64,000 nucleotides of DNA, taken from positions 1 through 64,000 of the forward strand of contig JAHZIX010000018.1 in the NCBI GenBank assembly GCA_022601195.1. The letters are read 5' to 3'. The translations under genes and the position numbers were made by a program. Below the pieces are notes generated by a model, which had not been told where the DNA came from, made no database searches, and saw only the letters and a program-made list of their open reading frames with translations. The DNA comes from Deltaproteobacteria bacterium (lineage in GTDB: Bacteria; Acidobacteriota; Thermoanaerobaculia; Multivoradales; JAHZIX01). Below are positions 1 through 64,000 of this stretch, piece by piece; the first letter of the stretch is position 1; every line of letters begins with the position of its first letter.

Positions 1-1978
1 GAAACTCCCGGGCGCCCTCCAGATCTCCTTGGGCAAACAGCGTCCCCGCCAGGTTGTTCCGTGCCGTCAGAGTGTCTGGATGTTCCTCACCCAGAGAACC
101 CTCCCTTGACCTCAGAACCCTCTCCTCCAACTCCCGGGCGCCCTCCAAGTCTCCTTGGGCTTTCAGCGTCCCCGCCAGGTTGAGCCGTGCCGTCAGAGTG
201 TCTGGATGTTCCTCACCCAGAGAACCCTCACTTGACCTCAGAACCCTCTCCTGAAACTCTCCCGCCTGAGCATAGAATCCCTGGGAGAAAGCAAATTGGG
301 CTACGTAGATTCCCAACTTCCGAGCCTCAGCGGTACTCAGCGTCTCCCTAGAACCTGCTAGCAACTTCAAGGCGTGAAGGAAGAGGGGTCTGGCTTCCGC
401 CCAATTCTCAAAGCGGTCGGCACCCCCTGGAAAGACAACGGACATTGCTTTGATCGCTCGGTCTTTCCAGGTGTCCCTCTCTTCCTCTGAAAGGAGCACG
501 AGGGTGACCTCTTGCACCAAGCGGTGGACTCGGAAGGTCTTAGCCTGCTTGTCTTCACTCTCCACCAGCGAATACTCGAGCAGTGGTGCCAAGAGTTCGT
601 CTGCCTCTATCGGCTCCTTGAGATCTTCCGCCAGCGCCGCCAAGCGAGAGCCGAGATGAGGCGCGCCACGAGTGAAAAAACCTAGCGGTATCCCCTGAGG
701 CTCCAAGAACGCAGAGACCTTCAATACATCGGCCGAGGCATCCGAAGTCTCTTCGACCTGGTCGATGTTCATCTGCCACGTGGTGGCCACGGTGAGCTCG
801 TACCCCCCTTCAGAAGGAGGTACCTTCTCGAGAAGCTTGAGCCGACGCTCTTTGTAGGAGGCCAGATAGTCGGTGATGGAGCTCTGACGGGTGGCGAGAA
901 ACGCCGACGCCTGCTCCAGAGCCAGCGGTAGGTATCCCAGCTTGTCAGCCAGGTCTTCAGCCGCGGAGTGCTCCTCTCCCTCGAGCCTACGGTCGAGCCG
1001 CCCTTCGATCAGTTCCAGGGCTTCTTCTGGATCGAGGACATCCAGGCTGAGCGGGGGCGCAAGACCCGCAAGGATCGACCTGCGAGTGGTGACCAAGATG
1101 TGTCCCTTCACGAGGTGAGGGAAAAAGGAACGCAGTCGCTCCGAATTCTCCACGTTGTCAAAAACGAGGAGGTACCCGTCGTTGGTTCCAAGCCAGGTTC
1201 TAAGAGCTGTGCCTATTTCCTCCGGCTTCGCGTCGTCACCAACAAGCCGCAGGCCTTGCGCAACCTGGGCGGCCGAGACGGCCAGGGTTTCCGCGGTTTC
1301 GGCCTCGAGCCACAAGACATAGGAATGGTCGTCGGCATGCCGATGGCAATACTCGATGGCGGTCTGCGTCTTCCCTACCCCACCCAGGCCGCGGATGGTC
1401 TGGGAGAGGGCTACAGGGTCCCCACTGGTGAGCCGCTGGCGGAGGTCCTCGAGGACGGATTCCCGGCCACGGAAGTAGGGGTTGCGACGGGGGGCTAGAA
1501 AGAGACGGTCCGGAGATCCAGTGGGCTCAGGCAAGGTACCGAAGAATTCTTCTAGGATCTCCAGATGCGACTTGACCTTCCGGTCGAAGACCTGCAGGGG
1601 CCAGAAACGGCACTTGATGCCGGTACCCTCGACGGCCTCTTCTGCAGCGTCCCGTGCCGGCTTTCCGAAGTTCGCTGCAGTGACCGCCAGGAGGATCTCG
1701 TCTGGCCACTTCTCCTCGGGCCACTTCTCCAGGATCTTGGCGAAGGCGTCGCGGGTTGCCGCTTTGCCGAACGTTGCGACGTTCTTGCATTGGACGTAGA
1801 TCCGGCGGCCGTCCTTAGTTGCGGTGAGATCGACTCCCCCGTCTCCTGATCCTCCCAGAAGGTCTATCTCCTTGTAGCCCTCAAGGTCCAAAACCCACAA
1901 ACACAACCGTTCGAATTCGTCCCCGGAGAGGCGGTTGAAAGGGAGCATGTGCTCGGTGCGTGTACGTGGGCCGGGCAT
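1..1978 (-). CDS. Mrr-like nuclease / NB-ARC STAND NTPase / TPR protein (3' end off the left edge)
   Basis: One open frame runs from an ATG at 1978 to the window edge, 659 codons without a stop. A TTGGAG Shine-Dalgarno lies 7 nt before the start. Residues 10-140 form a restriction-endonuclease-like fold with the PD-(D/E)xK pattern GSGDGGVD (44-51) and VQCK (62-65), as in Mrr nucleases. An NB-ARC ATPase follows: P-loop GLGGVGKT (197-204), Walker B YLLVFDN (269-275), ILVTTRR (294-300) and the GxP-type motif LGYLPLALEQA (347-357). From about residue 560 there are 42-residue TPRs carrying EEHPDTLTARNNLA, cut by the edge. Family knowledge: STAND ATPases with a nuclease effector and a repeat sensor act in antiphage immunity (Avs-like) by oligomerising on ligand. 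Domain order is seen; the defence role is inferred. The TPRs are near-identical at DNA level (126-bp period). Confidence 0.85.
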   Translation of the reverse strand, partial: MPGPRTRTEHMLPFNRLSGDEFERLCLWVLDLEGYKEIDLLGGSGDGGVDLTATKDGRRIYVQCKNVATFGKAATRDAFAKILEKWPEEKWPDEILLAVTAANFGKPARDAAEEAVEGTGIKCRFWPLQVFDRKVKSHLEILEEFFGTLPEPTGSPDRLFLAPRRNPYFRGRESVLEDLRQRLTSGDPVALSQTIRGLGGVGKTQTAIEYCHRHADDHSYVLWLEAETAETLAVSAAQVAQGLRLVGDDAKPEEIGTALRTWLGTNDGYLLVFDNVENSERLRSFFPHLVKGHILVTTRRSILAGLAPPLSLDVLDPEEALELIEGRLDRRLEGEEHSAAEDLADKLGYLPLALEQASAFLATRQSSITDYLASYKERRLKLLEKVPPSEGGYELTVATTWQMNIDQVEETSDASADVLKVSAFLEPQGIPLGFFTRGAPHLGSRLAALAEDLKEPIEADELLAPLLEYSLVESEDKQAKTFRVHRLVQEVTLVLLSEEERDTWKDRAIKAMSVVFPGGADRFENWAEARPLFLHALKLLAGSRETLSTAEARKLGIYVAQFAFSQGFYAQAGEFQERVLRSSEGSLGEEHPDTLTARLNLAGTLKAQGDLEGARELEERVLRSREGSLGEEHPDTLTARNNLAGTLFAQGDLEGAREF

Positions 1979-2535
1979 TCGAAATCTCCAAGGATTAGAA
2001 GAAGGCGAAATGAAAATGGAGTCTTTCGCAGCTTATCAAATCAAGAAGAGGTGATCAGCGCTACCAAGCTTCTCGCCAGCCATGCGGGGATCGACTACTC
2101 GGCTCTACCAGCGATTCCCGGGAGCGGATCCTCGGGAGATTCCTTCGGCTTCGATTGTGGAGAGTCATAGCGGGCCTCTTTTTCTCATGGAGGGAACGTC
2201 CCACCGGGCGACCCCCTGTCCAGAGCCCTGAGCGAGCCGGCCTTCTGGAGTTGCTCAGGCTTCTTCGGCTTCCAGGAGTCCTGCTCCCTTGAAACGAGGT
2301 TTCTCTTCGCCGCAAGAATGCTCGAAGGCATTGAAGCGGGACACACCCTGATATCTGACGCTAACGAGCTTGCCTGCCCGAAGGTACTCGGGCGAACAGG
2401 TCGGATCTCAAACCCACCCATCGCCGAAGACTCAGGGACGATTCCTCTCCAAGATGGCCCACAAACTTCCCCCCTCCCCTATACTGAACGGCCGTGGCCA
2501 TCCCTTCCCCATCGCTGTCGACCCGCCCAACCGAG
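1979..2535. other. intergenic region between divergent genes
   Basis: About 560 bases separate the STAND gene from the channel gene on the opposite strand. Short open frames on both strands have no convincing ribosome-binding site or protein-like composition. The stretch presumably holds both promoters, but I could not pick out clear -35/-10 pairs. Confidence 0.5.
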
Positions 2536-3786
2536 ATGATCGAGCAGACCTTTCGAGAATGGGGCCTGGGCGATGCCGCCAATTGGCTCAGCGAGCTCGC
2601 CATGTTGACGACCCTCGTCGTCGTGGCTTTGGCAGCACACTTCGTGGCGCGCAGGGTCCTTCGCCCCGCTCTGCTGGCACTGGTTAGGAAGACCCGCACC
2701 CGTTGGGACGACGTCCTGGTCGAGCATAAAGTGCTGCTGCGCCTCATTCACGTGGTGCCTGCATTGGTTTTGTTCCTTGGAGCGAGTGGCGTCTATGGGG
2801 CTGGGGATCCGCTGCGGGGTGTGCTCCAGAGGCTGTCCCTCGGGTACATGATTCTGACCGTAGGCCTCGTGCTCACCAGTTTCCTTTCGGCCGTCGTCGT
2901 CATCTACGACACCTCGTTTCCAGGCGCCAAGGAAAGGCCGATCCTGAGCTATGTTCAGGTCGTCAAGATTTTCATTGGGATTTTCACCACGATCCTCATC
3001 CTCGCCACGGTGATGAACCGCTCCCCCTGGGGCTTGGTGGGTGGCCTCGGAGCACTGACAGCGGTGCTGCTACTGGTGTTCAAGGACTCGATCCTCGGCT
3101 TGGTAGCCAGCATCCAGCTGGCCAGCAACGACATGGTGAGAGTCGGCGACTGGATCGAGATGCCCAACTATGGTGCCGACGGCAACGTCGTCGAGATCTC
3201 CCTGACAGCAGTCAAGGTACGCAATTGGGACAAGACCGTTTCCACCATCCCCACTTACCGACTCATCTCCGACGCCTTCAAGAATTGGCGCGGCATGACC
3301 GAATCGGGAGGCCGACGTATCAAGCGAGTCGTCTACATCGACATCTCGAGTATCTGCTTCCTCGACTCCGCCATGTTCGAACGCTTCCGCAAGATTCAGC
3401 TCATTCAGAGCTACCTGCAGCGCAAGGTCGCGGAGATTCGGGACTGGAACCGCGACCAAGAAGTCGATGAGGACTCTCTCGTCAATGGCCGCAATCTGAC
3501 CAATGTTGGCACCTTTCGAGCCTACGTAGAGGCCTACCTGCGGAACCACCCACAGATCCATCAAGACATGACCTTCTTGATACGGCACCTCGAGCCGACG
3601 GAGCATGGATTGCCGATGCAGATCTACGTTTTCAGCCACGAACAGCGCTGGGAAGAATACGAGGCCCTCCAGGCCGATATCTTCGACCACATCCTCGCCG
3701 CCGCTTCGGAGTTCGATCTACGGGTCTTCCAATCTCCGACCGGAGCCGATATGCGAGCCCTCGCTAGTGAGATGGGGCGACGGTAG
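2536..3786 (+). CDS. YbdG/MscM-type mechanosensitive ion channel (MscS superfamily)
   Basis: A 416-residue inner-membrane channel that would open under hypo-osmotic tension. About five hydrophobic segments fill the first 190 residues. The pore-lining helix and beta domain follow, with GLGALTAVLLLVFKDSILG, then VGDWIEMPNYGADG and VKVRNWDKTVSTIP, all very close to Escherichia coli YbdG as I remember it. The late cytoplasmic blocks GTFRAYVEAYLRNHP and QADIFDH, and the ending FQSPTGADMRALA, are also YbdG-like, so the family call is strong. The ATG at 2536 (MIEQTF) fits the family length better than an in-frame ATG 14 codons upstream; neither has a strong Shine-Dalgarno. It stands alone, so it is probably monocistronic. 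Family assignment comes from motif recall, not from an alignment run. Confidence 0.93.
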   Translation: MIEQTFREWGLGDAANWLSELAMLTTLVVVALAAHFVARRVLRPALLALVRKTRTRWDDVLVEHKVLLRLIHVVPALVLFLGASGVYGAGDPLRGVLQRLSLGYMILTVGLVLTSFLSAVVVIYDTSFPGAKERPILSYVQVVKIFIGIFTTILILATVMNRSPWGLVGGLGALTAVLLLVFKDSILGLVASIQLASNDMVRVGDWIEMPNYGADGNVVEISLTAVKVRNWDKTVSTIPTYRLISDAFKNWRGMTESGGRRIKRVVYIDISSICFLDSAMFERFRKIQLIQSYLQRKVAEIRDWNRDQEVDEDSLVNGRNLTNVGTFRAYVEAYLRNHPQIHQDMTFLIRHLEPTEHGLPMQIYVFSHEQRWEEYEALQADIFDHILAAASEFDLRVFQSPTGADMRALASEMGRR

Positions 3787-4232
3787 CGGGAGAATCGAAC
3801 TGAAGAGGGTCTTGATTCTCCTGAAAAAAGCGCCCCAAAAGGACTAAGGCTCCCGAAAACTAAGGGCAACGCCCGCTCGAAATTCCTCCGCTGGTCTCAA
3901 GAACACAACAAGCCAGAAGACCGCGCTGGTATCTCTAGTCTCCACTTCTCTCTGTGCTGGAACAGGCAAAGGTGCCCGGCCCATGAAATCTTGAAGCCGA
4001 GAGGCCGGCAAAGAAGGTTGGCCCGGCCCTTCCCGTCGCGGACATCTGGGAGCCAGAGACTTGGGAGCTTTTCTTTCTCCCCCATTCGAGCAAATCAGGT
4101 CTCAATGATCCCCTTTCTCTTCCAAGTGGGCGTTAGGGAGTGGATTGCCGCATTCGGCGGCGAGTCTCCCGTCGCTGGAGGGCGACGGCTTCGTTTCTTT
4201 ATTTACCCCCAAACGGGGGATCAGGAGGATTT
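3787..4232. terminator. intergenic region with a hairpin after the channel gene
   Basis: An 8-bp perfect stem (GGAGAATC at 3789-3796 with GATTCTCC at 3814-3821, loop 17 nt) lies 3 nt after the channel stop codon, followed by an A-rich rather than T-rich stretch, so it is a weak terminator candidate. From 3822 to 4200 I see no gene. A small CCCCC/GGGGG hairpin (4206-4219) sits just before the AGGAGG ribosome-binding site of the next gene and might affect its translation. Confidence 0.4.
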
Positions 4233-4736
4233 ATGTCGAAATCATCCGTTCCAGTGTTTCTCTCTATTCTCGGAATCGTTGCCTTCGCTGCGTTGGCGGT
4301 CATGCCTGCATCCGGAGATATCACCAGCACCAGAGGCTTGCCCGTCGACGGGGAAGTTTCCGGAGTGATCACGGAATCCTACGCGGACGAGTCCGGTCTC
4401 ACCGAGGTTTATATCGAGAGTGATAACGAGGACTTGGGAACTCTGATCTTGACCAACGGCAACCCAGCCACGGGCGCCAACGACCTCGAGCAATTCAGCG
4501 CAATCTTGGAATCTCGCCTGAGCTGCGGAGGCCAAATGGTCCTCCAGGCGATGAATGGCAATGTCATCGCAGCCTCCTCGGCACCGGTGGTACCGACCAT
4601 CGTCTGCTGCGATCGCCCTCGGAACCGCTGTTTCAAGACGACGCCCGCAAAATGCGCCACCAAGGGCACCAATATCGATCCCTCAGACGGCGCGCCGTTT
4701 ACCTCCTTCGCCGACTGCACAGCAAACTGCAAGTAA
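4233..4736 (+). CDS. small exported protein with Cys-rich C-terminus
   Basis: A 167-residue protein starting at ATG 4233, which has a perfect AGGAGG 5 nt upstream. Residues 1-29 form a signal peptide (KSS, then a hydrophobic run ending AVMPASG). The middle, about 30-125, is acidic and beta-prone (ITESYADESG, VYIESDNEDLGTL). The last 45 residues are basic and Cys-rich (CCDRPRNRCFKTTPAKC, then two more Cys near the end), suggesting a disulfide-stabilised terminal module in an oxidising compartment. I do not recognise the family. It converges on another Cys-rich exported protein (4979-5524). Function unknown; export is inferred from the signal peptide. Confidence 0.75.
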   Translation: MSKSSVPVFLSILGIVAFAALAVMPASGDITSTRGLPVDGEVSGVITESYADESGLTEVYIESDNEDLGTLILTNGNPATGANDLEQFSAILESRLSCGGQMVLQAMNGNVIAASSAPVVPTIVCCDRPRNRCFKTTPAKCATKGTNIDPSDGAPFTSFADCTANCK

Positions 4737-4775
4737 GGAGAGGGTTGGTTCCGCGGGGGGTGAGAGTCTGATTCA

Positions 4776-4793
4776 GGGGCTCCAAGAAGCCCC
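4776..4793 (+). terminator. short GC hairpin after the small exported gene
   Basis: GGGGCT (4776-4781) pairs with AGCCCC (4788-4793) around a 6-nt loop, about 40 nt after the stop codon at 4736. No T-tract follows, so it is only a possible terminator between two convergent genes. Confidence 0.35.
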
Positions 4794-4978
4794 CCGCTCG
4801 GTTCTCAGATAGGGAGCTCCTCACTGGGAATGGGGGCTCCCGCCATCTGAAATGCGAACTTTCCTTGCCTCAGCCCTTCCTTCCAGTCCCTCGGCTCTCC
4901 AAACTCCCGCCGTTCCCCTCAGCTGAGGAGCCGCCCAGCCCGCAACGAATCTCATTGCCCCGGGCTGGTCACTTCCTC

Positions 4979-5524
4979 CTAGAGGCAATGAGCCGACAGG
5001 GGTTCTTCATCCACCAGCTGACAAAGGCCGGAACAGCAAATCGGGTTCCCCTGGAGTATGCATGACTCACCAGCTCGCTTACACCTTGGGCCCGCTGCGG
5101 GTTGCTTGGAATCGATGCCTGGAGAGAAAAGGGAAGGAGCGAGGACGAGCTCGTCCGGGGACACGTCGACCTGGTTCCCCGCCGCAATGATCCCTGCTTC
5201 GATTTCCTCAGAAGGGGTTGACCCCGCACTCTGTTGAGATGCGACTTCCGATCCAGGCGGCTCCAACTTGTTCTCCCCTTCGAGAGCACCTCCGGAAGGA
5301 CATTCGTCCCCATTAGACCACCAGACACCACAGGTCGTAGTCAGATATCCAACACCTGGAGAGAAACAGCTGCAGGCATCGCTGGCACCAGGAAATGGGC
5401 CCCCGGGCAAGGGTCCCTGGTTACAGAACCACTGGCATCGGGCAATGGCTGCCGAGGCCGGCGAAGCCCCCACCAAAATGACCCCCATCACCATGAACGC
5501 ACTGAGAAGACGTCGAATCATCAT
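4979..5524 (-). CDS. exported protein with a knottin-like C-terminal cystine module
   Basis: A 181-residue protein. Two consecutive ATG codons (5524, 5521) follow a GGGGG-type Shine-Dalgarno. Residues 1-26 look like a signal peptide (MIRRLLSAFMVMGV, cleavage near ASPASAA). Residues 30-75 hold six Cys and two adjacent Trp. A low-complexity acidic linker (80-145) follows. The C-terminus has six Cys spaced C148-x6-C155-x7-C163-C164-x3-C168-x11-C180, the classic inhibitor-cystine-knot order with the adjacent CC pair, including GNPICCSGLC. Knottins are compact disulfide-rich modules best known from toxins and protease inhibitors; bacterial examples are uncommon. The spacing is seen directly; knotted topology and any inhibitory or toxic role are inference. 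Confidence 0.78.
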   Translation of the reverse strand: MMIRRLLSAFMVMGVILVGASPASAAIARCQWFCNQGPLPGGPFPGASDACSCFSPGVGYLTTTCGVWWSNGDECPSGGALEGENKLEPPGSEVASQQSAGSTPSEEIEAGIIAAGNQVDVSPDELVLAPSLFSPGIDSKQPAAGPRCKRAGESCILQGNPICCSGLCQLVDEEPLSAHCL

Positions 5525-5882
5525 GATCACACCCCCTACAAAGACAGAAAAAAACAGGCAAGCCGAAAACAAATATATCCGCTAAGTCGAATTTCACTAT
5601 ATCAATCATGTAGTGCGCGGACAAGCGACTCAAGAGATCGAACAAGACCACTTCGAATCTTCCCTTGCCCTAACTCAAGAGAGCTTCTCGTCTCCCATTC
5701 TTCTTCACTGGCTCTTGCCAAGGCATCATCGATGCCGGGGTTCCTGAGATGGGGCGGAGCCTCCGCCTCAGCGCCCGTGGGCACTCTCAGATGCCCCTGA
5801 GGGACGCCCCAAAAAGCAATGACCCGGAGGAGCTTCACGCTCTCTCCGGGTCAGGTTCGAAACCAAGATTTTCGTGGCACTC
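5525..5882 (-). terminator. intergenic region with an intrinsic terminator of the gene at 5883-6182
   Basis: A perfect 9-bp stem, GACCCGGAG (5821-5829) with CTCCGGGTC (5844-5852), is followed on the minus strand by ATTGCTTTTTGG. Position, about 30 nt past the stop codon at 5883, and the T-run make this a good rho-independent terminator. The rest of the stretch (5525-5820) has no supported gene; a frame starting inside the hairpin is rejected. Confidence 0.7.
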
Positions 5883-6182
5883 TCAACCGGCGCTTACCAG
5901 GACTGGGATTCGCACCGTGTCTACCATCGTCCGACGAAGTCGGAACAGGACCGAATCGAATCCACCGCAGGCATCGGAGCCGCCAAACTGGCCGGTTGGA
6001 ATCGCGTTCGTGAAACCCGGCTGCTGGGGGGGACTGTTAGGGTCCGTCATGTCGTCTTCACCTGTGTCTGTCGGGTAGCAGGTGTCCGGGTCCGTGCACT
6101 CCTCGGCAAAGGAAACCGTCCCGATGGGGCGACGAGGGCTGGTAAAGAAGTGGGCGAATCGGTCTGTCATTGTGTTGGTCAT
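5883..6182 (-). CDS. small acidic hypothetical protein
   Basis: A 99-residue protein beginning MTNTMTDRFAHFF, with an AAGGAG ribosome-binding site 8 nt before the ATG at 6182 and its own terminator downstream, so it is very likely expressed as a single gene. The middle is rich in Asp, Thr, Pro and Glu (EECTDPDTCYPTDTGEDD), with three Cys and a Gly-rich patch FGGSDACGGF. There is no signal peptide or membrane segment. I do not recognise a family. The short length, Cys/Thr content and solitary strong expression signals could fit a peptide precursor, but no modifying enzyme lies beside it, so this remains a guess. Confidence 0.6.
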   Translation of the reverse strand: MTNTMTDRFAHFFTSPRRPIGTVSFAEECTDPDTCYPTDTGEDDMTDPNSPPQQPGFTNAIPTGQFGGSDACGGFDSVLFRLRRTMVDTVRIPVLVSAG

Positions 6183-6694
6183 GGTCGTGCTCCTTCGGAT
6201 ATCGGATTACATCTCAGTGCCGGTGTGCAGTTGCTGTCCGGCCTACATTTAGAGATACGCAGAAATCCAGGGAACCCCGCCAAAGAAAACAATAAAAAAT
6301 ATTTGTATAGATCGGTGAAATTTTCGTAGAGATGCGAGTACTGCCGACAGTGAGGGAACCCTTGGCAACGACTGAAGCGGCTCGTGAGGGCATTCGGCAG
6401 AGGCAGAGAGGGGCAGGGAGACACCTACCTCTCCCTCGAGTCCTGCAGTGCCCAGGCCTCATTGGGGCTCCCCAGCGCCCCCCAACTACCCCATTCCGTT
6501 CAGCATTCCGGCCCCTGAACCCACTGTCTGAACGCGCCTTGACAAGTGCCAGCAAGTTCGAGAATCTGGCCCTTCTGGTAACTAGCGAACACAGAGAGGG
6601 AGACGGAGAGAGTCCCCCTTTTTCGCGTCGAGGGGAGCAGGGGTAGCCCAAAGGAACAGGCTGAACTCGACCCGCAAGGGAAGGAATAGCAAGC
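6183..6694. other. intergenic region upstream of the pyruvate dehydrogenase operon
   Basis: About 510 bases between divergent transcription units. The stretch 6285-6330 is sharply AT-rich (AAAACAATAAAAAATATT) against the GC-rich background and is the best place for promoters, but I cannot assign hexamers with confidence. Reading frames in 6332-6646 lack protein-like composition. No regulator-binding palindrome was evident. Confidence 0.45.
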
Positions 6695-9367
<2,673 letters not shown>

Positions 9368-9467
9368 TGAGAGCCTCTCGCCGCCAGGAATACAGAATTT
9401 TGAAAGTCTCGTGAAGTCCTAGGACTCGTGACGCCGTGAGGTAGTGGAGCCTTCTAAAGGAGTAACC

Positions 9468-10814
9468 GTGGGAAAGATAGAGCAAGTACCGGTTCCGGAT
9501 ATCGGCGACTTCGACGAGGTCGAAGTGGTCGAAGTGCTGGTGTCCAGTGGCGACAAGGTACAGGTGGACGATTCGCTCATCACCTTGGAGAGCGACAAGG
9601 CTTCCATGGAGATCCCGGCTCCCGCCGCAGGGGTCATCCAAGAGCTGCGGGTGAGCCCGGGAGACAAAATCGGCCAAGGAGCGATCATCCTCACTCTCGA
9701 GGTAGAGGCTCAGGAGGTAGAAGCGGGAAAAGAGGCCAAAGAGACGGCTCCGCCAGCTTCTCCTGAACCCAGCCCAGCCGCGGCACCCCCAGCAGCTCCT
9801 CCAGTGGCTACACCGGTAGCTACATCGGCAGCTACACCGGCAGCTCCCTCCACGACTTCCTCTTCTACTGCACCGTCGGCTCCTCCGGCCAGGATCGACG
9901 AGGCCGGCTTTGCCAAGGCTCATGCCAGCCCAGCGGTGCGCCGTTTCGCGCGGGAGTTAGGAGTCGACCTGGTCGCAGTTACCGGCAGTGGCAGAGCTGG
10001 TCGAGTGCTTCGGGAAGACGTACAAGCCTTCGTCAAGAAAGCGATGCAGGGGAAAGCCGCCGAGGGTGCTGGAGGCTTCTCTTTGCCGCCGGCTCCGGAA
10101 GTCGATTTCTCCCGCTTTGGAGAAGTCGAAACCAAAGCTCTGTCTCGCATTCGCAAAATCTCCGCGCGCCATTTGAGCCGGGCCTGGGTGACCATCCCCC
10201 ACGTTACCCAATTCGACCAAGCGGACATCACCGAGATGGAAGCTTTCCGCAAGGCCAACAAGGCAACGGCCGCTGATCGGGGAGTGAAGCTCACGCCGGT
10301 GAGTTTTCTGCTCAAGGCCTGCGCTCAGGCGCTTCTCGATTTTCCAGAATTCAACTCGTCTCTCTCCGCAGACGGAGAAAGCCTGATTCTCAAGAAATTC
10401 GTCAACATCGGCGTCGCCGTAGATACTCCCAATGGGTTGGTCGTGCCGGTGATTCGCGATGTCGATCGCAAGAGCCTGCTCGAGCTTTCCGCGGACTTGG
10501 GAGACGTCAGCTCCCGGGCCCGGGACGGCAAGCTCATGCCCAAGGATCTCCAAGGGGGATGCTTTTCCATTTCCAGCCTGGGAGGCATCGGCGGTACCGC
10601 TTTCACTCCCATCGTCAACGCCCCGGAAGTCGCCATCCTCGGCGTCTCCCGGTCGGCCATGAAGCCGATCTACCAGGATGGCGAATTCGTCCCCCGGCTG
10701 ATGCTGCCCCTGTCTCTTTCCTACGATCACCGAGTCATCGACGGCGCCTCGGCGGCTCGCTTTACCACTCACCTGGCAAGCCTACTTTCGGACATCCGGA
10801 AACTGCTTCTCTAG
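9468..10814 (+). CDS. aceF: dihydrolipoamide acetyltransferase, pyruvate dehydrogenase E2
   Basis: A 448-residue E2 core protein that carries acetyl groups on lipoyl-lysine and passes them to CoA. One lipoyl domain (1-80, modifiable Lys44 in [10 protein letters not shown]) is followed by a Pro/Ala linker (about 85-145). Next come a peripheral-subunit-binding domain ([14 protein letters not shown] through GRVLREDVQ) and the catalytic domain with the HRVIDG signature near residue 421. Start: GTG at 9468, because AAAGGAG lies 5 nt before it; an in-frame GTG at 9444 has no such signal. Only one lipoyl domain is present here, against three in E. coli, while E3 carries another. The linker contains 12-nt DNA repeats around 9803-9845. 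Confidence 0.95.
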
Positions 10815-10832
10815 GATCATCGAGAGGAAACC

Positions 10833-12665
10833 ATGGCTGAGATCATCGAAGTAAAGGTACCGGATATTGGCGATGTAGATGACGTCGATGTCGTCGAGGT
10901 TCTGGTAGCCCCGGGAGACCGAGTGGCAGTAGACGACTCCCTGATCACCCTGGAAAGCGACAAGGCCTCCATGGAGATCCCCTCGCCACAGGCTGGGGTG
11001 GTCAAAGAGATCAAAGTCACTCCCGGTGGAAAAGCGTCGGAAGGCATGGTGATCCTCACCCTCGAGGCGGAAGCCGGGGAAGCCTCGAAGAGCGCAGCCC
11101 CCTCGGCAGACAAGGCCGAAGCGGCTCCGCTCAGCTCCGCTGGTGCTGCCTCCCCTGCTGCAGTATCGCCAACGACCAGTGCCTCAGCTGCCAGTGCCCC
11201 AGCTGCCAGTGCCCCAGCGGCAGTCCCAGTGGCCGACTTCGAGAGGGCCGAGACCCACGCAGAAGTGCTCGTATTGGGCTCCGGCCCTGGCGGCTACTCA
11301 GCGGCCTTTCGGGCTGCCGACCTGGGCAAAAAAGTGATTTTGGTGGAGCGCTACCCCTCCCTCGGGGGCGTCTGCCTGAACGTTGGCTGCATCCCCTCCA
11401 AGGCTCTCCTCCACGCCGCCAAGGTGCTCGACGAGACCGAGGACTTCGCCGCTCATGGCCTGAGCTTCGGCAAACCGAAGATCGACCTAGGCAAGTTGCG
11501 GGGCTGGAAAGAGAGTGTGGTGGGTCGCCTCACCGGAGGGCTCGGCACTCTCGCCAAGCAGCGCAAAGTGCAAGTGGTGCACGGCTACGGCAGGCTCACC
11601 GGACCACACCGCATTGCCATCGAATCCGAGGAAGGCCCGAAGGAGATCTCCTTCGACAACGCCATTCTCGCCGTGGGCTCTCGAGTGGTAAAGCTCCCCT
11701 TCATTCCCCACGACGACCCGCGAGTCATGGATTCTACCGGTGCCCTGGAACTGGCGGACATCCCGAAACGCCTGTTGATCGTCGGCGGCGGCATCATCGG
11801 CCTGGAAATGGCCACGGTCTACAGCGCTCTCGGCTCCAAGGTCACCGTGGTGGAGCTCATGGACAGCCTGATTCCCGGCTGCGACAAAGACCTGGTTCGC
11901 CCCCTGGAGCGGCGCATCAAGAAGCGCTACGAGAACATCTACTTGGGCACCAAGGTCACCGCGGTGAAAGCCACCAAGAAAGGCCTTACGGTGTCTTTCG
12001 AGGGGAAGAAGGCACCGGATACGGATACTTTCGACCGCCTTCTGGTCGCCGTCGGCCGACGGCCCAACGGAGATGTCATCAGTGCCGAAGCCGCCGGAGT
12101 CGCCGTGAGCGACCGCGGCTTCATCGACGTCGACAAGCAGCTGCGGACCAACGTGCCTCACATTTTTGCCATCGGCGATCTGGTGGGCCAGCCTATGTTG
12201 GCTCACAAAGCGGTGCACGAAGGGAAGATTGCCGCGGAGGTCATCGCGGGTCACAAAGTCGCCTTCGACGCCCGGGTCATCCCCAGCGTCGCCTATACGG
12301 ACCCGGAAGTCTCCTGGGTGGGGCTCACCGAGACCCAAGCCAAGGCGGAAGGTATCCCCTACGAAAAGGCCGCCTTCCCTTGGGCCGCCAGCGGCCGCTC
12401 CCTGGCTCTAGGGCGTGACGAAGGCAGCACCAAACTCCTCTTCGATCCCGAAACCCATCGAGTCCTCGGTGGCGGCATCGTCGGCCCCAACGCCGGTGAC
12501 CTCATTGCCGAAGTTGCCCTGGCTATCGAGATGGGTTGCGAAGCCGCCGACATCGGCCTCACCATCCACCCCCACCCGACCCTCTCAGAAACCGTCGCCT
12601 TTGCAGCGGAAGCCTTCGAGGGCACGCTGACGGATCTCTACTTGCCAAAGAAAAAGAAGAAGTAG
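10833..12665 (+). CDS. lpdA: dihydrolipoamide dehydrogenase E3 with N-terminal lipoyl domain
   Basis: A 610-residue flavoprotein that reoxidises dihydrolipoamide with NAD+. Unusually it begins with its own lipoyl domain (residues 1-80, Lys44 in [10 protein letters not shown]), nearly a copy of the E2 one, then an Ala/Pro/Ser linker (85-135). After that the E3 body has the FAD-binding GSGPGGY, redox disulfide GGVCLNVGCIPSK (near 180), NAD-binding VGGGIIGLEMA (near 313) and catalytic HPHPTLSE close to the end. The same E3 architecture is known from Neisseria and some other bacteria. It starts 18 nt after aceF. The C-terminus is a Lys run (PKKKKK). The linker is built partly of 15-nt tandem repeats (about 11175-11225). 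Confidence 0.95.
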   Translation: MAEIIEVKVPDIGDVDDVDVVEVLVAPGDRVAVDDSLITLESDKASMEIPSPQAGVVKEIKVTPGGKASEGMVILTLEAEAGEASKSAAPSADKAEAAPLSSAGAASPAAVSPTTSASAASAPAASAPAAVPVADFERAETHAEVLVLGSGPGGYSAAFRAADLGKKVILVERYPSLGGVCLNVGCIPSKALLHAAKVLDETEDFAAHGLSFGKPKIDLGKLRGWKESVVGRLTGGLGTLAKQRKVQVVHGYGRLTGPHRIAIESEEGPKEISFDNAILAVGSRVVKLPFIPHDDPRVMDSTGALELADIPKRLLIVGGGIIGLEMATVYSALGSKVTVVELMDSLIPGCDKDLVRPLERRIKKRYENIYLGTKVTAVKATKKGLTVSFEGKKAPDTDTFDRLLVAVGRRPNGDVISAEAAGVAVSDRGFIDVDKQLRTNVPHIFAIGDLVGQPMLAHKAVHEGKIAAEVIAGHKVAFDARVIPSVAYTDPEVSWVGLTETQAKAEGIPYEKAAFPWAASGRSLALGRDEGSTKLLFDPETHRVLGGGIVGPNAGDLIAEVALAIEMGCEAADIGLTIHPHPTLSETVAFAAEAFEGTLTDLYLPKKKKK

Positions 12666-12897
12666 CGGAACCCAAGAACCCCTGAGCGCGCTGGCAACAA
12701 AGATTCGGAAGGTCGAATGCTTCAAATCTCAGCTGCGTCCGCTCTTTGCCTCAATCTCGCCACAATAGGGTCATGGCTGCCGACTAACGTAGGTTTGTGA
12801 CGCCCCTAAGAAAGCCACTGGCCCAGGTCATTGCTCCAGGTCACAACTCGAGACGGGCGACGACAAGACGCTGCGGATGGCAAGGAGGAACGGGCAC

Positions 12898-13431
12898 ATG
12901 GCTCCATCGAAAATGGCACCGGCTAGGGATCGCAGTTGGAAGGGGACTTGGCAACTAGCGACAACGCTCATCATTCTGACCCTGGCACTACCTGCCCATC
13001 CGGCGAACCTCACCCAGGAAGAACTCGAGGAACAGATGCTGTCTAGCAGCGTGCCAAACGCTATGTGGAACCTCCTGCGAAAGACGGTGGGTTGGGAGAC
13101 GCGCCCCGACTACCAACACCAAAACCCGTTCTTTCTGCAAGGTGACTTCGATGGCGAAGGTGGGACGGACTTCATCCTTCGACCGGAGGGTGAGGCCAGG
13201 TTGTTGATCGTCCGAGCCTCCGGAGAATTCTCTTGGTTAGAAGACTGCGGCCTCCGCGGGGCAACCCCCTCGTCTTGGAGAGTTCACCTCAAGGGAGACA
13301 ATCCCAGCAATGAAGAGGGATCTTCTGGCTCAACGGCCGATACCATTGAGATTCGAGTCGGTGAAATGACCGGATGCTTCCTCTCTTGGGATAGCGAAGG
13401 TTTCGTCAAAGAGGAGATCGTTGGCTGTTGA
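12898..13431 (+). CDS. exported hypothetical protein
   Basis: A 177-residue protein. I place the start at ATG 12898 because AAGGAGG sits 9 nt upstream; an in-frame ATG at 12877 overlaps that signal. The N-terminus is basic, then hydrophobic (TTLIILTLALPAHPA), a likely signal peptide. The mature part has FFLQGDFDGEGGTDFILRP, reminiscent of a single FG-GAP/EF-hand-like calcium loop, and ends with a few Cys (DCGLRG, TGCFLSWDSEGF, VGC). It may be a small periplasmic calcium-binding protein, but no family was recognised. It converges on the gene at 13473-14099. Confidence 0.6.
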   Translation: MAPSKMAPARDRSWKGTWQLATTLIILTLALPAHPANLTQEELEEQMLSSSVPNAMWNLLRKTVGWETRPDYQHQNPFFLQGDFDGEGGTDFILRPEGEARLLIVRASGEFSWLEDCGLRGATPSSWRVHLKGDNPSNEEGSSGSTADTIEIRVGEMTGCFLSWDSEGFVKEEIVGC

Positions 13432-13472
13432 GGGGTACAACCTCAACCCCTATCTGCTCCCACCCCTGCGCT

Positions 13473-14099
13473 TCAGCTGGTCCCGAGGATGGATCTCAAC
13501 CGCGCCGCCACGCCTTCCGGATCCGGCACCAGCAAATCCCAGGTTTCCTGGGCGCCACCCAATCGCAGAATCGGTGGGATCTCCGAGAAGAGGGTCCGCT
13601 GCCATCGTTTCACCGGCTGCTCAGCGATCTCTAAGAATGTGTCTGAGCCCAACGGAATCTCTATGGAGCCTCGATCCCTGGGTAAATTACGAGAATGAGG
13701 AACGAAAGCGAGGGCGTCGCTGGCGATAAAGAGCACTCCACCAACGCCCATGGTGGGTGACTTCTTCCAGGTGCAGGGCAGTCGATACTGGAAATCCCGA
13801 CCCGGCGGTGGAGATGCCGCATAGGGACCAATGCCTCGGTAGATGGCCTTCGCCATCCTCGTCAGCCACCATTGGAGAAAAGTCGAGAAGAGGAACCCGA
13901 ACAAGCATCCGGCGACAAGGGCAACACCGGCGGAGATGGCAATCCTCTGCAAACCCCAAGAAGGCCCCAACCCCCACAGCAAAAAGAGCCCCATCACCAA
14001 ACCATAGAATCCGCCGCCTATCCACGAAGCCCTGCCCCAGCTGCGGCCCTGGCCCTGAATGGAGGAAATGTACCGATCCAAAGTGAGAAGATCTTCCAT
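13473..14099 (-). CDS. hypothetical membrane protein with two transmembrane helices
   Basis: A 208-residue protein starting MEDLLTLDRY at ATG 14099. Two adjacent hydrophobic segments (about 28-45, FYGLVMGLFLLWGLG, and 52-75, IAISAGVALVAGCLFGFLF) form a hairpin. A cytosolic domain of about 120 residues follows with GVGGVLFIASDALAFVPH and a repeated beta pattern, similar to bacterial PH/GRAM-like domains (inference from pattern). Codon use is ordinary for the region. It is divergent from the PadR gene at 14194 with about 95 nt between them, so the two promoters share that gap. Function unknown. Confidence 0.6.
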   Translation of the reverse strand: MEDLLTLDRYISSIQGQGRSWGRASWIGGGFYGLVMGLFLLWGLGPSWGLQRIAISAGVALVAGCLFGFLFSTFLQWWLTRMAKAIYRGIGPYAASPPPGRDFQYRLPCTWKKSPTMGVGGVLFIASDALAFVPHSRNLPRDRGSIEIPLGSDTFLEIAEQPVKRWQRTLFSEIPPILRLGGAQETWDLLVPDPEGVAARLRSILGTS

Positions 14100-14193
14100 G
14101 ATGCCAGCTCATTCTAGCGGCCCCCAAGAAAATTCTGCACCGATCAGCACAATCCAAGGGAACCTTCTATGCGCATTTTGCGTATAGTTAGGC

Positions 14194-14547
14194 ATGAGCC
14201 CAACAAAACGCCGCCGCGCTCCCCTGCGGCCTATCGAATTTCTGACTCTCGCAGCGCTCTCAGAGGTGCCCCGCCATGGCTACGGCTTGGTCCAGGAAGT
14301 CGCCCAGCAAACGGAGGGCCAAATCCAGTTGCGGCCCGGGGATCTTTACCGGGTCCTCGTTCGATTGGAACAGAGGGAGCTCCTGGCGATCTCCGACCGG
14401 CGGCCGACACCCGAGATGGACGATCAGCGGCGCACCTACTATCGATTGACGGACCTTGGCCGAGAGATCCTGCGGGCTGAAGCGGAAATGCTTTCGAAGG
14501 TCTCCCAAAACGTTCTCTCCAAGGTCCACACGGAGGTCACCCCATGA
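14194..14547 (+). CDS. PadR-family transcriptional regulator
   Basis: A 117-residue winged-helix repressor. The PadR signature is clear: LTLAALSEVPRHGYGLVQEV, LRPGDLYRVLVRLEQRELL and QRRTYYRLTDLGREIL. Its stop codon overlaps the ATG of the ADOP permease (ATGA at 14544), so the two are translationally coupled. In Acidobacteriota, PadR genes often precede ADOP permeases, which suggests this regulator controls the permease operon, probably by responding to a small toxic or signalling compound (inference). The short intergenic stretch before it (14100-14193) would hold its own operator. Confidence 0.93.
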   Translation: MSPTKRRRAPLRPIEFLTLAALSEVPRHGYGLVQEVAQQTEGQIQLRPGDLYRVLVRLEQRELLAISDRRPTPEMDDQRRTYYRLTDLGREILRAEAEMLSKVSQNVLSKVHTEVTP

Positions 14548-17321
14548 GGTCCCGTCAGCCATCCCTCAGCGAGTCTCGGTGGCTCCGGTGGGCCTTATTG
14601 GCGTTCCCCGCTTGGGCCCGAGAGCGTCACGGCGATGCCCTCCTCGAGACCTGGGAGGACCTCCACAAGACCCACAACCTTCGCGCCGTGAAAATTCGCG
14701 CCGCCTGGGACCTCCTCCGAAACGGTTGCTTGCTGCGCTTGGAAGAGACAAGAAACGCGGAGCGCCCTACTGTCTCTTCAACCTCCCTTTCCGCGCTCTC
14801 CCGGGGCCCCCACTTGGAAACCCCACTTCTCCACCGCTCTGCTGGCCTGAGAGCTTCCACTCGCCTCGAGACGGCTGGGCGAGACCTGGTCTTCGCTATT
14901 CGCAAATTGCGCCGAGAGCCGGCCTTCACCCTCACGGCAGTGCTCATCGTGGGTCTGGGGATCGGCGCCAATACGACGATCTTCTCCATCGTCAACGCCG
15001 CCTTGTTCAAACCCCTACCTTACGAACGGCCGGAAGACCTGGTGCGTATTTACACCTCGGAAGAGGACACGGTCCTACCGGTGGGCACCGGGTACTTGGA
15101 GTACCTGGAACTCCAGGAACGCCGCGACCTATTTGAGGAAACCGCCTTCCATGCGGACCCCACCTTTCTCACCCTGGAATGGGGAGGGTCAACGCAAACC
15201 GTCATGGGTGAGTACACCTCCGTGAGCTTCTTCCGAGTCCTCGGTCTCAGTCCGGCATTGGGCCGAGACTTCCTCCCCGAAGAAGACACTCCAGGAGCTT
15301 CCGAAGCGGTCGGCATGATCAGCCACAGTGCCTGGCGCAAGAGGTTCGGTGGCGACCCTTCCATCCTCGGTAGACGACTCCAGGTCAACGGCATTCCGAT
15401 CACCATCGTCGGCGTAGGGCCGAAGGGGTTTCAAGGAACGCTCACCGGGATCGACTCGGAGCTATACCTCCCCTGGGGCACCGCAACGCAGGCCGACCGA
15501 TCAGCCCGAGCCCAGCTCGAAGACCGCCGAATTCGCGAGCTCTTCGTTCTGGCTCGGCTGCAGCCCGGCGTGACCCGAGAGGCTGCCCAGAGTGCCCTCA
15601 CAGTCATGGCTGCCAACCTGGCCGCGGACCATCCCGCCAGTAACGAAGATCGAACTCTCCAGGTCTACGCCGCAAGCGAGGTGCGCTCCCATCCGCTCTT
15701 GGACCGAGCCTTGATACCCGTCTCGGCTTTCTTCATGGTGCTCATGGGTCTGGTCTTGACGGTGTCGATTTCCAATCTCGCCAACTTGCTCCTGGCCAAG
15801 GCATCGGCCCGACAAAGGGAAATGGTCCTGCGTCTAGCCCTCGGTGCTCGCCGAGGCCAGTTGGTTCGCCAACTCCTGGTCGAAAGCACACTACTGGCAG
15901 CCGGTGGCGGTCTGGTGGGCCTGGCCATCGCCCTTCTCCTGCCCAAATGGCTGGTCGCCACGGAACTCCCCCTGCCGATTCAGTTGAGCTTTGATTTTCA
16001 CCTCGATTGGCGAGTTCTAAGCTTCGCCATCCTCCTATCCCTCGCTACGGGTCTCCTGTTCGGCATCATGCCGGCCCTCAGCGCTTCCCGGGCCGCGTTC
16101 TCGAAAGCCATGGGGGGAAGCCCAGCTTGGCGCTTCGGCCAGTCCAGCCGCTTCAACCTGAGAGACGCCCTCATCGTCGTCCAGGTAGCCGTGTCGACCC
16201 TTCTCCTGGCCGGCGGAGCCCTCTTCCTTCATTCCCTGCTGCAGAGCCAGAATGCTGACCCCGGCTTTGAAACAGAGAAATTGGCCCTGGCCACCTTCGA
16301 CGCCGAGCAGGCGGGCTACCGGGATGAAGAGTCCGCCCGCCACCTTTGGAATCGCTATCGGCAGCAAGTGGAAACGACCGCTGGCCCCGGAACCGTCGCC
16401 CTCACGAGTCGAGTCCCTCTCGGTTTTCTCGGCTCGCAGCAGATCGGAATCTCATCTCACGGTGACCTCCTTCCGGGCGAGCGCCCAGAGCGGCAGGTGG
16501 AACTGAGTATCGTCTCCCCAAACTACTGGCAGGTCATGGACATTCCACTACTCCGCGGCCGCGGTCTCCGCGAGACCGATGTCCCAGCAGCCCCCCGCGT
16601 TGCCGTGGTGAGCCAAACCATGGCCCAGGAGCTCTGGGGACCTTCTCCAGCCATCGGCCGTAGACTGGGTGTCGAGGGCCGTGGTCTGGTCGAAGTGGTC
16701 GGCGTCGTTGCCGACACCAAGATCCGTCGCCTCTCAGAGACGGCGCGCCCCCTTCTCTACCTCCCCTTCGAGCAAAACTTCGAGCCCTGGATGAACCTCG
16801 TCGTGGCCACCGATCGCCCCGCTGCGATGAAAGAGACCCTGCGGCAAGAGTTAGCGTCGTTGAATCCGAAAGCAGCTCTTCTGGAAAACAAAACCATGAC
16901 GGAGCACCTTGGCTTAGTGCTATACCCGGCGAAAGTCGCCGGTGCCATGCTGATGGCCACTGGCCTACTAGCGCTTCTGCTGGCAAGCTTTGGGCTCTAC
17001 GGCATGATCGCCCTGGCCATCGCCCGTCGTACCCGGGAAGTGGGTATCCGAGCCGCCCTGGGAGCGAGTCGCCCACGGCTCATCCGCATGGTGGTGGGAG
17101 AGGCCCTTCGAGTGGTGGCCATCGGTTTGGTCTTCGGCCTCGTCCTCGCCACTCTCGCCCTCCAGCCCCTGCGGGGACTGCTCTACGGCATCTCGCCCTT
17201 CGACCCGATCTCCTTCGCCGCCGTCGCCTTGGTTCTCGGCCTCGTCACCCTTGTCGCCAGCTACCTTCCGGCCCGCCGAACCGCTCGCATCGATGTGGTC
17301 TCGGCATTGAAGTCAGATTGA
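14544..17321 (+). CDS. ADOP-type ABC transporter permease (MacB/FtsX superfamily)
   Basis: A 925-residue permease of the ADOP (acidobacterial duplicated orphan permease) kind. The first 90 residues are a cytosolic helical region (ALLAFPAWARERHGDALLETW). Then come two MacB-like periplasmic core domains, each followed by FtsX-type helices. The first half begins FTLTAVLIVGLGIGANTTIF (about 130-150) with VSISNLANLLLAKASARQRE near 415. The second half has LIVVQVAVSTLLLAGGALF near 545 and REVGIRAALGASRPRL near 835. No ATPase gene is adjacent, as is typical for these orphans. MacB-like systems move substrates across the cell envelope by mechanotransmission; substrate unknown. Confidence 0.92.
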   Translation: MRSRQPSLSESRWLRWALLAFPAWARERHGDALLETWEDLHKTHNLRAVKIRAAWDLLRNGCLLRLEETRNAERPTVSSTSLSALSRGPHLETPLLHRSAGLRASTRLETAGRDLVFAIRKLRREPAFTLTAVLIVGLGIGANTTIFSIVNAALFKPLPYERPEDLVRIYTSEEDTVLPVGTGYLEYLELQERRDLFEETAFHADPTFLTLEWGGSTQTVMGEYTSVSFFRVLGLSPALGRDFLPEEDTPGASEAVGMISHSAWRKRFGGDPSILGRRLQVNGIPITIVGVGPKGFQGTLTGIDSELYLPWGTATQADRSARAQLEDRRIRELFVLARLQPGVTREAAQSALTVMAANLAADHPASNEDRTLQVYAASEVRSHPLLDRALIPVSAFFMVLMGLVLTVSISNLANLLLAKASARQREMVLRLALGARRGQLVRQLLVESTLLAAGGGLVGLAIALLLPKWLVATELPLPIQLSFDFHLDWRVLSFAILLSLATGLLFGIMPALSASRAAFSKAMGGSPAWRFGQSSRFNLRDALIVVQVAVSTLLLAGGALFLHSLLQSQNADPGFETEKLALATFDAEQAGYRDEESARHLWNRYRQQVETTAGPGTVALTSRVPLGFLGSQQIGISSHGDLLPGERPERQVELSIVSPNYWQVMDIPLLRGRGLRETDVPAAPRVAVVSQTMAQELWGPSPAIGRRLGVEGRGLVEVVGVVADTKIRRLSETARPLLYLPFEQNFEPWMNLVVATDRPAAMKETLRQELASLNPKAALLENKTMTEHLGLVLYPAKVAGAMLMATGLLALLLASFGLYGMIALAIARRTREVGIRAALGASRPRLIRMVVGEALRVVAIGLVFGLVLATLALQPLRGLLYGISPFDPISFAAVALVLGLVTLVASYLPARRTARIDVVSALKSD

Positions 17322-17352
17322 CCCCACCGGATTGCCTCGACTCCCACCCTCC

Positions 17353-17470
17353 GGTGTCAGGCATGCGTTCCATGCAGCCCTAAAATACCAACCCCTCCAG
17401 AAAAATCACAGCTCCCGTATTCGGCCAACCGCTGGCATTTAACCGATGCATGGAACGCACGCCTGACACC
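17353..17470. repeat. REP-like inverted pair (BIME-like element)
   Basis: A 24-nt motif starting GGTGTCAGGCATGCG (17353-17376) occurs again in inverted orientation at 17447-17470 with a single base change. The motif contains the palindrome GCATG-CGTTC-CATGC, so each copy can form a hairpin preceded by GGTGTCAG. About 70 nt separate the arms. The layout resembles REP/BIME elements mobilised by REP-associated tyrosine transposases, whose gene is not in this window. Confidence 0.75.
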
Positions 17471-17568
17471 CAGCTCTTCCAGGAGCGATGGAGCCGGCTG
17501 GTAGACTCTGGAGCACGGCGTTGGGAAGACTTGGAGAGGGTAATGACTCTCCTAGGAGGACAGCTCTG

Positions 17569-18180
17569 ATGGAACAAATATTGGTCGTGATCGGCATCAC
17601 GTTCCTGGTCATGGTCAGCCCCGGTCCGGACTTGGTCATCGTCACTCGAAACACCTTGGTGGGCGGTCGGGCAGCAGGACTTTGGTCGTCCCTGGGAGTC
17701 TTGGTGGGCAACGCGGTACACATGACCTATTGCCTGCTGGGAATCGGCTGGCTGATTTCCCAGAGCATCGTGGCCTTCAGCGTTCTCAAATTCGCTGGCG
17801 CCGCCTACCTCATCTACCTGGGAATCGCCACCTTGCGGGCCGATGACTCCTCTTTCGAGGTGACTTCTGACAGCTCCGGGACCTCGGACGAGAAATGGTT
17901 TGTCCAAGGTCTTCTGAACAACGTTCTGAACCCCAAAGGCTCGCTGTTTTATCTGGGGGTTTTCACCATGGTGATCACACCGGAGACCTCTCTCTCCATG
18001 ACTCTCACCCTCATCCTTTGCATGAAGCTAGTGAGCTCGACCTTTTGGCTCGTCTTCGTTTACACCCTGGATCAGCCCATCGTCCGAAGAGTCTTGGAAA
18101 GGAGCCAACGCACCGTCAACCGAGTGTTTGGAGCTCTCTTGATAGGCCTCGGGCTACGAATCGCAGCCATGGAGCGGTAG
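17569..18180 (+). CDS. LysE/RhtB-family amino-acid exporter
   Basis: A 203-residue inner-membrane protein with about six hydrophobic segments. The family signature lies at the N-terminus: FLVMVSPGPDLVIVTRNTLVGGRAAGLWSS is split here as MVSPGPDLVIVTRNT and LVGGRAAGLWSSLGVLVG. NVLNPKGSLFYLG in the second half is also typical. The start at ATG 17569 is set by AGGAGG 9 nt upstream. LysE/RhtB proteins export amino acids, homoserine lactones or related compounds. The next gene is a lactonase-like metallo-hydrolase, so a link to lactone or homoserine metabolism is possible but unproven. Confidence 0.9.
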   Translation: MEQILVVIGITFLVMVSPGPDLVIVTRNTLVGGRAAGLWSSLGVLVGNAVHMTYCLLGIGWLISQSIVAFSVLKFAGAAYLIYLGIATLRADDSSFEVTSDSSGTSDEKWFVQGLLNNVLNPKGSLFYLGVFTMVITPETSLSMTLTLILCMKLVSSTFWLVFVYTLDQPIVRRVLERSQRTVNRVFGALLIGLGLRIAAMER

Positions 18181-18354
18181 CCTAGAGAACTCACCTTCGA
18201 CTACCTCGGCCTCATCGCCGAAGCCTCAAATAGGGGTTGAGCTGCATCGAGTCTGTGGCCATGAAGACCAGATAGGCCCCGCAACAATGTCAAGGATCGA
18301 TGCGACCCTCTCGTAGGAGTTGAGTCCATCAAAGCAGGAAAGTCCACAAGAACG

Positions 18355-19239
18355 ATGAAAACGATTGCGATCCCGCTCCTACTGAGTCTCAGTGTGCTTG
18401 TAGGTTGTGCAACCTACCAGGCCCAACAAGCTGGCCTTACGGCCGGTACCACCAGTCCGCCGGCCAACAACGCCCTCAGGCTCTACGCCCTGGACTGCGG
18501 CACCATGGACTTCCCCGACATCAGCGCTTTCTCCAACCAGGGGAAATTTGATGGAGTCGCCCTCTCCTTGGTGGATCCCTGCTTTCTTCTTCGCCATCCC
18601 AAAGGGGATCTCCTCTGGGATATCGGTCTGGACCAATCCCTCGTTGACAACCCCAACGGCATCCAGACCGAAGCCATTCACATGAGGATGACCACCAAAC
18701 TGACCGATCAACTCGAACAGCTCGATTTACCGCCTTCGGGTATCGAATTCCTGGCCATATCTCATTCTCATCCGGATCATCTCGGCAACGCGCACCTCTT
18801 CCCCGAGGCGACTTTCCTCGTCCACGAAGCCGAGCGGGCCTTCATGTTCTCCGAGGCAATGCAAGGCCTTCGGGAACAGGGAGCCGAGGCTTATGCGGCC
18901 CTCGAGAGGGCGACGACGGTGACCTACAAGGATCATCACGATGTCTTTGGAGATGGCAGTGTCGTCATGAAGGCCATGCCGGGGCACACCCCGGGGCATG
19001 CGGTACTGCTGGTCCGGCTGCAGCGCTCAGGAAACGTTCTTTTGACTGGGGACCTTTACACTCATGCCGAGGCCCGGAAGATGAGGGCCGTTCCGGCCTT
19101 CAACATCGACCCCGAACTCACCCTTCAGTCCATGGATCGCTTCGAAGAGCTGGCCAGCGAAGAGAAAGCTCGCGTCGTCATCCAACACGACAAGGACAGC
19201 TTCGAGTCCCTACCGACCTTTCCCGGCTATCTCGATTGA
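18355..19239 (+). CDS. metallo-beta-lactamase-fold lipoprotein, lactonase-like
   Basis: A 294-residue protein with a lipoprotein signal (LLLSLSVLVGC, lipobox Cys at 18), so it is anchored to a membrane. The metal site is visible: SHSHPDHLGNAH (about 135-146, HxHxDH), PGHTPGHAVLL near 207-217, TGDLYTH near 228 and a final QHDKD near 282. Order and length fit AiiA-like N-acyl-homoserine lactonases, which open the lactone of quorum signals. LYALDCGTMDF near the N-terminus is also typical of that group. Most AiiA enzymes are cytosolic, so a lipidated version acting outside the cytoplasm is notable. Substrate is not determined by sequence. Confidence 0.85.
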   Translation: MKTIAIPLLLSLSVLVGCATYQAQQAGLTAGTTSPPANNALRLYALDCGTMDFPDISAFSNQGKFDGVALSLVDPCFLLRHPKGDLLWDIGLDQSLVDNPNGIQTEAIHMRMTTKLTDQLEQLDLPPSGIEFLAISHSHPDHLGNAHLFPEATFLVHEAERAFMFSEAMQGLREQGAEAYAALERATTVTYKDHHDVFGDGSVVMKAMPGHTPGHAVLLVRLQRSGNVLLTGDLYTHAEARKMRAVPAFNIDPELTLQSMDRFEELASEEKARVVIQHDKDSFESLPTFPGYLD

Positions 19240-19286
19240 TCGAGGAGAAGAGGCTCGAGGAGCCCCATAAGGGCGTCTCCGAACCA

Positions 19287-19823
19287 TCAGGGCTTTGGTG
19301 CCCGGGAATGAACCCCCCGGTGAGCCTTGGACAACCCCTCCTCCCGCAGCCCCAGGATCCTGCGAAGCTCGCCGATACTCAGCTGAAGTAGGTCATCGAA
19401 GCTATAGCTGCCGAGAAAGAAGAGCGATGGGCCACCAAGAGAGCTTCTCCAAGCTCTCAAAGTCCTTCGTGGTGCTACCACCAAGCCAAGGAGAACCCCG
19501 CCAAAAACAATGGAGCCCACATAGAGACCCAAGGGGCGTAGTCCCCGACGAAATTCCCAGGCCGAGATCTCTCCCTCTCCAGTCAGGTCGGTGCCAAATC
19601 CGGTCGCAATATGATGCAAGTCATGGAGCATGATCGCCCACCTATGCCGCGGTGGGTTCGGCACCGAGAACTCAAACCCCAGGACCGATGCCGGGGTCCG
19701 CGAGCCATCATAGGCCTCCCTCTCGAAGCCGTTCTCCTCAAAAAAGGCTCGAAGCCCCTGTTCCACGGTCCAACTGGCGGGAAACGGCTCCTCTCGGGAA
19801 GCCGTGAAAGACTGCTTAGCCAT
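19287..19823 (-). CDS. Coq4-like protein with HDxxH-x11-E metal motif
   Basis: A 178-residue protein. ATG 19823 is chosen over an upstream ATG (19874) because GAGGAGG precedes it by 11 nt. Residues 67-83 read HDLHHIATGFGTDLTGE, the HDxxH-x11-E pattern of the Coq4 family, which supports ubiquinone biosynthesis (recently described as C1 decarboxylation and hydroxylation). A hydrophobic segment follows (about 98-118, LYVGSIVFGGVLLGLVVAP). No other quinone gene is nearby. The motif match is direct; a role in quinone metabolism is inference, and a wider metal-dependent enzyme role is possible. Confidence 0.65.
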   Translation of the reverse strand: MAKQSFTASREEPFPASWTVEQGLRAFFEENGFEREAYDGSRTPASVLGFEFSVPNPPRHRWAIMLHDLHHIATGFGTDLTGEGEISAWEFRRGLRPLGLYVGSIVFGGVLLGLVVAPRRTLRAWRSSLGGPSLFFLGSYSFDDLLQLSIGELRRILGLREEGLSKAHRGVHSRAPKP

Positions 19824-19918
19824 CCCTCGAAACACCTCCTCGTGGCGAATCCTAGCTCTCCCAGAATACGCCACTCGCCCCCCGATTTCAGCCCCGGACA
19901 GCCCGACCTCAGAAAGTC

Positions 19919-19942
19919 GGTGTCAGGCATGCGTTCCATGCA
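19919..19942 (+). repeat. REP-like 24-nt repeat, single copy
   Basis: Exact copy of the 24-nt hairpin motif found at 17353 (GGTGTCAGGCATGCG start), followed by CGGCTTAAA. It lies in the gap between the Coq4-like gene and a small exported protein. Confidence 0.75.
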
Positions 19943-19989
19943 CGGCTTAAACACAGCCGACAGTGCAGCCGCTACTCCCCGCTGCTCAG

Positions 19990-20346
19990 CTATGAGTTCC
20001 CTTGAAAGAAATGCTCGCAATCCCCCGGGGAACCAGGCCTGTTGGCATGCTGGGGATCCAAACAGCACAAGACCCCGGTTGCGACCACTTCCACCCAAAT
20101 GGGTGGAGGGGCTGGGCTCAACTCACACCACTCGGTGCAGACAGTGAAAGGAAAGTTCGCATCACAGTAGGCTTGGTTGGCGTCTGCCCGGCCATTGGTC
20201 TGCCATTCACCCTCTTCTGGGCCCGGATAGTTTCCTTCCCAAGGACCCTGGGGAGCGCCGAACGAACCTACTACCGCCAGACCGCAGAGCGCGAATAGGG
20301 ACAATGGCGCCAATATCCACCGACGGATTGAGAGCTTTTCTTGCAT
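19990..20346 (-). CDS. small exported Cys-rich protein
   Basis: A 118-residue protein starting MQEKLSIRRWILAPL at ATG 20346; GAGGAGG lies 8 nt upstream. Residues 1-31 are a signal peptide or anchor. The mature part is Pro/Gly/Trp-rich with paired Cys: YCDANFPFTVCTEWCELS, then VLCCLDP and a final DCEHFF. The pattern VC(A/T)(D/E)W followed by CC is shared with the 92-residue protein at 30132-30410, so the two look like members of one family. I recognise no known domain. Probably secreted and disulfide-bonded (inference). Confidence 0.7.
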   Translation of the reverse strand: MQEKLSIRRWILAPLSLFALCGLAVVGSFGAPQGPWEGNYPGPEEGEWQTNGRADANQAYCDANFPFTVCTEWCELSPAPPPIWVEVVATGVLCCLDPQHANRPGSPGDCEHFFQGNS

Positions 20347-20645
20347 GGATTTTTCCTCCTCAAAGAGATGAGCCGAATTCAAACCGGGCTGATAGGCGAA
20401 AAGCAGGAGCGAATTGGATCAAGTCAGGCTCCTTCGATTTCAGATCTCCCCCCCTCGGCCAAGGATCGGGTGCCAGATAGGCCTTTCAGGAAGGCGTTTT
20501 AGGAAGGATTAGAGTCCAGCAAAAGGGATTCGAATGGGAAAAATGCTCCCGCCCTTCTCGGTTCCATCGGATTAGGTGATAGAGTTAATTTTCGAAAGGA
20601 CCATAACTTCCACGACAGGATGTCTGTGGTGACCGCCGATTGCCG
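20347..20645. other. intergenic region before the second ADOP gene
   Basis: About 300 bases between divergent genes. The part 20561-20600 is relatively AT-rich (GATAGAGTTAATTTTCGAAAGG) and is the likely promoter zone for the permease. No small gene or hairpin stands out. Confidence 0.35.
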
Positions 20646-23210
20646 ATGACAGCGAGGTGTTTGGTGAAGAGTCCAGTCCAGCAGCCAGAACCAAGCCCGA
20701 CCCCCCTCGAAGATTTCGCCTCCCAGAAAGACCAGGGAGAGCTCCTCCGCTGGACCTTTGTCCAGGAAATCCGCTCGGCCCTGCGGACTTTCCAGCAGAG
20801 GCCCTTTCTCTGTGGCCTCGCCATCGTGGTCCTTGCCTTGGGGATCGGCCTCAATGCGGCTCTATTCTCAGCCACCTTCAATCTACTCTTCTCTCCTCTG
20901 CCCTATTTCGAGCCGGACCGCTTGGTATCTCTCTTCGAGACCGCCAAGGACGGAAGCCGCCGCAATGCCGCCTGGCCCAACATCGAAGATTGGCAGGACG
21001 AAGTGGCGACCCTCGAAGGCACGGCAGCGTTCCGTCCCCGAACCTTCGCCTTGCAAGTCGATTCCTCTGACACCATTTCAGTGGTGCAAATTGGCATGGT
21101 GACTCCCGGGTTTTTCTCCGTTCTCGGAGTCTTGCCCTCGCTGGGACGGCTCTTTTCTGCCCAGGATGATCGAGACCAAATCGCTGCGGTGATGCTCACC
21201 GATTCGCTTTGGCACCAGCAGTTCGGCGGCGACCCGGCGATCAAAGGAAAAACTCTGCGCCTCAACGAGGCCCCCTTCACGGTGATCGGCATCCTTCCCC
21301 CGGAGTTCTCCTTCCCTATGGACGGAAAAGTCCCGGCAGCTTTCATCCTGCTAGACAAAGGGGTTTACGGAGAGCGGCGCCATCAACGAACCCTGGGAGC
21401 GGTGGGCCGCAGAAAACACGATGCCTCCCTACGCCAGGTGGGCACCGAGCTTTCGGGGGTGGCCGAGAGACTGGCGCAGGCCTACCCGAACACCAATAGG
21501 AATTTTGGAGCTGGTCTCGAGAGCCTCGAGGACTCCCTCCGTGGTCCTCACCGGGAGCCCCTTCTACTCCTCGCCGGAGCTGGCATCTTGGTATTGATGA
21601 TCGCCTGCAGCACCGCCGCAAATCTCCTGCTCTCGAGCTTTCTGGCTCGGCGCAGAGACTTTGCCCTACGGTCCGCTTTGGGAGCCAGTGAAACAGCGAT
21701 CCTGCGCCTGCTGATGCTCGAGTCTTTGGCCCTGACGGGCAGCGGAGCCCTCCTCGGCTTGGTGGTCACCGCCGCCAGCCTGGCTTCTTTGCCCGCCATC
21801 CTCGACCTCTTGGGCGCCCCTCTGCCAGCGGCTATCGGAACGTCCCTCCCGGGGATGGCTTCCGGTGACCTGGCAAGCTTCACCGCAACAGCCCTCGCAG
21901 CAGCAGCTTTGGCCCTCGTCACGGGCCTGGCACTCGCCTGGCTTCCGGGCCTGGCAGTGAGGGGCCGAGGCTGGGCCTCGCTGCTGCAAACCGGCGGCGC
22001 ACCGACCGAGGGCCGCGGCCGGTGGCGGGAAAGTCTGGTGGTCGGCCAAATCGGCCTCTGCGTGATTCTGCTGCTCACTTCCGGCTTACTCCTGCGTAGC
22101 TTCTCGTCACTTCTCTCTACCTCACCAGGATTCTCCACCACCCGGGTGCTGAAGTTTGGAATCGGTTTGCCCGAAATCCGTTACAACACCGAGCCCGCCT
22201 TCATCGCCTTTCACCAGCGACTGCTGGAGTCCTTGGAACAGATACCCGGAGTCGAAGCCGCAGGTGCTATCGCCCGCCTACCGTTGAGTGGCCGAGGGTT
22301 CTCCGGCGGCTTCCTGCCGGAGGGCGAAGCGGCGGACAATAACCAATGGCCGCGAGCCGCCATCAACCTAGCCAGCGCTAACTACTTCCCCAGCCTCGCC
22401 ACGCCGCTCCTCGAAGGGCGTCTCTTCTCTTCCTTCGACTCCACCGAGTCACCGCGAGTCATCCTGGTCAACCAGGCATTCCGGCTCCAGCACCTAGGAG
22501 GGAAGAGCGCGGTGGGGAAACGCCTCCGACTCACCTGGTTCAGCGAGATCAATCCCAGGGAAACCCCTTGGGAGATCGTCGGAGTCGTGGGCGATACCCA
22601 CCAGACTAGCCTCGAGGAACCACCGAAGCCCGAGATCTTCCTCCCCATGAGCCAATTCCCGGCGGATGGCTGCAGCTACGTGTTGCGCCACGCCCCGGGG
22701 GCCTCTGGAATCGAAGCAGCGGTACGGAGTGCGGTAGAGAAGATAGACCCCGGTCTCGAAAAGCTGCGCATCGAATCTCTTGGCGCGGTCGTGGACCGGA
22801 GTTTGGCGAACCGCCAATTAGCCCTCTACCTGGTGGCGGGCCTGGCAGCCTTGGCGATTCTACTGACCATATTGTCGCTCTACGGAGTGATTACCTTCTG
22901 GGTCGCCCAGAGCCAACGGGAGCTGGCCATTCGACGCTGCCTGGGCGCACGCCGGGGTCAAGTTGCCGCCCTGGCTCTGAACCGTGGATTGCGACTCATG
23001 GCTCTCGGCGCTGGTGTCGGGGCCATCGGTTACCTATTGTTGAGCCGCTGGCTGCGCAGCCACCTGCACCAGGTGAGCACCCTCGACCCTTGGACCTTCG
23101 TGGTCGCCAGCCTGTTATTGGTGACCCTAACGGTCCTCGCCTGTGCCCTACCGTCGGTGCGGGTCGCTCGTGCCTCTTTGCGCATTCTGACTCAGGAGAC
23201 GAACGCCTAA
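20646..23210 (+). CDS. second ADOP-type ABC transporter permease
   Basis: An 854-residue paralogue of the permease at 14544, again a tandem of MacB core and FtsX domains. The first hydrophobic segment is LCGLAIVVLALGIGLNAALF (about 60-80), followed by a core domain with TVIGILPPEFSFPMDG, and an FtsX block near 310-440. The second half repeats this, ending with QRELAIRRCLGARRGQVA (about 755-772). The start is uncertain: ATG 20646 is used; a TTG two codons upstream is also open. It lacks a PadR gene and carries a shorter N-terminus than its paralogue. Role: envelope transport or mechanotransmission, substrate unknown. About 90 nt separate it from the glycosylation genes that follow. Confidence 0.9.
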   Translation: MTARCLVKSPVQQPEPSPTPLEDFASQKDQGELLRWTFVQEIRSALRTFQQRPFLCGLAIVVLALGIGLNAALFSATFNLLFSPLPYFEPDRLVSLFETAKDGSRRNAAWPNIEDWQDEVATLEGTAAFRPRTFALQVDSSDTISVVQIGMVTPGFFSVLGVLPSLGRLFSAQDDRDQIAAVMLTDSLWHQQFGGDPAIKGKTLRLNEAPFTVIGILPPEFSFPMDGKVPAAFILLDKGVYGERRHQRTLGAVGRRKHDASLRQVGTELSGVAERLAQAYPNTNRNFGAGLESLEDSLRGPHREPLLLLAGAGILVLMIACSTAANLLLSSFLARRRDFALRSALGASETAILRLLMLESLALTGSGALLGLVVTAASLASLPAILDLLGAPLPAAIGTSLPGMASGDLASFTATALAAAALALVTGLALAWLPGLAVRGRGWASLLQTGGAPTEGRGRWRESLVVGQIGLCVILLLTSGLLLRSFSSLLSTSPGFSTTRVLKFGIGLPEIRYNTEPAFIAFHQRLLESLEQIPGVEAAGAIARLPLSGRGFSGGFLPEGEAADNNQWPRAAINLASANYFPSLATPLLEGRLFSSFDSTESPRVILVNQAFRLQHLGGKSAVGKRLRLTWFSEINPRETPWEIVGVVGDTHQTSLEEPPKPEIFLPMSQFPADGCSYVLRHAPGASGIEAAVRSAVEKIDPGLEKLRIESLGAVVDRSLANRQLALYLVAGLAALAILLTILSLYGVITFWVAQSQRELAIRRCLGARRGQVAALALNRGLRLMALGAGVGAIGYLLLSRWLRSHLHQVSTLDPWTFVVASLLLVTLTVLACALPSVRVARASLRILTQETNA

Positions 23211-23300
23211 TAGCGCGCGATTCGCACACCACTCGGTATTCCATCATCGGCCCCAGTCCCAAACGGGTGCCGAAATCGAATTCTTTTCGAGAGGCCAATC

Positions 23301-24683
23301 TTGCCCCAGCTGCCGGTCATCACCGCCATTACGGCCCCTCCTCCCTGGCCCAACGCCGGCATGGCCAGTGTCGATCTAGCTCTCTACGATCTCTGCCGCC
23401 GTCACCAGCTGGAGGCGGAAGTACGCTTCGTTCAACTCTATTCCTCGGAGGAGAGACTGCCCGAGCTACCCGAGCCGATTCGACAGGACTTTCTGCGGCG
23501 CCAGAGGCTCCCCTTTGCCTACACCCCGTTTCGGGATCGACTGGAAGAGCTCTATGCCAGCGATGTCATTCTCTACTGGGGCGACTTTCTCCACGCCTTC
23601 GGGTACCACTCTCAGGTAGCTGCCATCCTCGTCGACTTGGGTTTGGAGCCCACCTTGGAGGCGGCTGCGGAGACCGTGCGCCAGCATTTCCTACTGACCG
23701 AGGCACCGCGGGAAGCCCTCAGCCGAACCCTCGCCTTCGGCGGCACCCTGGTGTTCAATCGAGACCGTGACTACCGCCACCCGGACTACGGCCCCGCCCT
23801 GGGTCGCTTCGTGGACGCCAGCCGCCGGATCTGGATGCGCGACGTCTACTCCGCCTTGCGGGTTCGCGAGCTGGGGGATTCGCATCCTGGCGATTCGCGT
23901 CCTGGGGGTTCAGGCCAGAGGAACCTAAGTCGGCCCTTTCCTCTCGGGGTGGATGCCTCGCTGCTGCTTCGCCAAGATTGTGTGGCGGCTCTTCCCGGGG
24001 CATTGGAGAGCGCCCCTTCCCAGGCCCCAGCCGCGGGGGTGTTCTTTGGCCGTACCCGACGAGACGTGGCTCCCCTGGCAGCTTTTGCCCGGGATCTGTG
24101 CGCAGCTCTGGACACTCCGGCGGAATGGCTCTCCTGGCTCGACCCTCGCACGCCCCCGGCCCTTCTTGGCCCGACTCTAGAATCCTTTCCCGCCCTTACC
24201 GCGCCGCAAGATCTCGCTCCCCCGGTGGGCGAATTGCTCAGCCGCTTGAGCCAGTACCGCTTTGTGGTGACCGATACCTACCACGTGTGTCTCAACGCTT
24301 GGCGATGCGGAGTGCCTGCCATTTGCCTGGGAGATGCACTGGCAACGCAGCAGAGTTTTGATTGCAGCCTCGGTTGGAGCCACGCCTGGCGGGACAAGCG
24401 TCACGTTTTCTACGCCATGCACGATGCCATGGAGTATTACGTCGCGAGCGAAGAGCTGGCAGACCCGGAGCTCGCCCAGCGAAGACTGCAGCACACCAAG
24501 GAGCTGCTGCAAGACGCGCCTTCCGCGGCGAGCGTCACCGCGTCGATTCGCCGCCGCCGGGACACCGTGGAGCAGGAGCTGGTCCAAGAGCTGCGAATCC
24601 TGCTGAACCCCGGTGCCCCAGGCAAAGCCACCACTAGAGCTACAACTAGTGCCGGAGACACAGCCGAGCCTAGGCGGCCATGA
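23301..24683 (+). CDS. polysaccharide pyruvyl transferase-like protein
   Basis: A 460-residue cytosolic protein. The start is TTG at 23301 with AGAGG 7 nt upstream. The C-terminal nucleotide-binding half has YRFVVTDTYHVCLNAWRCG and VPAICLGD (about 315-345), the typical signature of pyruvyl transferases (CsaB/PssM-like, VVT-S/T-x-H pattern). The N-terminal part has DVILYWGDFLHAFG (about 91-104) at the place of the usual GG motif. These enzymes put a ketal pyruvate on sugars, some instead modify glycans or lipids. The stop overlaps the next ATG (ATGA), so it is translationally coupled to the GT4 gene. A 15-nt tandem repeat encodes DSHPGDSRPGGSG (about 23876-23915). Confidence 0.72.
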   Translation: MPQLPVITAITAPPPWPNAGMASVDLALYDLCRRHQLEAEVRFVQLYSSEERLPELPEPIRQDFLRRQRLPFAYTPFRDRLEELYASDVILYWGDFLHAFGYHSQVAAILVDLGLEPTLEAAAETVRQHFLLTEAPREALSRTLAFGGTLVFNRDRDYRHPDYGPALGRFVDASRRIWMRDVYSALRVRELGDSHPGDSRPGGSGQRNLSRPFPLGVDASLLLRQDCVAALPGALESAPSQAPAAGVFFGRTRRDVAPLAAFARDLCAALDTPAEWLSWLDPRTPPALLGPTLESFPALTAPQDLAPPVGELLSRLSQYRFVVTDTYHVCLNAWRCGVPAICLGDALATQQSFDCSLGWSHAWRDKRHVFYAMHDAMEYYVASEELADPELAQRRLQHTKELLQDAPSAASVTASIRRRRDTVEQELVQELRILLNPGAPGKATTRATTSAGDTAEPRRP

Positions 24684-26236
24684 CCGAATCCCACCGACCA
24701 GCCATCGGCCTCTGTGGGTTTGAGGAACACCCCTGGGCGAGCCTAAATCGCACCCGCGCTTTCTACCTGCGAGCCTTGGCGGAAGAATTCGAGACCACCT
24801 TGGTGGAAGATGTCGTTGCCGCCGCGGCCAGCGGACGATTTGCAGCCTTGGTCAATTTCTTCGGACGAGACTGTTGGGATCTTCCCCAACACCCGGACTG
24901 CCCCCTGCTCCTCGCCCTCCATGGAGGCCCCGTCCTCGATCAGGAATTCCTGCGTTCCCGCTTGGAACGCTTGGAAACTTCCGACGCTCTGATCGTCAAC
25001 TGCACCTCGGACCTGGCGATCTTCGACGACCTATTTGTCGGGGCCGGCCCCCACCTCTGCCACCTTCCCCTGCCGGTAGACCCCGCACGCTTTCATCCCC
25101 TCCCTCGCGACCAGTGTCTAGAGTCGGTACCGATCGTGGAAGCCGACATCGTCATCGGCTTCGTCGGCCGACTGCTGCCTCAGAAAGGCCTCCACTACTG
25201 CCTTCGCTTCATCGCCGAGCTGCAGCGGCGCCTGCATCCACGCACGGTCTCAGGACTGGTGATTGGAGACTACTGGGGTGACTATCCGGTCCTCGACTAC
25301 GTCACTTCGGACTATCCTCAAGGGATCGCCTCGCTCATTCAGGAGCTCGACCTCTCCGACGCCATCGCCTACTTCCCGGCCGACATGAATGACCAGGAGC
25401 TCTCCGCGTGCTACAGCCTCATGGACCTCCTGATTCATCCCACCTGTTCCCTCGATGAGAATTTTGGCTATACCCCCGTCGAGGCCATGGCTTGTGGAAC
25501 CCCCGTTGTGGGGGCTTCCTATGGCGGCCTCAAAGACACCATTGCGGACGGCATTACGGGAATCGCCATGCCGACCTGGACCACCCGGACGGGTATCCGC
25601 ATGGACTCCCTGGCCGCCGTGGAAAAGGCGGAAGCCTGGCTGCGCGATGAGACTGCCCTGAAACAGCTCAGCTCCCAATCTGTCCAACGAGCCCGCCAGG
25701 TGTACTCGGAGCAAGTCTGCGGCCGCGCCCTGTGTGACGGTGTCCGGGAGGCGATCCGCCTTCGTTCCACCGGTCTCGCCAAATCAGGCTCATCCAAAAC
25801 TGGCCCCTCCAAGCCAGGCCCGCCCAAACCAGGCTCATCCAAAACTGGCCCCTCAGAAACAATCAGACTGCGCAGGGAGGCACCCGCCGAGCCCCCTTCG
25901 GGGCTATTGCCCCCCATCGACACTCCTTGGGAGTTCTACCGACCGGTGGTCGAGCACTATGTCAGCGGCCCGCTTCCTTCGCTCCACGACACCACGCGGG
26001 TGTGGATGCCCGCCCCCCTGAAACCCCTCGGCCAAGGGCGCTACCAGGTCCAAGATCCCGCCTGGCCCGCGGTGCATGAGCTCACAGCGGCAGACTTGGA
26101 GCTACTGGAATATTGCCATTCACCGCAAACGGTGGCTCACCTGGAGCTGGCTGCGGGCCCGTGCCGGCAAACCCTCCAGCAGTGGTTGGAGCTAGGCTTG
26201 GTCTCCGCAAGCTCTCCAGGGAAAAGAAAGCCATGA
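24680..26236 (+). CDS. GT4 glycosyltransferase fused to a PqqD-like winged-helix domain
   Basis: A 518-residue protein. Residues 1-370 are a GT-B fold glycosyltransferase with FVGRLLPQKGLHYCLRF, LIHPTCSLDENFGYTPVEAM and CGTPVVGASYGGLKDTIADG, the donor-binding EX7E-type region. Then comes a Lys/Pro/Ser linker of 15-nt tandem repeats (about 25785-25860, SKTGPSKPGPPKPG). The last 65 residues, with HELTAADLELLEYC, SPQTVAHLEL and QTLQQWLELGLVS, match the shape of PqqD/RRE domains that bind leader peptides of ribosomal peptides. The start and stop both overlap neighbours by ATGA. Glycosyltransferase assignment is firm; the peptide-binding domain is inferred from pattern only. Confidence 0.8.
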   Translation: MTESHRPAIGLCGFEEHPWASLNRTRAFYLRALAEEFETTLVEDVVAAAASGRFAALVNFFGRDCWDLPQHPDCPLLLALHGGPVLDQEFLRSRLERLETSDALIVNCTSDLAIFDDLFVGAGPHLCHLPLPVDPARFHPLPRDQCLESVPIVEADIVIGFVGRLLPQKGLHYCLRFIAELQRRLHPRTVSGLVIGDYWGDYPVLDYVTSDYPQGIASLIQELDLSDAIAYFPADMNDQELSACYSLMDLLIHPTCSLDENFGYTPVEAMACGTPVVGASYGGLKDTIADGITGIAMPTWTTRTGIRMDSLAAVEKAEAWLRDETALKQLSSQSVQRARQVYSEQVCGRALCDGVREAIRLRSTGLAKSGSSKTGPSKPGPPKPGSSKTGPSETIRLRREAPAEPPSGLLPPIDTPWEFYRPVVEHYVSGPLPSLHDTTRVWMPAPLKPLGQGRYQVQDPAWPAVHELTAADLELLEYCHSPQTVAHLELAAGPCRQTLQQWLELGLVSASSPGKRKP

Positions 26237-27069
26237 CTTCCAAACCACCTCTATCCGTGATCATTCCCTGGTGTGACCGGCCGGAGCTCGAGACCACCCT
26301 TCAAGCCAATTCAAGTGGTTTCTCTGCCTTTGGCTGTGAAGTTCTGGTCATCAGCTGCGGCGGCGATAGCACCTCCCTAGCTCAGCTCTTGAAGCGCTTG
26401 GACCTACCTAGCCTTGCCGGCTACGAAGTCACGAGAGACGAAGCCGAGGCGGAGACCTTCAACAAAAGCCTGGCTCTCAATCTCGGTGCTGCGGCCGCTC
26501 GCTCCCACCAGCTCTTCTTGTTGGATGCCGATATCGTCTTAGGGGAGGCCTTCCTCGAACAAGCCAGCCAGGCCCTCACCGAGGGCAGCTTCGTCACCGT
26601 CGATCGAGTGGAAGAATCTCAGAAGGCGAGGACGCCGGGAGACTCCCAGTTGCTGGAAATCGTTCACTCCATGGAATTCGAGACGGTCGGTGGCCAGCGG
26701 GCCAAGGTGGAAACCAATCGGCTGCGGTTTTCCGACGGCAGTCGCAGCGCTCCAGGATTGGTACTGCTCCGGCGAGAGGATTTCATCGCCGTCGGTGGCA
26801 TGAGCTCGAGGCTCGAGGGATGGGGTTGGGAGGATCTCGATCTACTGGTGAGGCTACAACTTCAGCTCAGCCTGGCTTGGAAGCGAGTGGGATCGGTGGT
26901 GCACTTGAGTCACGGAGACGAAGCCCGTAGCTTCCACCAAGACGGCAAGGCTGCGAACCAGAGACAGAATTTGAGCGCCTGTCTGGAGCAATACCACCAA
27001 GGCTGCTTTCTCGGCACCTACGAGGAAGACACTGCGGCCCTTTCCTCCTCCCTGCATCGCCTCATCTGA
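26233..27069 (+). CDS. family 2 glycosyltransferase with galactosyltransferase-type C-terminus
   Basis: A 278-residue protein starting MTSKPPLSVIIPWCDRPEL at 26233, inside the ATGA overlap with the GT4 gene; an upstream in-frame ATG would sit deep in that gene. A GT-A fold is indicated by SVIIPWCDR, FNKSLALNLGAAAA and the metal-binding FLLDADIVL (DxD, about 96-104). The C-terminal GMSSRLEGWGWEDLDLLVRL (about 197-216) is the ED-type acceptor motif of galactosyltransferase-like GT7 enzymes. It is the third member of a translationally coupled trio. It converges with the gene at 27111 with only 41 nt between stops. Together these genes could build or attach a short glycan. Confidence 0.88.
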   Translation: MTSKPPLSVIIPWCDRPELETTLQANSSGFSAFGCEVLVISCGGDSTSLAQLLKRLDLPSLAGYEVTRDEAEAETFNKSLALNLGAAAARSHQLFLLDADIVLGEAFLEQASQALTEGSFVTVDRVEESQKARTPGDSQLLEIVHSMEFETVGGQRAKVETNRLRFSDGSRSAPGLVLLRREDFIAVGGMSSRLEGWGWEDLDLLVRLQLQLSLAWKRVGSVVHLSHGDEARSFHQDGKAANQRQNLSACLEQYHQGCFLGTYEEDTAALSSSLHRLI

Positions 27070-27110
27070 GTCTTCCCGTCCGAATCCCATCCCACCGACG
27101 AGGGGAAGAA

Positions 27111-28787
27111 TCAACGGCTCAAGGCGTCTTCCCCCACCGCAGAACCTCCCCATAGCCCTCCTCCCTGCCCCTCGAGGGTCGGTAGAGTTTTATCGACCAA
27201 CGCCACCATCGCTTCGGCCACCTCCTCGGCTGGAGAATTCTCCTCGAAAAGAACTCTCAGGCGCCCCCTATTCCGAGACCAACCGGGCTCCCATTCCACG
27301 GTTTGGCTACGGAATTGCTCTCCCACCGCCGCGGTGAGATCGCGCAGAACCGGCCCCAAAGGGCGCACCGCGTCACTTTCCAAATGGATCTCCGCTCCCA
27401 CACGATCGCCGTAGTCCAATAGCTCGTAGTGCACGGCACGAGGCCAAGCGGCGGGCCCGATGCGGCGAAAATGCCCCAGATGCCCTCGGGGGCCGAGGCC
27501 TTGTCGAGCACGCACCGCATAGTGCTCCACGATCGCCTCGAAACGGGGACGAATGGTCACGGAGGGCGGTGCGGCCGCGTAGATTCCTGACGAGAAGAGT
27601 GCGGGCGGAACCGAGGAACGCTCCAGCCCCGGCTGAGCAGCCAGGGCATCGAAGTCGACCTCGAACCGTCGGAGATCTGCCCTCTCCAACCGACGGTTCC
27701 CCCGCTGGGCTCGCGTCACCTCCAACTGTAGAGTCATGGCGCGCCGGTAATGCCCGAGATGCAGGAAGCAGTCGAGAAAGGAGAGCTCCGCCAAAGCCTC
27801 CGGAAGCAAGGCGTTGAGCTCGTTGAGGACCAGAGCCATGGCGCCGCGATGCTCTGCCTCGATGGGATAGCCCATCGCTTCCGCAAAACCAGCCAACTCG
27901 ATGAGGTGGCCGGCGTAATAGCAGTGGTTTTCCAGGTATTCGTCGACGATGAGGGTGTCCCGCAGCTCCCGCACCAAACGAGACTCCGGGCTCTCCTCCG
28001 CCAACGACCTTCCTGTGTCCAAGAGCCGGCGGGCTTGCTGGAGAATGACGCCCAGCAGCAGAAGCATCTCCAACTGGCCGGACAAAAAGCCCTGCCCTTG
28101 GGAACGAAAACCCTCGAAGCCGGGTACCAGCGCCGCTACCGCGCAAATGCCCTCGGTGAGGTGAAACTTGCGGCACACGTCGAAGCCGCCGAAATGGTGC
28201 GCCTCGATGGCTAAATCCACCAACGAGGAAAGATCGTGCTCTTCACCGTCCAGGGAGAAGACACCTTCCAGCGCCTCCCCTCCCAGCTGAGCCGCGGCAA
28301 ATAGCAGGTGCCCCAACTCGATGCCCTTGTCGGTGCGCAAGAAACGGCTGTTGGCCGCTAGCTGACTCAAGGTAACGCCACCAATGGCATCCTCGAACAA
28401 CGCCTTGTGGGGCTCGACTCCTGCCATGACCGCATAAGCCAGGCTCTGCCAGGGGTGATAGTCCCCTTCCGGGTCGCACTGCAACAGAATCGGACCACCG
28501 CTACGGTTGCGATGCACGAAGGGCTCGAGCTCGGCGGTGAGGGGTCGACCTCGAAAAAGACCGTCTCCCCAACCGTTGAAGACATGACAGAGGTGAGGTA
28601 GGCCGTCTCTTTCGACGATCGCCGGCAAGGAATGAGCCATCTGGAGCGCCAGCTGCTCCGAGACCCTCTCAACCGCCGCCACATCGAGCTGCGGCGATTG
28701 CCGAAGGAGATCCGCGCGCATCCCCTCCACCGCCTGCTTCTCCCGGGCCGAAAGCTCCAGAGGCCACCAGAAGGTTGGTTCAGGCAT
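27111..28787 (-). CDS. unrecognised alpha-helical protein, His/Cys-rich
   Basis: A 558-residue protein with no signal peptide. The ATG at 28787 is preceded by GGAG 4 nt upstream and overlaps the isomerase stop codon (28780), so it is translationally coupled; an ATG at 28805 is the alternative. I do not recognise the family. Residues 60-260 contain clusters that could bind metal: LPHLCHVFNGWGDG, AIEAHHFGGFDVCRKFH. Residues 285-375 hold ENHCYYAGHLIELAG and DCFLHLGHYRR. The C-terminal 150 residues look alpha/beta with repeated Val/Leu strands. The position, after a peptide gene and a sugar isomerase, suggests a maturation enzyme or a tailoring enzyme for a peptide-linked glycan, but this is context only. 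Confidence 0.7.
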   Translation of the reverse strand: MPEPTFWWPLELSAREKQAVEGMRADLLRQSPQLDVAAVERVSEQLALQMAHSLPAIVERDGLPHLCHVFNGWGDGLFRGRPLTAELEPFVHRNRSGGPILLQCDPEGDYHPWQSLAYAVMAGVEPHKALFEDAIGGVTLSQLAANSRFLRTDKGIELGHLLFAAAQLGGEALEGVFSLDGEEHDLSSLVDLAIEAHHFGGFDVCRKFHLTEGICAVAALVPGFEGFRSQGQGFLSGQLEMLLLLGVILQQARRLLDTGRSLAEESPESRLVRELRDTLIVDEYLENHCYYAGHLIELAGFAEAMGYPIEAEHRGAMALVLNELNALLPEALAELSFLDCFLHLGHYRRAMTLQLEVTRAQRGNRRLERADLRRFEVDFDALAAQPGLERSSVPPALFSSGIYAAAPPSVTIRPRFEAIVEHYAVRARQGLGPRGHLGHFRRIGPAAWPRAVHYELLDYGDRVGAEIHLESDAVRPLGPVLRDLTAAVGEQFRSQTVEWEPGWSRNRGRLRVLFEENSPAEEVAEAMVALVDKTLPTLEGQGGGLWGGSAVGEDALSR

Positions 28788-29508
28788 CGAGCTCCGGAAC
28801 TCCATTTGGGCCCCGTGAGTCCCCGGCTGCTGCCCGTAGAACTCTGGAAAGCGCGTGGCAAGCCACCATATGAATGTCCTCCACCGGCAAATACCCCGGG
28901 TGGGGAACTAGAAAGTGGATATCGCAGAGAGAGCGCGCCTGGCCGCCGTCGAAGCCCAATAAGCCGAGGGTGGTGACTCCCTGACTCCTGGCGTAGGCCA
29001 GGGCCCTCAGGCAATTGGCGGACTGGCCGGACGCGGAGATGGCGAGCACCGCATCCTGTTGCTGAAGCCTCCCTTTCAACTGGCGGGAGAAGACTTCCTC
29101 ATAGCCATAGTCGTTGGCCAGGGCAGAAAAGAGGCTGGGATTTCCATTCAGACAAACGGCCCTTAAAGGAGGCTCCCCCAAGGGCTGCATAGCGGAGAGG
29201 TCGTTGGCGAGATGTAGAGCTGTGGCCGCGCTACCCCCATTACCTAGCAGGTAGAAAACGCCTCGCTGCTGCCGGGTACGCCGAAGCACCGCGGCCATCT
29301 CAGCCACGGGTTTGGCGGACAACCCAAGGAGCAGATTCGCCACCTCATGGAAGTGCGCCGTCGCTTGGTGCTCCGTTTCGGCAAGCTCTTCTTCGGCGAG
29401 CTGTCCCGCTGGTGCCAGATCCTGGAGTGAGTCCCCCGGCGAAACCGGCACCCCCATCCCTCTTCGACTCAATTCTGGAAAAGAAGAGGAATGAGGCGGT
29501 GTAGGCAT
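28780..29508 (-). CDS. GmhA-like SIS-domain sugar-phosphate isomerase
   Basis: A 242-residue protein of the SIS fold, starting MPTPPHSSSF at ATG 29508 with AGGAG 10 nt upstream. Typical features are LGNGGSAATALHLANDL (about 88-104), LAISASGQSANCLRAL (SxSGxS phosphate loop, about 148-163) and VEDIHMVACHALSRVL near 205-220. That arrangement fits GmhA, which turns sedoheptulose 7-phosphate into heptose 7-phosphate, or DiaA. No other heptose-pathway gene is in the window, so it may supply a sugar dedicated to this locus (inference). About 40 extra N-terminal residues precede the conserved fold. It lies second in the minus-strand unit behind the small Cys-rich peptide gene. Confidence 0.85.
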   Translation of the reverse strand: MPTPPHSSSFPELSRRGMGVPVSPGDSLQDLAPAGQLAEEELAETEHQATAHFHEVANLLLGLSAKPVAEMAAVLRRTRQQRGVFYLLGNGGSAATALHLANDLSAMQPLGEPPLRAVCLNGNPSLFSALANDYGYEEVFSRQLKGRLQQQDAVLAISASGQSANCLRALAYARSQGVTTLGLLGFDGGQARSLCDIHFLVPHPGYLPVEDIHMVACHALSRVLRAAAGDSRGPNGVPELDA

Positions 29509-29602
29509 GGGAACAGCTCTCCTGTTTTAGTAAGGTCCTTTTGAGCCGACTGGGGCGAGCCAAGAAATCCGACGAGCTCCGTACTCGCCGCAATTCAGGG
29601 CT

Positions 29603-29634
29603 CGCCGTGACTCAGTGCTCACTGAGATTCGGCG
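29603..29634 (-). terminator. hairpin between the peptide gene and the isomerase gene
   Basis: CGCCG (29603-29607) and CTCAGT (29611-29616) pair with ACTGAG (29621-29626) and CGGCG (29630-29634), giving a two-part stem with a 3x3 internal loop and a 4-nt apex. It begins 12 nt past the peptide stop codon. No T-run follows on the minus strand, so it may act as a partial terminator or mRNA stabiliser, which would raise peptide mRNA above enzyme mRNA (inference). Confidence 0.55.
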
Positions 29635-29645
29635 TTGGCCGAGAC

Positions 29646-29783
29646 TCAGCGCTCGCAGCAACCTTGGGTGCAACACCCCAGAATGAGCATATCGATGAAC
29701 TCGTTGGCATTCCCGGTCAAGTCCTTTCGACTCAACTTGCGTACCGTCTTGGAATTCTTCGACGTCTTTTCAGCGCTCTTCAT
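29646..29783 (-). CDS. 45-residue Cys-rich peptide, candidate RiPP precursor
   Basis: A small open frame of 45 codons. The ATG at 29783 has AAGGAGG 5 nt upstream, an almost perfect ribosome-binding site, and a consensus promoter lies about 35 nt further up. The N-terminal half is basic (MKSAEKTSKNSKTVRKL), followed by an amphipathic segment with LTGNANEFIDMLILG, then a C-terminal core CCTQGCCER. Leader plus short Cys-rich core is the usual plan of a ribosomally made, post-translationally modified peptide. It precedes the isomerase gene by 137 nt and shares its strand. A PqqD-like domain on the neighbouring GT4 could bind the leader. The coding start and composition are seen; processing and modification are inferred. 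It could also be an unmodified small regulator. Confidence 0.72.
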   Translation of the reverse strand: MKSAEKTSKNSKTVRKLSRKDLTGNANEFIDMLILGCCTQGCCER

Positions 29784-29848
29784 GAAGTCCTCCTTGGTAA
29801 AATTTGTTAACTATTTCATTATAACCGCAGGTACCCATATTTTGTCAA
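29784..29848 (-). promoter_or_regulatory. consensus sigma70-type promoter and 5' UTR of the peptide gene
   Basis: On the minus strand TTGACA (29848-29843) and TATAAT (29823-29818) are both exact consensus hexamers, separated by 19 nt, one or two more than optimal. The predicted transcript starts near 29811, giving a 28-nt AT-rich leader with the palindrome GTTAAC and the AAGGAGG ribosome-binding site. No other gene in the window has signals this strong that I could see. Confidence 0.75.
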
Positions 29849-29943
29849 CACTCTCGAGCAACCTTCTCTCAAATACTCAACATCCAACTGCCAAGAACCT
29901 GCCTCTTCAGATGGAGGAATACCTGAAAAGGACGAACTCGCCG

Positions 29944-29978
29944 CCTGCTGAGCGCCGAAACACCTAGCGTTCAGCAGG
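29944..29978 (-). terminator. 12-bp hairpin upstream of the peptide promoter
   Basis: CCTGCTGAGCGC (29944-29955) pairs with GCGTTCAGCAGG (29967-29978), one G-T pair, loop 11 nt. It lies between the small exported gene (stop 30132) and the peptide promoter and probably separates the two transcription units. No T-run follows on the minus strand. Within 29979-30131 a 13-codon frame (MPKALPLDPDRVV) behind a GGAGGAG motif is open, but is too short to call a gene. Confidence 0.5.
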
Positions 29979-30131
29979 TAAAGGCGGGGCTGTTGGGACT
30001 AGACAACTCGATCGGGATCCAAAGGCAGCGCCTTGGGCATCGAATACTCCTCCGCTGCTTCTTCAAATTCGTTCTGTAGGGCCTCCCCAGATCACAAGAT
30101 CCGTACCCAAGAACGAGGCGTTCGTTTCACC

Positions 30132-30410
30132 TTACGGGCCACCACCAAAGTGCCGAAAGCTGGAATGACAAGCGTTGATATCAGGGGATCCAATCTCGCT
30201 ACTGGGAATACAACAGTAACCCTTCCAAGTTGAGCCCGAGACTTCCCAATCCGCGCAGACCATGCCGGCAGGGCAATCATCGTGACCACTCTCCACCCAT
30301 CTTCCACCATTGGGCACTGCCATGGAAACCACCGCCACCAAACAAGCGAAACCGAAACTAGCGATGATCCAAGCCTTCCGGATTCGATTGAATTGATCTT
30401 TATTCAACAT
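30132..30410 (-). CDS. small exported Cys-rich protein, same family as 19990-20346
   Basis: A 92-residue protein starting MLNKDQFNRIRKAW at ATG 30410 with GAGGAG 7 nt upstream. Residues 13-33 are hydrophobic (WIIASFGFACLVAVVSMAV), a signal peptide or anchor. The outside part is GGRWVESGHDDCPAG, MVCADWEVSG, then KGYCCIPS and a final ACHSSF. The VC(A/T)(D/E)W and CC elements match the 118-residue protein at 19990. It lies directly upstream of the candidate peptide locus and has its own hairpin terminator. Function unknown; secreted or membrane-tethered is inferred. Confidence 0.7.
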   Translation of the reverse strand: MLNKDQFNRIRKAWIIASFGFACLVAVVSMAVPNGGRWVESGHDDCPAGMVCADWEVSGSTWKGYCCIPSSEIGSPDINACHSSFRHFGGGP

Positions 30411-30710
30411 AAGAAATCTCCTCTCTAAGATCTATTTTCTATCTATTACACCCTGAGACAGAGTAAGCGAAGGTCTTTGCTCGAGGCCACAACGGCGGGA
30501 GATCTACACCACCTCGGGCTGCGATGGAAAAGACCGACACATTCCTGGCAGTTCAGAGAGCGGACTTCCCCTCGGAAGAGATCGCTTTCTTAGCTCCCGC
30601 AAACTGAACTCTTTTCCTTTCTGTACCGCTACGCGCAACGCGAGTAAAAATGGAATCAAGGATTGACAGAAAATCGAGAGAAAGTTTCCTTGCTCTCAGA
30701 GCCGTGATTC
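30411..30710. other. intergenic region
   Basis: About 300 bases between two minus-strand genes. The part 30425-30455 is AT-rich (CTATTTTCTATCTATTAC) and is the likely promoter zone of the small exported gene. I see no gene; a 26-codon frame starting at 30522 lacks a ribosome-binding site. Confidence 0.4.
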
Positions 30711-32339
30711 TCACTCGGCTCGGTGACAAACTTGGCAGGAATGCCCGGAGGTCATCACCAGGGCTGCAGGGTCATCGGTAGGGTCGTCGTTGGCATAGAG
30801 GTCGGCATAGAAAGCAAGGTTTGCACGGCGTTCCTCGGCCTCCGCCCGATAGGGCCAACTGGCATAGTCGGGAATACTCTTCACCATTTCGAACGTCCTT
30901 TGGGCCGCGGCTGGGTTTCCCGCTTTGAGCTCGTAGTCAGCGAGAAAAGTCAGGAAACCCTCGAGGTTGTGCGGCCACCGGAGGTGGTTCTGACAGGTGG
31001 AGTCGTCATCCGGGCAGGCGGTCGTGATGGCCCTGCGTAAGGCCCCCAGGCCACGAGCGAACGCCTCGGAGCTGCGAGGGGAGCCGAATCCAGCCAGGGC
31101 CACGGAGAAGGAATGGAAGCTCGGGTCCTCGCCGTAGGCAGCGAGCAGCTCCCCTTCGAGCTCTCGGACCCGTGCAGGGTCACGGTCGATCCTCGCCAAG
31201 GCCTGCTGCGTGGGAATCAACCAGCTCGGGATGCGTTGGTCGCCAGGAGCCAGCCGCTGGGCGCGCTCCAGGAAATGCTCGGCGAGAATCAGGAAATCCA
31301 CCGTCCGCAGATCGGTCCGGTCCCCTTCTGCACTCAGCCAGAGGTAGTTGAGGCCGAGCAAAAGAGCGGTGCGCGGGTCTGACGGATCGGAAAAGAAGGC
31401 CTCCTTCAGCTCCTGAAGCGCTGCGGACCGGTCCAAGGGCCGGTCTCCCAGTTGGCCATTGAAAACCTCGAAGAAGCGGGTTTCGGCCTGTTCGGCTCGG
31501 GGATGACGGCCAGACCCCGCAGGCGATCTTTTGGCAGCCCAGGTGTTGGCAGCCCGGGTGTTAGCGGCCCGGGTGTTGGCGGCCAAGGTGTTGGAACTCA
31601 GGGGATCGGCGGGCACCGTAGTGGGGGCCGGTACCCGGATCGCAGCGGCCTCGCCCTCCTCCTCTAGGTGGTCCTGAGCCAGCACAGCGGTCAACTTGGA
31701 CACGGTCCACTCAATCTCCGTACCGGCAGGTACCGAACCGGTAAAGGCAGAAATGTCGACGAGGCTGAGCAGAATCGCCTCGCCGAGATCAAAACTCCCG
31801 GGATCCGGCCCATGGGACTGGCCGGGGAAATACTGCATCTCGGCGACGGGCAGGTGATGGAGGCGCGGTCGCCCCCCTTGCACAGCAACCGCCGGGAAGC
31901 GGTAGACCAGACCAGTGATATCGCGCAAGGTAGGAACGAGCTGAGTGGAGCGATTGCCGCGAATCTCGATGTCGAGGTGGTCGAGACGGTCGAGAGTCCC
32001 GGGGCGAAAGATCATTGCCGCACCGACCGGTTGGCCCTGGGCGATGGTGTAGCGAACCCGCAACTGGCCCTTCGGATAATCCGGCGCCAGCCCGGCGCCA
32101 ATCGCCACCCAGGAGAAGGGCGAGTCGCCTCCCAGGGGCAAGTCCACCTCCCCCTTGTCTACCGGCAACGGCGGAAGCTGCATGGAGATGGGGCTCGGGT
32201 CGGGGCCGCCTGGCTGGGCGAGGGATTCCCCAAGAGGGACCAGCGCAGCGCAACCAAAACCGAGAAAAAGCAAGCCGACGTTCCGGTGGGCGATTGAAGG
32301 GAGCAAGGATCTCAGTCTCGAGTAGGCCGCTTTCAGCAT
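30711..32339 (-). CDS. exported protein ending in a single CxxCH haem-attachment motif
   Basis: A 542-residue protein. Residues 1-41 form a signal peptide (VGLLFLGFGCAALVP ending SLAQ). Residues 60-225 look like a beta-rich domain (LRVRYTIAQGQPVGAAM, DITGLVYRFPAVA). A low-complexity linker of 15-nt repeats follows (about 31530-31605, AANTRAANTRAANTW). The second half is helical and TPR-like with ERAQRLAPGDQRIP. The last residues read SGHSCQVCHRAE: C535-x-x-C538-H539, a c-type haem site three residues from the end. A lone terminal haem motif suggests a periplasmic electron-transfer or sensing role, or a cross-link (inference). The spacing of the motif is direct evidence. Family not recognised. 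Confidence 0.75.
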   Translation of the reverse strand: MLKAAYSRLRSLLPSIAHRNVGLLFLGFGCAALVPLGESLAQPGGPDPSPISMQLPPLPVDKGEVDLPLGGDSPFSWVAIGAGLAPDYPKGQLRVRYTIAQGQPVGAAMIFRPGTLDRLDHLDIEIRGNRSTQLVPTLRDITGLVYRFPAVAVQGGRPRLHHLPVAEMQYFPGQSHGPDPGSFDLGEAILLSLVDISAFTGSVPAGTEIEWTVSKLTAVLAQDHLEEEGEAAAIRVPAPTTVPADPLSSNTLAANTRAANTRAANTWAAKRSPAGSGRHPRAEQAETRFFEVFNGQLGDRPLDRSAALQELKEAFFSDPSDPRTALLLGLNYLWLSAEGDRTDLRTVDFLILAEHFLERAQRLAPGDQRIPSWLIPTQQALARIDRDPARVRELEGELLAAYGEDPSFHSFSVALAGFGSPRSSEAFARGLGALRRAITTACPDDDSTCQNHLRWPHNLEGFLTFLADYELKAGNPAAAQRTFEMVKSIPDYASWPYRAEAEERRANLAFYADLYANDDPTDDPAALVMTSGHSCQVCHRAE

Positions 32340-32500
32340 GGTGTCGTTTCCTTTCGTTGGAGCCGCTCTTCAGCTGCTCATTCGGCAGTTCTTCTTCATC
32401 CTAGGAAGCGCCACCGCCAAACGCATGTGCCGGAAGTCATCGCTTCGAGAGTGACTTTCGGCACATGTACGCCGGGCCGGGCCTAGCTCATAATGGAAAA

Positions 32501-33715
32501 ATGGAAGAACACTCCTTGAGGGGACGCTTGATGCTCGGGGCCGCAACCCTGACCTGGGCCGCGGTGGGTTTGCAGTATTGGCTGGTCATCTGGAACCGAG
32601 TGCTCGTGAGGTTGCCTCCCGAAGACTCATTGCCCGACGATATGGTGCAGATGTTGGGGCTCTGGGCAATCGCCCACATCCTCTTTCTCGCCACACTCTT
32701 GATCGGTTCCTGGTTGGACTTGAGCCAACGTCCACGGTGGGCCCGCCTTCTCCTGCTGAGTGTGCAAACCGTTTGCGCCTTGGTCGCCACGGCAGCCTTC
32801 GGCGATTCGCTACAGGCAGCTCTTCTGGTGATCGTCGCCACTCAAACCGTCGTCCTGTTCCACTTGCCACGGGCCCTGACCTGGATGTTCGGCCAGTCGG
32901 CGCTGCTCGCCGTGATCCTGTGCCGCGAGAGCGGCCTGGGCCCCGGGCTTGCCCACACCGCGGCCTTCGTCGGCTTTCAGCTCTTCGCCCTCCTGGCGGT
33001 GACCATGGCCGAGCGGGAGGCCGCCGCACGCCGCGAGCTGGCGCGCACCAACGCCGAGCTCGAGGCCGCCCGCGAGCTGTTGGCGGACAGCTCCCGGGTC
33101 GCCGAGCGGCTGCGCATCTCCCGAGAGTTGCACGATGGCCTCGGCCACCACTTGACGGCGCTGAGTCTCCAACTCGAGGTCGCAGCCCATGTTGGCGATG
33201 GTGAGGTGGAGGAACCGGTGAAACGGGCCGGCGAAATCACCGGCCGCATCCTCGAGGATCTACGCCGTACCGTGCGCACCCTGCGCAACCGCCAGCCGGT
33301 GGACGTCGCCGCATCCCTCCGCGGTCTGGCCACAGGGATTCCCCAGCCGAATATTCACCTCACCCTTCCGGACAAGCTGGTGATCGAGGACCCGGTGAGA
33401 GCCAACGCTCTGGTGCGCTCGGCCCAAGAGCTGATCACCAATGCGGTGCGCCATTCCGGCGGCACCAATTTTTGGCTCGACCTGAAGCAGAAGGATGATT
33501 GGTTGGACCTCTCGGCTCGGGACGACGGAACAGGAGCGGCCCGATTCGTACCCGGTAGCGGGCTAGCGGGAATGCGTCAGCGCATCGAAGGCTTGGGGGG
33601 CACCCTCGAAATCCACCCGGCCCCAGGCCAGCGCGAGGAAGAGGGCGAAGGGTTCCGTACCCGACTACGGCTGCCCTTGTCTGCTCCGGCACCGCAATGG
33701 GAGGGCGCTGGATGA
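32501..33715 (+). CDS. NarL-type sensor histidine kinase
   Basis: A 404-residue membrane kinase. ATG 32501 fits the transmembrane start; an upstream in-frame ATG (32465) has no ribosome-binding site. About five hydrophobic segments span residues 10-170 with no large outer domain, so it may sense the membrane or a small compound. A helical linker leads to the HisKA_3 dimerisation site RISRELHDGLGHHLTALSLQ (phospho-His near 211), then an ATPase domain with SAQELITNAVRHSGG, DDGTGA and GLAGMRQRIEGLGG. The stop codon overlaps the ATG of the response regulator (ATGA at 33712). Pair and order are typical. Confidence 0.93.
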   Translation: MEEHSLRGRLMLGAATLTWAAVGLQYWLVIWNRVLVRLPPEDSLPDDMVQMLGLWAIAHILFLATLLIGSWLDLSQRPRWARLLLLSVQTVCALVATAAFGDSLQAALLVIVATQTVVLFHLPRALTWMFGQSALLAVILCRESGLGPGLAHTAAFVGFQLFALLAVTMAEREAAARRELARTNAELEAARELLADSSRVAERLRISRELHDGLGHHLTALSLQLEVAAHVGDGEVEEPVKRAGEITGRILEDLRRTVRTLRNRQPVDVAASLRGLATGIPQPNIHLTLPDKLVIEDPVRANALVRSAQELITNAVRHSGGTNFWLDLKQKDDWLDLSARDDGTGAARFVPGSGLAGMRQRIEGLGGTLEIHPAPGQREEEGEGFRTRLRLPLSAPAPQWEGAG

Positions 33716-34353
33716 TCCGCCTCTGCCTGGTCGAGGACCAGGCCCTCGTCCGCCAGGGGATTCGCAGCTTGCTGCGGCTGGTTCCCGAAGTCGAGGTGGT
33801 GGCCGAAGCGGTGGACGGCGAGGAAGCGGTGGAGATGATCTGCCGAGAGCACCCCGACGCCGTGCTCCTCGACCTGCGGTTGCCCAAGCTGAGCGGCCTC
33901 GAAGTACTGGAAGAGCTCAGCCGCCGCGACGCCCTGGTGCCGACGGTGGCGCTCACGACCTTCGACGACGAGGCCTTGATGATCGAAACCGTCCGCGCCG
34001 GAGCCCGCGGCTTCCTATTGAAGGACGTCTCCCTCGAAGAGCTGAGTCGGGCCATCCGCACCGTCGCTGCCGGTGGCACCTACTTGCAGCCCGCAGTCAC
34101 CCAGGGCGTGCAACGGAGATTCGCCAACCTCGAGGTCGACGTTGGTGGGCTCGATCCAGCCGACGCGTTGACCGATCGCGAAGTCGAGGTGCTGCGGCTT
34201 ATCGCCGGCGGCCTCAGCAACCGGGAGATCGCCGAGTCCCTAGCGGTGGCCGAGGGGACGGCGAAAAACCATATCTCGAGCATCCTTTCGAAGCTCGGAG
34301 TGAGAGATCGAACCCGGGCTGTGCTCAAAGGGTTGGATATGGGCTTGCTGTGA
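33712..34353 (+). CDS. NarL/LuxR-type response regulator
   Basis: A 213-residue regulator. Receiver domain at 1-120: acidic pair E8-D9, phosphoacceptor D54 in LLDLRLPKLSGLE, switch Thr in TTFDD and LLKDV (Lys near 103). The C-terminal LuxR helix-turn-helix has LTDREVEVLRLIAGGLSNRE and VAEGTAKNHISSILSKLGV. Phosphorylated by the partner kinase, it would bind DNA to control target genes. It overlaps the kinase by 4 nt. A TonB-like protein gene follows about 220 nt downstream. Confidence 0.95.
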   Translation: MIRLCLVEDQALVRQGIRSLLRLVPEVEVVAEAVDGEEAVEMICREHPDAVLLDLRLPKLSGLEVLEELSRRDALVPTVALTTFDDEALMIETVRAGARGFLLKDVSLEELSRAIRTVAAGGTYLQPAVTQGVQRRFANLEVDVGGLDPADALTDREVEVLRLIAGGLSNREIAESLAVAEGTAKNHISSILSKLGVRDRTRAVLKGLDMGLL

Positions 34354-34571
34354 CCCCTATCGGGTCGCCGGATCTGCGGATCCTACAGGCCACTCTCCTC
34401 CCTCTCCGGTGTCTCCCAGGCGGAATGGCCTTCTCCTCCTCACCCTTCTCGTTGGAAACGAGGGCCAGAGCCCTACTGCGTGCTTCGCATCGAGGGACCA
34501 GGCTGCCATCGCTCTTTTCAAGGAACTTTCTGGAAAACAAAGCAGTCTAAGGGCACAAAAGGAGAACAATC

Positions 34572-35093
34572 ATGAAACTCAAAGCACTCGCCCTTCTCAT
34601 TCTTGTCCCCCTTCTTCGTCCCCTTCCTGGAACCGAGGCCGAAGAACTTGCTCCTGACGGCTCAACTCCAGCTTTCCAGATAGCCATGGTTCTCAATGCC
34701 GGCTCCCCGGACTCTCTAAGCTCCATGAAGGCGCCCGACGCGAACTCCTTCACTGCAGGTTCAACAACGAAATCGCTTCCTCGGCTCCTGGCAGGGGAAG
34801 TTCCCCCCTACCCCGAGTCAGCCCGCCGAAGCCGGGTCCAAGGCAGCCTAGTCATTAGCGGAATCATCGATCCTCTGGGTCAGCTCCAAGAGCTTGAGAT
34901 CGACAGCACTAACTCCCAGGCCATGGAAAGTATGTTCAAGGAATCGACCTTTGAGGCTTTGAAGGACTGGAAGTTCTTCCCAGGAACCGTCAACGATCAA
35001 GTCGTCCCGGTCTCCTTGCGGCTCATCGTGCAATTTAGGCTCATCAATCCCAGCAAAAGGATCAGCCGCAGCTCCAAAACGAAAGGAACTTAA
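34572..35093 (+). CDS. exported TonB C-terminal domain protein
   Basis: A 173-residue protein with AAAGGAG 7 nt before ATG 34572 and a signal peptide (KALALLILVPLLRPLPG). The second half matches the TonB C-terminal fold: PPYPESARRSRVQGSLV, then GQLQELEIDSTN and FEALKDWKFFPGTVN, ending in a beta strand LRLIVQFRL. Unlike true TonB it lacks a Pro-rich spanning region and an inner-membrane anchor after processing, so it is probably a free periplasmic single-domain protein. These occur widely in Acidobacteriota. Possibly a regulon member of the adjacent two-component system (context only). Confidence 0.82.
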   Translation: MKLKALALLILVPLLRPLPGTEAEELAPDGSTPAFQIAMVLNAGSPDSLSSMKAPDANSFTAGSTTKSLPRLLAGEVPPYPESARRSRVQGSLVISGIIDPLGQLQELEIDSTNSQAMESMFKESTFEALKDWKFFPGTVNDQVVPVSLRLIVQFRLINPSKRISRSSKTKGT

Positions 35094-35286
35094 TAAGGTG
35101 AGGAGAGGGGGATAGCAACTTCTCTGACTCCTCCGCGTTGTCATGAGGGCATTCGGCTGGACAACAGGGGGGTTTGGAGGGAGAACGAACACCTCCTCTA
35201 GCAAGGGTGGTCCAGAAACACGACGCTCCGATCCACCACCATAGAGTTCATTCCAGAACTCGAAGGGCCCTTCGAAAAATCCCCAA

Positions 35287-37437
35287 CTAGCCCCCCGCCT
35301 CCACCCGCCACGGCGGGAGATCTCCAAGAGCTTGAGTGAATCTCGGATCCTCTCGCAAGGAGTCGAAGGCGGGGCTTTTGAGGGTGTGGAGTAACCAGAG
35401 ATTCCGCTTTTGAGCCGCCACAGCGAGCCACTCCAAAGCCTTCTCCGTCTGGCCGGATCCGGCGTAGGCTGTGGCGAGCCAGGTGGAGTACCCGGGAGGG
35501 CGGCGGCTCATGGTGAGGAGCCCTTGGAGGTTCCAGCGGTGGTAGCCGATCATTCCCTCCTCTGCCACCGCCCGCTCGAGGTCGGCGATTCGCTCAGCAC
35601 TCGCCCGCTTTCGGTGCTTGACATCTTCGACACTCAGCTGAAGGGACTCGGACTCCCTCCCGAGGCGGGCCAACGCCCAGGACTTCTCGCGAAGATGCCA
35701 ACTGAATCCCGGCCCCAGGGCATCCACGTCTTCCAGTCGGCGCAAGGCTTCCTCGTAGCGCCCGGCGGCGTTGAATCGCTGACCTGCTGCCGCATGGATG
35801 AGAGGCGACAGCGGGTCCAGCTCGAGGGCGATGGTCACCTGCTCGCAGGCTTCCTGGTGCCGACCGAGGAACGACAGCAGCTCCGAATACCATTGACGCG
35901 CCGTGACGTAGCTTCTCTCCAGGGAGATGGCTCGCCGGTAGGAAGCTTCAGAACCGGCCCAATCGCGGTCCCTCTGCAACCGCAGGAGACCGAGGGAGGC
36001 GTGAGCTGCCGGTAGGTCCGGATCCAACTCCAGGGCTCTTGCGATGGCGACCTCGGCCCCACTATAGGCTTCCCCTTCCGACAAGACAGTGTAGGAGTTG
36101 GCGAGCAGGTGAGCATCCGCCAGGGCGGCCCAGGCGGGGGCAAAGTCTGGATCGAGATCGACGGAGCGCTCGAGCAGCTCGAGCCCATGGCGGATATCGC
36201 TACGGCGCTGGATCTCCTGATGCCCTTGCAAGTAGGCCCGGTAGGCTTCCGATCTCACCGGTCTGCCGGGGCCCAAACGGAGGGCCTCTTTCGGACTGAG
36301 CTCGGTGCGCGTCTGCTCGGCGACGTCTTTGGCCACTTCCCGTTGTACATCCAGAACTTCCGAGAGGTCGCGATCGTAGCTGCGGCTCAATAGGTGGTCG
36401 TCGCGGTCGGGGTGGATCAACTGGGCAGTGATGCGCAACCGTTGACCGACCACCAGGACGGTGCCCTCCAACAAATAGTCGACCTTCAGGGTGTCGGCGA
36501 TCTCCGGGGCCAGAGCATCCGAGTCGCGAAAATGCGTCGCTGAAGTCCGGGAGACCACGCGCAACCCGGAAACGCCCGCGAGTTGGTGGGTGAGCTCCTC
36601 CGTCAACCCGTCCGCCAGATAGGCGTTGGCTGGGTCCGGGGAGAGATTCTGGAAAGGAAGAACAGCGATGCCGGGTCGTCGAGACGGCTCGGGGGACCTG
36701 GATGCCGCCGCATCGACAGGCCGAGAAGACGACTCCGAGCTCTTTCTCATCCACCCAACCCAAGCCAACACAGCCAGAACCGTCAGAATCCCCAACAGAC
36801 CCCAGGACCTCCAGCGCTTTGGCCCGGCCGCTGAGCTTCCGGATGCTCCCTCAGGGGCAAAGGTCCCCGCCGAGCCCGGATTCGGTGCTACTCCCGCTAC
36901 CGCTCTCGACTCCCCGTTTCCTGGCTCCGAGGCTCCTGTCTTCGAGGCTCCTCGCTCCGGGGCTCCTCGCTCCAGGGCTCCGGACGGTGCGACTTCAAGC
37001 TCTGAGATTCCAGCCCCTGAGATTCCAGCCCCGGAGATTCCAACCCCTGGGGCCTTGGCATCGGCTGGCCTCACCGCCGCGATCAACCGATAGCCCCGCT
37101 TCGGAATGGTCTCAAAATAAGTGGGCTTCTGGGCATTGTCCCCCAGGGCCTGGCGCACCAGGGACATGGCCCGACTGAGGGTCTCGTCGACCACCGCCCT
37201 CCCCTCCCAGACCTCCTCCAGAATCTCCGCTCGAGGAACCACTTCCCCGGGACGATGAGCAAAAAAGACCAGCAGCCTCATGGCCATGGGCTCCAACTTG
37301 CTGGAATCCTCCCCCCGGCTCAGTCGCAGCAGGTCCGGCTCGACGAGCCACTCACCGATCACCCAGGGCTCTCTCGACCTGGGCCCTGGGCCCCTCCCCG
37401 TCGAGAAATCCCCATCCGATGACGATCCTAAGCTCAC
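35287..37437 (-). CDS. CadC-like winged-helix regulator with membrane helix and TPRs
   Basis: A 716-residue protein starting at GTG 37437, with GGAAGG 7 nt upstream. Residues 25-120 are an OmpR-type winged helix (LEPMAMRLLVFFAHRPGEVV, EVWEGRAVVDETLSRAMSLV, YFETIPKRGYRLIAAV). A long low-complexity linker (about 125-205, 15-nt DNA repeats, SGAGISGAGIS) leads to a transmembrane helix (WGLLGILTVLAVLAWVGWM). The outer part has a TolB/FlgO-like domain (IAVLPFQNLSPDPANAY, about 255-385) and TPRs (400-700). Such proteins bind DNA while sensing outside the membrane. It is convergent with the TonB-like gene and divergent from the FG-GAP gene. Confidence 0.88.
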   Translation of the reverse strand: MSLGSSSDGDFSTGRGPGPRSREPWVIGEWLVEPDLLRLSRGEDSSKLEPMAMRLLVFFAHRPGEVVPRAEILEEVWEGRAVVDETLSRAMSLVRQALGDNAQKPTYFETIPKRGYRLIAAVRPADAKAPGVGISGAGISGAGISELEVAPSGALERGAPERGASKTGASEPGNGESRAVAGVAPNPGSAGTFAPEGASGSSAAGPKRWRSWGLLGILTVLAVLAWVGWMRKSSESSSRPVDAAASRSPEPSRRPGIAVLPFQNLSPDPANAYLADGLTEELTHQLAGVSGLRVVSRTSATHFRDSDALAPEIADTLKVDYLLEGTVLVVGQRLRITAQLIHPDRDDHLLSRSYDRDLSEVLDVQREVAKDVAEQTRTELSPKEALRLGPGRPVRSEAYRAYLQGHQEIQRRSDIRHGLELLERSVDLDPDFAPAWAALADAHLLANSYTVLSEGEAYSGAEVAIARALELDPDLPAAHASLGLLRLQRDRDWAGSEASYRRAISLERSYVTARQWYSELLSFLGRHQEACEQVTIALELDPLSPLIHAAAGQRFNAAGRYEEALRRLEDVDALGPGFSWHLREKSWALARLGRESESLQLSVEDVKHRKRASAERIADLERAVAEEGMIGYHRWNLQGLLTMSRRPPGYSTWLATAYAGSGQTEKALEWLAVAAQKRNLWLLHTLKSPAFDSLREDPRFTQALGDLPPWRVEAGG

Positions 37438-37605
37438 CCTAAGCCCTTCCTTTTCCCCCGGTCAGGACATCGAAGCCGCGGACCACCGAGACTCGACGGT
37501 GCTGGAGCGACTCCCTCACCAGGACCTGCCAGCAACCTGACTGCAACCTGAAAGACACTCTGCCAACAGAGAGTCTATCCCCTGCTCATCGATGGGAGGC
37601 CCCCT

Positions 37606-39249
37606 ATGAAGATTCATCTTTCGGCTCCAAGGCTTCATCTCTACCTAGAACTCCCCAGGGCTCTCAGGGCTCCAAGGGTTCTCAGGATCCTCAGCACCCG
37701 AGTGGCCACCCTTGGCCTCCTACTCTCCCTGGGGATGAACACCGCCCCGGCAACCGCCCAACTCTCCATCTTCGAGTTCACCCTATTCCCAGGGGCCACC
37801 GACAGCCAAATGGGAAGAGCCAATGCCGTTGGCGACTTCAATAACGATGGCTATGACGACCTGGCGGTGGGTCTGCCCGGCACCGAAGTCAACGGGAGTA
37901 CCGATGCCGGTGCGGTGGTGGTCTTCTATGGCGGGCCCGGAGATTGGCTTTCCTTCGATGCCATTACCGCGGAGCTCCTCGGCACCGTGAGCCAAGCCGG
38001 CGCCCTTTTGGGCTTGGCTCTGGCGACCGGTGACTTCGATGGCGACGACCATGACGACTTGGCGATGAGCTTACCGGGACGAAACGTCAACGGTGAGATC
38101 GCCGCGGGACAGATCGCCGTCGTTTACGGCAGCCCAACGGCTCTCGACTTGAACACGGTCCAACGCTTCACCCAGATCTCCTTGTCCGGCGCCACCGAAG
38201 AAGAAGATCTATTCGGCTTCAGCCTTGCAGCGGGAGACCTCTCTGCCGACGGCATCGACGATCTCGCCATCGGCACCCCCTTCGAGGACATCCCAGGCCC
38301 TCTCGGCCCGCGGGAGAACGTCGGTGAGGTCGCTATCATGTACGGCGTCGAGAGCACCGGCCTGAGTCCGACGGGAAGCCTAGTGATCAACGAGAACTCA
38401 CCGGGAGTTGGACTCAACGCCAATACCCAAGAGCAATTCGGTTTCTCCCTCGCCATCGGCCAGTTCATCCACAACGCAAATACCGATCTCGCCGTAGGCA
38501 CCCCAGGGGAAGTCGTCTTTGGTGCCGGTCGACATGGCGCCGTCATCCTCTTTCCGGGAGCCCCAGGAGGCCTCGACACAGTCGCCGGGGTAGAAGGAGT
38601 CTTGAGCCAAATGACCCCGGGCGTTCTCGGCACCCTGGGAGATGGTGACCAATTCGGCTTCTCCTTGGCGAAGGGCAACTTCGATGGAGATCTGTGGACC
38701 GACCTCGCCATTGGCGTCCCTGGAGAGAGCCAGTTTGGGCCCAGCAACTCCGGCGCCGTCCAGATCCTCTACGGCAATGCCGTGGGACTGAACGCGGCGG
38801 GAAATCAAATACTCCTCGAGAGCACCATCGACAACGATGTCGATGTCTTTGATCGATTGGGGACAGCCGTAGCAGCCGGGGACTTCAACAACGACGGTCG
38901 CGATGATCTGGCCATGGGTGCTCCTTCCGACGATTCCCTAGGAGTCGCCGATTCCGGCGAGGTCACCATTGTCTATGGCACCAACGCTGGCCTCTCCTTC
39001 GATGGCCACCAGATCTTCAACATGATCTTTTTCGATACCCTCGATAGCGGCGAATTTTTCGGCTCCGCCCTCTCCGCCGGCCGCTTCTTCAACCGCAGCC
39101 CAGCCCAAGATCTCGCCGTCGGCATCCCCGAATACGCCGAGGTCGCGGGCTCCCCAACCGGTGCATCGCTGGTGATCCGCAGCCGATCCATCTTCAGCGA
39201 CGGCTTCGAATCCGGAGACCTCAGCCAGTGGCCCACCAGCGCTCCATAA
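37606..39249 (+). CDS. exported seven-bladed FG-GAP beta-propeller protein
   Basis: A 547-residue protein with an unusually long signal region (1-50, LRAPRVLRILSTRVATLG then hydrophobic, ending TAPATAQ). Seven FG-GAP repeats are visible, e.g. GDFNNDGYDDLAVGLPGTE, GDFDGDDHDDLAMSLPG and GNFDGDLWTDLAIGVPGE; each has a DxDxDG-type calcium loop, fitting an integrin-like propeller. The C-terminus reads SIFSDGFESGDLSQWP (about 528-543). The DGFE(S/T)GD-x-S-x-W ending also appears on the protein at 44103-45080. Probably on the surface or secreted, with calcium-dependent binding; ligand unknown. The REP-like repeat and a strong terminator follow. Confidence 0.9.
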   Translation: MKIHLSAPRLHLYLELPRALRAPRVLRILSTRVATLGLLLSLGMNTAPATAQLSIFEFTLFPGATDSQMGRANAVGDFNNDGYDDLAVGLPGTEVNGSTDAGAVVVFYGGPGDWLSFDAITAELLGTVSQAGALLGLALATGDFDGDDHDDLAMSLPGRNVNGEIAAGQIAVVYGSPTALDLNTVQRFTQISLSGATEEEDLFGFSLAAGDLSADGIDDLAIGTPFEDIPGPLGPRENVGEVAIMYGVESTGLSPTGSLVINENSPGVGLNANTQEQFGFSLAIGQFIHNANTDLAVGTPGEVVFGAGRHGAVILFPGAPGGLDTVAGVEGVLSQMTPGVLGTLGDGDQFGFSLAKGNFDGDLWTDLAIGVPGESQFGPSNSGAVQILYGNAVGLNAAGNQILLESTIDNDVDVFDRLGTAVAAGDFNNDGRDDLAMGAPSDDSLGVADSGEVTIVYGTNAGLSFDGHQIFNMIFFDTLDSGEFFGSALSAGRFFNRSPAQDLAVGIPEYAEVAGSPTGASLVIRSRSIFSDGFESGDLSQWPTSAP

Positions 39250-39260
39250 ACTTCTGAAAC

Positions 39261-39284
39261 GGTGTCAGGCATGCGTTCCATGCA
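39261..39284 (+). repeat. REP-like 24-nt repeat, single copy
   Basis: Exact copy of the motif at 17353 and 19919, followed by CGGCTAAAAT. It lies 12 nt after the FG-GAP stop codon and before the terminator. Confidence 0.75.
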
Positions 39285-39324
39285 CGGCTAAAATTCCACC
39301 TGGCTCTCCGTCTAGAACCCAACA

Positions 39325-39362
39325 CGCCGTGCCGACTCTCAACGACGAGAATCGGCACGGCG
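39325..39362. terminator. strong bidirectional hairpin between convergent genes
   Basis: CGCCGTGCCGA (39325-39335) pairs perfectly with TCGGCACGGCG (39352-39362). After one mismatch TCTC/GAGA extends the stem, loop AACGAC. It lies between the stop codons of the FG-GAP gene (39249) and the phospholipase gene (39413) and probably terminates both. Confidence 0.7.
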
Positions 39363-39412
39363 CGAATGGGGAAGGCTGTACTTGGGCGCTCCAGGATTCT
39401 GGAGAGAAGCGC

Positions 39413-41956
39413 CTACATGGGCCCTTCCTGCTCACACACAAAGGGTTCTAGCCAGTCACAGTACAGATCATTCCAGCTACCGCCATCCCACATGTTGGCG
39501 CAGTTCTCATTGCTGCCGCCATTCGGCTCGATAGGAGCCCAATTCAAGTAGGTTGGGACCGTTTCGTCCGTCCAAAGCCAGACACCTTCTGTTTCGAGAT
39601 CCGAAAGCCCGATCCATCGAACCTGGGTATCGGACTTGGAGGCGATCCAATCGTTCTCGTCGGAGTCTTCGATCTTCGCCAGAGACCCCGGGAGAGCCTG
39701 GCAAGCCGCCTCGGCCGTTGGCCAGGAAACGGCGGTGTTGCAGAACCAATACAGCTTGGTTTCATACCCTTCCAAAGTACAGCCACAAACATTCCCCTCA
39801 TCGACCTGGCCGTCCAAATCGTTGTCGACACCGTCGCAAACCTCCGGCTCCGGTACGGTCGTTGGGCATTCTCCTCCGAATTGAGGACTGCGAATGACTT
39901 CGTCTTGGGCCTCGGCGTTGCTCCATAAAACCCCAAAGTAATCGGCTCCGATTTCCTGGGCGTAGGACTCATCGTCCACCATGAACCCGAACTCGTTGAG
40001 ATCACTTCCGGAGCTGCGGCCAATGGCGCTGGGGTAGAAATTCTGAGAGCCGACATAGAACGCCTCGCCATCGATGCGCCAATATTTGTTGTGGGCCTGA
40101 ATCTCCAACCCCAGTGCCGCCGCCGTTGGCCGGAACGGAGCCCAGGAAAGACGGCAGTAGACATCGTCAATCTCTTTCTGGCTCAATCCATGGATAATCG
40201 CGACATCCTCAAAGATCTCGGTAGCAAGGCGAGCCTGTGTCTCGACCGAAAAGAATGGCGGTGCCCCCCAGGGGTCTGAGACAACGATCTCGACTTCGAT
40301 GGGCGCCTCGATCATGCGTTCAAAGACCGCCTCCCAAACGATATCTGCCATCCCACCGAACAAATGCAGCTGGTGTTGAGAGATCTCAATCTTTTCCTCT
40401 GCGGAAGAAATAGCAGCGACGACCGCGTGATCCGCCGATTGATCCAGATTCCAAGCCCACGGAAAAGGAGCCGTGTGCCCGCGGCCCAAGGCAAACACAT
40501 TGAGACCTCCATACTCTCCTACCGGGGGAAGGTGAGAAAAGGCCGGCTCGCCAGTCAGAGTGCAATGAAATCCAACACAAGTGTCCGAGCCGTCGGGATC
40601 AGGACTCGGTAGCAACGACCGCCGCCGGGACCACAGCTTCTCGAACATTCGATCTGCCGCTCGAGCCGCATCTCCTTGGAGACGCATATTGAGGTCATAG
40701 ACCGGCGCCTGCCCTGCTTCCGGCTCGATATATCCATTTTCCCAATTCTGCCCCCCGACAATGGCGAACTGCCGATCGCGTACCGCAATCTTCGTATGAT
40801 TCCAGGCCTGCCCCAGAACGACTCCCACTTCCGCCACGGAAAGTCGAACTCTCAGCCGGCTACTGGTTGGAGAGGACCGAGTCAATGCAGAATAGATATC
40901 TTCCGCGGTTGGATACTCCTGCCCAACTCCCCCAAGCGCAGGGGAAAGAATGATCCGTACCGAAGGCCAATGGCTCGGCTCGACTCCCTGGAAACGATCG
41001 CTCAGATCCCACAATGCCGGTGCCAAATACCGCTTCGTGAGGGTGTCACCACTCTCCAATCTGCGGTTGTCGATATGAAGCGAAGAAAGAACGAAGGTGG
41101 AAGAGGTCTCGCGAATCTCGTCGGCGATTGCCTGATAGAAAGCATCCGAGTCCGCCGCCGTCGGCGGGTTCCCGAGCCGGGGGTTCTCCCATATCCAGCC
41201 CCGAGGGAGAGGGTTCTCCTCACCGGGAAGGTTGTTACAACGGGTCAGTTCTGAGAAAAAATTATCATCCTCCCCAGTGAGCTCGTCCAAGCGAGCCCGC
41301 ACAGCGTCTCCCGGGGAAGACAACGCCTCCCAATCACACAACCCGGCCTTGTCTTGAGTCCCTTCGACCCAGAACCCCAGGTCATCGATCAAAAGGTTCT
41401 GACTGGCGGTGATCAGTCGAAAGGTGAAGTGATTATCCGTCGCGTCGGAGCCCAAGTGGAAAGGTCCGATCATTTCTCGACGCCAATCTGACAAGGTGGT
41501 CGAGAACTCATGGGACCGAACCACTCCCCCATTGCCATCAATCACGTCCAATGAAAAGGAGGTTTCGGTCCGGGAATCATCAGCAAAGAGGCTTCGCTTT
41601 CGATAAGAAACAGAGATCCAATATCGATCGGAAGGGGGAGGAAATCCAGATCGATCGAGCACCCGACTTGGCACCGTAAACTGTTGATATAACATTGCAA
41701 AACCAGCGGCAGAAATGCGCTCCGGCCAAATCGCATTGGACGTCGTCGTAGAAGTCTGCAAGGGAGGCTCCACGGACCAGAGTCCTTCATCCGCCGTCCA
41801 ACCCGCCATATCCGCGGTAACAAAGCCGTAGCGAAGGTAGTTCCCACAATCCTCACACCCATAGGGAGGCCTGATATCCCCATGAGCGGCGGCGGAGTGA
41901 ATCAAGAAGGGAAGCAACAAGAAAAGGTACCTAAAGTGAAGTAGTTGGCGGTGCAT
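39413..41956 (-). CDS. exported phospholipase D-family protein with C-type lectin domain
   Basis: An 847-residue protein. ATG 41956 is set by AAGGAG 6 nt upstream. Residues 1-26 are a signal peptide. Residues 27-205 look like a beta-sandwich (YWISVSYRKRSL, FRLITASQNLLIDDLGFW). Then the two HKD motifs of the PLD superfamily are visible: NHTKIAVRDRQFAIVGGQNW (near 384) and HNKYWRIDGEAFYVGSQNF (near 618). A calcium-loop segment CDGVDNDLDGQVDEG (about 710-724) leads to a C-type lectin domain with WIGLSDLETEGVWLW, EPNGGSNENCANMWDGG and CDWLEPFVCE. The EPN triplet is typical of mannose-type sugar binding. Likely a secreted hydrolase targeted to glycans; that pairing is the unusual part. Confidence 0.9.
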   Translation of the reverse strand: MHRQLLHFRYLFLLLPFLIHSAAAHGDIRPPYGCEDCGNYLRYGFVTADMAGWTADEGLWSVEPPLQTSTTTSNAIWPERISAAGFAMLYQQFTVPSRVLDRSGFPPPSDRYWISVSYRKRSLFADDSRTETSFSLDVIDGNGGVVRSHEFSTTLSDWRREMIGPFHLGSDATDNHFTFRLITASQNLLIDDLGFWVEGTQDKAGLCDWEALSSPGDAVRARLDELTGEDDNFFSELTRCNNLPGEENPLPRGWIWENPRLGNPPTAADSDAFYQAIADEIRETSSTFVLSSLHIDNRRLESGDTLTKRYLAPALWDLSDRFQGVEPSHWPSVRIILSPALGGVGQEYPTAEDIYSALTRSSPTSSRLRVRLSVAEVGVVLGQAWNHTKIAVRDRQFAIVGGQNWENGYIEPEAGQAPVYDLNMRLQGDAARAADRMFEKLWSRRRSLLPSPDPDGSDTCVGFHCTLTGEPAFSHLPPVGEYGGLNVFALGRGHTAPFPWAWNLDQSADHAVVAAISSAEEKIEISQHQLHLFGGMADIVWEAVFERMIEAPIEVEIVVSDPWGAPPFFSVETQARLATEIFEDVAIIHGLSQKEIDDVYCRLSWAPFRPTAAALGLEIQAHNKYWRIDGEAFYVGSQNFYPSAIGRSSGSDLNEFGFMVDDESYAQEIGADYFGVLWSNAEAQDEVIRSPQFGGECPTTVPEPEVCDGVDNDLDGQVDEGNVCGCTLEGYETKLYWFCNTAVSWPTAEAACQALPGSLAKIEDSDENDWIASKSDTQVRWIGLSDLETEGVWLWTDETVPTYLNWAPIEPNGGSNENCANMWDGGSWNDLYCDWLEPFVCEQEGPM

Positions 41957-42356
41957 CTGAATCTCCTTGCAGATCGTGAAGGTGCAAATGGTTCCCACGG
42001 AGAGATCCGTTTTAGGCCTCGAGGAAACACGACCAGAAATAGGGAAGTGCAGTGCCCACAGAGGCCCCCACTCCCAATGTCAAGGAAGTTTAGTCAGCGC
42101 CGGAAAACAAAACATGAGTCAAATGGCTCAGTCGTGTGGGTAAGCTCGTCAAGGAGAAGATCGGGGAAAAATGGGACAAGACGAGGGAAAGAACCAGCGG
42201 AGAACTTAGATAGGTATCAGCTATCGGCACCTACCGACCAGGCTCTCCACCCAGACAGGAAATGCCTGAAAGGACTCGAGATCATGAGGAACTTCCATTC
42301 CTCACCTCGAGGCTCCACCTTCCAGGCTCCGGAACCTCTAGCAGGGATGTGCGCGG
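41957..42356. other. intergenic region between two minus-strand genes
   Basis: About 400 bases upstream of the phospholipase gene and downstream of the VWA gene. The phospholipase promoter should lie here. I see no gene and no strong hairpin; several A-rich patches at 42100-42200 (GGAAAACAAAACATGAG) are unassigned. Confidence 0.35.
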
Positions 42357-43979
42357 CTAGTCACCCTTCGACCGCAGGATGAGCTCTTTCTCCTCACCGA
42401 CCGCCATCTCAAAGAAAACCTCATCAAAGTCACCGAATCGGCTCCAACCCTTTAGCCGGTACTCACCACCCACCAAGGGAATCCGCACGCCACTGGTGCT
42501 GGTCCGGTCCTTGACCCACTTTCCTTTTTCGTCCTTTCGTTCGACCCAGCAACGGCCGTCCTCGCCGGCAGAGCCGTCGGCGTTTTGATAACGAACGGTC
42601 AGGTGGCCCACGGGGACCACGATGCGGTGCTCCTGTACGGCTTCGGTGGTGACCACCAACCCTGGGTGCTCGTGAGGCGTCAGATACAGAGGGAGCCTTA
42701 GATCGTAGGTGCCGGGGAGGGCTTGTACTCCGTTGTGGCGATGGACACCATATTTTTTCTCACCGTTCTGCCACAACTCAAAGTTGGAGCGAAACTCGAT
42801 GTCGCTGCCGGCCGACACCATGGTGATCTTCACCCGCACCGTCGCCGCCAACTCGAAGAGAATCTCTTTGTGATCGCCATCGGCGAAGGTCTCTTTGACC
42901 GCAAGGTCGTTGTCGGCGTTGGGCTGGCTGCGAAACTCGTAAGTGCCCGGCTCGAGGTAAGCGCGGTCTTTGGCTCGAAAACCGAGAACTTCTTTGTCTT
43001 CTTGGTAGGCCGTCACATGGGCCCCCTTGTGGGCCTCGCCTGCCTCGACGAACCGAGCTCGCACGGAGGGTGGCTCCGGGACCACCATGTTCAACTTGGT
43101 AGCCCCGTCCCCCTCCACCTTCACGGTGCGAGTGACCGGCTTGTAGAGGGTCCCGTTCCGGGTCCGCACCCCAACCGTGACCTCGAACTCTCCTTCCGGC
43201 ACCGTATTGTGACCATTGCTGGAGACTTCGAAAGGCTCGCCCCCCTCCTGCCGCGCTGTCCCTTGGACGCGCATCTGCTCCCCTGCCTCGTTGGTGGCGA
43301 GGATGTCGAGGACCCTCCACTCGCTGCCGTTCGCGCTATCCGGGGCACTGGTGGATTGCTGAATTTCTCTCAAGCCCGCGGCCAGCTCGTCGGCAGAGCC
43401 AACATCGCGATACTCGGTACCGGCAGCGTCGGAAATACACTGCATGGCCAGCCGTTCCTTGTCTTCCAACCCTAAGCCCACCACATGGACCCGAATCTGA
43501 ACGTTCTTGCCTTGCCACTCTCGCACTAGAGCACAAGGGTCTTCATCGCAGGTCTCGATGCCGTCGGAGATGAGGATGAGCTCTCCCGGGCGATCGCCAA
43601 AGTCAGCTAAGGCTGCCCTAAGGCTTCGGGAAATGGGGGTCTTTCCCTTGGGATTGACGCCGTCGGCGAAAGTCCTCATCTGAGAGATGGCCGCCTCCGG
43701 AGTGGAAAAAGGAACCACCAACTCCGTGTCCGAACAATCCCCTTCACGGCGGTGACCATAAACTCGCAGCGCCAATTCACGCCCCGCGTAATCCTCTGCC
43801 ACAAAGCCTTTGACGACCTCTCGAGCCGCGGTGATCTTGTGAGTTCCATCTTCCAACTGGCCCCACATAGAGCCCGAGCCGTCGAGAATCACATAGACCC
43901 CGGGGGTTTCCTCCGCAGCCAAGAGGGAACCGGCAAGAATGGAAACAGCGGCAAGGGCCCAGCACAGGAGTCGCTTCAT
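42357..43979 (-). CDS. exported von Willebrand factor A-domain protein
   Basis: A 540-residue protein. ATG 43979 follows GGAG by 9 nt, while an in-frame ATG five codons upstream lacks one. Residues 1-22 are a signal peptide (LLCWALAAVSILAGSLLA). The VWA domain has the MIDAS motif VILDGSGSMWGQ (30-41), a Thr site in GKTPISRSLRAAL, and ISDGIETCDEDPC. After about residue 205 come beta-rich repeats, e.g. FEVTVGVRTRNGTLYKPVTR, YEFRSQPNADND and TYDLRLPLYLT, probably Ig-like domains. VWA proteins bind partners through a metal ion. It is periplasmic or secreted; a partner is not evident. The next gene upstream on the strand starts at 45080. Confidence 0.87.
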   Translation of the reverse strand: MKRLLCWALAAVSILAGSLLAAEETPGVYVILDGSGSMWGQLEDGTHKITAAREVVKGFVAEDYAGRELALRVYGHRREGDCSDTELVVPFSTPEAAISQMRTFADGVNPKGKTPISRSLRAALADFGDRPGELILISDGIETCDEDPCALVREWQGKNVQIRVHVVGLGLEDKERLAMQCISDAAGTEYRDVGSADELAAGLREIQQSTSAPDSANGSEWRVLDILATNEAGEQMRVQGTARQEGGEPFEVSSNGHNTVPEGEFEVTVGVRTRNGTLYKPVTRTVKVEGDGATKLNMVVPEPPSVRARFVEAGEAHKGAHVTAYQEDKEVLGFRAKDRAYLEPGTYEFRSQPNADNDLAVKETFADGDHKEILFELAATVRVKITMVSAGSDIEFRSNFELWQNGEKKYGVHRHNGVQALPGTYDLRLPLYLTPHEHPGLVVTTEAVQEHRIVVPVGHLTVRYQNADGSAGEDGRCWVERKDEKGKWVKDRTSTSGVRIPLVGGEYRLKGWSRFGDFDEVFFEMAVGEEKELILRSKGD

Positions 43980-44102
43980 GGTGAGAATCTCCACGAGAGT
44001 CGGAACGTTCTTTCGCTAGCGTGCCCTTAGTCTAACCGCTGGCGACAGAAAGCAGCCAGCAGAGGGACGGTTCGAGCAGACCCACCATCTCCTACAAGCT
44101 CC

Positions 44103-45080
44103 TCAGGGGTGGGTCAGAGACCAGGCCGAGGTATCCCCCGTTTCGAAGCCATCGGCAAAAATCATATTTGTCGGCGGCGGCTCCTCGATCACGTAGAGGG
44201 CGTCGAGGTCGGATGGACCCCAACTCTGGTCGAGGGACGATCCGTCGTAGAGCACCTCCCAGCCCTCAACAGTGTCGAAGGCGACGACATCCTCATCATC
44301 GAAAGCCACACCACCGACAGTGCCGCTGCCATCGAAGGACAACGCCAGGCGCCCGTCGGAAAGCTGGCTGGCACCATCCAAATCGAGGCTCGATGCAATG
44401 CCCTCCGCCGAAGCGTCGAAGGTGAGGGCGAAACCACCGCTGAACTTGACCAGATCTTCGTCCGCGATGAGATCCCCATCGAGAATGACCGACACGTCAA
44501 AAGACAAGAGGAGTATCGTGCCGGCCATTGAAAAGGCATCGATCCGCGCACCAGCAGGCACCCCTTCCGCAGCCCCGCTGAAGAACACCCCATAGCCATT
44601 GCCATCCCACACCACTACGTCTCGAGGGGTCGCGATCAGACCATCCGCCAGCTCGGTGGTCGTCGCCAGGGAGAAGAAGGCCTGCGCCCCCTCCTGGTGG
44701 TAGGCCGTCACGTCCGCTGCAACGGGCAAAGGGCCGAGATCGATGGGGGTGACCTCGAGAATGTCATCTTTCACCATGGCCTCGTCGGCGACGGTCACGG
44801 CGGCCAAAATCGCGGTGGTGTCCGGAGACAAGGCGAATTCCTGGGCACCGATCGGAGCGGCGGCGATTAGCCCCCCAGCGATCAGCCCCCCAGCGACTGG
44901 CCCAGCAACAACGGCGCGGGCTGAAAAGAGGAGCTTGTGGAAGGTCCTCTGCAGGAGAGTCCGCCGCAGGAGGCTCGGCTGCAGGAAGTTACGCTGCAGG
45001 GAGTTACAGTGCAGGTAGTTCCGCAGCGACTCCCTTCCCAGCACCGAACCACGGGTTCCTTGGATTGTCGAGAGATTCAT
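44103..45080 (-). CDS. exported protein with DGFE-type C-terminal motif
   Basis: A 325-residue protein. Start at ATG 45080 because GAGGAA lies 7 nt upstream; an ATG two codons earlier overlaps that signal. The N-terminus is long and strange: a Leu/Arg/Gln-rich stretch built from 15-nt DNA repeats (about 44940-45025, RTLLQRTFHKLLF) before a hydrophobic segment with VAGPVAGGLIAGGLIAAAP. The body is beta-rich and acidic (DLGPLPVAADVTAYHQEGAQ is typical, then paired motifs around VAFDDEDVVAFDT). It ends NMIFADGFETGDTSAW followed by SLTHP, the motif seen at the end of the FG-GAP protein. I infer secretion. Function unknown. Confidence 0.75.
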   Translation of the reverse strand: MNLSTIQGTRGSVLGRESLRNYLHCNSLQRNFLQPSLLRRTLLQRTFHKLLFSARAVVAGPVAGGLIAGGLIAAAPIGAQEFALSPDTTAILAAVTVADEAMVKDDILEVTPIDLGPLPVAADVTAYHQEGAQAFFSLATTTELADGLIATPRDVVVWDGNGYGVFFSGAAEGVPAGARIDAFSMAGTILLLSFDVSVILDGDLIADEDLVKFSGGFALTFDASAEGIASSLDLDGASQLSDGRLALSFDGSGTVGGVAFDDEDVVAFDTVEGWEVLYDGSSLDQSWGPSDLDALYVIEEPPPTNMIFADGFETGDTSAWSLTHP

Positions 45081-45104
45081 AGCCATCTTCCTCGAGCACA
45101 CCGG

Positions 45105-46010
45105 CTACGGGCAGCTCGTGGAGGAGTTACAAGCATTGCTATCGACCTGTACGCCGATGCCTAAGATCGTTCCCGAACCGTTGGAGCTCAGGACGTTGCC
45201 GCCATAGGCCGAGCCAAGGCCGGTAAAGTCGAAGCCAAAGAGAGTGTTGTCCCGGGCTGTATTCCCCTGCAACAGGGAACCTTGCCCCACCCGCGCACCG
45301 TCAAGGCCATTGTTCAAGAGGCTGTTGTTGACGACGGTGACGGAAGAAGAGGCGATGAGACCTGAACGGTCATTTCCCATCGAAGCATTCCCCATCGCGA
45401 CACTACCCTGCCCCAAGTCGAGGCCGTTGAAATCGTTGTCCAGGGAGGTGTTCCCTACCAGGCTAGAGCCGTCGTCGACTCGGATACCTGCACCGCCGTT
45501 GAGGCTGGCAATGCAGTCGCGCACGATAGAACCCTCTCCAAGGTTGATACCGTTGAAGTCGTTGCCGGTCGCATGCACCTTCTCGACTCGCGCCCGGTGA
45601 GACAACCGGATCCCGTCACTGCCCATGCCCCGGACAGTGCCATTTCGGATCACCACGCCGGAGACCGAGGTCGAGGAGCCGTCGATGCCATCTCCTTGCC
45701 CCAATCCACCCCCCGGGCCGAAGATCGTGAAGCCATTGAGGTCCAGCGATACGAACGACGCCGTGATCAGAATGCCTGTGGTGTCGAGATCCGGTACCTG
45801 GAGGTTGCTGGTCAATCGGTAGCTACCCTGCTCGCTGAGGGTGACGGGAAATCCCGGGGTATCCCCAGGGGTAATGCTTCCCACCGCGGCGGATGCAGCA
45901 TTGATCTCGATCACCCCATCCACCGCCTGCACGGAGGTTGCCCCCAACCCCAGACTCACCAACAAGATCATGGCCACCACTGTCTTCTTCGAGTCCTCGA
46001 TTCGCCTCAT
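45105..46010 (-). CDS. exported right-handed beta-helix protein
   Basis: A 301-residue protein with AAGGAAGG 9 nt before ATG 46010 and a signal peptide (VVAMILLVSLGLGATSVQA). The body carries many short parallel beta-helix turns, e.g. GVVIRNGTVRGMGSDGIRLS, NDFNGINLGEGSIVRDC, NNGLDGARVGQGSLLQGN, as in pectate-lyase-like and NosD-like proteins. DLNGFTIFGPGGG is a typical entry turn. A few Cys near the C-terminus (NACNSSTSCP) may cap the helix. Possibly binds or cleaves polysaccharide, but catalytic residues were not recognised. It lies 24 nt upstream of the gene at 45080, on the same strand, so the two are likely one operon; the ECF sigma gene diverges 129 nt away. Confidence 0.87.
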   Translation of the reverse strand: MRRIEDSKKTVVAMILLVSLGLGATSVQAVDGVIEINAASAAVGSITPGDTPGFPVTLSEQGSYRLTSNLQVPDLDTTGILITASFVSLDLNGFTIFGPGGGLGQGDGIDGSSTSVSGVVIRNGTVRGMGSDGIRLSHRARVEKVHATGNDFNGINLGEGSIVRDCIASLNGGAGIRVDDGSSLVGNTSLDNDFNGLDLGQGSVAMGNASMGNDRSGLIASSSVTVVNNSLLNNGLDGARVGQGSLLQGNTARDNTLFGFDFTGLGSAYGGNVLSSNGSGTILGIGVQVDSNACNSSTSCP

Positions 46011-46139
46011 CGCCCTATCCTTCCTTTCTGGAGGGACTGCTATACTTTTTTCGTTCCTTCTCCCCCTCGCTTACATCAAGACGACAATGGCGCGAAAAAC
46101 CGAACGCATTGCCGGTGAAACCTCCGCAGCTCGCCGGTC

Positions 46140-46727
46140 ATGAATCAACTCGACGATCGACGTCTCATTCGGGAGGCGAAGGAAGGCTCCGGAGAAGCGC
46201 TGAACAAGCTCTTCGACCGCTATGGCGCCAGGCTCCTCTCCTTGATTCGGCTTCGCATGGGCCGCTCCCTGCGCCAGCAGCTGGAGTCCCAGGACCTGTT
46301 GCAACAAACCATGCTCAAGGCCTTCCAACGCATCGATCAATTCGCCGGTGGCGGAGAAACTTCGCTCATGGGTTGGCTGGGTGCCATCGCCCGGAACGAG
46401 GTTCACGACCAGGTGAAGTACTTCCGTCGTGGCGGCCGCGACGTCGCCCGGGCGGTCCCCCTGGAGGCCGTCGGTGAAGCCATGGCCCAGCAGTTGCGCA
46501 CTGAGGTCAGCCGGCTGCATTTACTCGCCCAAGCCCAGGCCCTCGAGAACGCCATCGAGTCTCTCCAGGAGCGCCACCGGGAGATCCTCCTCCTCCGTCG
46601 CTTCGAAGAATTGACCTTCCCCCAGATCGGCAAGCAACTGGGCAAGTCTCCGGACGCCTGCCGGATGCTCTATTCCCGAGCCATGGCGGCCCTGACCTTC
46701 GAGCTTCAAGACAAGCGCGGAGACTGA
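46140..46727 (+). CDS. ECF-type RNA polymerase sigma factor
   Basis: A 195-residue sigma factor. Region 2 has LFDRYGARLLSLIRLRMG and QDLLQQTMLKAFQRIDQF (about 22-70), a DNA-melting GWLGAIARNEVHDQVKYFRR, and region 4 the helix-turn-helix with ERHREILLLRRFEELTF then PQIGKQLGKSPDACR. The stop is followed by only 3 nt before the start of a Ser/Thr kinase. This sigma-kinase coupling is common in Acidobacteriota and Planctomycetes and suggests that the kinase controls the sigma factor by phosphorylation, in place of an anti-sigma factor (inference). Targets could include its divergent beta-helix neighbour. Confidence 0.92.
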   Translation: MNQLDDRRLIREAKEGSGEALNKLFDRYGARLLSLIRLRMGRSLRQQLESQDLLQQTMLKAFQRIDQFAGGGETSLMGWLGAIARNEVHDQVKYFRRGGRDVARAVPLEAVGEAMAQQLRTEVSRLHLLAQAQALENAIESLQERHREILLLRRFEELTFPQIGKQLGKSPDACRMLYSRAMAALTFELQDKRGD

Positions 46728-46730
46728 CCC

Positions 46731-49349
46731 ATGCCAGACAAAGAGACAGCTAGAGAAACAGCCAAGGAAGTGGCCAAGGAAGCAGCCAAGGAAACCTTCC
46801 AGGAGTGGCTGGACCGACGGATTCTCGACGGAGAAGAGCCCGACCCCGTATCCCTGTGCCAGGACGCCCCGGGATTGCTCCCCGATCTCCTGCAGCTCAT
46901 CCAGCAGTATCGCGCCGTGGATGAAGCCCTGCCCTCGCCGACGCGACCCGAGCGACCCGAGCGACGAGGCCGGGAGGAAGAGACTCGGGAAGCCCCCGTC
47001 ATCGCCCGCTACCGCGTCGGCGAGCAGATCGGCGAAGGGGGCATGGGCGAGGTGTGGGAGGCCCAGCAGGAAGAACCCATCCGGCGATCGGTGGCCCTCA
47101 AAGTGATCAAACGGGGCCTCGGTCTCGAGCGTGTCGTTCTGCGCTTCGAATCCGAGCGCCAGGCGTTGGCCGCCATGGAACACCCCGCCATCGCCAAAGT
47201 CTTCGACGCCGGTGCGACGGACGACGGGCGCCCCTATTTCGCCATGGAGCTCGTCCGCGGCTTACCCATCACCCGCTTCTGTGACGAGAATCGCCTTTCC
47301 GTCCATCAGCGCCTCGAGCTTTTTGCGCGGGTGTGCGACGGCGTACAGCATGCACACCAAAAGGGCCTCATTCACCGAGACCTCAAACCCTCGAACGTCT
47401 TGGTGATGCTGGTCGACGAGAGTCCCCAGGCCAAGATCATCGACTTTGGGATCGCCAAAGCGATCGTCCCAGACCGTAGCGAGCACGGGACGCTCACCGA
47501 GCTCGGCCAAGTGGTCGGGACGCCCGCCTACATGTCCCCGGAACAAGCCAATCTGACCAATCCCGATATCGACACACGCAGCGATGTCTACTCCCTCGGC
47601 GTGATGCTCTATGAGCTGATGGTCGGCGTCCGTCCCTTTGAAACCGGCGCCACCCCCTTTTCGCCACGGGCGCGCACCCTCGACCCGCCGACTCCCAGTG
47701 CCCGGGTCACGGCCCTGGGCTCGCGAGGGGAAGAAGTCGCCGCCCTCCGCCGCACGAAATCGACGAGCCTCGCCCGCTCGCTCCGGGGCGACTTGGACTG
47801 GATCACCCTCAAATCCCTCGAAGAAGACCCTGAAAAGCGCTACAGCTCCCCCGCCGCCATCGCCGAAGACCTGCGGCGGCACTTTCGCGACGAGCCCGTG
47901 CTGGCCGGCCCCTCCGGTGCCCGCTACCGACTCGGCAAACTGATCCGCCGCCACCGGGTCGCCGTGGCCGTGGGAGTCCTCGTCCTACTAGCCCTGGTGA
48001 GCACCTTGGCTGGCCTCGCGGTCGGTCTCGATCGCGCTCTACGGGCCGAGCGGCGAGCCACCGTCGAGTCAGCGGCCTCCCGTAGCGTTGCGGACTTCTT
48101 GATCGAGCTCTTCGAGCACTCGGATCCGACCTCCGAACACGACGGAGCGTTGAGCGCCCGCGACTTGCTGGACCGAGGTGCCGACCGCATTCAGACCGAG
48201 TTGGGGGACCAACCGCTCGTCCAAGCTCGCATGTTGGAAACGATGGGGCGAGCGTACAAAGGCCTAGGTCTCTACGACACGGCGGACGAGTTGCTCCTCA
48301 GCTCGATCCAGCTCTGGCGCGCCGAAGCCGGAGAGGAGAGCCTGGATCTGGCGCGCACTTTGTACCAGTTCGCCGACCTCAAGATGAACTTGGGGGACCC
48401 TGCCGCTGCCGAAGAAGCTGGCCAAGCGGCAGCCGCGATTCGGCGTCAGCACCTGCCGGAAAACTCCCTCGAGAACGCCGTGAGCAACAACCAGCTCGGC
48501 CTCATCCGGTGGCGCATGGGCGAGCACGACCAAGCCCTCGAGCGTCTCGAAACCGCGTTGGCCATCAAGGAAGAGATCCTGGGACCCGACCATGGGGACC
48601 TGGCTTCCCTGCTCAACAATGTGGCGATTCTCCATTGGGAAGCCTACGACTTCGAGGCGGCCCGCACCCTCATGGAGCGCGGGCTAGCCATCTTCGAGCG
48701 TGAGTTAGGCCCCCAGCATCCCAACGTCGCATCCAATCTCAACAACTTGGCCTTGGTGTCGGATCACGCCAAGCGATTCGACGAGTCGGTTGCCTACCAC
48801 CAACGCGCCCTGGAGATCCGCGAAGAGACCCTGGAACCGGACCACCCGGACATCGCAGAAACCTTGAACAACCTGTCCAGCCCGCTGATGGCTCTCCAGC
48901 GGTACGACGAGGCCAGGACTGCCCTCGAACGAGCTTTGGTCATTCGCGAGAAGGTCTTCGGCACCGAACATGCCGAATTCGGCACGACCCTATTCAACCT
49001 CGGCAACCTTCTGGTCCAGATCGACCAGTTCGAAACCGCACGCCCCTTCGTGGAGCAGGCGCAGGCGACCTTCGAGACCGCATTGGGCCAAGACCATCCC
49101 TCCATCGCCTACGCCCATTTCGCCCTAGCGGAAATCGAAAGTTCCGAGGGACGATGGTCACAAGCCTATGAGCAAGTTCAGCGGTGCATTGGGATCCGTG
49201 AACGGGCTCTCGGCGCCCAACACCCACTTCTCCTCGAGCCCCTCGAGCTCGCTGGTTCGGTCCTTCGAGAGCTAGATCGCGACGAGGAGGCGGACGCGAT
49301 GCTGCACCGGGCTGGAGGCATCCGCCAAAAGCGCACCCACGAGGAGTAG
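46731..49349 (+). CDS. membrane Ser/Thr protein kinase with C-terminal TPR domain
   Basis: An 872-residue Hanks-type kinase. The first 30 residues are an Ala/Lys/Glu helix of 12-nt DNA repeats (AKEVAKEAAKE). The kinase domain (about 94-390) has the Gly-loop IGEGGMGEVWEA (100-111), Lys124, IHRDLKPSNVL (near 217), DFGIAKA (near 238) and GTPAYMSPEQA. After a transmembrane helix (about 405-428, VAVGVLVLLALVSTLAGLAVG) come TPRs of the kinesin-light-chain style, e.g. LGPQHPNVASNLNNLALV, LEPDHPDIAETLNNLSS. The kinase is cytosolic and the TPRs probably lie outside. It is coupled to the ECF sigma gene. Confidence 0.94.
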   Translation: MPDKETARETAKEVAKEAAKETFQEWLDRRILDGEEPDPVSLCQDAPGLLPDLLQLIQQYRAVDEALPSPTRPERPERRGREEETREAPVIARYRVGEQIGEGGMGEVWEAQQEEPIRRSVALKVIKRGLGLERVVLRFESERQALAAMEHPAIAKVFDAGATDDGRPYFAMELVRGLPITRFCDENRLSVHQRLELFARVCDGVQHAHQKGLIHRDLKPSNVLVMLVDESPQAKIIDFGIAKAIVPDRSEHGTLTELGQVVGTPAYMSPEQANLTNPDIDTRSDVYSLGVMLYELMVGVRPFETGATPFSPRARTLDPPTPSARVTALGSRGEEVAALRRTKSTSLARSLRGDLDWITLKSLEEDPEKRYSSPAAIAEDLRRHFRDEPVLAGPSGARYRLGKLIRRHRVAVAVGVLVLLALVSTLAGLAVGLDRALRAERRATVESAASRSVADFLIELFEHSDPTSEHDGALSARDLLDRGADRIQTELGDQPLVQARMLETMGRAYKGLGLYDTADELLLSSIQLWRAEAGEESLDLARTLYQFADLKMNLGDPAAAEEAGQAAAAIRRQHLPENSLENAVSNNQLGLIRWRMGEHDQALERLETALAIKEEILGPDHGDLASLLNNVAILHWEAYDFEAARTLMERGLAIFERELGPQHPNVASNLNNLALVSDHAKRFDESVAYHQRALEIREETLEPDHPDIAETLNNLSSPLMALQRYDEARTALERALVIREKVFGTEHAEFGTTLFNLGNLLVQIDQFETARPFVEQAQATFETALGQDHPSIAYAHFALAEIESSEGRWSQAYEQVQRCIGIRERALGAQHPLLLEPLELAGSVLRELDRDEEADAMLHRAGGIRQKRTHEE

Positions 49350-49749
49350 TGTCCGGAACGGACCTAGAAACCTAACCTTCCCTGGCTTCGCAAGCCTTCT
49401 TAGAGGATGGGAAGGCCCACACATCCCTCTCCTGAGATGCCCTGGACGGCCTCCACCCAGGCCTCCCGCACCCACTCGTGGAGCGCGGTTCCAAAAAACC
49501 ACTCCGCAAGCCCGATATCCAAGGGCTCAACGAGCTCGAAAAGTCGGAATCCCGCCCGCAGCAGCCACTTCCCGATTGGCAGCCGAGCCGGAGGCCCCAG
49601 CTCCAATGACCCATTCGAGTCGTTTTTCGCGCCAACTTGAGAAGAGGGGGCGGATGAGCTAAATAGCCTCCCGGCTGTTGGGAACTCTGTCCTTCTCCTC
49701 TCTCCAGGACACACTGGAGTGATCCTGGAAGTCGAGAAAGGAATTGGCA
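49350..49749 (-). pseudogene. intergenic region with a gene-like reading frame lacking a clear start
   Basis: About 400 bases between two plus-strand genes. A minus-strand frame ending at 49400 reads protein-like from about 49635 down (LPIGKWLLRAGFRLFELVEP, DIGLAEWFFGTALHEWV), with codon use like neighbouring genes. No ATG, GTG or TTG with a ribosome-binding site fits; only a TTG near 49750 is in frame. It could be a gene remnant or a short gene with an unusual start. Low confidence. The protease promoter should also lie here. Confidence 0.28.
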
Positions 49750-52197
49750 ATGCGGTTTCGTTTTTTTACTTTGGGTTTACTGATCGCCCTCATTCTCACT
49801 TCGCACCCGCTTCTCCATGCAGCCGAAGGCCCCCCGGCAGTCTTCGACGTACTGTCCTACGAGGCCTCCGCTTCCTCGCAGGAAACCGGGCTCAATGCTG
49901 CCGGTGGAACCCTCCTTACGGTGGACCAGAGCTTGCTCCAGGGCGACCCGGAGGCCATCTCCGTGGCGCTCCCGGACGGCGGCACCGCCGTGGCGAAGCG
50001 CAGCTACTCACGTCGGGTGAGCTCCACCGAGTACCACTGGTTCGGCAACCTCGACGACTCCCTCGACTTGACTCTCGGCGGATCGATCAGCTTTCACTCC
50101 TACCAGGGACGCCTGATCGGAAGCTTGAGAACCGCGGACGGCGCCGCTTACCAATTGACTCCAGACGCTGAGGGGCACCGCCTCATGCCCGTGGAAAGCT
50201 CCGGGAGCGGCTGCGGCCTCGACCACTCGGCAAACGGCCTCCAGGCTCTCCAGGAAGGAATCGGCGAAGGGCTCCGGGAAGGGCTCGAGTCGCTCCCCGC
50301 CGCGGTGGGCACTTCCGACATAGAGTGCCTACCCAACAAACTCCTCACCCTCATCGACGTCATGGTGCTCTATCCCCTATCCCTCAGCCCCCAGGCTCAG
50401 GCGGTCCAAGATTTCGCCGTGGCCAAGGTCGCCGAATCGAACATGATCTTCAACTTGTCCGGGGTGGGGATCATCTATCAGCTGAAGTACGTCGGCCCCA
50501 TCACCGCCGAACAACCACCGCCGCCGGCGATCTCGGGCCCCAATGAAGCCACCCAGCCCGTCCTCAACTGGATCAACGACCAATTCGCCACCACAGCGAT
50601 CAACAACGAGGTGGAGCTGCTGCGCAAGGCTCACGGCGCGGACATGATCTCCATCGTCGTGCCGCCTCATCCCAACAACAACTGCGGCATCGCCAACCTC
50701 CCGGAGCTGCGCAACGGCGTCGAGACGATGTTCAACTCCACCGCACCCTTCGGCAAGAAGGCCTTCACGGTTCTCGAGCTCGGCTGCGGCAACAGTGATT
50801 TCACCTTCGCCCACGAGCTCGGCCATAACTTCGGAATGCGCCACGAGATACCCCGGCTGCCCGTCTTTGGCATCCGCCAACCGATCCTCCCCTGGGCCTA
50901 CGGCTACGACATCGACGTTCCAGGCACCGACGTCGCCTCGGTGATGGCCTGTTACACGCCGCCGTTCAACTGCCGTCGGGTGATGCGTTTCTCCAACCCG
51001 GACGTCAATTACCAGGGCGTTCCTACGGGCCTCCACTCCAGCCAGTCCAACGAGCCGGCTCATAATGCCTGTGTTGCCCACAAGCGCGCCGGCCAGTACG
51101 CGGTTTTTGCTAGCCCGAGACCGAGCAGTCCACCGAGCCTAGTGATCACCTCCCCGGCGGAAGGTGCCCAGGTCACCGCCGGAACCAGTTTCAACCTGAT
51201 CGCCACCGCGACAGACCCGGAGGACGGCGACCGCCGCGCCTTCGTCCAATGGCGGTCCGACCGCGACGGTTTCCTCGGCAGCGGATCACCCCGGGCAGTC
51301 ACCCTGAGCTCCGGTGGCCCCCACCTGATCACCGCCGAGGTGACCGACACCAGCGGCACCAAGGTGCCCTACAGCATCCGCCTGTCGGCCTTCGAGACCG
51401 ACCCGCCGCGCCGCTACATCGACAACCCAAGCCACAACGAGCAGGTCTTCGGCAGCATTCAAGTAACCGGCTGGGCCACGGACTCGTCGGGGGTGGATAG
51501 CATCACCTTTAAGGTCGATGGCGTTCCAGCTACTCTTTCCAACTTCTTTTACGGCACCCACCGCGCCGACGTGTGCGCGGTGCATTCGGATCTCAACGAC
51601 CTGAACTGCCCCTTGGTCGGCTTTCGAGGGACTCTCAACACCGAGCAGTACAGCGATGCCACCCACACTCTCCAAATGACCACCGTGGATACTTGGGGCA
51701 ATAGCAACGTTTTCAACCGCACCTTTCGAAAGGTCGCCGCCCGAACCTTCGACCCCACCGACGACGCCTATGTGAGCGAAGCGGACCCCAACGGCAACTT
51801 TGGCAATGCACACACCCTCAAGCTTCGCGGCTCCGGCTCCGGGCAGGCCCTGCATACGTACACGAAGTTCACCGTTACAGGAATCACTCGCCCCGTGCAA
51901 TCGGCCACTCTACAGCTGCGCAATCTCTCGACCGAACTCGATGGACTGCATATCTACTGGATGCAGGATTCCAGCTGGAACGAGTCGACCATCACTTGGA
52001 ACAACGCTTCCTTGCTTTTCCACCTACACTTCCCCACCTCATCCCATCCCGCCATCTCATTGATCGAGGTCGACGTCTCGAGCATTGTGAGTGGTAACGG
52101 AACCTACACCATCGGCATGGTTTCTCCGGACAGTCCGAACCAAGAGGTTCGCAGCTCCAACACCCTCTTTGGGCCGAAGTTAGTGGTGACTTTCTAG
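49750..52197 (+). CDS. secreted metzincin metalloprotease with C-terminal Ig-like and DNRLRE-type domains
   Basis: An 815-residue protein. ATG 49750 has AAAGGA 7 nt upstream. Signal peptide 1-24 (FFTLGLLIALILTSHPLLHA). A pro-region with RSYSRRVSSTEYHW precedes the catalytic domain. The zinc site FAHELGHNFGMRHE (HExxHxxGxxH, about 354-367) and a Met-turn SVMACY downstream identify a metzincin near the reprolysin (M12) group. Next is an Ig-like domain (LVITSPAEGAQVTAG), then a second (RYIDNPSHNEQVFGSIQV). The end has DPTDDAYVSEADPNGNFGNA and LQLRNLSTELDGLHIYW, typical of DNRLRE/CBM96-like beta-sandwich domains. Likely acts on outside proteins with the C-terminus binding surfaces (inference). 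Confidence 0.9.
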   Translation: MRFRFFTLGLLIALILTSHPLLHAAEGPPAVFDVLSYEASASSQETGLNAAGGTLLTVDQSLLQGDPEAISVALPDGGTAVAKRSYSRRVSSTEYHWFGNLDDSLDLTLGGSISFHSYQGRLIGSLRTADGAAYQLTPDAEGHRLMPVESSGSGCGLDHSANGLQALQEGIGEGLREGLESLPAAVGTSDIECLPNKLLTLIDVMVLYPLSLSPQAQAVQDFAVAKVAESNMIFNLSGVGIIYQLKYVGPITAEQPPPPAISGPNEATQPVLNWINDQFATTAINNEVELLRKAHGADMISIVVPPHPNNNCGIANLPELRNGVETMFNSTAPFGKKAFTVLELGCGNSDFTFAHELGHNFGMRHEIPRLPVFGIRQPILPWAYGYDIDVPGTDVASVMACYTPPFNCRRVMRFSNPDVNYQGVPTGLHSSQSNEPAHNACVAHKRAGQYAVFASPRPSSPPSLVITSPAEGAQVTAGTSFNLIATATDPEDGDRRAFVQWRSDRDGFLGSGSPRAVTLSSGGPHLITAEVTDTSGTKVPYSIRLSAFETDPPRRYIDNPSHNEQVFGSIQVTGWATDSSGVDSITFKVDGVPATLSNFFYGTHRADVCAVHSDLNDLNCPLVGFRGTLNTEQYSDATHTLQMTTVDTWGNSNVFNRTFRKVAARTFDPTDDAYVSEADPNGNFGNAHTLKLRGSGSGQALHTYTKFTVTGITRPVQSATLQLRNLSTELDGLHIYWMQDSSWNESTITWNNASLLFHLHFPTSSHPAISLIEVDVSSIVSGNGTYTIGMVSPDSPNQEVRSSNTLFGPKLVVTF

Positions 52198-52215
52198 AAC
52201 ACGGTATCCAACCCA

Positions 52216-52238
52216 GCAGGGGGACCTCGTCCCCCTGC
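52216..52238 (+). terminator. 10-bp perfect hairpin after the protease gene
   Basis: GCAGGGGGAC (52216-52225) and GTCCCCCTGC (52229-52238) pair around a 3-nt loop, 19 nt after the stop. The following sequence is CTTCGTCC without a T-run, but the stem is very strong. Confidence 0.65.
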
Positions 52239-52604
52239 CTTCGTCCTCGGGGACTGCTTTTAGAAAAATCAATTCCGACGTATCCAACGAACCTGCACCT
52301 CAATGGTTGGGTCGGCTAGAAAGGCGGACTACCCCTGAGGAGAAAAGTGAACAATAAAAGATAGACTCTCAAGAAAAAGACGGCGGGCCGAGCGCTCCAA
52401 GGAATTGTTGTTGCCTCGTCGCCACCAGAGTCGTCGTTCTGAAAGAGATATTTGCGCTCTGCCGGCACCGTCTTTCCGTTGGTAACGCGCAATTCACAGG
52501 AAAGAGGGCTCAAGAAAAATGCGGCCTTGACTGAGCGGAAATCTGTGCTACCTTGGAAAGGTTGTTGCTAAGCTTGCTCGCCGGAGCCGTCTGGAGAATG
52601 CACA
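52239..52604. other. intergenic region
   Basis: About 365 bases before the small exported gene. A-rich runs at 52340-52375 (GTGAACAATAAAAGATAG) are promoter-like in composition only. No gene, tRNA or repeat was recognised. Confidence 0.35.
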
Positions 52605-53117
52605 GTGTCTACTTTCTTCAGGCTCCGCCACGGTTCGATTCTTGCCTCCGCCCTCTTCCTTTCAGCTATCTCCCTTCCTGCGGTAGCAATCTCTCTTCAA
52701 TCCGCTTCCCCCGGTGGGCTATCGGTAGGTGCCGAAGCCGCCAATGAGGTTCAGATAACCCAGAGTGACGTGGAAGCTTTGGAAAGTGGAGAGATGCTCG
52801 AGGTGACCCTCGACGGGGATACGGTCCTCACCCTCGACTATTCCGAAGGGTTTGTCGATCTCAACCGGATCTCTGTAGGTGTTCCTGACGGACGGGTCAT
52901 GAATCTATTCCAAACATCGAAACAAGAACCACGGTGGAATGTCTTTCAGAGGTCCGGCCACTTCAGCATCAGCGATGACCCCAGCAACTTTCCTGAGCTT
53001 ACGGAAGAAGAGGTCGACTTGCTCAGGCAATTTGGCGAGCTCAACACCAACGAGGTCAGCGCCATGCGCATGAACGCCGGATGCTGGTGCATCGTGGTCC
53101 TTCTGGACAACTTCTAA
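52605..53117 (+). CDS. small exported hypothetical protein
   Basis: A 170-residue protein. Start is GTG 52605 with GGAGAA 6 nt upstream. Signal peptide about 1-29 (ILASALFLSAISLPAVA). The mature part is acidic with a likely beta domain (MLEVTLDGDTVLTLDYSEGF, VDLNRISVGVPDG) and a helical segment near the end (LTEEEVDLLRQFGELN), then AGCWCIVVLLDNF at the C-terminus with two Cys. No recognised family. It lies between the protease and the SNF2 gene, convergent with the latter. Confidence 0.65.
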   Translation: MSTFFRLRHGSILASALFLSAISLPAVAISLQSASPGGLSVGAEAANEVQITQSDVEALESGEMLEVTLDGDTVLTLDYSEGFVDLNRISVGVPDGRVMNLFQTSKQEPRWNVFQRSGHFSISDDPSNFPELTEEEVDLLRQFGELNTNEVSAMRMNAGCWCIVVLLDNF

Positions 53118-53287
53118 ACTCGAACTGCCTTGCCAACCAGCGGCCCCCAACCGACCTCCAGAAGGAAACGCGGCGAGGGGCCGCATTGCTTGGCAACTTC
53201 ACCCACCCCAGCACCATAACCATCACCTACCGCTGGTTTTCTCAGCCTCCCCTCTCCCCCCGGGAAAGGGGCTGGGGGTGAGGGCTG

Positions 53288-53324
53288 CTGGCAATTTCAC
53301 CTGCTGATGCTGGGATATTCCACC
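53288..53324. repeat. possible relic of a CRISPR repeat
   Basis: This 37-nt stretch matches the consensus repeat of the array at 56916-57925 at 27 of 37 positions by my hand count, including GCTGGGA, ATTCC and CACC blocks and the GATGCTGGGA variant found in two array repeats. It lies just past the SNF2 stop codon, 3.6 kb from the array. Chance similarity is not excluded. Confidence 0.35.
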
Positions 53325-53356
53325 GCAAACCGCCCCCGATGCCGTGAGCTTCTTGA

Positions 53357-56300
53357 TCACGACAAGAGCTTAGCCAGGTCCTCCTGAGTCAGCGAGCGGA
53401 GCAAGCTGTTGTCAGCGCGGAGAATGGCATCGGCCAATTCCCGTTTCGATTGTTGCAATTGCAAAACTTTTTCTTCCACCGTATCCCGGGAGATGAGGGA
53501 ATAGGCAAAGACCGTTTGGGTTTGGCCGATTCGATGGGTACGGTCGATGGCCTGAGCCTCCACTGCCGGGTTCCACCAAGGGTCCAAAAGGAAAACATAC
53601 TCCGCCGCTGTTAGATTGAGACCCACCCCACCCGCTTTGAGACTGATCAGAAACACCTTGCATTCCGGATCTTCCTGAAACCGCTGGATACGCATCTCCC
53701 GCTTGCGGGTCCGTCCGTCGAGGTATTCGTAGGCTATCCCTCTTGCGTCCAGGCGGGAGCGGACAATAGAAAGCATCGAAGTGAATTGGGAAAATACCAG
53801 GCTCTTGTGACCGGCCCCGATAACCTCTTCCAGCTGAGACAACAGAACCGCTAACTTGGCACTGTCCTCCTCTCGCCGGGTGGGGTCCATGAGTCCCGGA
53901 TGACACGCCGCCTGGCGAAGCCGTAACAGGGCCTCCAACACCTGAATCTTGGATCGCCCCAAGCCCTGCTTCGCCACCTTGTCGAGAAGCAGCTGCTGGT
54001 AGTGCCGGCGCAGCTGATCGTAGTCCTTGCGCTGCTGGGGCAGCAGGTCGCAGTAGATGGGCTGTTGGACCTTGTCGGGGAGATCCGTCGCCACCTGAGC
54101 CTTGGTGCGGCGCAGGATGAAAGGTTTGATGGCGCCAGCGATGAGAGCCAGCCGCGGGTGCGGGGAACCATCTTCGTTTAGGGCGTCCTTGCCGACTCCT
54201 CGCAGTTGCTCGGAGCCACCGCCTGGCCCGAAGAGACCGGGGTTGAGAAAGTCGAGAATGCTCCTCAACTCTCCCAGGTGATTCTCGATGGGGGTCCCCG
54301 TGAGGGCGAGGCGATGCTGAGCCTGGAGGAGACGACAAGCCTTGGCGGTCGCCGACTTGGCGTTCTTCATGGCCTGAGCCTCGTCCAGAATGGCGTAGTC
54401 GAAATTCTGTTCCTTGAGGAAGGCAACATCCCTGCGCAGGGTGCCGTAAGTGGTGATCACCACGTCGAAGTCGTCGAAGGCGTCTCTCAGGTGGCGCCGC
54501 TTCGGCCCGGTATAGTCCAGGACCCGCACCAAGGGAGTAAACCGCTGCGCCTCGTTGATCCAGTTGAACACCAGAGACTTGGGCACGACGACGAGGGAGA
54601 CGGCTGGGCGCTCCTTTTCCGGGGTAGCCTTACTATGCCTCCCTTGCCGCCGGGACTCCAGCAATGCCAAAACCTGTACGGTCTTGCCCAATCCCATGTC
54701 GTCTGCCAAGCAGCCACCGAAACCGAAAGTGCGCAGAAAGTGGAGCCAGCCCAGGCCCGACTTCTGGTAATCCCGCAGCACCGCCTTGAAAGTCCGTGGT
54801 GCCTCCCGGGGCTTGACGCCGGAGAACTTGGCGAGCTGACGACGAGCCCGGGCCACCGCTTGATCGAATTTGATTTCCGGCTGGGCGACCAGTAGCGCAT
54901 CCATCAGCCCCACCTGGCTGCTGCGAAACCGCAGCCCCTGCTCCCCCAACTCTCCCAGCTGCGCCAGAGGCTCGAGTTTGTCGAGCCAGGATTCCGGCAA
55001 TAACCCCATGCTGCCATCATCCAACAACACCGTCTTCTCGCCCCGTTTCAGGGCTTGCAGCAGCCGAGGCAGCTCGACCCTCTGCTCCCCAAAATCCGCC
55101 GCTCCCCGGAGGTCGAACCAATCGATACTGGTGGACACCTCGAGATCCAACTCACCGGCTTCCCGGTAAAGCTGGCCCTCCGCCTCGACCCGCCAGCCCT
55201 CGCTGGTCAGAGTCTGCACCAGGCCGGCCAGCTGGCGATCCAGAAGCTTCAGGTTGACCCAATGCTCGGCATATTCATGGGGGACCTCCCGCACGCCCAG
55301 CTGCCGCAACCGAGCCAGAGCCGCTCCTTCCGCTTCGAAGTCACGCCTCAAGAACCTTGGAGGCTCCGGCCGGTAGACCCCTTGACGGCCATCCAGCCAG
55401 GAGACGGATTCGCCTTGGTAGTCGAACAGCAAAAAGGCTTCGAGGTCCTGTTTTCGGGTCAGCGACCAGCCCTCCCGGCGCTGGATCCTCAACTGCGGCG
55501 AGGGATGTCCCGCCAACTCCTCGTAATGCAGAGCTTCCGGCAGGCGAAGCTCCGGAGGCCGAGGCAAGGCCAGCAGGGTTCCAAGAAACCGATCCCGGTG
55601 GTCCGCCGGTATGGCGATCTCGCCCTCGCGCCGCAGCAGCGGAACGAAACCAAAGGCCCCTCCCACCGCCAACCGCGCCACTTGGTGGCGGTGAAAAATC
55701 AAACCTGACGAGGCCACCAAGGCCGGTTCGGAGAGAGGTAGCCGGGCCTCGCCCCGGTCCAGGAATCCGCGTAGCAGGAATCCCTCAACAGCGCTGGAGA
55801 CTTCTAGGGTCAGCGTCCAGGGTTCACCGCCGTCCCAGGTCACCGGGTGCACCTCCTTCGAGGCAGCCCCAGGCATCATCAACCTCCCTGTTTCCGCGGC
55901 GAGGCGCACCCAACTCGCCACGATCTCCCCCGGCACGGTCAGGCGTTTCGGGAGCTCCAGGTCACGCCCATACCCGTACCATCCCCGGCCCGCCGACTCC
56001 TCGGCACCGAGCAGCAGAGCCAGAAGCTGGCGGTCTACTGGGTCCGGAAGGAGGGGAATCACGTCTCGATCGAGGGCAGAAGATTTGAGCTTCCCCCAAT
56101 CGCCGTCCTTCTTCCGGTCCCGGCAGCGAAGGTCGATGACGACGGCATCTTTGCTCTCCGAAGAATCTACATTGAGAACGTAGAAAAGCTGCCGTCCTTC
56201 GAGCCAGGGCCGCTGGCCAGGGTCCACCCGAACCCCAGGCTGTTGGACCTCCTCCAAGCAGCTTTGCCAGGCTGGAACAGCCGGTTGGAGTCGACCGAAA

Positions 56301-56674
56301 CTCGAGCCCTCAGCGGTAGACTTCTCTGAGAGGAGAGAGTCTTCGACACCATCTACCGGCTCGAAATCCAAAACTGGAACACCGCGGGTAGACGGCAGGA
56401 GCCCCGCCTGTTCCGCTGCGAGAAGGGTTGCCCAGATGTGCTTGCACATCTCCAGGCGATCCCCAAAGTAGGGACAGGTACAGCTCCCCTCAACGAGCGC
56501 CTCCTGGAAACTCCAGAACACCGAAACGTCATAGTCCTGAGTCCCCGAGACAGAACTCTCCACCATACCGGGCTCGCTTCCGACAATCTTCACCCACCCC
56601 GCTTTCCAATAGCGGATTCCCCGCTGCCGAATGCGATTCGGTACGCCTGGCTCCAACCGTTTGGTCATGAGCAT
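53357..56674 (-). CDS. SWIM zinc finger SNF2-family helicase
   Basis: An 1105-residue ATP-dependent nucleic-acid translocase. AAGGA lies 8 nt before ATG 56674. The N-terminus has a SWIM zinc motif: CTCPYFGDRLEMCKH (65-79, CxC-x9-CxH). The middle (about 100-600) is the bacterial SNF2-specific region with poorly conserved beta domains. The helicase begins with DDMGLGKTVQVLALL (Walker A, near 656) and has LDEAQAMKN (DEAQ box, near 763), LTGTPIENHLGEL and, in the C-terminal lobe, SLKAGGVGLNLTAAEYVFLL and RTHRIGQTQTV. These proteins probably remodel protein-DNA or transcription complexes. It lies next to a CRISPR array but is a common housekeeping type, so no immune link is assumed. Confidence 0.94.
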   Translation of the reverse strand: MLMTKRLEPGVPNRIRQRGIRYWKAGWVKIVGSEPGMVESSVSGTQDYDVSVFWSFQEALVEGSCTCPYFGDRLEMCKHIWATLLAAEQAGLLPSTRGVPVLDFEPVDGVEDSLLSEKSTAEGSSFGRLQPAVPAWQSCLEEVQQPGVRVDPGQRPWLEGRQLFYVLNVDSSESKDAVVIDLRCRDRKKDGDWGKLKSSALDRDVIPLLPDPVDRQLLALLLGAEESAGRGWYGYGRDLELPKRLTVPGEIVASWVRLAAETGRLMMPGAASKEVHPVTWDGGEPWTLTLEVSSAVEGFLLRGFLDRGEARLPLSEPALVASSGLIFHRHQVARLAVGGAFGFVPLLRREGEIAIPADHRDRFLGTLLALPRPPELRLPEALHYEELAGHPSPQLRIQRREGWSLTRKQDLEAFLLFDYQGESVSWLDGRQGVYRPEPPRFLRRDFEAEGAALARLRQLGVREVPHEYAEHWVNLKLLDRQLAGLVQTLTSEGWRVEAEGQLYREAGELDLEVSTSIDWFDLRGAADFGEQRVELPRLLQALKRGEKTVLLDDGSMGLLPESWLDKLEPLAQLGELGEQGLRFRSSQVGLMDALLVAQPEIKFDQAVARARRQLAKFSGVKPREAPRTFKAVLRDYQKSGLGWLHFLRTFGFGGCLADDMGLGKTVQVLALLESRRQGRHSKATPEKERPAVSLVVVPKSLVFNWINEAQRFTPLVRVLDYTGPKRRHLRDAFDDFDVVITTYGTLRRDVAFLKEQNFDYAILDEAQAMKNAKSATAKACRLLQAQHRLALTGTPIENHLGELRSILDFLNPGLFGPGGGSEQLRGVGKDALNEDGSPHPRLALIAGAIKPFILRRTKAQVATDLPDKVQQPIYCDLLPQQRKDYDQLRRHYQQLLLDKVAKQGLGRSKIQVLEALLRLRQAACHPGLMDPTRREEDSAKLAVLLSQLEEVIGAGHKSLVFSQFTSMLSIVRSRLDARGIAYEYLDGRTRKREMRIQRFQEDPECKVFLISLKAGGVGLNLTAAEYVFLLDPWWNPAVEAQAIDRTHRIGQTQTVFAYSLISRDTVEEKVLQLQQSKRELADAILRADNSLLRSLTQEDLAKLLS

Positions 56675-56915
56675 TTGAAAAGTCCTTCATCCATGGCCTG
56701 CGGGGTCTCTTCCATCACCCAACGAAGTCTCGCTCCAGAGGAAAAACCGCTGGAATTGAGCCCTTCAGCTACCAACAAAAGTCAGGATAACTCGCCTCCG
56801 CTCTTTCTGCAGCTGAAAATGGGGTCACCGGCCGTTTACAGGGAGAGTGCAGGGCACCCTTCGGCGCACCTGATTGGAGGGGCTGGTTGGGTTCCAGTGG
56901 CTGTATTGGGGGTTG
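56675..56915. other. gap between the SNF2 gene and the CRISPR array
   Basis: About 240 bases at the trailer side of the array and upstream of the SNF2 start. No further repeat copy is seen here, and no cas gene. Confidence 0.4.
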
Positions 56916-57925
56916 AGGGCAATCCCACCCGCTGCTGCTGGGAAATTCCGCCTCCTATTGGGCGGAGAGCGGTGCTTAAGAAGTGTGGAGGTCGCAATCC
57001 CACCCTCAGCTACTGGGAAATTCCGCCTGGGCTGGCGACTCTACCGTTATCAACCTAGAGACAGAAAGGTCGCAATCCCACCCACAGCTGCTGGGAAATT
57101 CCACCGGTCAAGATTGAGCAGCAGGACAGCGGGTTCGTTCAGGTGTCGCAATCCCACCCACAGCTGCTGGGAAATTCCACCACTCTCAGATATCTCGCAA
57201 GCGAAGTCGAGGACGGACCGTCGCAATCCCACCCACAGATGCTGGGAACTTCCGCCAACTTATTGAGACCGGAAAGGCAGAAGCGGCGATAAGAGTCGCA
57301 ATCCCACCCACAGATGCTGGGAAGTTCAGCCTCTCTTTTGGAACGACTATGATCGCTTTGCTTCGGTAGTCGCAATCCCACCAGCAGCTGCTGGGAAGTT
57401 CCACCTCTCCACTTGGGGCGGTTGTTATTGAGCAGAACATTACTGTCGCAATCCCACCCACAGCTGCAGGGATGTTCCGCCTTGCAGCGGCTACTACGCC
57501 CGCTTTATGAGTGACGAGGTCGCAATCCCACCCACAGCTGCTGGGATGTTCCGCCAGGACAAGGAATATTTGGAGAGAGGATTCTCAATCTGTCGCAATC
57601 CCACCCACAGCTGCTGGGAAATTCCGCCGATAGAAGGTCGCTCCGGGAAAGGAGTGGCTGTCGTCAGTCGCAATCCCACCCACAGCTGCTGGGAAATTAC
57701 GCCTCCCGCGGGTGTACCCTTCCAGCCGAGTCTGGCAACGTCGCAATCCCACTATCAGCTGCTGGGAAGTTCCGCCACATCGCCCTGAGCTCTTCGCACG
57801 CGACAGAGATGTCAGTCGCAATCCCACCCGCAGCTGCTGGGAAATTCCGCCTTGATGCGGCAGTTTTGCTTGCATCGAGAGATGAGGAGTCGCAATCCCA
57901 CCCACAGCTGCTGGAAAGTTCCGCC
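56916..57925 (-). CRISPR. 14-repeat CRISPR array with degenerate repeats
   Basis: Fourteen 37-nt repeats begin at 56916, 56991, 57069, 57145, 57220, 57295, 57369, 57445, 57519, 57592, 57667, 57740, 57815 and 57889. Spacers are 36-41 nt and unrelated to each other. On the plus strand the repeat starts GTCGCAATCCCACCC and ends GGGAAATTCCGCC. On the minus strand it ends GGGATTGCGAC, like the 3' end (crRNA handle ATTGCGAC) of many type I/III repeats, so I assign the minus strand. The leftmost repeat has lost the GTC, as expected of a trailer end. Most repeats differ from the consensus at one to four positions, rare in active arrays. No cas gene lies in the window. Confidence 0.93.
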
Positions 57926-58371
57926 TGTACCCTCGGGAACCCTCTTAGAATCAAGGGTTTCCAAGGGCATTTTTCGTTACCCCTCCAAATTCAGTTGTCA
58001 AAGACCCTCCGGAAGCCCCAAGCCGAAACAGCTCTACCCTCATAAATAGCTGATTACAAAACAGTTACGGAAAAAGTCGTTACCTATCGCAAAAAAGGGC
58101 GAAAAGCGTTGGCATGTCGTTTGCCGTATTCCAGGCTCTCGTCCCCACCCCGAGCACTCTTCTCAATAGGGTTAGTTGCCGTCCGTTCGGTTTCGTTGAA
58201 CCTGGGAAGAAAAAAACGACTCCAATCGGCACAGCCATAGCTCACTCCCCTAGTAAGTGAGTCCCCTTCTGCCAAGTTTTGTTGAGATCAGATCGAAAAT
58301 AGATCGAAAGAAGTCCCCGCCCCTGAGACCCCAAAGCGGACACCATCTCAGCCTGGGGTTTCCACCCCAGG
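57926..58371 (-). promoter_or_regulatory. presumed CRISPR leader and adjoining intergenic region
   Basis: If the array is read from the minus strand, its leader is the right-hand flank. The part 58040-58110 is AT-rich (GATTACAAAACAGTTACGG), as leaders usually are. I could not define promoter hexamers with confidence. The rest has no supported gene. Confidence 0.4.
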
Positions 58372-58373
58372 CT
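58350..58373 (-). terminator. 10-bp hairpin overlapping the subtilase stop codon
   Basis: AGCCTGGGGT (58350-58359) pairs perfectly with ACCCCAGGCT (58364-58373) around the tetraloop GGAA (minus strand), a GNRA type. It overlaps the stop codon at 58372-58374. No T-run follows. Likely terminates or stabilises the CHAT-subtilase transcript. Confidence 0.6.
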
Positions 58374-60351
58374 ATTCCGACGTCAGCACCGTCGAGCTCG
58401 TCGAACCACCACCATCCTTCTTGAAGCTCAACACTCCGCTGGTGCAGCCGTCGATATCCAGGTCGTCTACCCGAGCCCGATCCCCCGCTACGAGGGGGGT
58501 CTCGATTTCGTTGAAGCTGTAGGTGACGCCGCAGGCCTGGAGGGTGGGGGCCTCGAGCTCTCCCTGAAACTCCTCATCGATTTCGATCGAAAGGGTTTGT
58601 TTCGTGAGCACGAAGAGGCAGACCGGGCAGGGGTCCATTCCCGGTTGAGGGTGCAGCCAGGGGGAGGTGCGAGCTCCGGAATACTGAAGGAAGGGGCAGG
58701 GATCCAGGGGTTCGCCGAAGGCGGGGCTGTAGAGAGGTTCCTGGCCGGCGCAGACCGTTGCAGGAGAGGCGATTTGGGTTAAGTCGAGGGCGGAAATCGT
58801 GTTGTAGGGGTTGGTGTCAGCTGCGGTCACTCCATTGGAAGCGGGAACCCAGGCGGTACAGGTGAAGGGCTGGCAGGAGGGCTCGTCGCAGCCGTCGTCG
58901 AGAGCCGAGCAAAGGGAGACTCGGTGGACTTGGGAAGTGCGCTGGGTGGACTGGGCCGGGCAGCCCTCTCCGGACTCGACAAAACAAGCGAAGTCGACCG
59001 CTTGAGCCAGTGGATCTCCCGACTGGTGCAACTGGTCCATGATCTGGGGTCCGTCGAGGGAGCCCCTGTGATGCCACAGGGCGGCGGCACTGGTGGCGAC
59101 GAGGACTGAGGCGACGGAGCTTCCCGTTAAGACAGCGCTCGCCCGACCGAGGCCGGCCGCGGCTGTGGCGTGGTCGCCATAGGCCACCAGGGGAGGTGAG
59201 CTCAAGGGCCGTGCGTTCGGTAGCGGGTTGCCGTCCGCTCGAATGGCGGCGGCGGCGAAGACCAGAGGTTGGTAGGCACTACTGGAATCCTGGCAGGACC
59301 GCGGTCGCCGCTCCCAGGCCGCTGGCAGGAGAGGCCCGGGAGTCACCCCCCGGAGCGCCTCGTAGTTACCGGCGGCTGCAATGGTTACAGCTCCCTGGCA
59401 GGCTGCGTACTCCAAGGCTTGGTAGACCGCCTGCACCGCTGGCGGCATGGCGAAAACGTTGCCCTCCAGACCGCCGAAGAGCTCTCCATCCCAACCGATG
59501 GAAAGATTGATCACCAGGGGCCGGGGAGAGGGCTCCCCCTGCCATTCCCGAACCTCTTGGTAGAGAGCCTCTGCTAGGTCTCCCAAGAGACCTAGAAACC
59601 CGCCGTGGGTGGTGTCGCGGCGGCTCCCCTGGCGATCCCAGGGGTCGAAAGAGATATAGGCCAGAGACAGGCGAGGAACGACTTCCACCAGACACGGCTC
59701 CTGAGCAGCGCAGGCCATGGCTTTCGCCAGCCGCTGGAGGGTTTCGCCGTGGCGGGAGGTCTCCGGCTCCCCCCCGGGGTTGTTGCCAAGGTCCGGAGAG
59801 GTGTCGAGGATGGCGAGACGGGTCGGGGGTTCCTGGGAGAGGGCAAGGTGGAGGCCCCCTCTGCCCTGGTCCAGAAAGCGAGCCTCCAACGGGGGCCGGA
59901 GCGCTTCCACCAGGCTATCCGCCTGCAAGGTCAACGCCATGGCATCCTCCGCTCGGCTGCTGAGAGCCAGCCCCGAGAGGGAGGAAAGAGCAGCCGGTGT
60001 GACCGGACCCGACGGGGTGAATTGGTATACACAGAAGGGTCGAAGCTTGGCCGGAACGCTACTCCAATCGAAGGCGTCCAGACCAAAGAGGTGGCGGACG
60101 GACCAGGGATATCCCGGGTCGGGACACGGTCCCTTGACGACAGACTTAATACCGATGTGCCGCCACTGGCTGAGAGCACTGGCCGCTAGAAGGGGCGGAT
60201 CTTCCGCTGGAGCCGCCCAGGTGATGGATCCCAGACCAAGGGGTGCCAAGCCAGAGGATGCCAGTACACCCAAGAAAACAAGGGCTTCCCACCCCACCCT
60301 TCTACGCCTCTGTTCGATTCGCCAACACGACTCTTGCCTATTCCAGTCCAT
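58372..60351 (-). CDS. exported subtilase-family (S8) serine peptidase
   Basis: A 659-residue protein. ATG 60351 is chosen for AGGAGGAG 7 nt upstream; a longer frame to 60537 has no such signal. N-terminus: positively charged, then hydrophobic (WEALVFLGVLASSGLAPLGL), a signal peptide. Catalytic triad: LAILDTSPD (Asp near 183), SRHGETL (His near 201) and LTGSSVASVLVATSAAALW (Ser near 411), in order D-H-S. The oxyanion region ITIAAAGNYEALRG is written VTIAAAGNYEALRG here. After the catalytic part comes a Cys-rich tail of about 200 residues (CSALDDGCDEPSCQPFTC, DPCPVCLF). It follows the CHAT gene on the same strand, with an 18-nt inverted repeat between them. Confidence 0.88.
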   Translation of the reverse strand: MDWNRQESCWRIEQRRRRVGWEALVFLGVLASSGLAPLGLGSITWAAPAEDPPLLAASALSQWRHIGIKSVVKGPCPDPGYPWSVRHLFGLDAFDWSSVPAKLRPFCVYQFTPSGPVTPAALSSLSGLALSSRAEDAMALTLQADSLVEALRPPLEARFLDQGRGGLHLALSQEPPTRLAILDTSPDLGNNPGGEPETSRHGETLQRLAKAMACAAQEPCLVEVVPRLSLAYISFDPWDRQGSRRDTTHGGFLGLLGDLAEALYQEVREWQGEPSPRPLVINLSIGWDGELFGGLEGNVFAMPPAVQAVYQALEYAACQGAVTIAAAGNYEALRGVTPGPLLPAAWERRPRSCQDSSSAYQPLVFAAAAIRADGNPLPNARPLSSPPLVAYGDHATAAAGLGRASAVLTGSSVASVLVATSAAALWHHRGSLDGPQIMDQLHQSGDPLAQAVDFACFVESGEGCPAQSTQRTSQVHRVSLCSALDDGCDEPSCQPFTCTAWVPASNGVTAADTNPYNTISALDLTQIASPATVCAGQEPLYSPAFGEPLDPCPFLQYSGARTSPWLHPQPGMDPCPVCLFVLTKQTLSIEIDEEFQGELEAPTLQACGVTYSFNEIETPLVAGDRARVDDLDIDGCTSGVLSFKKDGGGSTSSTVLTSE

Positions 60352-60450
60352 GAACACTCCTCCTGGCTCTATATAGGACTTAGCCGCGGCGGCTGACTTT
60401 CTGACAGAAGAGAGGCAAATTTTCTGCGCAAGGCCGGAGAAAGGAGGGGT

Positions 60451-60632
60451 TAGCCCGAACTTCTCACCGACTTCGTCGCGAGACACCGAAGATGCCTGGA
60501 AATCCAAGGAAGAGGGCGTTTTCTGGGACGCAGGCATAGTTGCACTCTGTCGAGAAGCAGAACCGCCATCTGACGCAGGAGATCTAGGCAGATCCGGTGT
60601 CGCAGTAGAAGGTTGGTGAGAAGTTCGGGCTA
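60451..60632. repeat. perfect 18-nt inverted repeat between the CHAT and subtilase genes
   Basis: TAGCCCGAACTTCTCACC (60451-60468) is the exact reverse complement of 60615-60632. The arms are 146 nt apart. The right arm includes the CHAT stop codon (60630-60632). In the minus-strand transcript the two arms could form an 18-bp stem around the intergenic leader of the subtilase. No direct target-site duplication is visible at the ends, so a transposon origin is not supported. Confidence 0.7.
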
Positions 60633-63600
60633 GCGCTCCAAGACGCGGAAGGCAGCCCAGTCGGTACCCTGGCGGATCTCCGGCTCCAGCTGGGCTCGAC
60701 GCAGGGCCTCCGCCAGGGAGAGATCTCCCTGCCAGTGGCGGTAGAGGGCGCCCACCATGGCGGCGGCGGCCTGGTCGTCAACGGCTCTCGATGAAGAGAG
60801 CACCTCTCGACTTCCACCCACCAGGAAGGCCTCGGCGAGGCTCAAAGCAGGCCCCGAGACTCCCCGACCCGGGCGGCCCGTGTCACAGGCGGCGAGCACT
60901 ACCGAAGCCGGCAGGGAGGGTGAGGCTAAAACGTCACCTACGGAGAGCTTTCCCGAGTCGGCGAGACGCAGAGCGCCACCGAGGCCGTCTCCGAAGTCTG
61001 CATGCCCACTAAAATGAAAGACGCTCGCTCCTTCCAGATCGACCAACACCTGGCGACGAGTCGACGCCCCCCCCGTCAACCAGCTCACCGCCAAGGCTCG
61101 CTGGTGAAGGCGGCTCGTGACGGTCGAGGCCTCCCGGCCCGCCGCCGGCAGAGTTTCCGTGGGATCGGTGACCACCAACGCCTGACGCTGAAACGCCGGG
61201 GGGACCGAGGCATCCTCCTCAAGGGCATCCTCCCCAAGGTCTAGGCCATAGACCACAGAAGCTTGGGCCAGCAGAGGGGCACCGTCGACCGGCAAGGCGT
61301 GGAAATCAACGCCCCGCAGCCATCCATGACTGTAGATCCGCACCTGTTGGGCCGTAGCGAGGCGCTTCCGGAACGGTCCGAGAAGACGCACCGCTAGCTC
61401 CTCCGAAGGTAGCTCTCGAGGCAATGGGCCCAGGCGCGCCACCTGGATGTCGCCAGTGCTGCCGGAGTCGAAGTCGAGGTCGAGGGCGAAGCCAACCCAT
61501 CCGCCTACGACCGGGTGGTAGAGAAGAATCACCTCACCCTCCCCCGGCACGAGAGCCCCCTCGACCTTCGCCAAACCCTTGGCATCCAAGAGAGCAAAGG
61601 ATTGATCCAGGGCCTGCCGCAGCTCTTCCGACCGCTGGCGGCGCAATAGCTCTCCCCCCTTCCGCTGACTTCCCGCCTGCCGCCAAGCGTCTCCAAGACT
61701 CGCGTCGAGCTCCGCTGCCAGGGCTTCATAACGAGCTAGAGATCGGCTCCATTGGAGCCTCTCCTCCGGGTCGAGACCGGCGACTCGCTCCTTGAAAACC
61801 AAACCTCGGAGCACCCGAGAGCGGGACCGCCGGGCGGCCTGAAAGGCCTCCTGGCGAAGGCCCAAATCCAGCAGCAAGGGGAGGTAGGACCGGGTAGAGC
61901 CTTCCACCGCCACCATGGAGGTAGCCCGCCCCAAGCCCACCGGCGAACGTAGGCTGATGTCGTCGAGGAGCCCCTCGGCACTCGCGTAGGCTCTTAAGGC
62001 CTCTTGGGACCGCCCAGCGGCCTCCGCCACCCGAGCCTGGCCGAATAGCGCTCGCCACTCCGCCTCCGGCGAAAGGGCGACGACAGCTAGCTCCTGAAGT
62101 CTCGAAAAACCGTCAGCCGCCCGCTCCAGGCGTCCCCGGCGTTCGTCGAGGCGCGACTGGAGATCCAGATGCCATAGGAGAAGTCGGGGCGAGGCGTTGC
62201 CGAGATCGGCCCGGGCCTTCTCGAGATGCTCCTCGGCGGCCTCCAAGTCCCCGCGGTGAAAGCGAGCGAAGCCGAGATTGATTTGGATGCTAGCTCGGCC
62301 CACGGTCTGGCAGGATGGTCCCGCTGCCAGGGCTTCCAGAGCTTCTTCGAGGAGAGGCAGGGGGTCCTCCGCTGGGGAGGGTTCGACCGGGGTACCTTCG
62401 GCAGGGGAGCCCGCTTCGAGCTTGAGAATACGGTCCCACCCCACGTTGTTGAAGAGAGTGGCCCGTTGGCAACCATTGAGCTGTTCCAGGTACCCCGCAT
62501 CTGAGGTCAGCCGGTCGAAGAGCTCGCGGGCCTCTTCCCCTCGGCCCAGGCGCTGCAGTACGCGGCCCAAGATTTGAGAGATGGCTCCCAGACCTGCCGC
62601 ATCCGCCAGGTGCTCCCGCTGTTCCTGAGCCCTGTTCAGGAAAAGCAGGGCGTTTCGTAGATCGCCGTTGTAGAGCGCTAGGGTGCCCCGGTAGTAGGCC
62701 TGACGATAGGCGGCGTCGGCATCCCCCACCGGCGGCAGGGGCATCTCTTGTAACTCTTGGAGAGCCGTTCGAAAATCGCCAAGGTCACTGTAGGAGATGT
62801 GGATCAACAGGCACCGGTCAGCGATCTCCTCTCCAACATCTCCCTTTTGCTGGTGCTCCGAAATGGCCTGGCGAAGCAGCTCCCGAGCTTTCACCGGATG
62901 GCCGGACCTCTGTTCTATGCGCGCCAGCAGCCCCAAGGCCCTTCCGTACCAACGGTCCTCGGAAGAGGCGCCGACGAGATGCTGCTCCACCAATAAGCGA
63001 GCCTCTTTCAGCTGCCCGGAGCGGCCTATCTCTCGAGCTTTGCGGAAGACATCGGGCAGGGGCCACTGCTGGACGGGCAATACGAACTTTGCTGTCGCTC
63101 CACCCCCGCTGGCCGAAACCTCCAACCTTTCGAGCTGTGAAGCGCTGACTCGAAAGAGCCGCCCGCCAGCATTGGCTTCTCCCACCACCGGCTCCCCTAG
63201 GGGAAAAGCCCGGAGTTGGAGGTCCGCCCCGGGCGCCGCCCACGCCCAGACCCGCACCTCAGCCCCAGGGCCCAGAACGCAGATGGGAGCCCCTAGGGGC
63301 CCAGAAACCGAGCCAGAAGCCGAGCCAGAAGCCGAGCCGGATGTCGAACAGCCAGAGAACTCAACCTTCAGCGCCAAAGGCTCACGGGAAGCCTCGCGTG
63401 AGGACCGAGGCTCAGATGGAGAACAGGCAAAAAGGGCAGTCAGGGAGAGGAAAGCGACCCAACGACCTCTCCCAGCAGCTCGGAGCCCCGAGAACCGAAA
63501 TCGCGAAGATCGCCGCCGATCTAGGGCTCTGGAATGGGCTCTCGGAGGGTTTCTGGGAGGGACTCGAGGAGGATCTCTTGGCGCATCCAGCGAACGGTTT

Positions 63601-63788
63601 CGGAATCCCGTTTCGCCCCACTGGGGGTCCGGTCTCGGAGCTTCCCGAGGTCGGGTTTGCAGCAGGGCTGGGACACCGCCAACCACAGGGTCGCCAGTCC
63701 AGGATCCAAACCGAGATCTCCAGCCCGAAGCTCGAGTTTCAAGGACCCTGTGGGAGCGACACGAAGTCTCTCCGCGGGAACTCGCCAT
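60630..63788 (-). CDS. CHAT-domain protease with TPRs, probably a lipoprotein; start uncertain
   Basis: The frame runs 1052 codons from ATG 63788, but its first 90 codons overlap the upstream gene and look non-coding (Arg/Pro-rich). VAFLSLTALFAC (Cys 122) is a lipobox, so the true start is probably near codon 90-100, about 63510, where I find no standard start codon. The mature part has a beta domain, then TPR-like helices (about 250-690), then a CHAT domain with catalytic His in FHFSGHADFG (His929) and Cys in VVLAACDTG (Cys968). CHAT proteases resemble caspases and separases, and often act in stress or immune pathways. Linker: 12-nt repeats encode SGSASGSVSG. A subtilase follows. Confidence 0.85.
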   Translation of the reverse strand: MASSRGETSCRSHRVLETRASGWRSRFGSWTGDPVVGGVPALLQTRPREAPRPDPQWGETGFRNRSLDAPRDPPRVPPRNPPRAHSRALDRRRSSRFRFSGLRAAGRGRWVAFLSLTALFACSPSEPRSSREASREPLALKVEFSGCSTSGSASGSASGSVSGPLGAPICVLGPGAEVRVWAWAAPGADLQLRAFPLGEPVVGEANAGGRLFRVSASQLERLEVSASGGGATAKFVLPVQQWPLPDVFRKAREIGRSGQLKEARLLVEQHLVGASSEDRWYGRALGLLARIEQRSGHPVKARELLRQAISEHQQKGDVGEEIADRCLLIHISYSDLGDFRTALQELQEMPLPPVGDADAAYRQAYYRGTLALYNGDLRNALLFLNRAQEQREHLADAAGLGAISQILGRVLQRLGRGEEARELFDRLTSDAGYLEQLNGCQRATLFNNVGWDRILKLEAGSPAEGTPVEPSPAEDPLPLLEEALEALAAGPSCQTVGRASIQINLGFARFHRGDLEAAEEHLEKARADLGNASPRLLLWHLDLQSRLDERRGRLERAADGFSRLQELAVVALSPEAEWRALFGQARVAEAAGRSQEALRAYASAEGLLDDISLRSPVGLGRATSMVAVEGSTRSYLPLLLDLGLRQEAFQAARRSRSRVLRGLVFKERVAGLDPEERLQWSRSLARYEALAAELDASLGDAWRQAGSQRKGGELLRRQRSEELRQALDQSFALLDAKGLAKVEGALVPGEGEVILLYHPVVGGWVGFALDLDFDSGSTGDIQVARLGPLPRELPSEELAVRLLGPFRKRLATAQQVRIYSHGWLRGVDFHALPVDGAPLLAQASVVYGLDLGEDALEEDASVPPAFQRQALVVTDPTETLPAAGREASTVTSRLHQRALAVSWLTGGASTRRQVLVDLEGASVFHFSGHADFGDGLGGALRLADSGKLSVGDVLASPSLPASVVLAACDTGRPGRGVSGPALSLAEAFLVGGSREVLSSSRAVDDQAAAAMVGALYRHWQGDLSLAEALRRAQLEPEIRQGTDWAAFRVLER

Positions 63789-63997
63789 GGCCGCAGAGTA
63801 CCACCCTGTTCCAGAAATACCGTGAGAGCTACGTCACCGACCAGGGGCTCGGCAGGAAACAGCTCCAGGTCCAGCCGAATACCCTCCATCAGGCGCGGCA
63901 CCGCCGCCACCGCCGCCGTAGAACGCTGCACCGCTACCCCCCCTCTGACCTCCAAGGAGTACTCCGGAATCTTCTCTCGGCTCGGGCCGAAGACCAT
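63521..63997 (-). CDS. C-terminal part of an unrecognised protein (probably continues past the right edge)
   Basis: The frame ends with TAG at 63521 and is open up to the edge; an ATG at 63997 lies only three bases from it, so the real start probably lies outside. The visible 158 residues have a beta-rich part (YSLEVRGGVAVQRSTAAVAA, LDLELFPAEPLVGDVALTVF, LRVAPTGSLKLELRAGDLG) and end with a charged helix (RQEILLESLPETLREPIPEP). The stop precedes the lipobox of the CHAT protein by about 95 nt, so the two may form an operon. Function not recognised. Confidence 0.5.
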   Translation of the reverse strand: MVFGPSREKIPEYSLEVRGGVAVQRSTAAVAAVPRLMEGIRLDLELFPAEPLVGDVALTVFLEQGGTLRPWRVPAERLRVAPTGSLKLELRAGDLGLDPGLATLWLAVSQPCCKPDLGKLRDRTPSGAKRDSETVRWMRQEILLESLPETLREPIPEP

Positions 63998-64000
63998 GGC

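Follow-up and report, generated by a model that had tools for sequence, protein, structure and literature searches.

Organization of the locus

The window, that is the whole 64,000-nucleotide stretch of DNA analysed, carries on its minus strand a precursor peptide gene of 45 codons (29646..29783; MKSAEKTSKNSKTVRKLSRKDLTGNANEFIDMLILGCCTQGCCER). An AAGGAGG ribosome-binding site is located 5 nt ahead of the ATG. The Cys-rich gene, with its basic leader, core and ribosome-binding site, is present as reported in the preliminary description, which also mentioned consensus promoter hexamers. The hexamers TTGACA and TATAAT (29818..29848, minus strand) are indeed both exact, but they are separated by a spacer of 19 nt, as counted on the sequence, so the promoter as a whole departs from consensus; a scan admitting spacers of 16-18 nt gave no match for these hexamers. 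The interval between the precursor and the next gene (29509..29645, minus strand) is rich in hairpins (MFE -57.2 kcal/mol, z -3.56), and its RNA folds better than 200 out of 200 shuffled sequences. This stretch is a possible attenuator.

Downstream of the precursor, on the same strand, are found a GmhA-like SIS isomerase of the sedoheptulose-7-phosphate isomerase family (P0006, 28780..29508; PF13580, E 2e-16) and a protein of 557/558 residues (P0005, 27111..28787), made of a helical N-terminal domain and a C-terminal domain resembling type III secretion chaperones and YbjN. The two genes overlap by about 8 nt. Three plus-strand genes converge with the precursor operon, and encode a polysaccharide pyruvyl-transferase-like protein (P0002, 23301..24683), a GT4 glycosyltransferase (P0003, 24680-26236) and a GT2-type glycosyltransferase with a GT7C-like C-terminus (P0004, 26233..27069). 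ATGA overlaps join the three, as earlier described; the pyruvyl-transferase assignment is weak (PF04230, PS_pyruv_trans, E 0.0027, below cut-off), and no match to this protein was found in the relatives' loci compared, so that among these loci it was seen in the window only. The GT4 protein consists of a catalytic part similar to MshA and GlgA (24680..25880) and of a predicted RRE/PqqD-like C-terminal domain (25883..26236) with three strands and three helices.

Additional genes are found at the borders of the locus. A permease of the ADOP family, MacB/FtsX-like (20640-23210, plus strand; TIGR03434, above cut-off), ends 90 bp before the pyruvyl-transferase-like gene on the same strand, and could either be an export part of the system or be unrelated to it. 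The family of this permease suggests that the window belongs to Acidobacteriota. Two small proteins, of 92 (30132-30410, minus strand) and 130 amino acids (19990-20382, minus strand), flank the locus; both have signal-peptide-like starts and several cysteines, and neither matches Pfam. A comparable small Cys-rich, secreted-looking protein of 126 amino acids is encoded near the GT4/GT2 pair of the related Acidobacteriota genome described below (L027:9601-9981).

The precursor peptide and its relatives

When P0005 was used as bait against 84,980 species genomes, homologues were identified in an Acidobacteriota MAG (L003, 46%) and in Duganella sp. 1411 (L004, 35%). A third relative, G490, came from a search of the Duganella family. 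P0005 homologues are thus known from four genomes in total, belonging to two distant phyla. No further full-length homologue was detected in samples of 295-399 genomes each from the phylum of the window, the Duganella family and the phylum of the latter, where few candidates per genome were scored, nor in 75 genomes of the genus Duganella and 17 of the genus of G490. Plasmids and viral contigs similarly yielded none. When the GT4 subfamily was looked for in 396 genomes sampled from the phylum of the window, with three candidates scored per genome, a single genome, that of the window, proved to have it.

All four genomes (4/4) host, along with P0005 and a precursor, the GT4 and GT2 pair. In the MAG the pair lies on a different contig (G341:C44) from the precursor, and no heptose gene adjoins the precursor locus. 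One to three precursor genes are located directly upstream of the P0005 homologue in the three relatives; in the window too the precursor is upstream, with the GmhA-like gene in between. The check on the proposal, set beforehand, was that distant relatives keeping these enzymes should keep the peptide next to them, and this was observed in each of the four genomes.

The window precursor is made of a basic leader (RKLSRKDLTGNA) and of a core containing GCCTQGCCER. The precursor of the MAG reads ...VTGGQIIRGCCTQGCAETPPPPA, that of Duganella sp. 1411 ...VAGGATLSEKLVNVRDWDASVIEGCCGQSCCEQNQEMAWE, and G490 features three tandem precursors, with cores GCCSQDCC, GCCTQKCC and GCCSQGCC. All six precursors from the four genomes share the invariant core G-C-C-x-Q-x-C, followed by either C or A. 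The residue between CC and Q may be T, S or G. Since the G, C, C, Q and C positions are invariant and this residue is not, a Ser/Thr at this position cannot be the common acceptor, and the conservation pattern makes Cys or Gln the more likely acceptor or modified residue.

In 444,674 six-frame residues from the window and the related loci, GCC.Q.C marks the six precursor genes only; a seventh match comes from a locus that overlaps the window and repeats its peptide. In the host genome, of 8 Mb, a degenerate form of the core pattern has a single occurrence. A profile built from the five peptides of the relatives, the window peptide being left out, ranked the 45-codon ORF first among the 884 ORFs of the window (E 7e-4; runner-up 0.1), and the MAG peptide alone retrieved the same ORF with E 1.3e-4. 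The uniqueness of the motif and this ranking rule out a chance ORF, and on sequence grounds the 45-codon ORF is established as a real precursor peptide gene. Precursors of the Duganella family exhibit dN values of 0.20-0.31 and dS values of 0.33-1.56, with dN/dS of about 0.14-0.65. As is typical of RiPPs in general, a conserved short gene encoding leader and core is found beside putative modifying enzymes.

Candidate enzymes, and the probable sugar supply and transport

The GT4 homologues of the three other genomes are 35-48% identical to that of the window, and their GT2 partners 41-48%. A model of the C-terminal ~115 residues of GT4, built from three sequences (pLDDT 78), shows three strands followed by three helices. 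Neighbours listed by Foldseek in the PDB include NisB, MadB, MibB, TruD, ThcOx, McbB, TigE and MccB, all enzymes carrying RRE domains, as well as the carbamoyltransferases GdmN/NovN; E-values range from 0.05 to 1, none being under 0.001. The PqqD-like end attributed to the GT4 in the preliminary description agrees with the predicted fold, but Pfam and sequence-HMM searches gave no match to RRE. The modelled fold fits a leader-binding RRE/PqqD-like domain. The GT2 enzyme is related, in a PDB sequence search, to chondroitin synthase and beta-4-GalT, and weakly matches the NCBIfam models of MftF and of an arsenosugar mftF-like family. No SunS-family NCBIfam model was hit up to E 1, nor any SunS-type structure in the PDB search.

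P0005 had been presented as an unrecognised protein of 558 residues lying, together with the GmhA-like isomerase, downstream on the precursor strand, and this proved correct, as no match was found in Pfam, NCBIfam or PDB sequences. The AF2 model (pLDDT 80) features a mainly helical N-terminal part, for which no structural match was found in the PDB or among viral models, and a separate C-terminal domain that resembles YbjN and the chaperones of type III secretion (ExsC, SchA, CesT), folds that hold other proteins. The C-terminal ~110 residues are all that is shared by G313 (L005:1447-2541, minus strand), where they are carried by a NucS-like PD-(D/E)XK protein; since the domain recurs in this setting, it is a mobile module. 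Histidines occupy 13 of the 132 columns invariant in the four homologues, twice the background, which suggests a metal site. The likely substrate of P0005 is the invariant CCxQxC segment.

The sugar-related genes vary among the genomes. P0006 scores 111 bits against TIGR00441, below the equivalog cut-off of 209, and in the alignment has Asp and Glu at two positions, which we take to be catalytic in GmhA, where the bona fide enzymes have Glu and Gln. The GDP-D-glycero-D-manno-heptose pathway comprises GmhA, HddA, GmhB and HddC. Models of HddA (a kinase), HddC (a guanylyltransferase) and GmhB are the best heptose-pathway matches of G490 proteins, strong though below the NCBIfam equivalog cut-offs, as are all the heptose-pathway scores, and homologous HddA and HddC are encoded by Duganella sp. 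1411. GmhA is located elsewhere in the G490 genome, and GmhA-like, HddA-like and HddC-like genes are scattered in that of the window. Because each of the two lineages contributes other genes of one sugar pathway, heptose is favoured, and is probably the sugar supplied, as judged from these gene assignments, a connection that the preliminary description had not drawn; the sugars put on the peptide are perhaps seven-carbon. On contig C23 of the window's genome (L028:15136-15909) lies a paralogue of the GmhA-like gene whose product is 56% identical to P0006 and reads GGDNR in place of the GNGGS loop; within a few kb of it are genes for an HddC-like nucleotidyltransferase, a C-methyltransferase-like protein and an RfbC-like epimerase. 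This region is a possible second unusual-sugar cluster, and no GCC-type peptide was found beside the paralogue.

The two Duganella-family clusters are organized alike. Both start with an Atxe2-like (lasso-isopeptidase-like) S9 peptidase and HddA, after which come an LLM oxidoreductase and a WecB-like epimerase, a TonB-dependent receptor and a small protein, and then a C39-type ABC exporter and HddC. In G490, GmhB and a radical SAM protein adjoin the cluster. The latter (L011:3433-4359, minus strand) sits beside GmhB and HddC at the cluster edge, and was not found in the Duganella sp. 1411 stretch examined. The C39 peptidase exporter of G490 has its homologue in Duganella sp. 1411, and none lies within the window locus. 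The earlier statement that no protease or exporter is adjacent is consequently correct for the window, apart from the ADOP/MacB-like permease, but does not extend to the Duganella family. V-A-G-G closes the leaders of this family, whose positions -12 and -4 are Leu and Val, and substrates of C39 peptidases have hydrophobic residues at -7/-12 of the leader (PMC12457901). By its sequence, the end of the Duganella-family leaders would suit cleavage by a C39 peptidase; the window peptide has no GG cleavage site. The association of a TonB receptor with an isopeptidase-like S9 enzyme, by analogy to lasso-peptide clusters, suggests re-uptake of the product.

Most of these genes might also be found in a common gene cluster for lipopolysaccharide or capsule glycans, where the small ORF would be present by chance or for an unrelated purpose. 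Surface-glycan clusters typically contain GT4, GT2, GmhA-like, pyruvyl-transferase-like and WecB-like genes, and HddA and HddC are known from systems in which GDP-heptose is made for capsules and S-layers. The peptide, however, is conserved in place across two phyla, is under purifying selection and is triplicated in G490; it is accompanied by the C39 peptidase exporter and the predicted RRE-like domain, and the conserved genes include neither flippase nor polymerase. A surface-glycan origin is accordingly very unlikely.

Alternatively, the peptide could be the scaffold for a small cofactor-like product of the mycofactocin/pearlin type, most of it being discarded and the product staying inside the cell. 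The cofactor mycofactocin is itself a RiPP and is oligo-glycosylated (PMC7491314), and the weak matches of the GT2 to MftF and to the arsenosugar mftF-like family, the lack of an exporter in the window and the flavin-type LLM oxidoreductase of the Duganella-family clusters would all agree with such a scaffold. Yet secretion and uptake are suggested by the C39 exporter and the TonB receptor that both Duganella-family clusters encode, the shared core is devoid of a radical-SAM gene, and the conserved residues are internal rather than C-terminal. We regard a scaffold function as improbable, if a little less so than a surface-glycan cluster.

The locus quite probably directs the biosynthesis of a glycosylated RiPP of an undescribed kind. 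The shared gene set very probably modifies the Cys-rich peptide with P0005 and sugars, and the product is probably RRE-dependent and heptosylated, with a His-rich core enzyme. The GT4 would bind the leader by its C-terminal RRE-like domain and put the first sugar on the core, and the GT2 would add another. P0005 would act on the Cys/Gln core by cross-linking, oxidation or cyclisation. In the Duganella family, cleavage at the AGG motif and export would both fall to the C39-peptidase ABC exporter, releasing a product which the TonB-dependent receptor and the S9 protease would let the cell take back up, as is done with a metallophore or a signal.

A functional sub-case of the glycosylated RiPP reading is a thiol-rich metallophore playing a methanobactin-like role, in which P0005 matures a core that binds metal, and the main use of the sugars is in solubility or receptor recognition. 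Given the cysteines and the TonB receptor such a role is attractive by analogy; the CCxQxCC core, the isopeptidase-like protease found with the receptor beside the exporter, and the many invariant histidines of P0005 are in line with it. Against it, no MbnB (DUF692) or MbnC homologue was found among the scanned proteins of the window locus and of the relatives' neighbourhoods, and no metal-responsive regulator was identified. On balance we hold the metallophore role possible but doubtful. The most specific form of the hypothesis, in which the His-rich metalloenzyme P0005 rearranges Cys-Cys-x-Gln-x-Cys, the RRE-bearing GT4 heptosylates Cys/Gln and the outcome is a secreted, re-imported metallophore-like peptide, is more tentative still, and rather unlikely to hold in every part.

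Comparison with known systems

To our knowledge, classes of glycosylated RiPPs are few. A search of open-access papers for heptosylated RiPPs, or for this gene set, found none, in keeping with the earlier remark that no described class has it. Glycocins, such as sublancin, glycocin F and thermoglycocin (PMC12457901), had been brought up as a parallel, and are in name the closest characterised kind. Like them, the present clusters combine a Cys-rich ribosomal peptide with a glycosyltransferase and, in the Duganella family only, with a C39-peptidase ABC exporter. The parallel fails in its details, and membership was rejected: glycocins rely on SunS/GccA-type GT2 enzymes and have a (C-X6-C)2 nested disulfide pattern, whereas here the GT2 falls outside the SunS family and resembles GT7C/chondroitin-synthase-type enzymes, and the cores read CCxQxC(C/A). 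An extra GT4 with a predicted RRE-like domain, P0005, heptose-type genes and Gram-negative hosts are further differences, and no thiol-disulfide oxidoreductase was seen.

RRE-Finder has predicted proteins in silico that unite an RRE domain with a glycosyltransferase, and these were left unassigned (PMC7470986; PMC12710340), PF00535 being named for such a fusion in the second report. They resemble the present case in this fusion and in its location near RiPP-like genes; as far as their descriptions go, they differ from it in that the glycosyltransferase here is a GT4 and comes with an identified, conserved precursor. Mycofactocin (MftA-F; PMC7491314) is likewise a RiPP with a leader-binding domain and a glycosyltransferase. 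It depends on the radical SAM enzyme MftC and on a C-terminal Val-Tyr, both absent from the shared core; Pfam and NCBIfam revealed no radical SAM protein at the window locus, and one of uncertain kind lies beside the G490 cluster. Here, in contrast, two glycosyltransferases are present, and relatives also encode an exporter and a TonB receptor. Lasso peptide clusters of Proteobacteria share with the Duganella-family ones the TonB receptor and the Atxe2-like S9 protease next to the precursor; they differ in that, among the genes examined here, there is no lasso cyclase or leader peptidase, and the precursor does not follow the lasso pattern. Set against these systems, the P0005 family, which has no family match and an N-terminal fold without match, is tied to an invariant seven-residue core, and the clusters would represent a new class within RiPPs.
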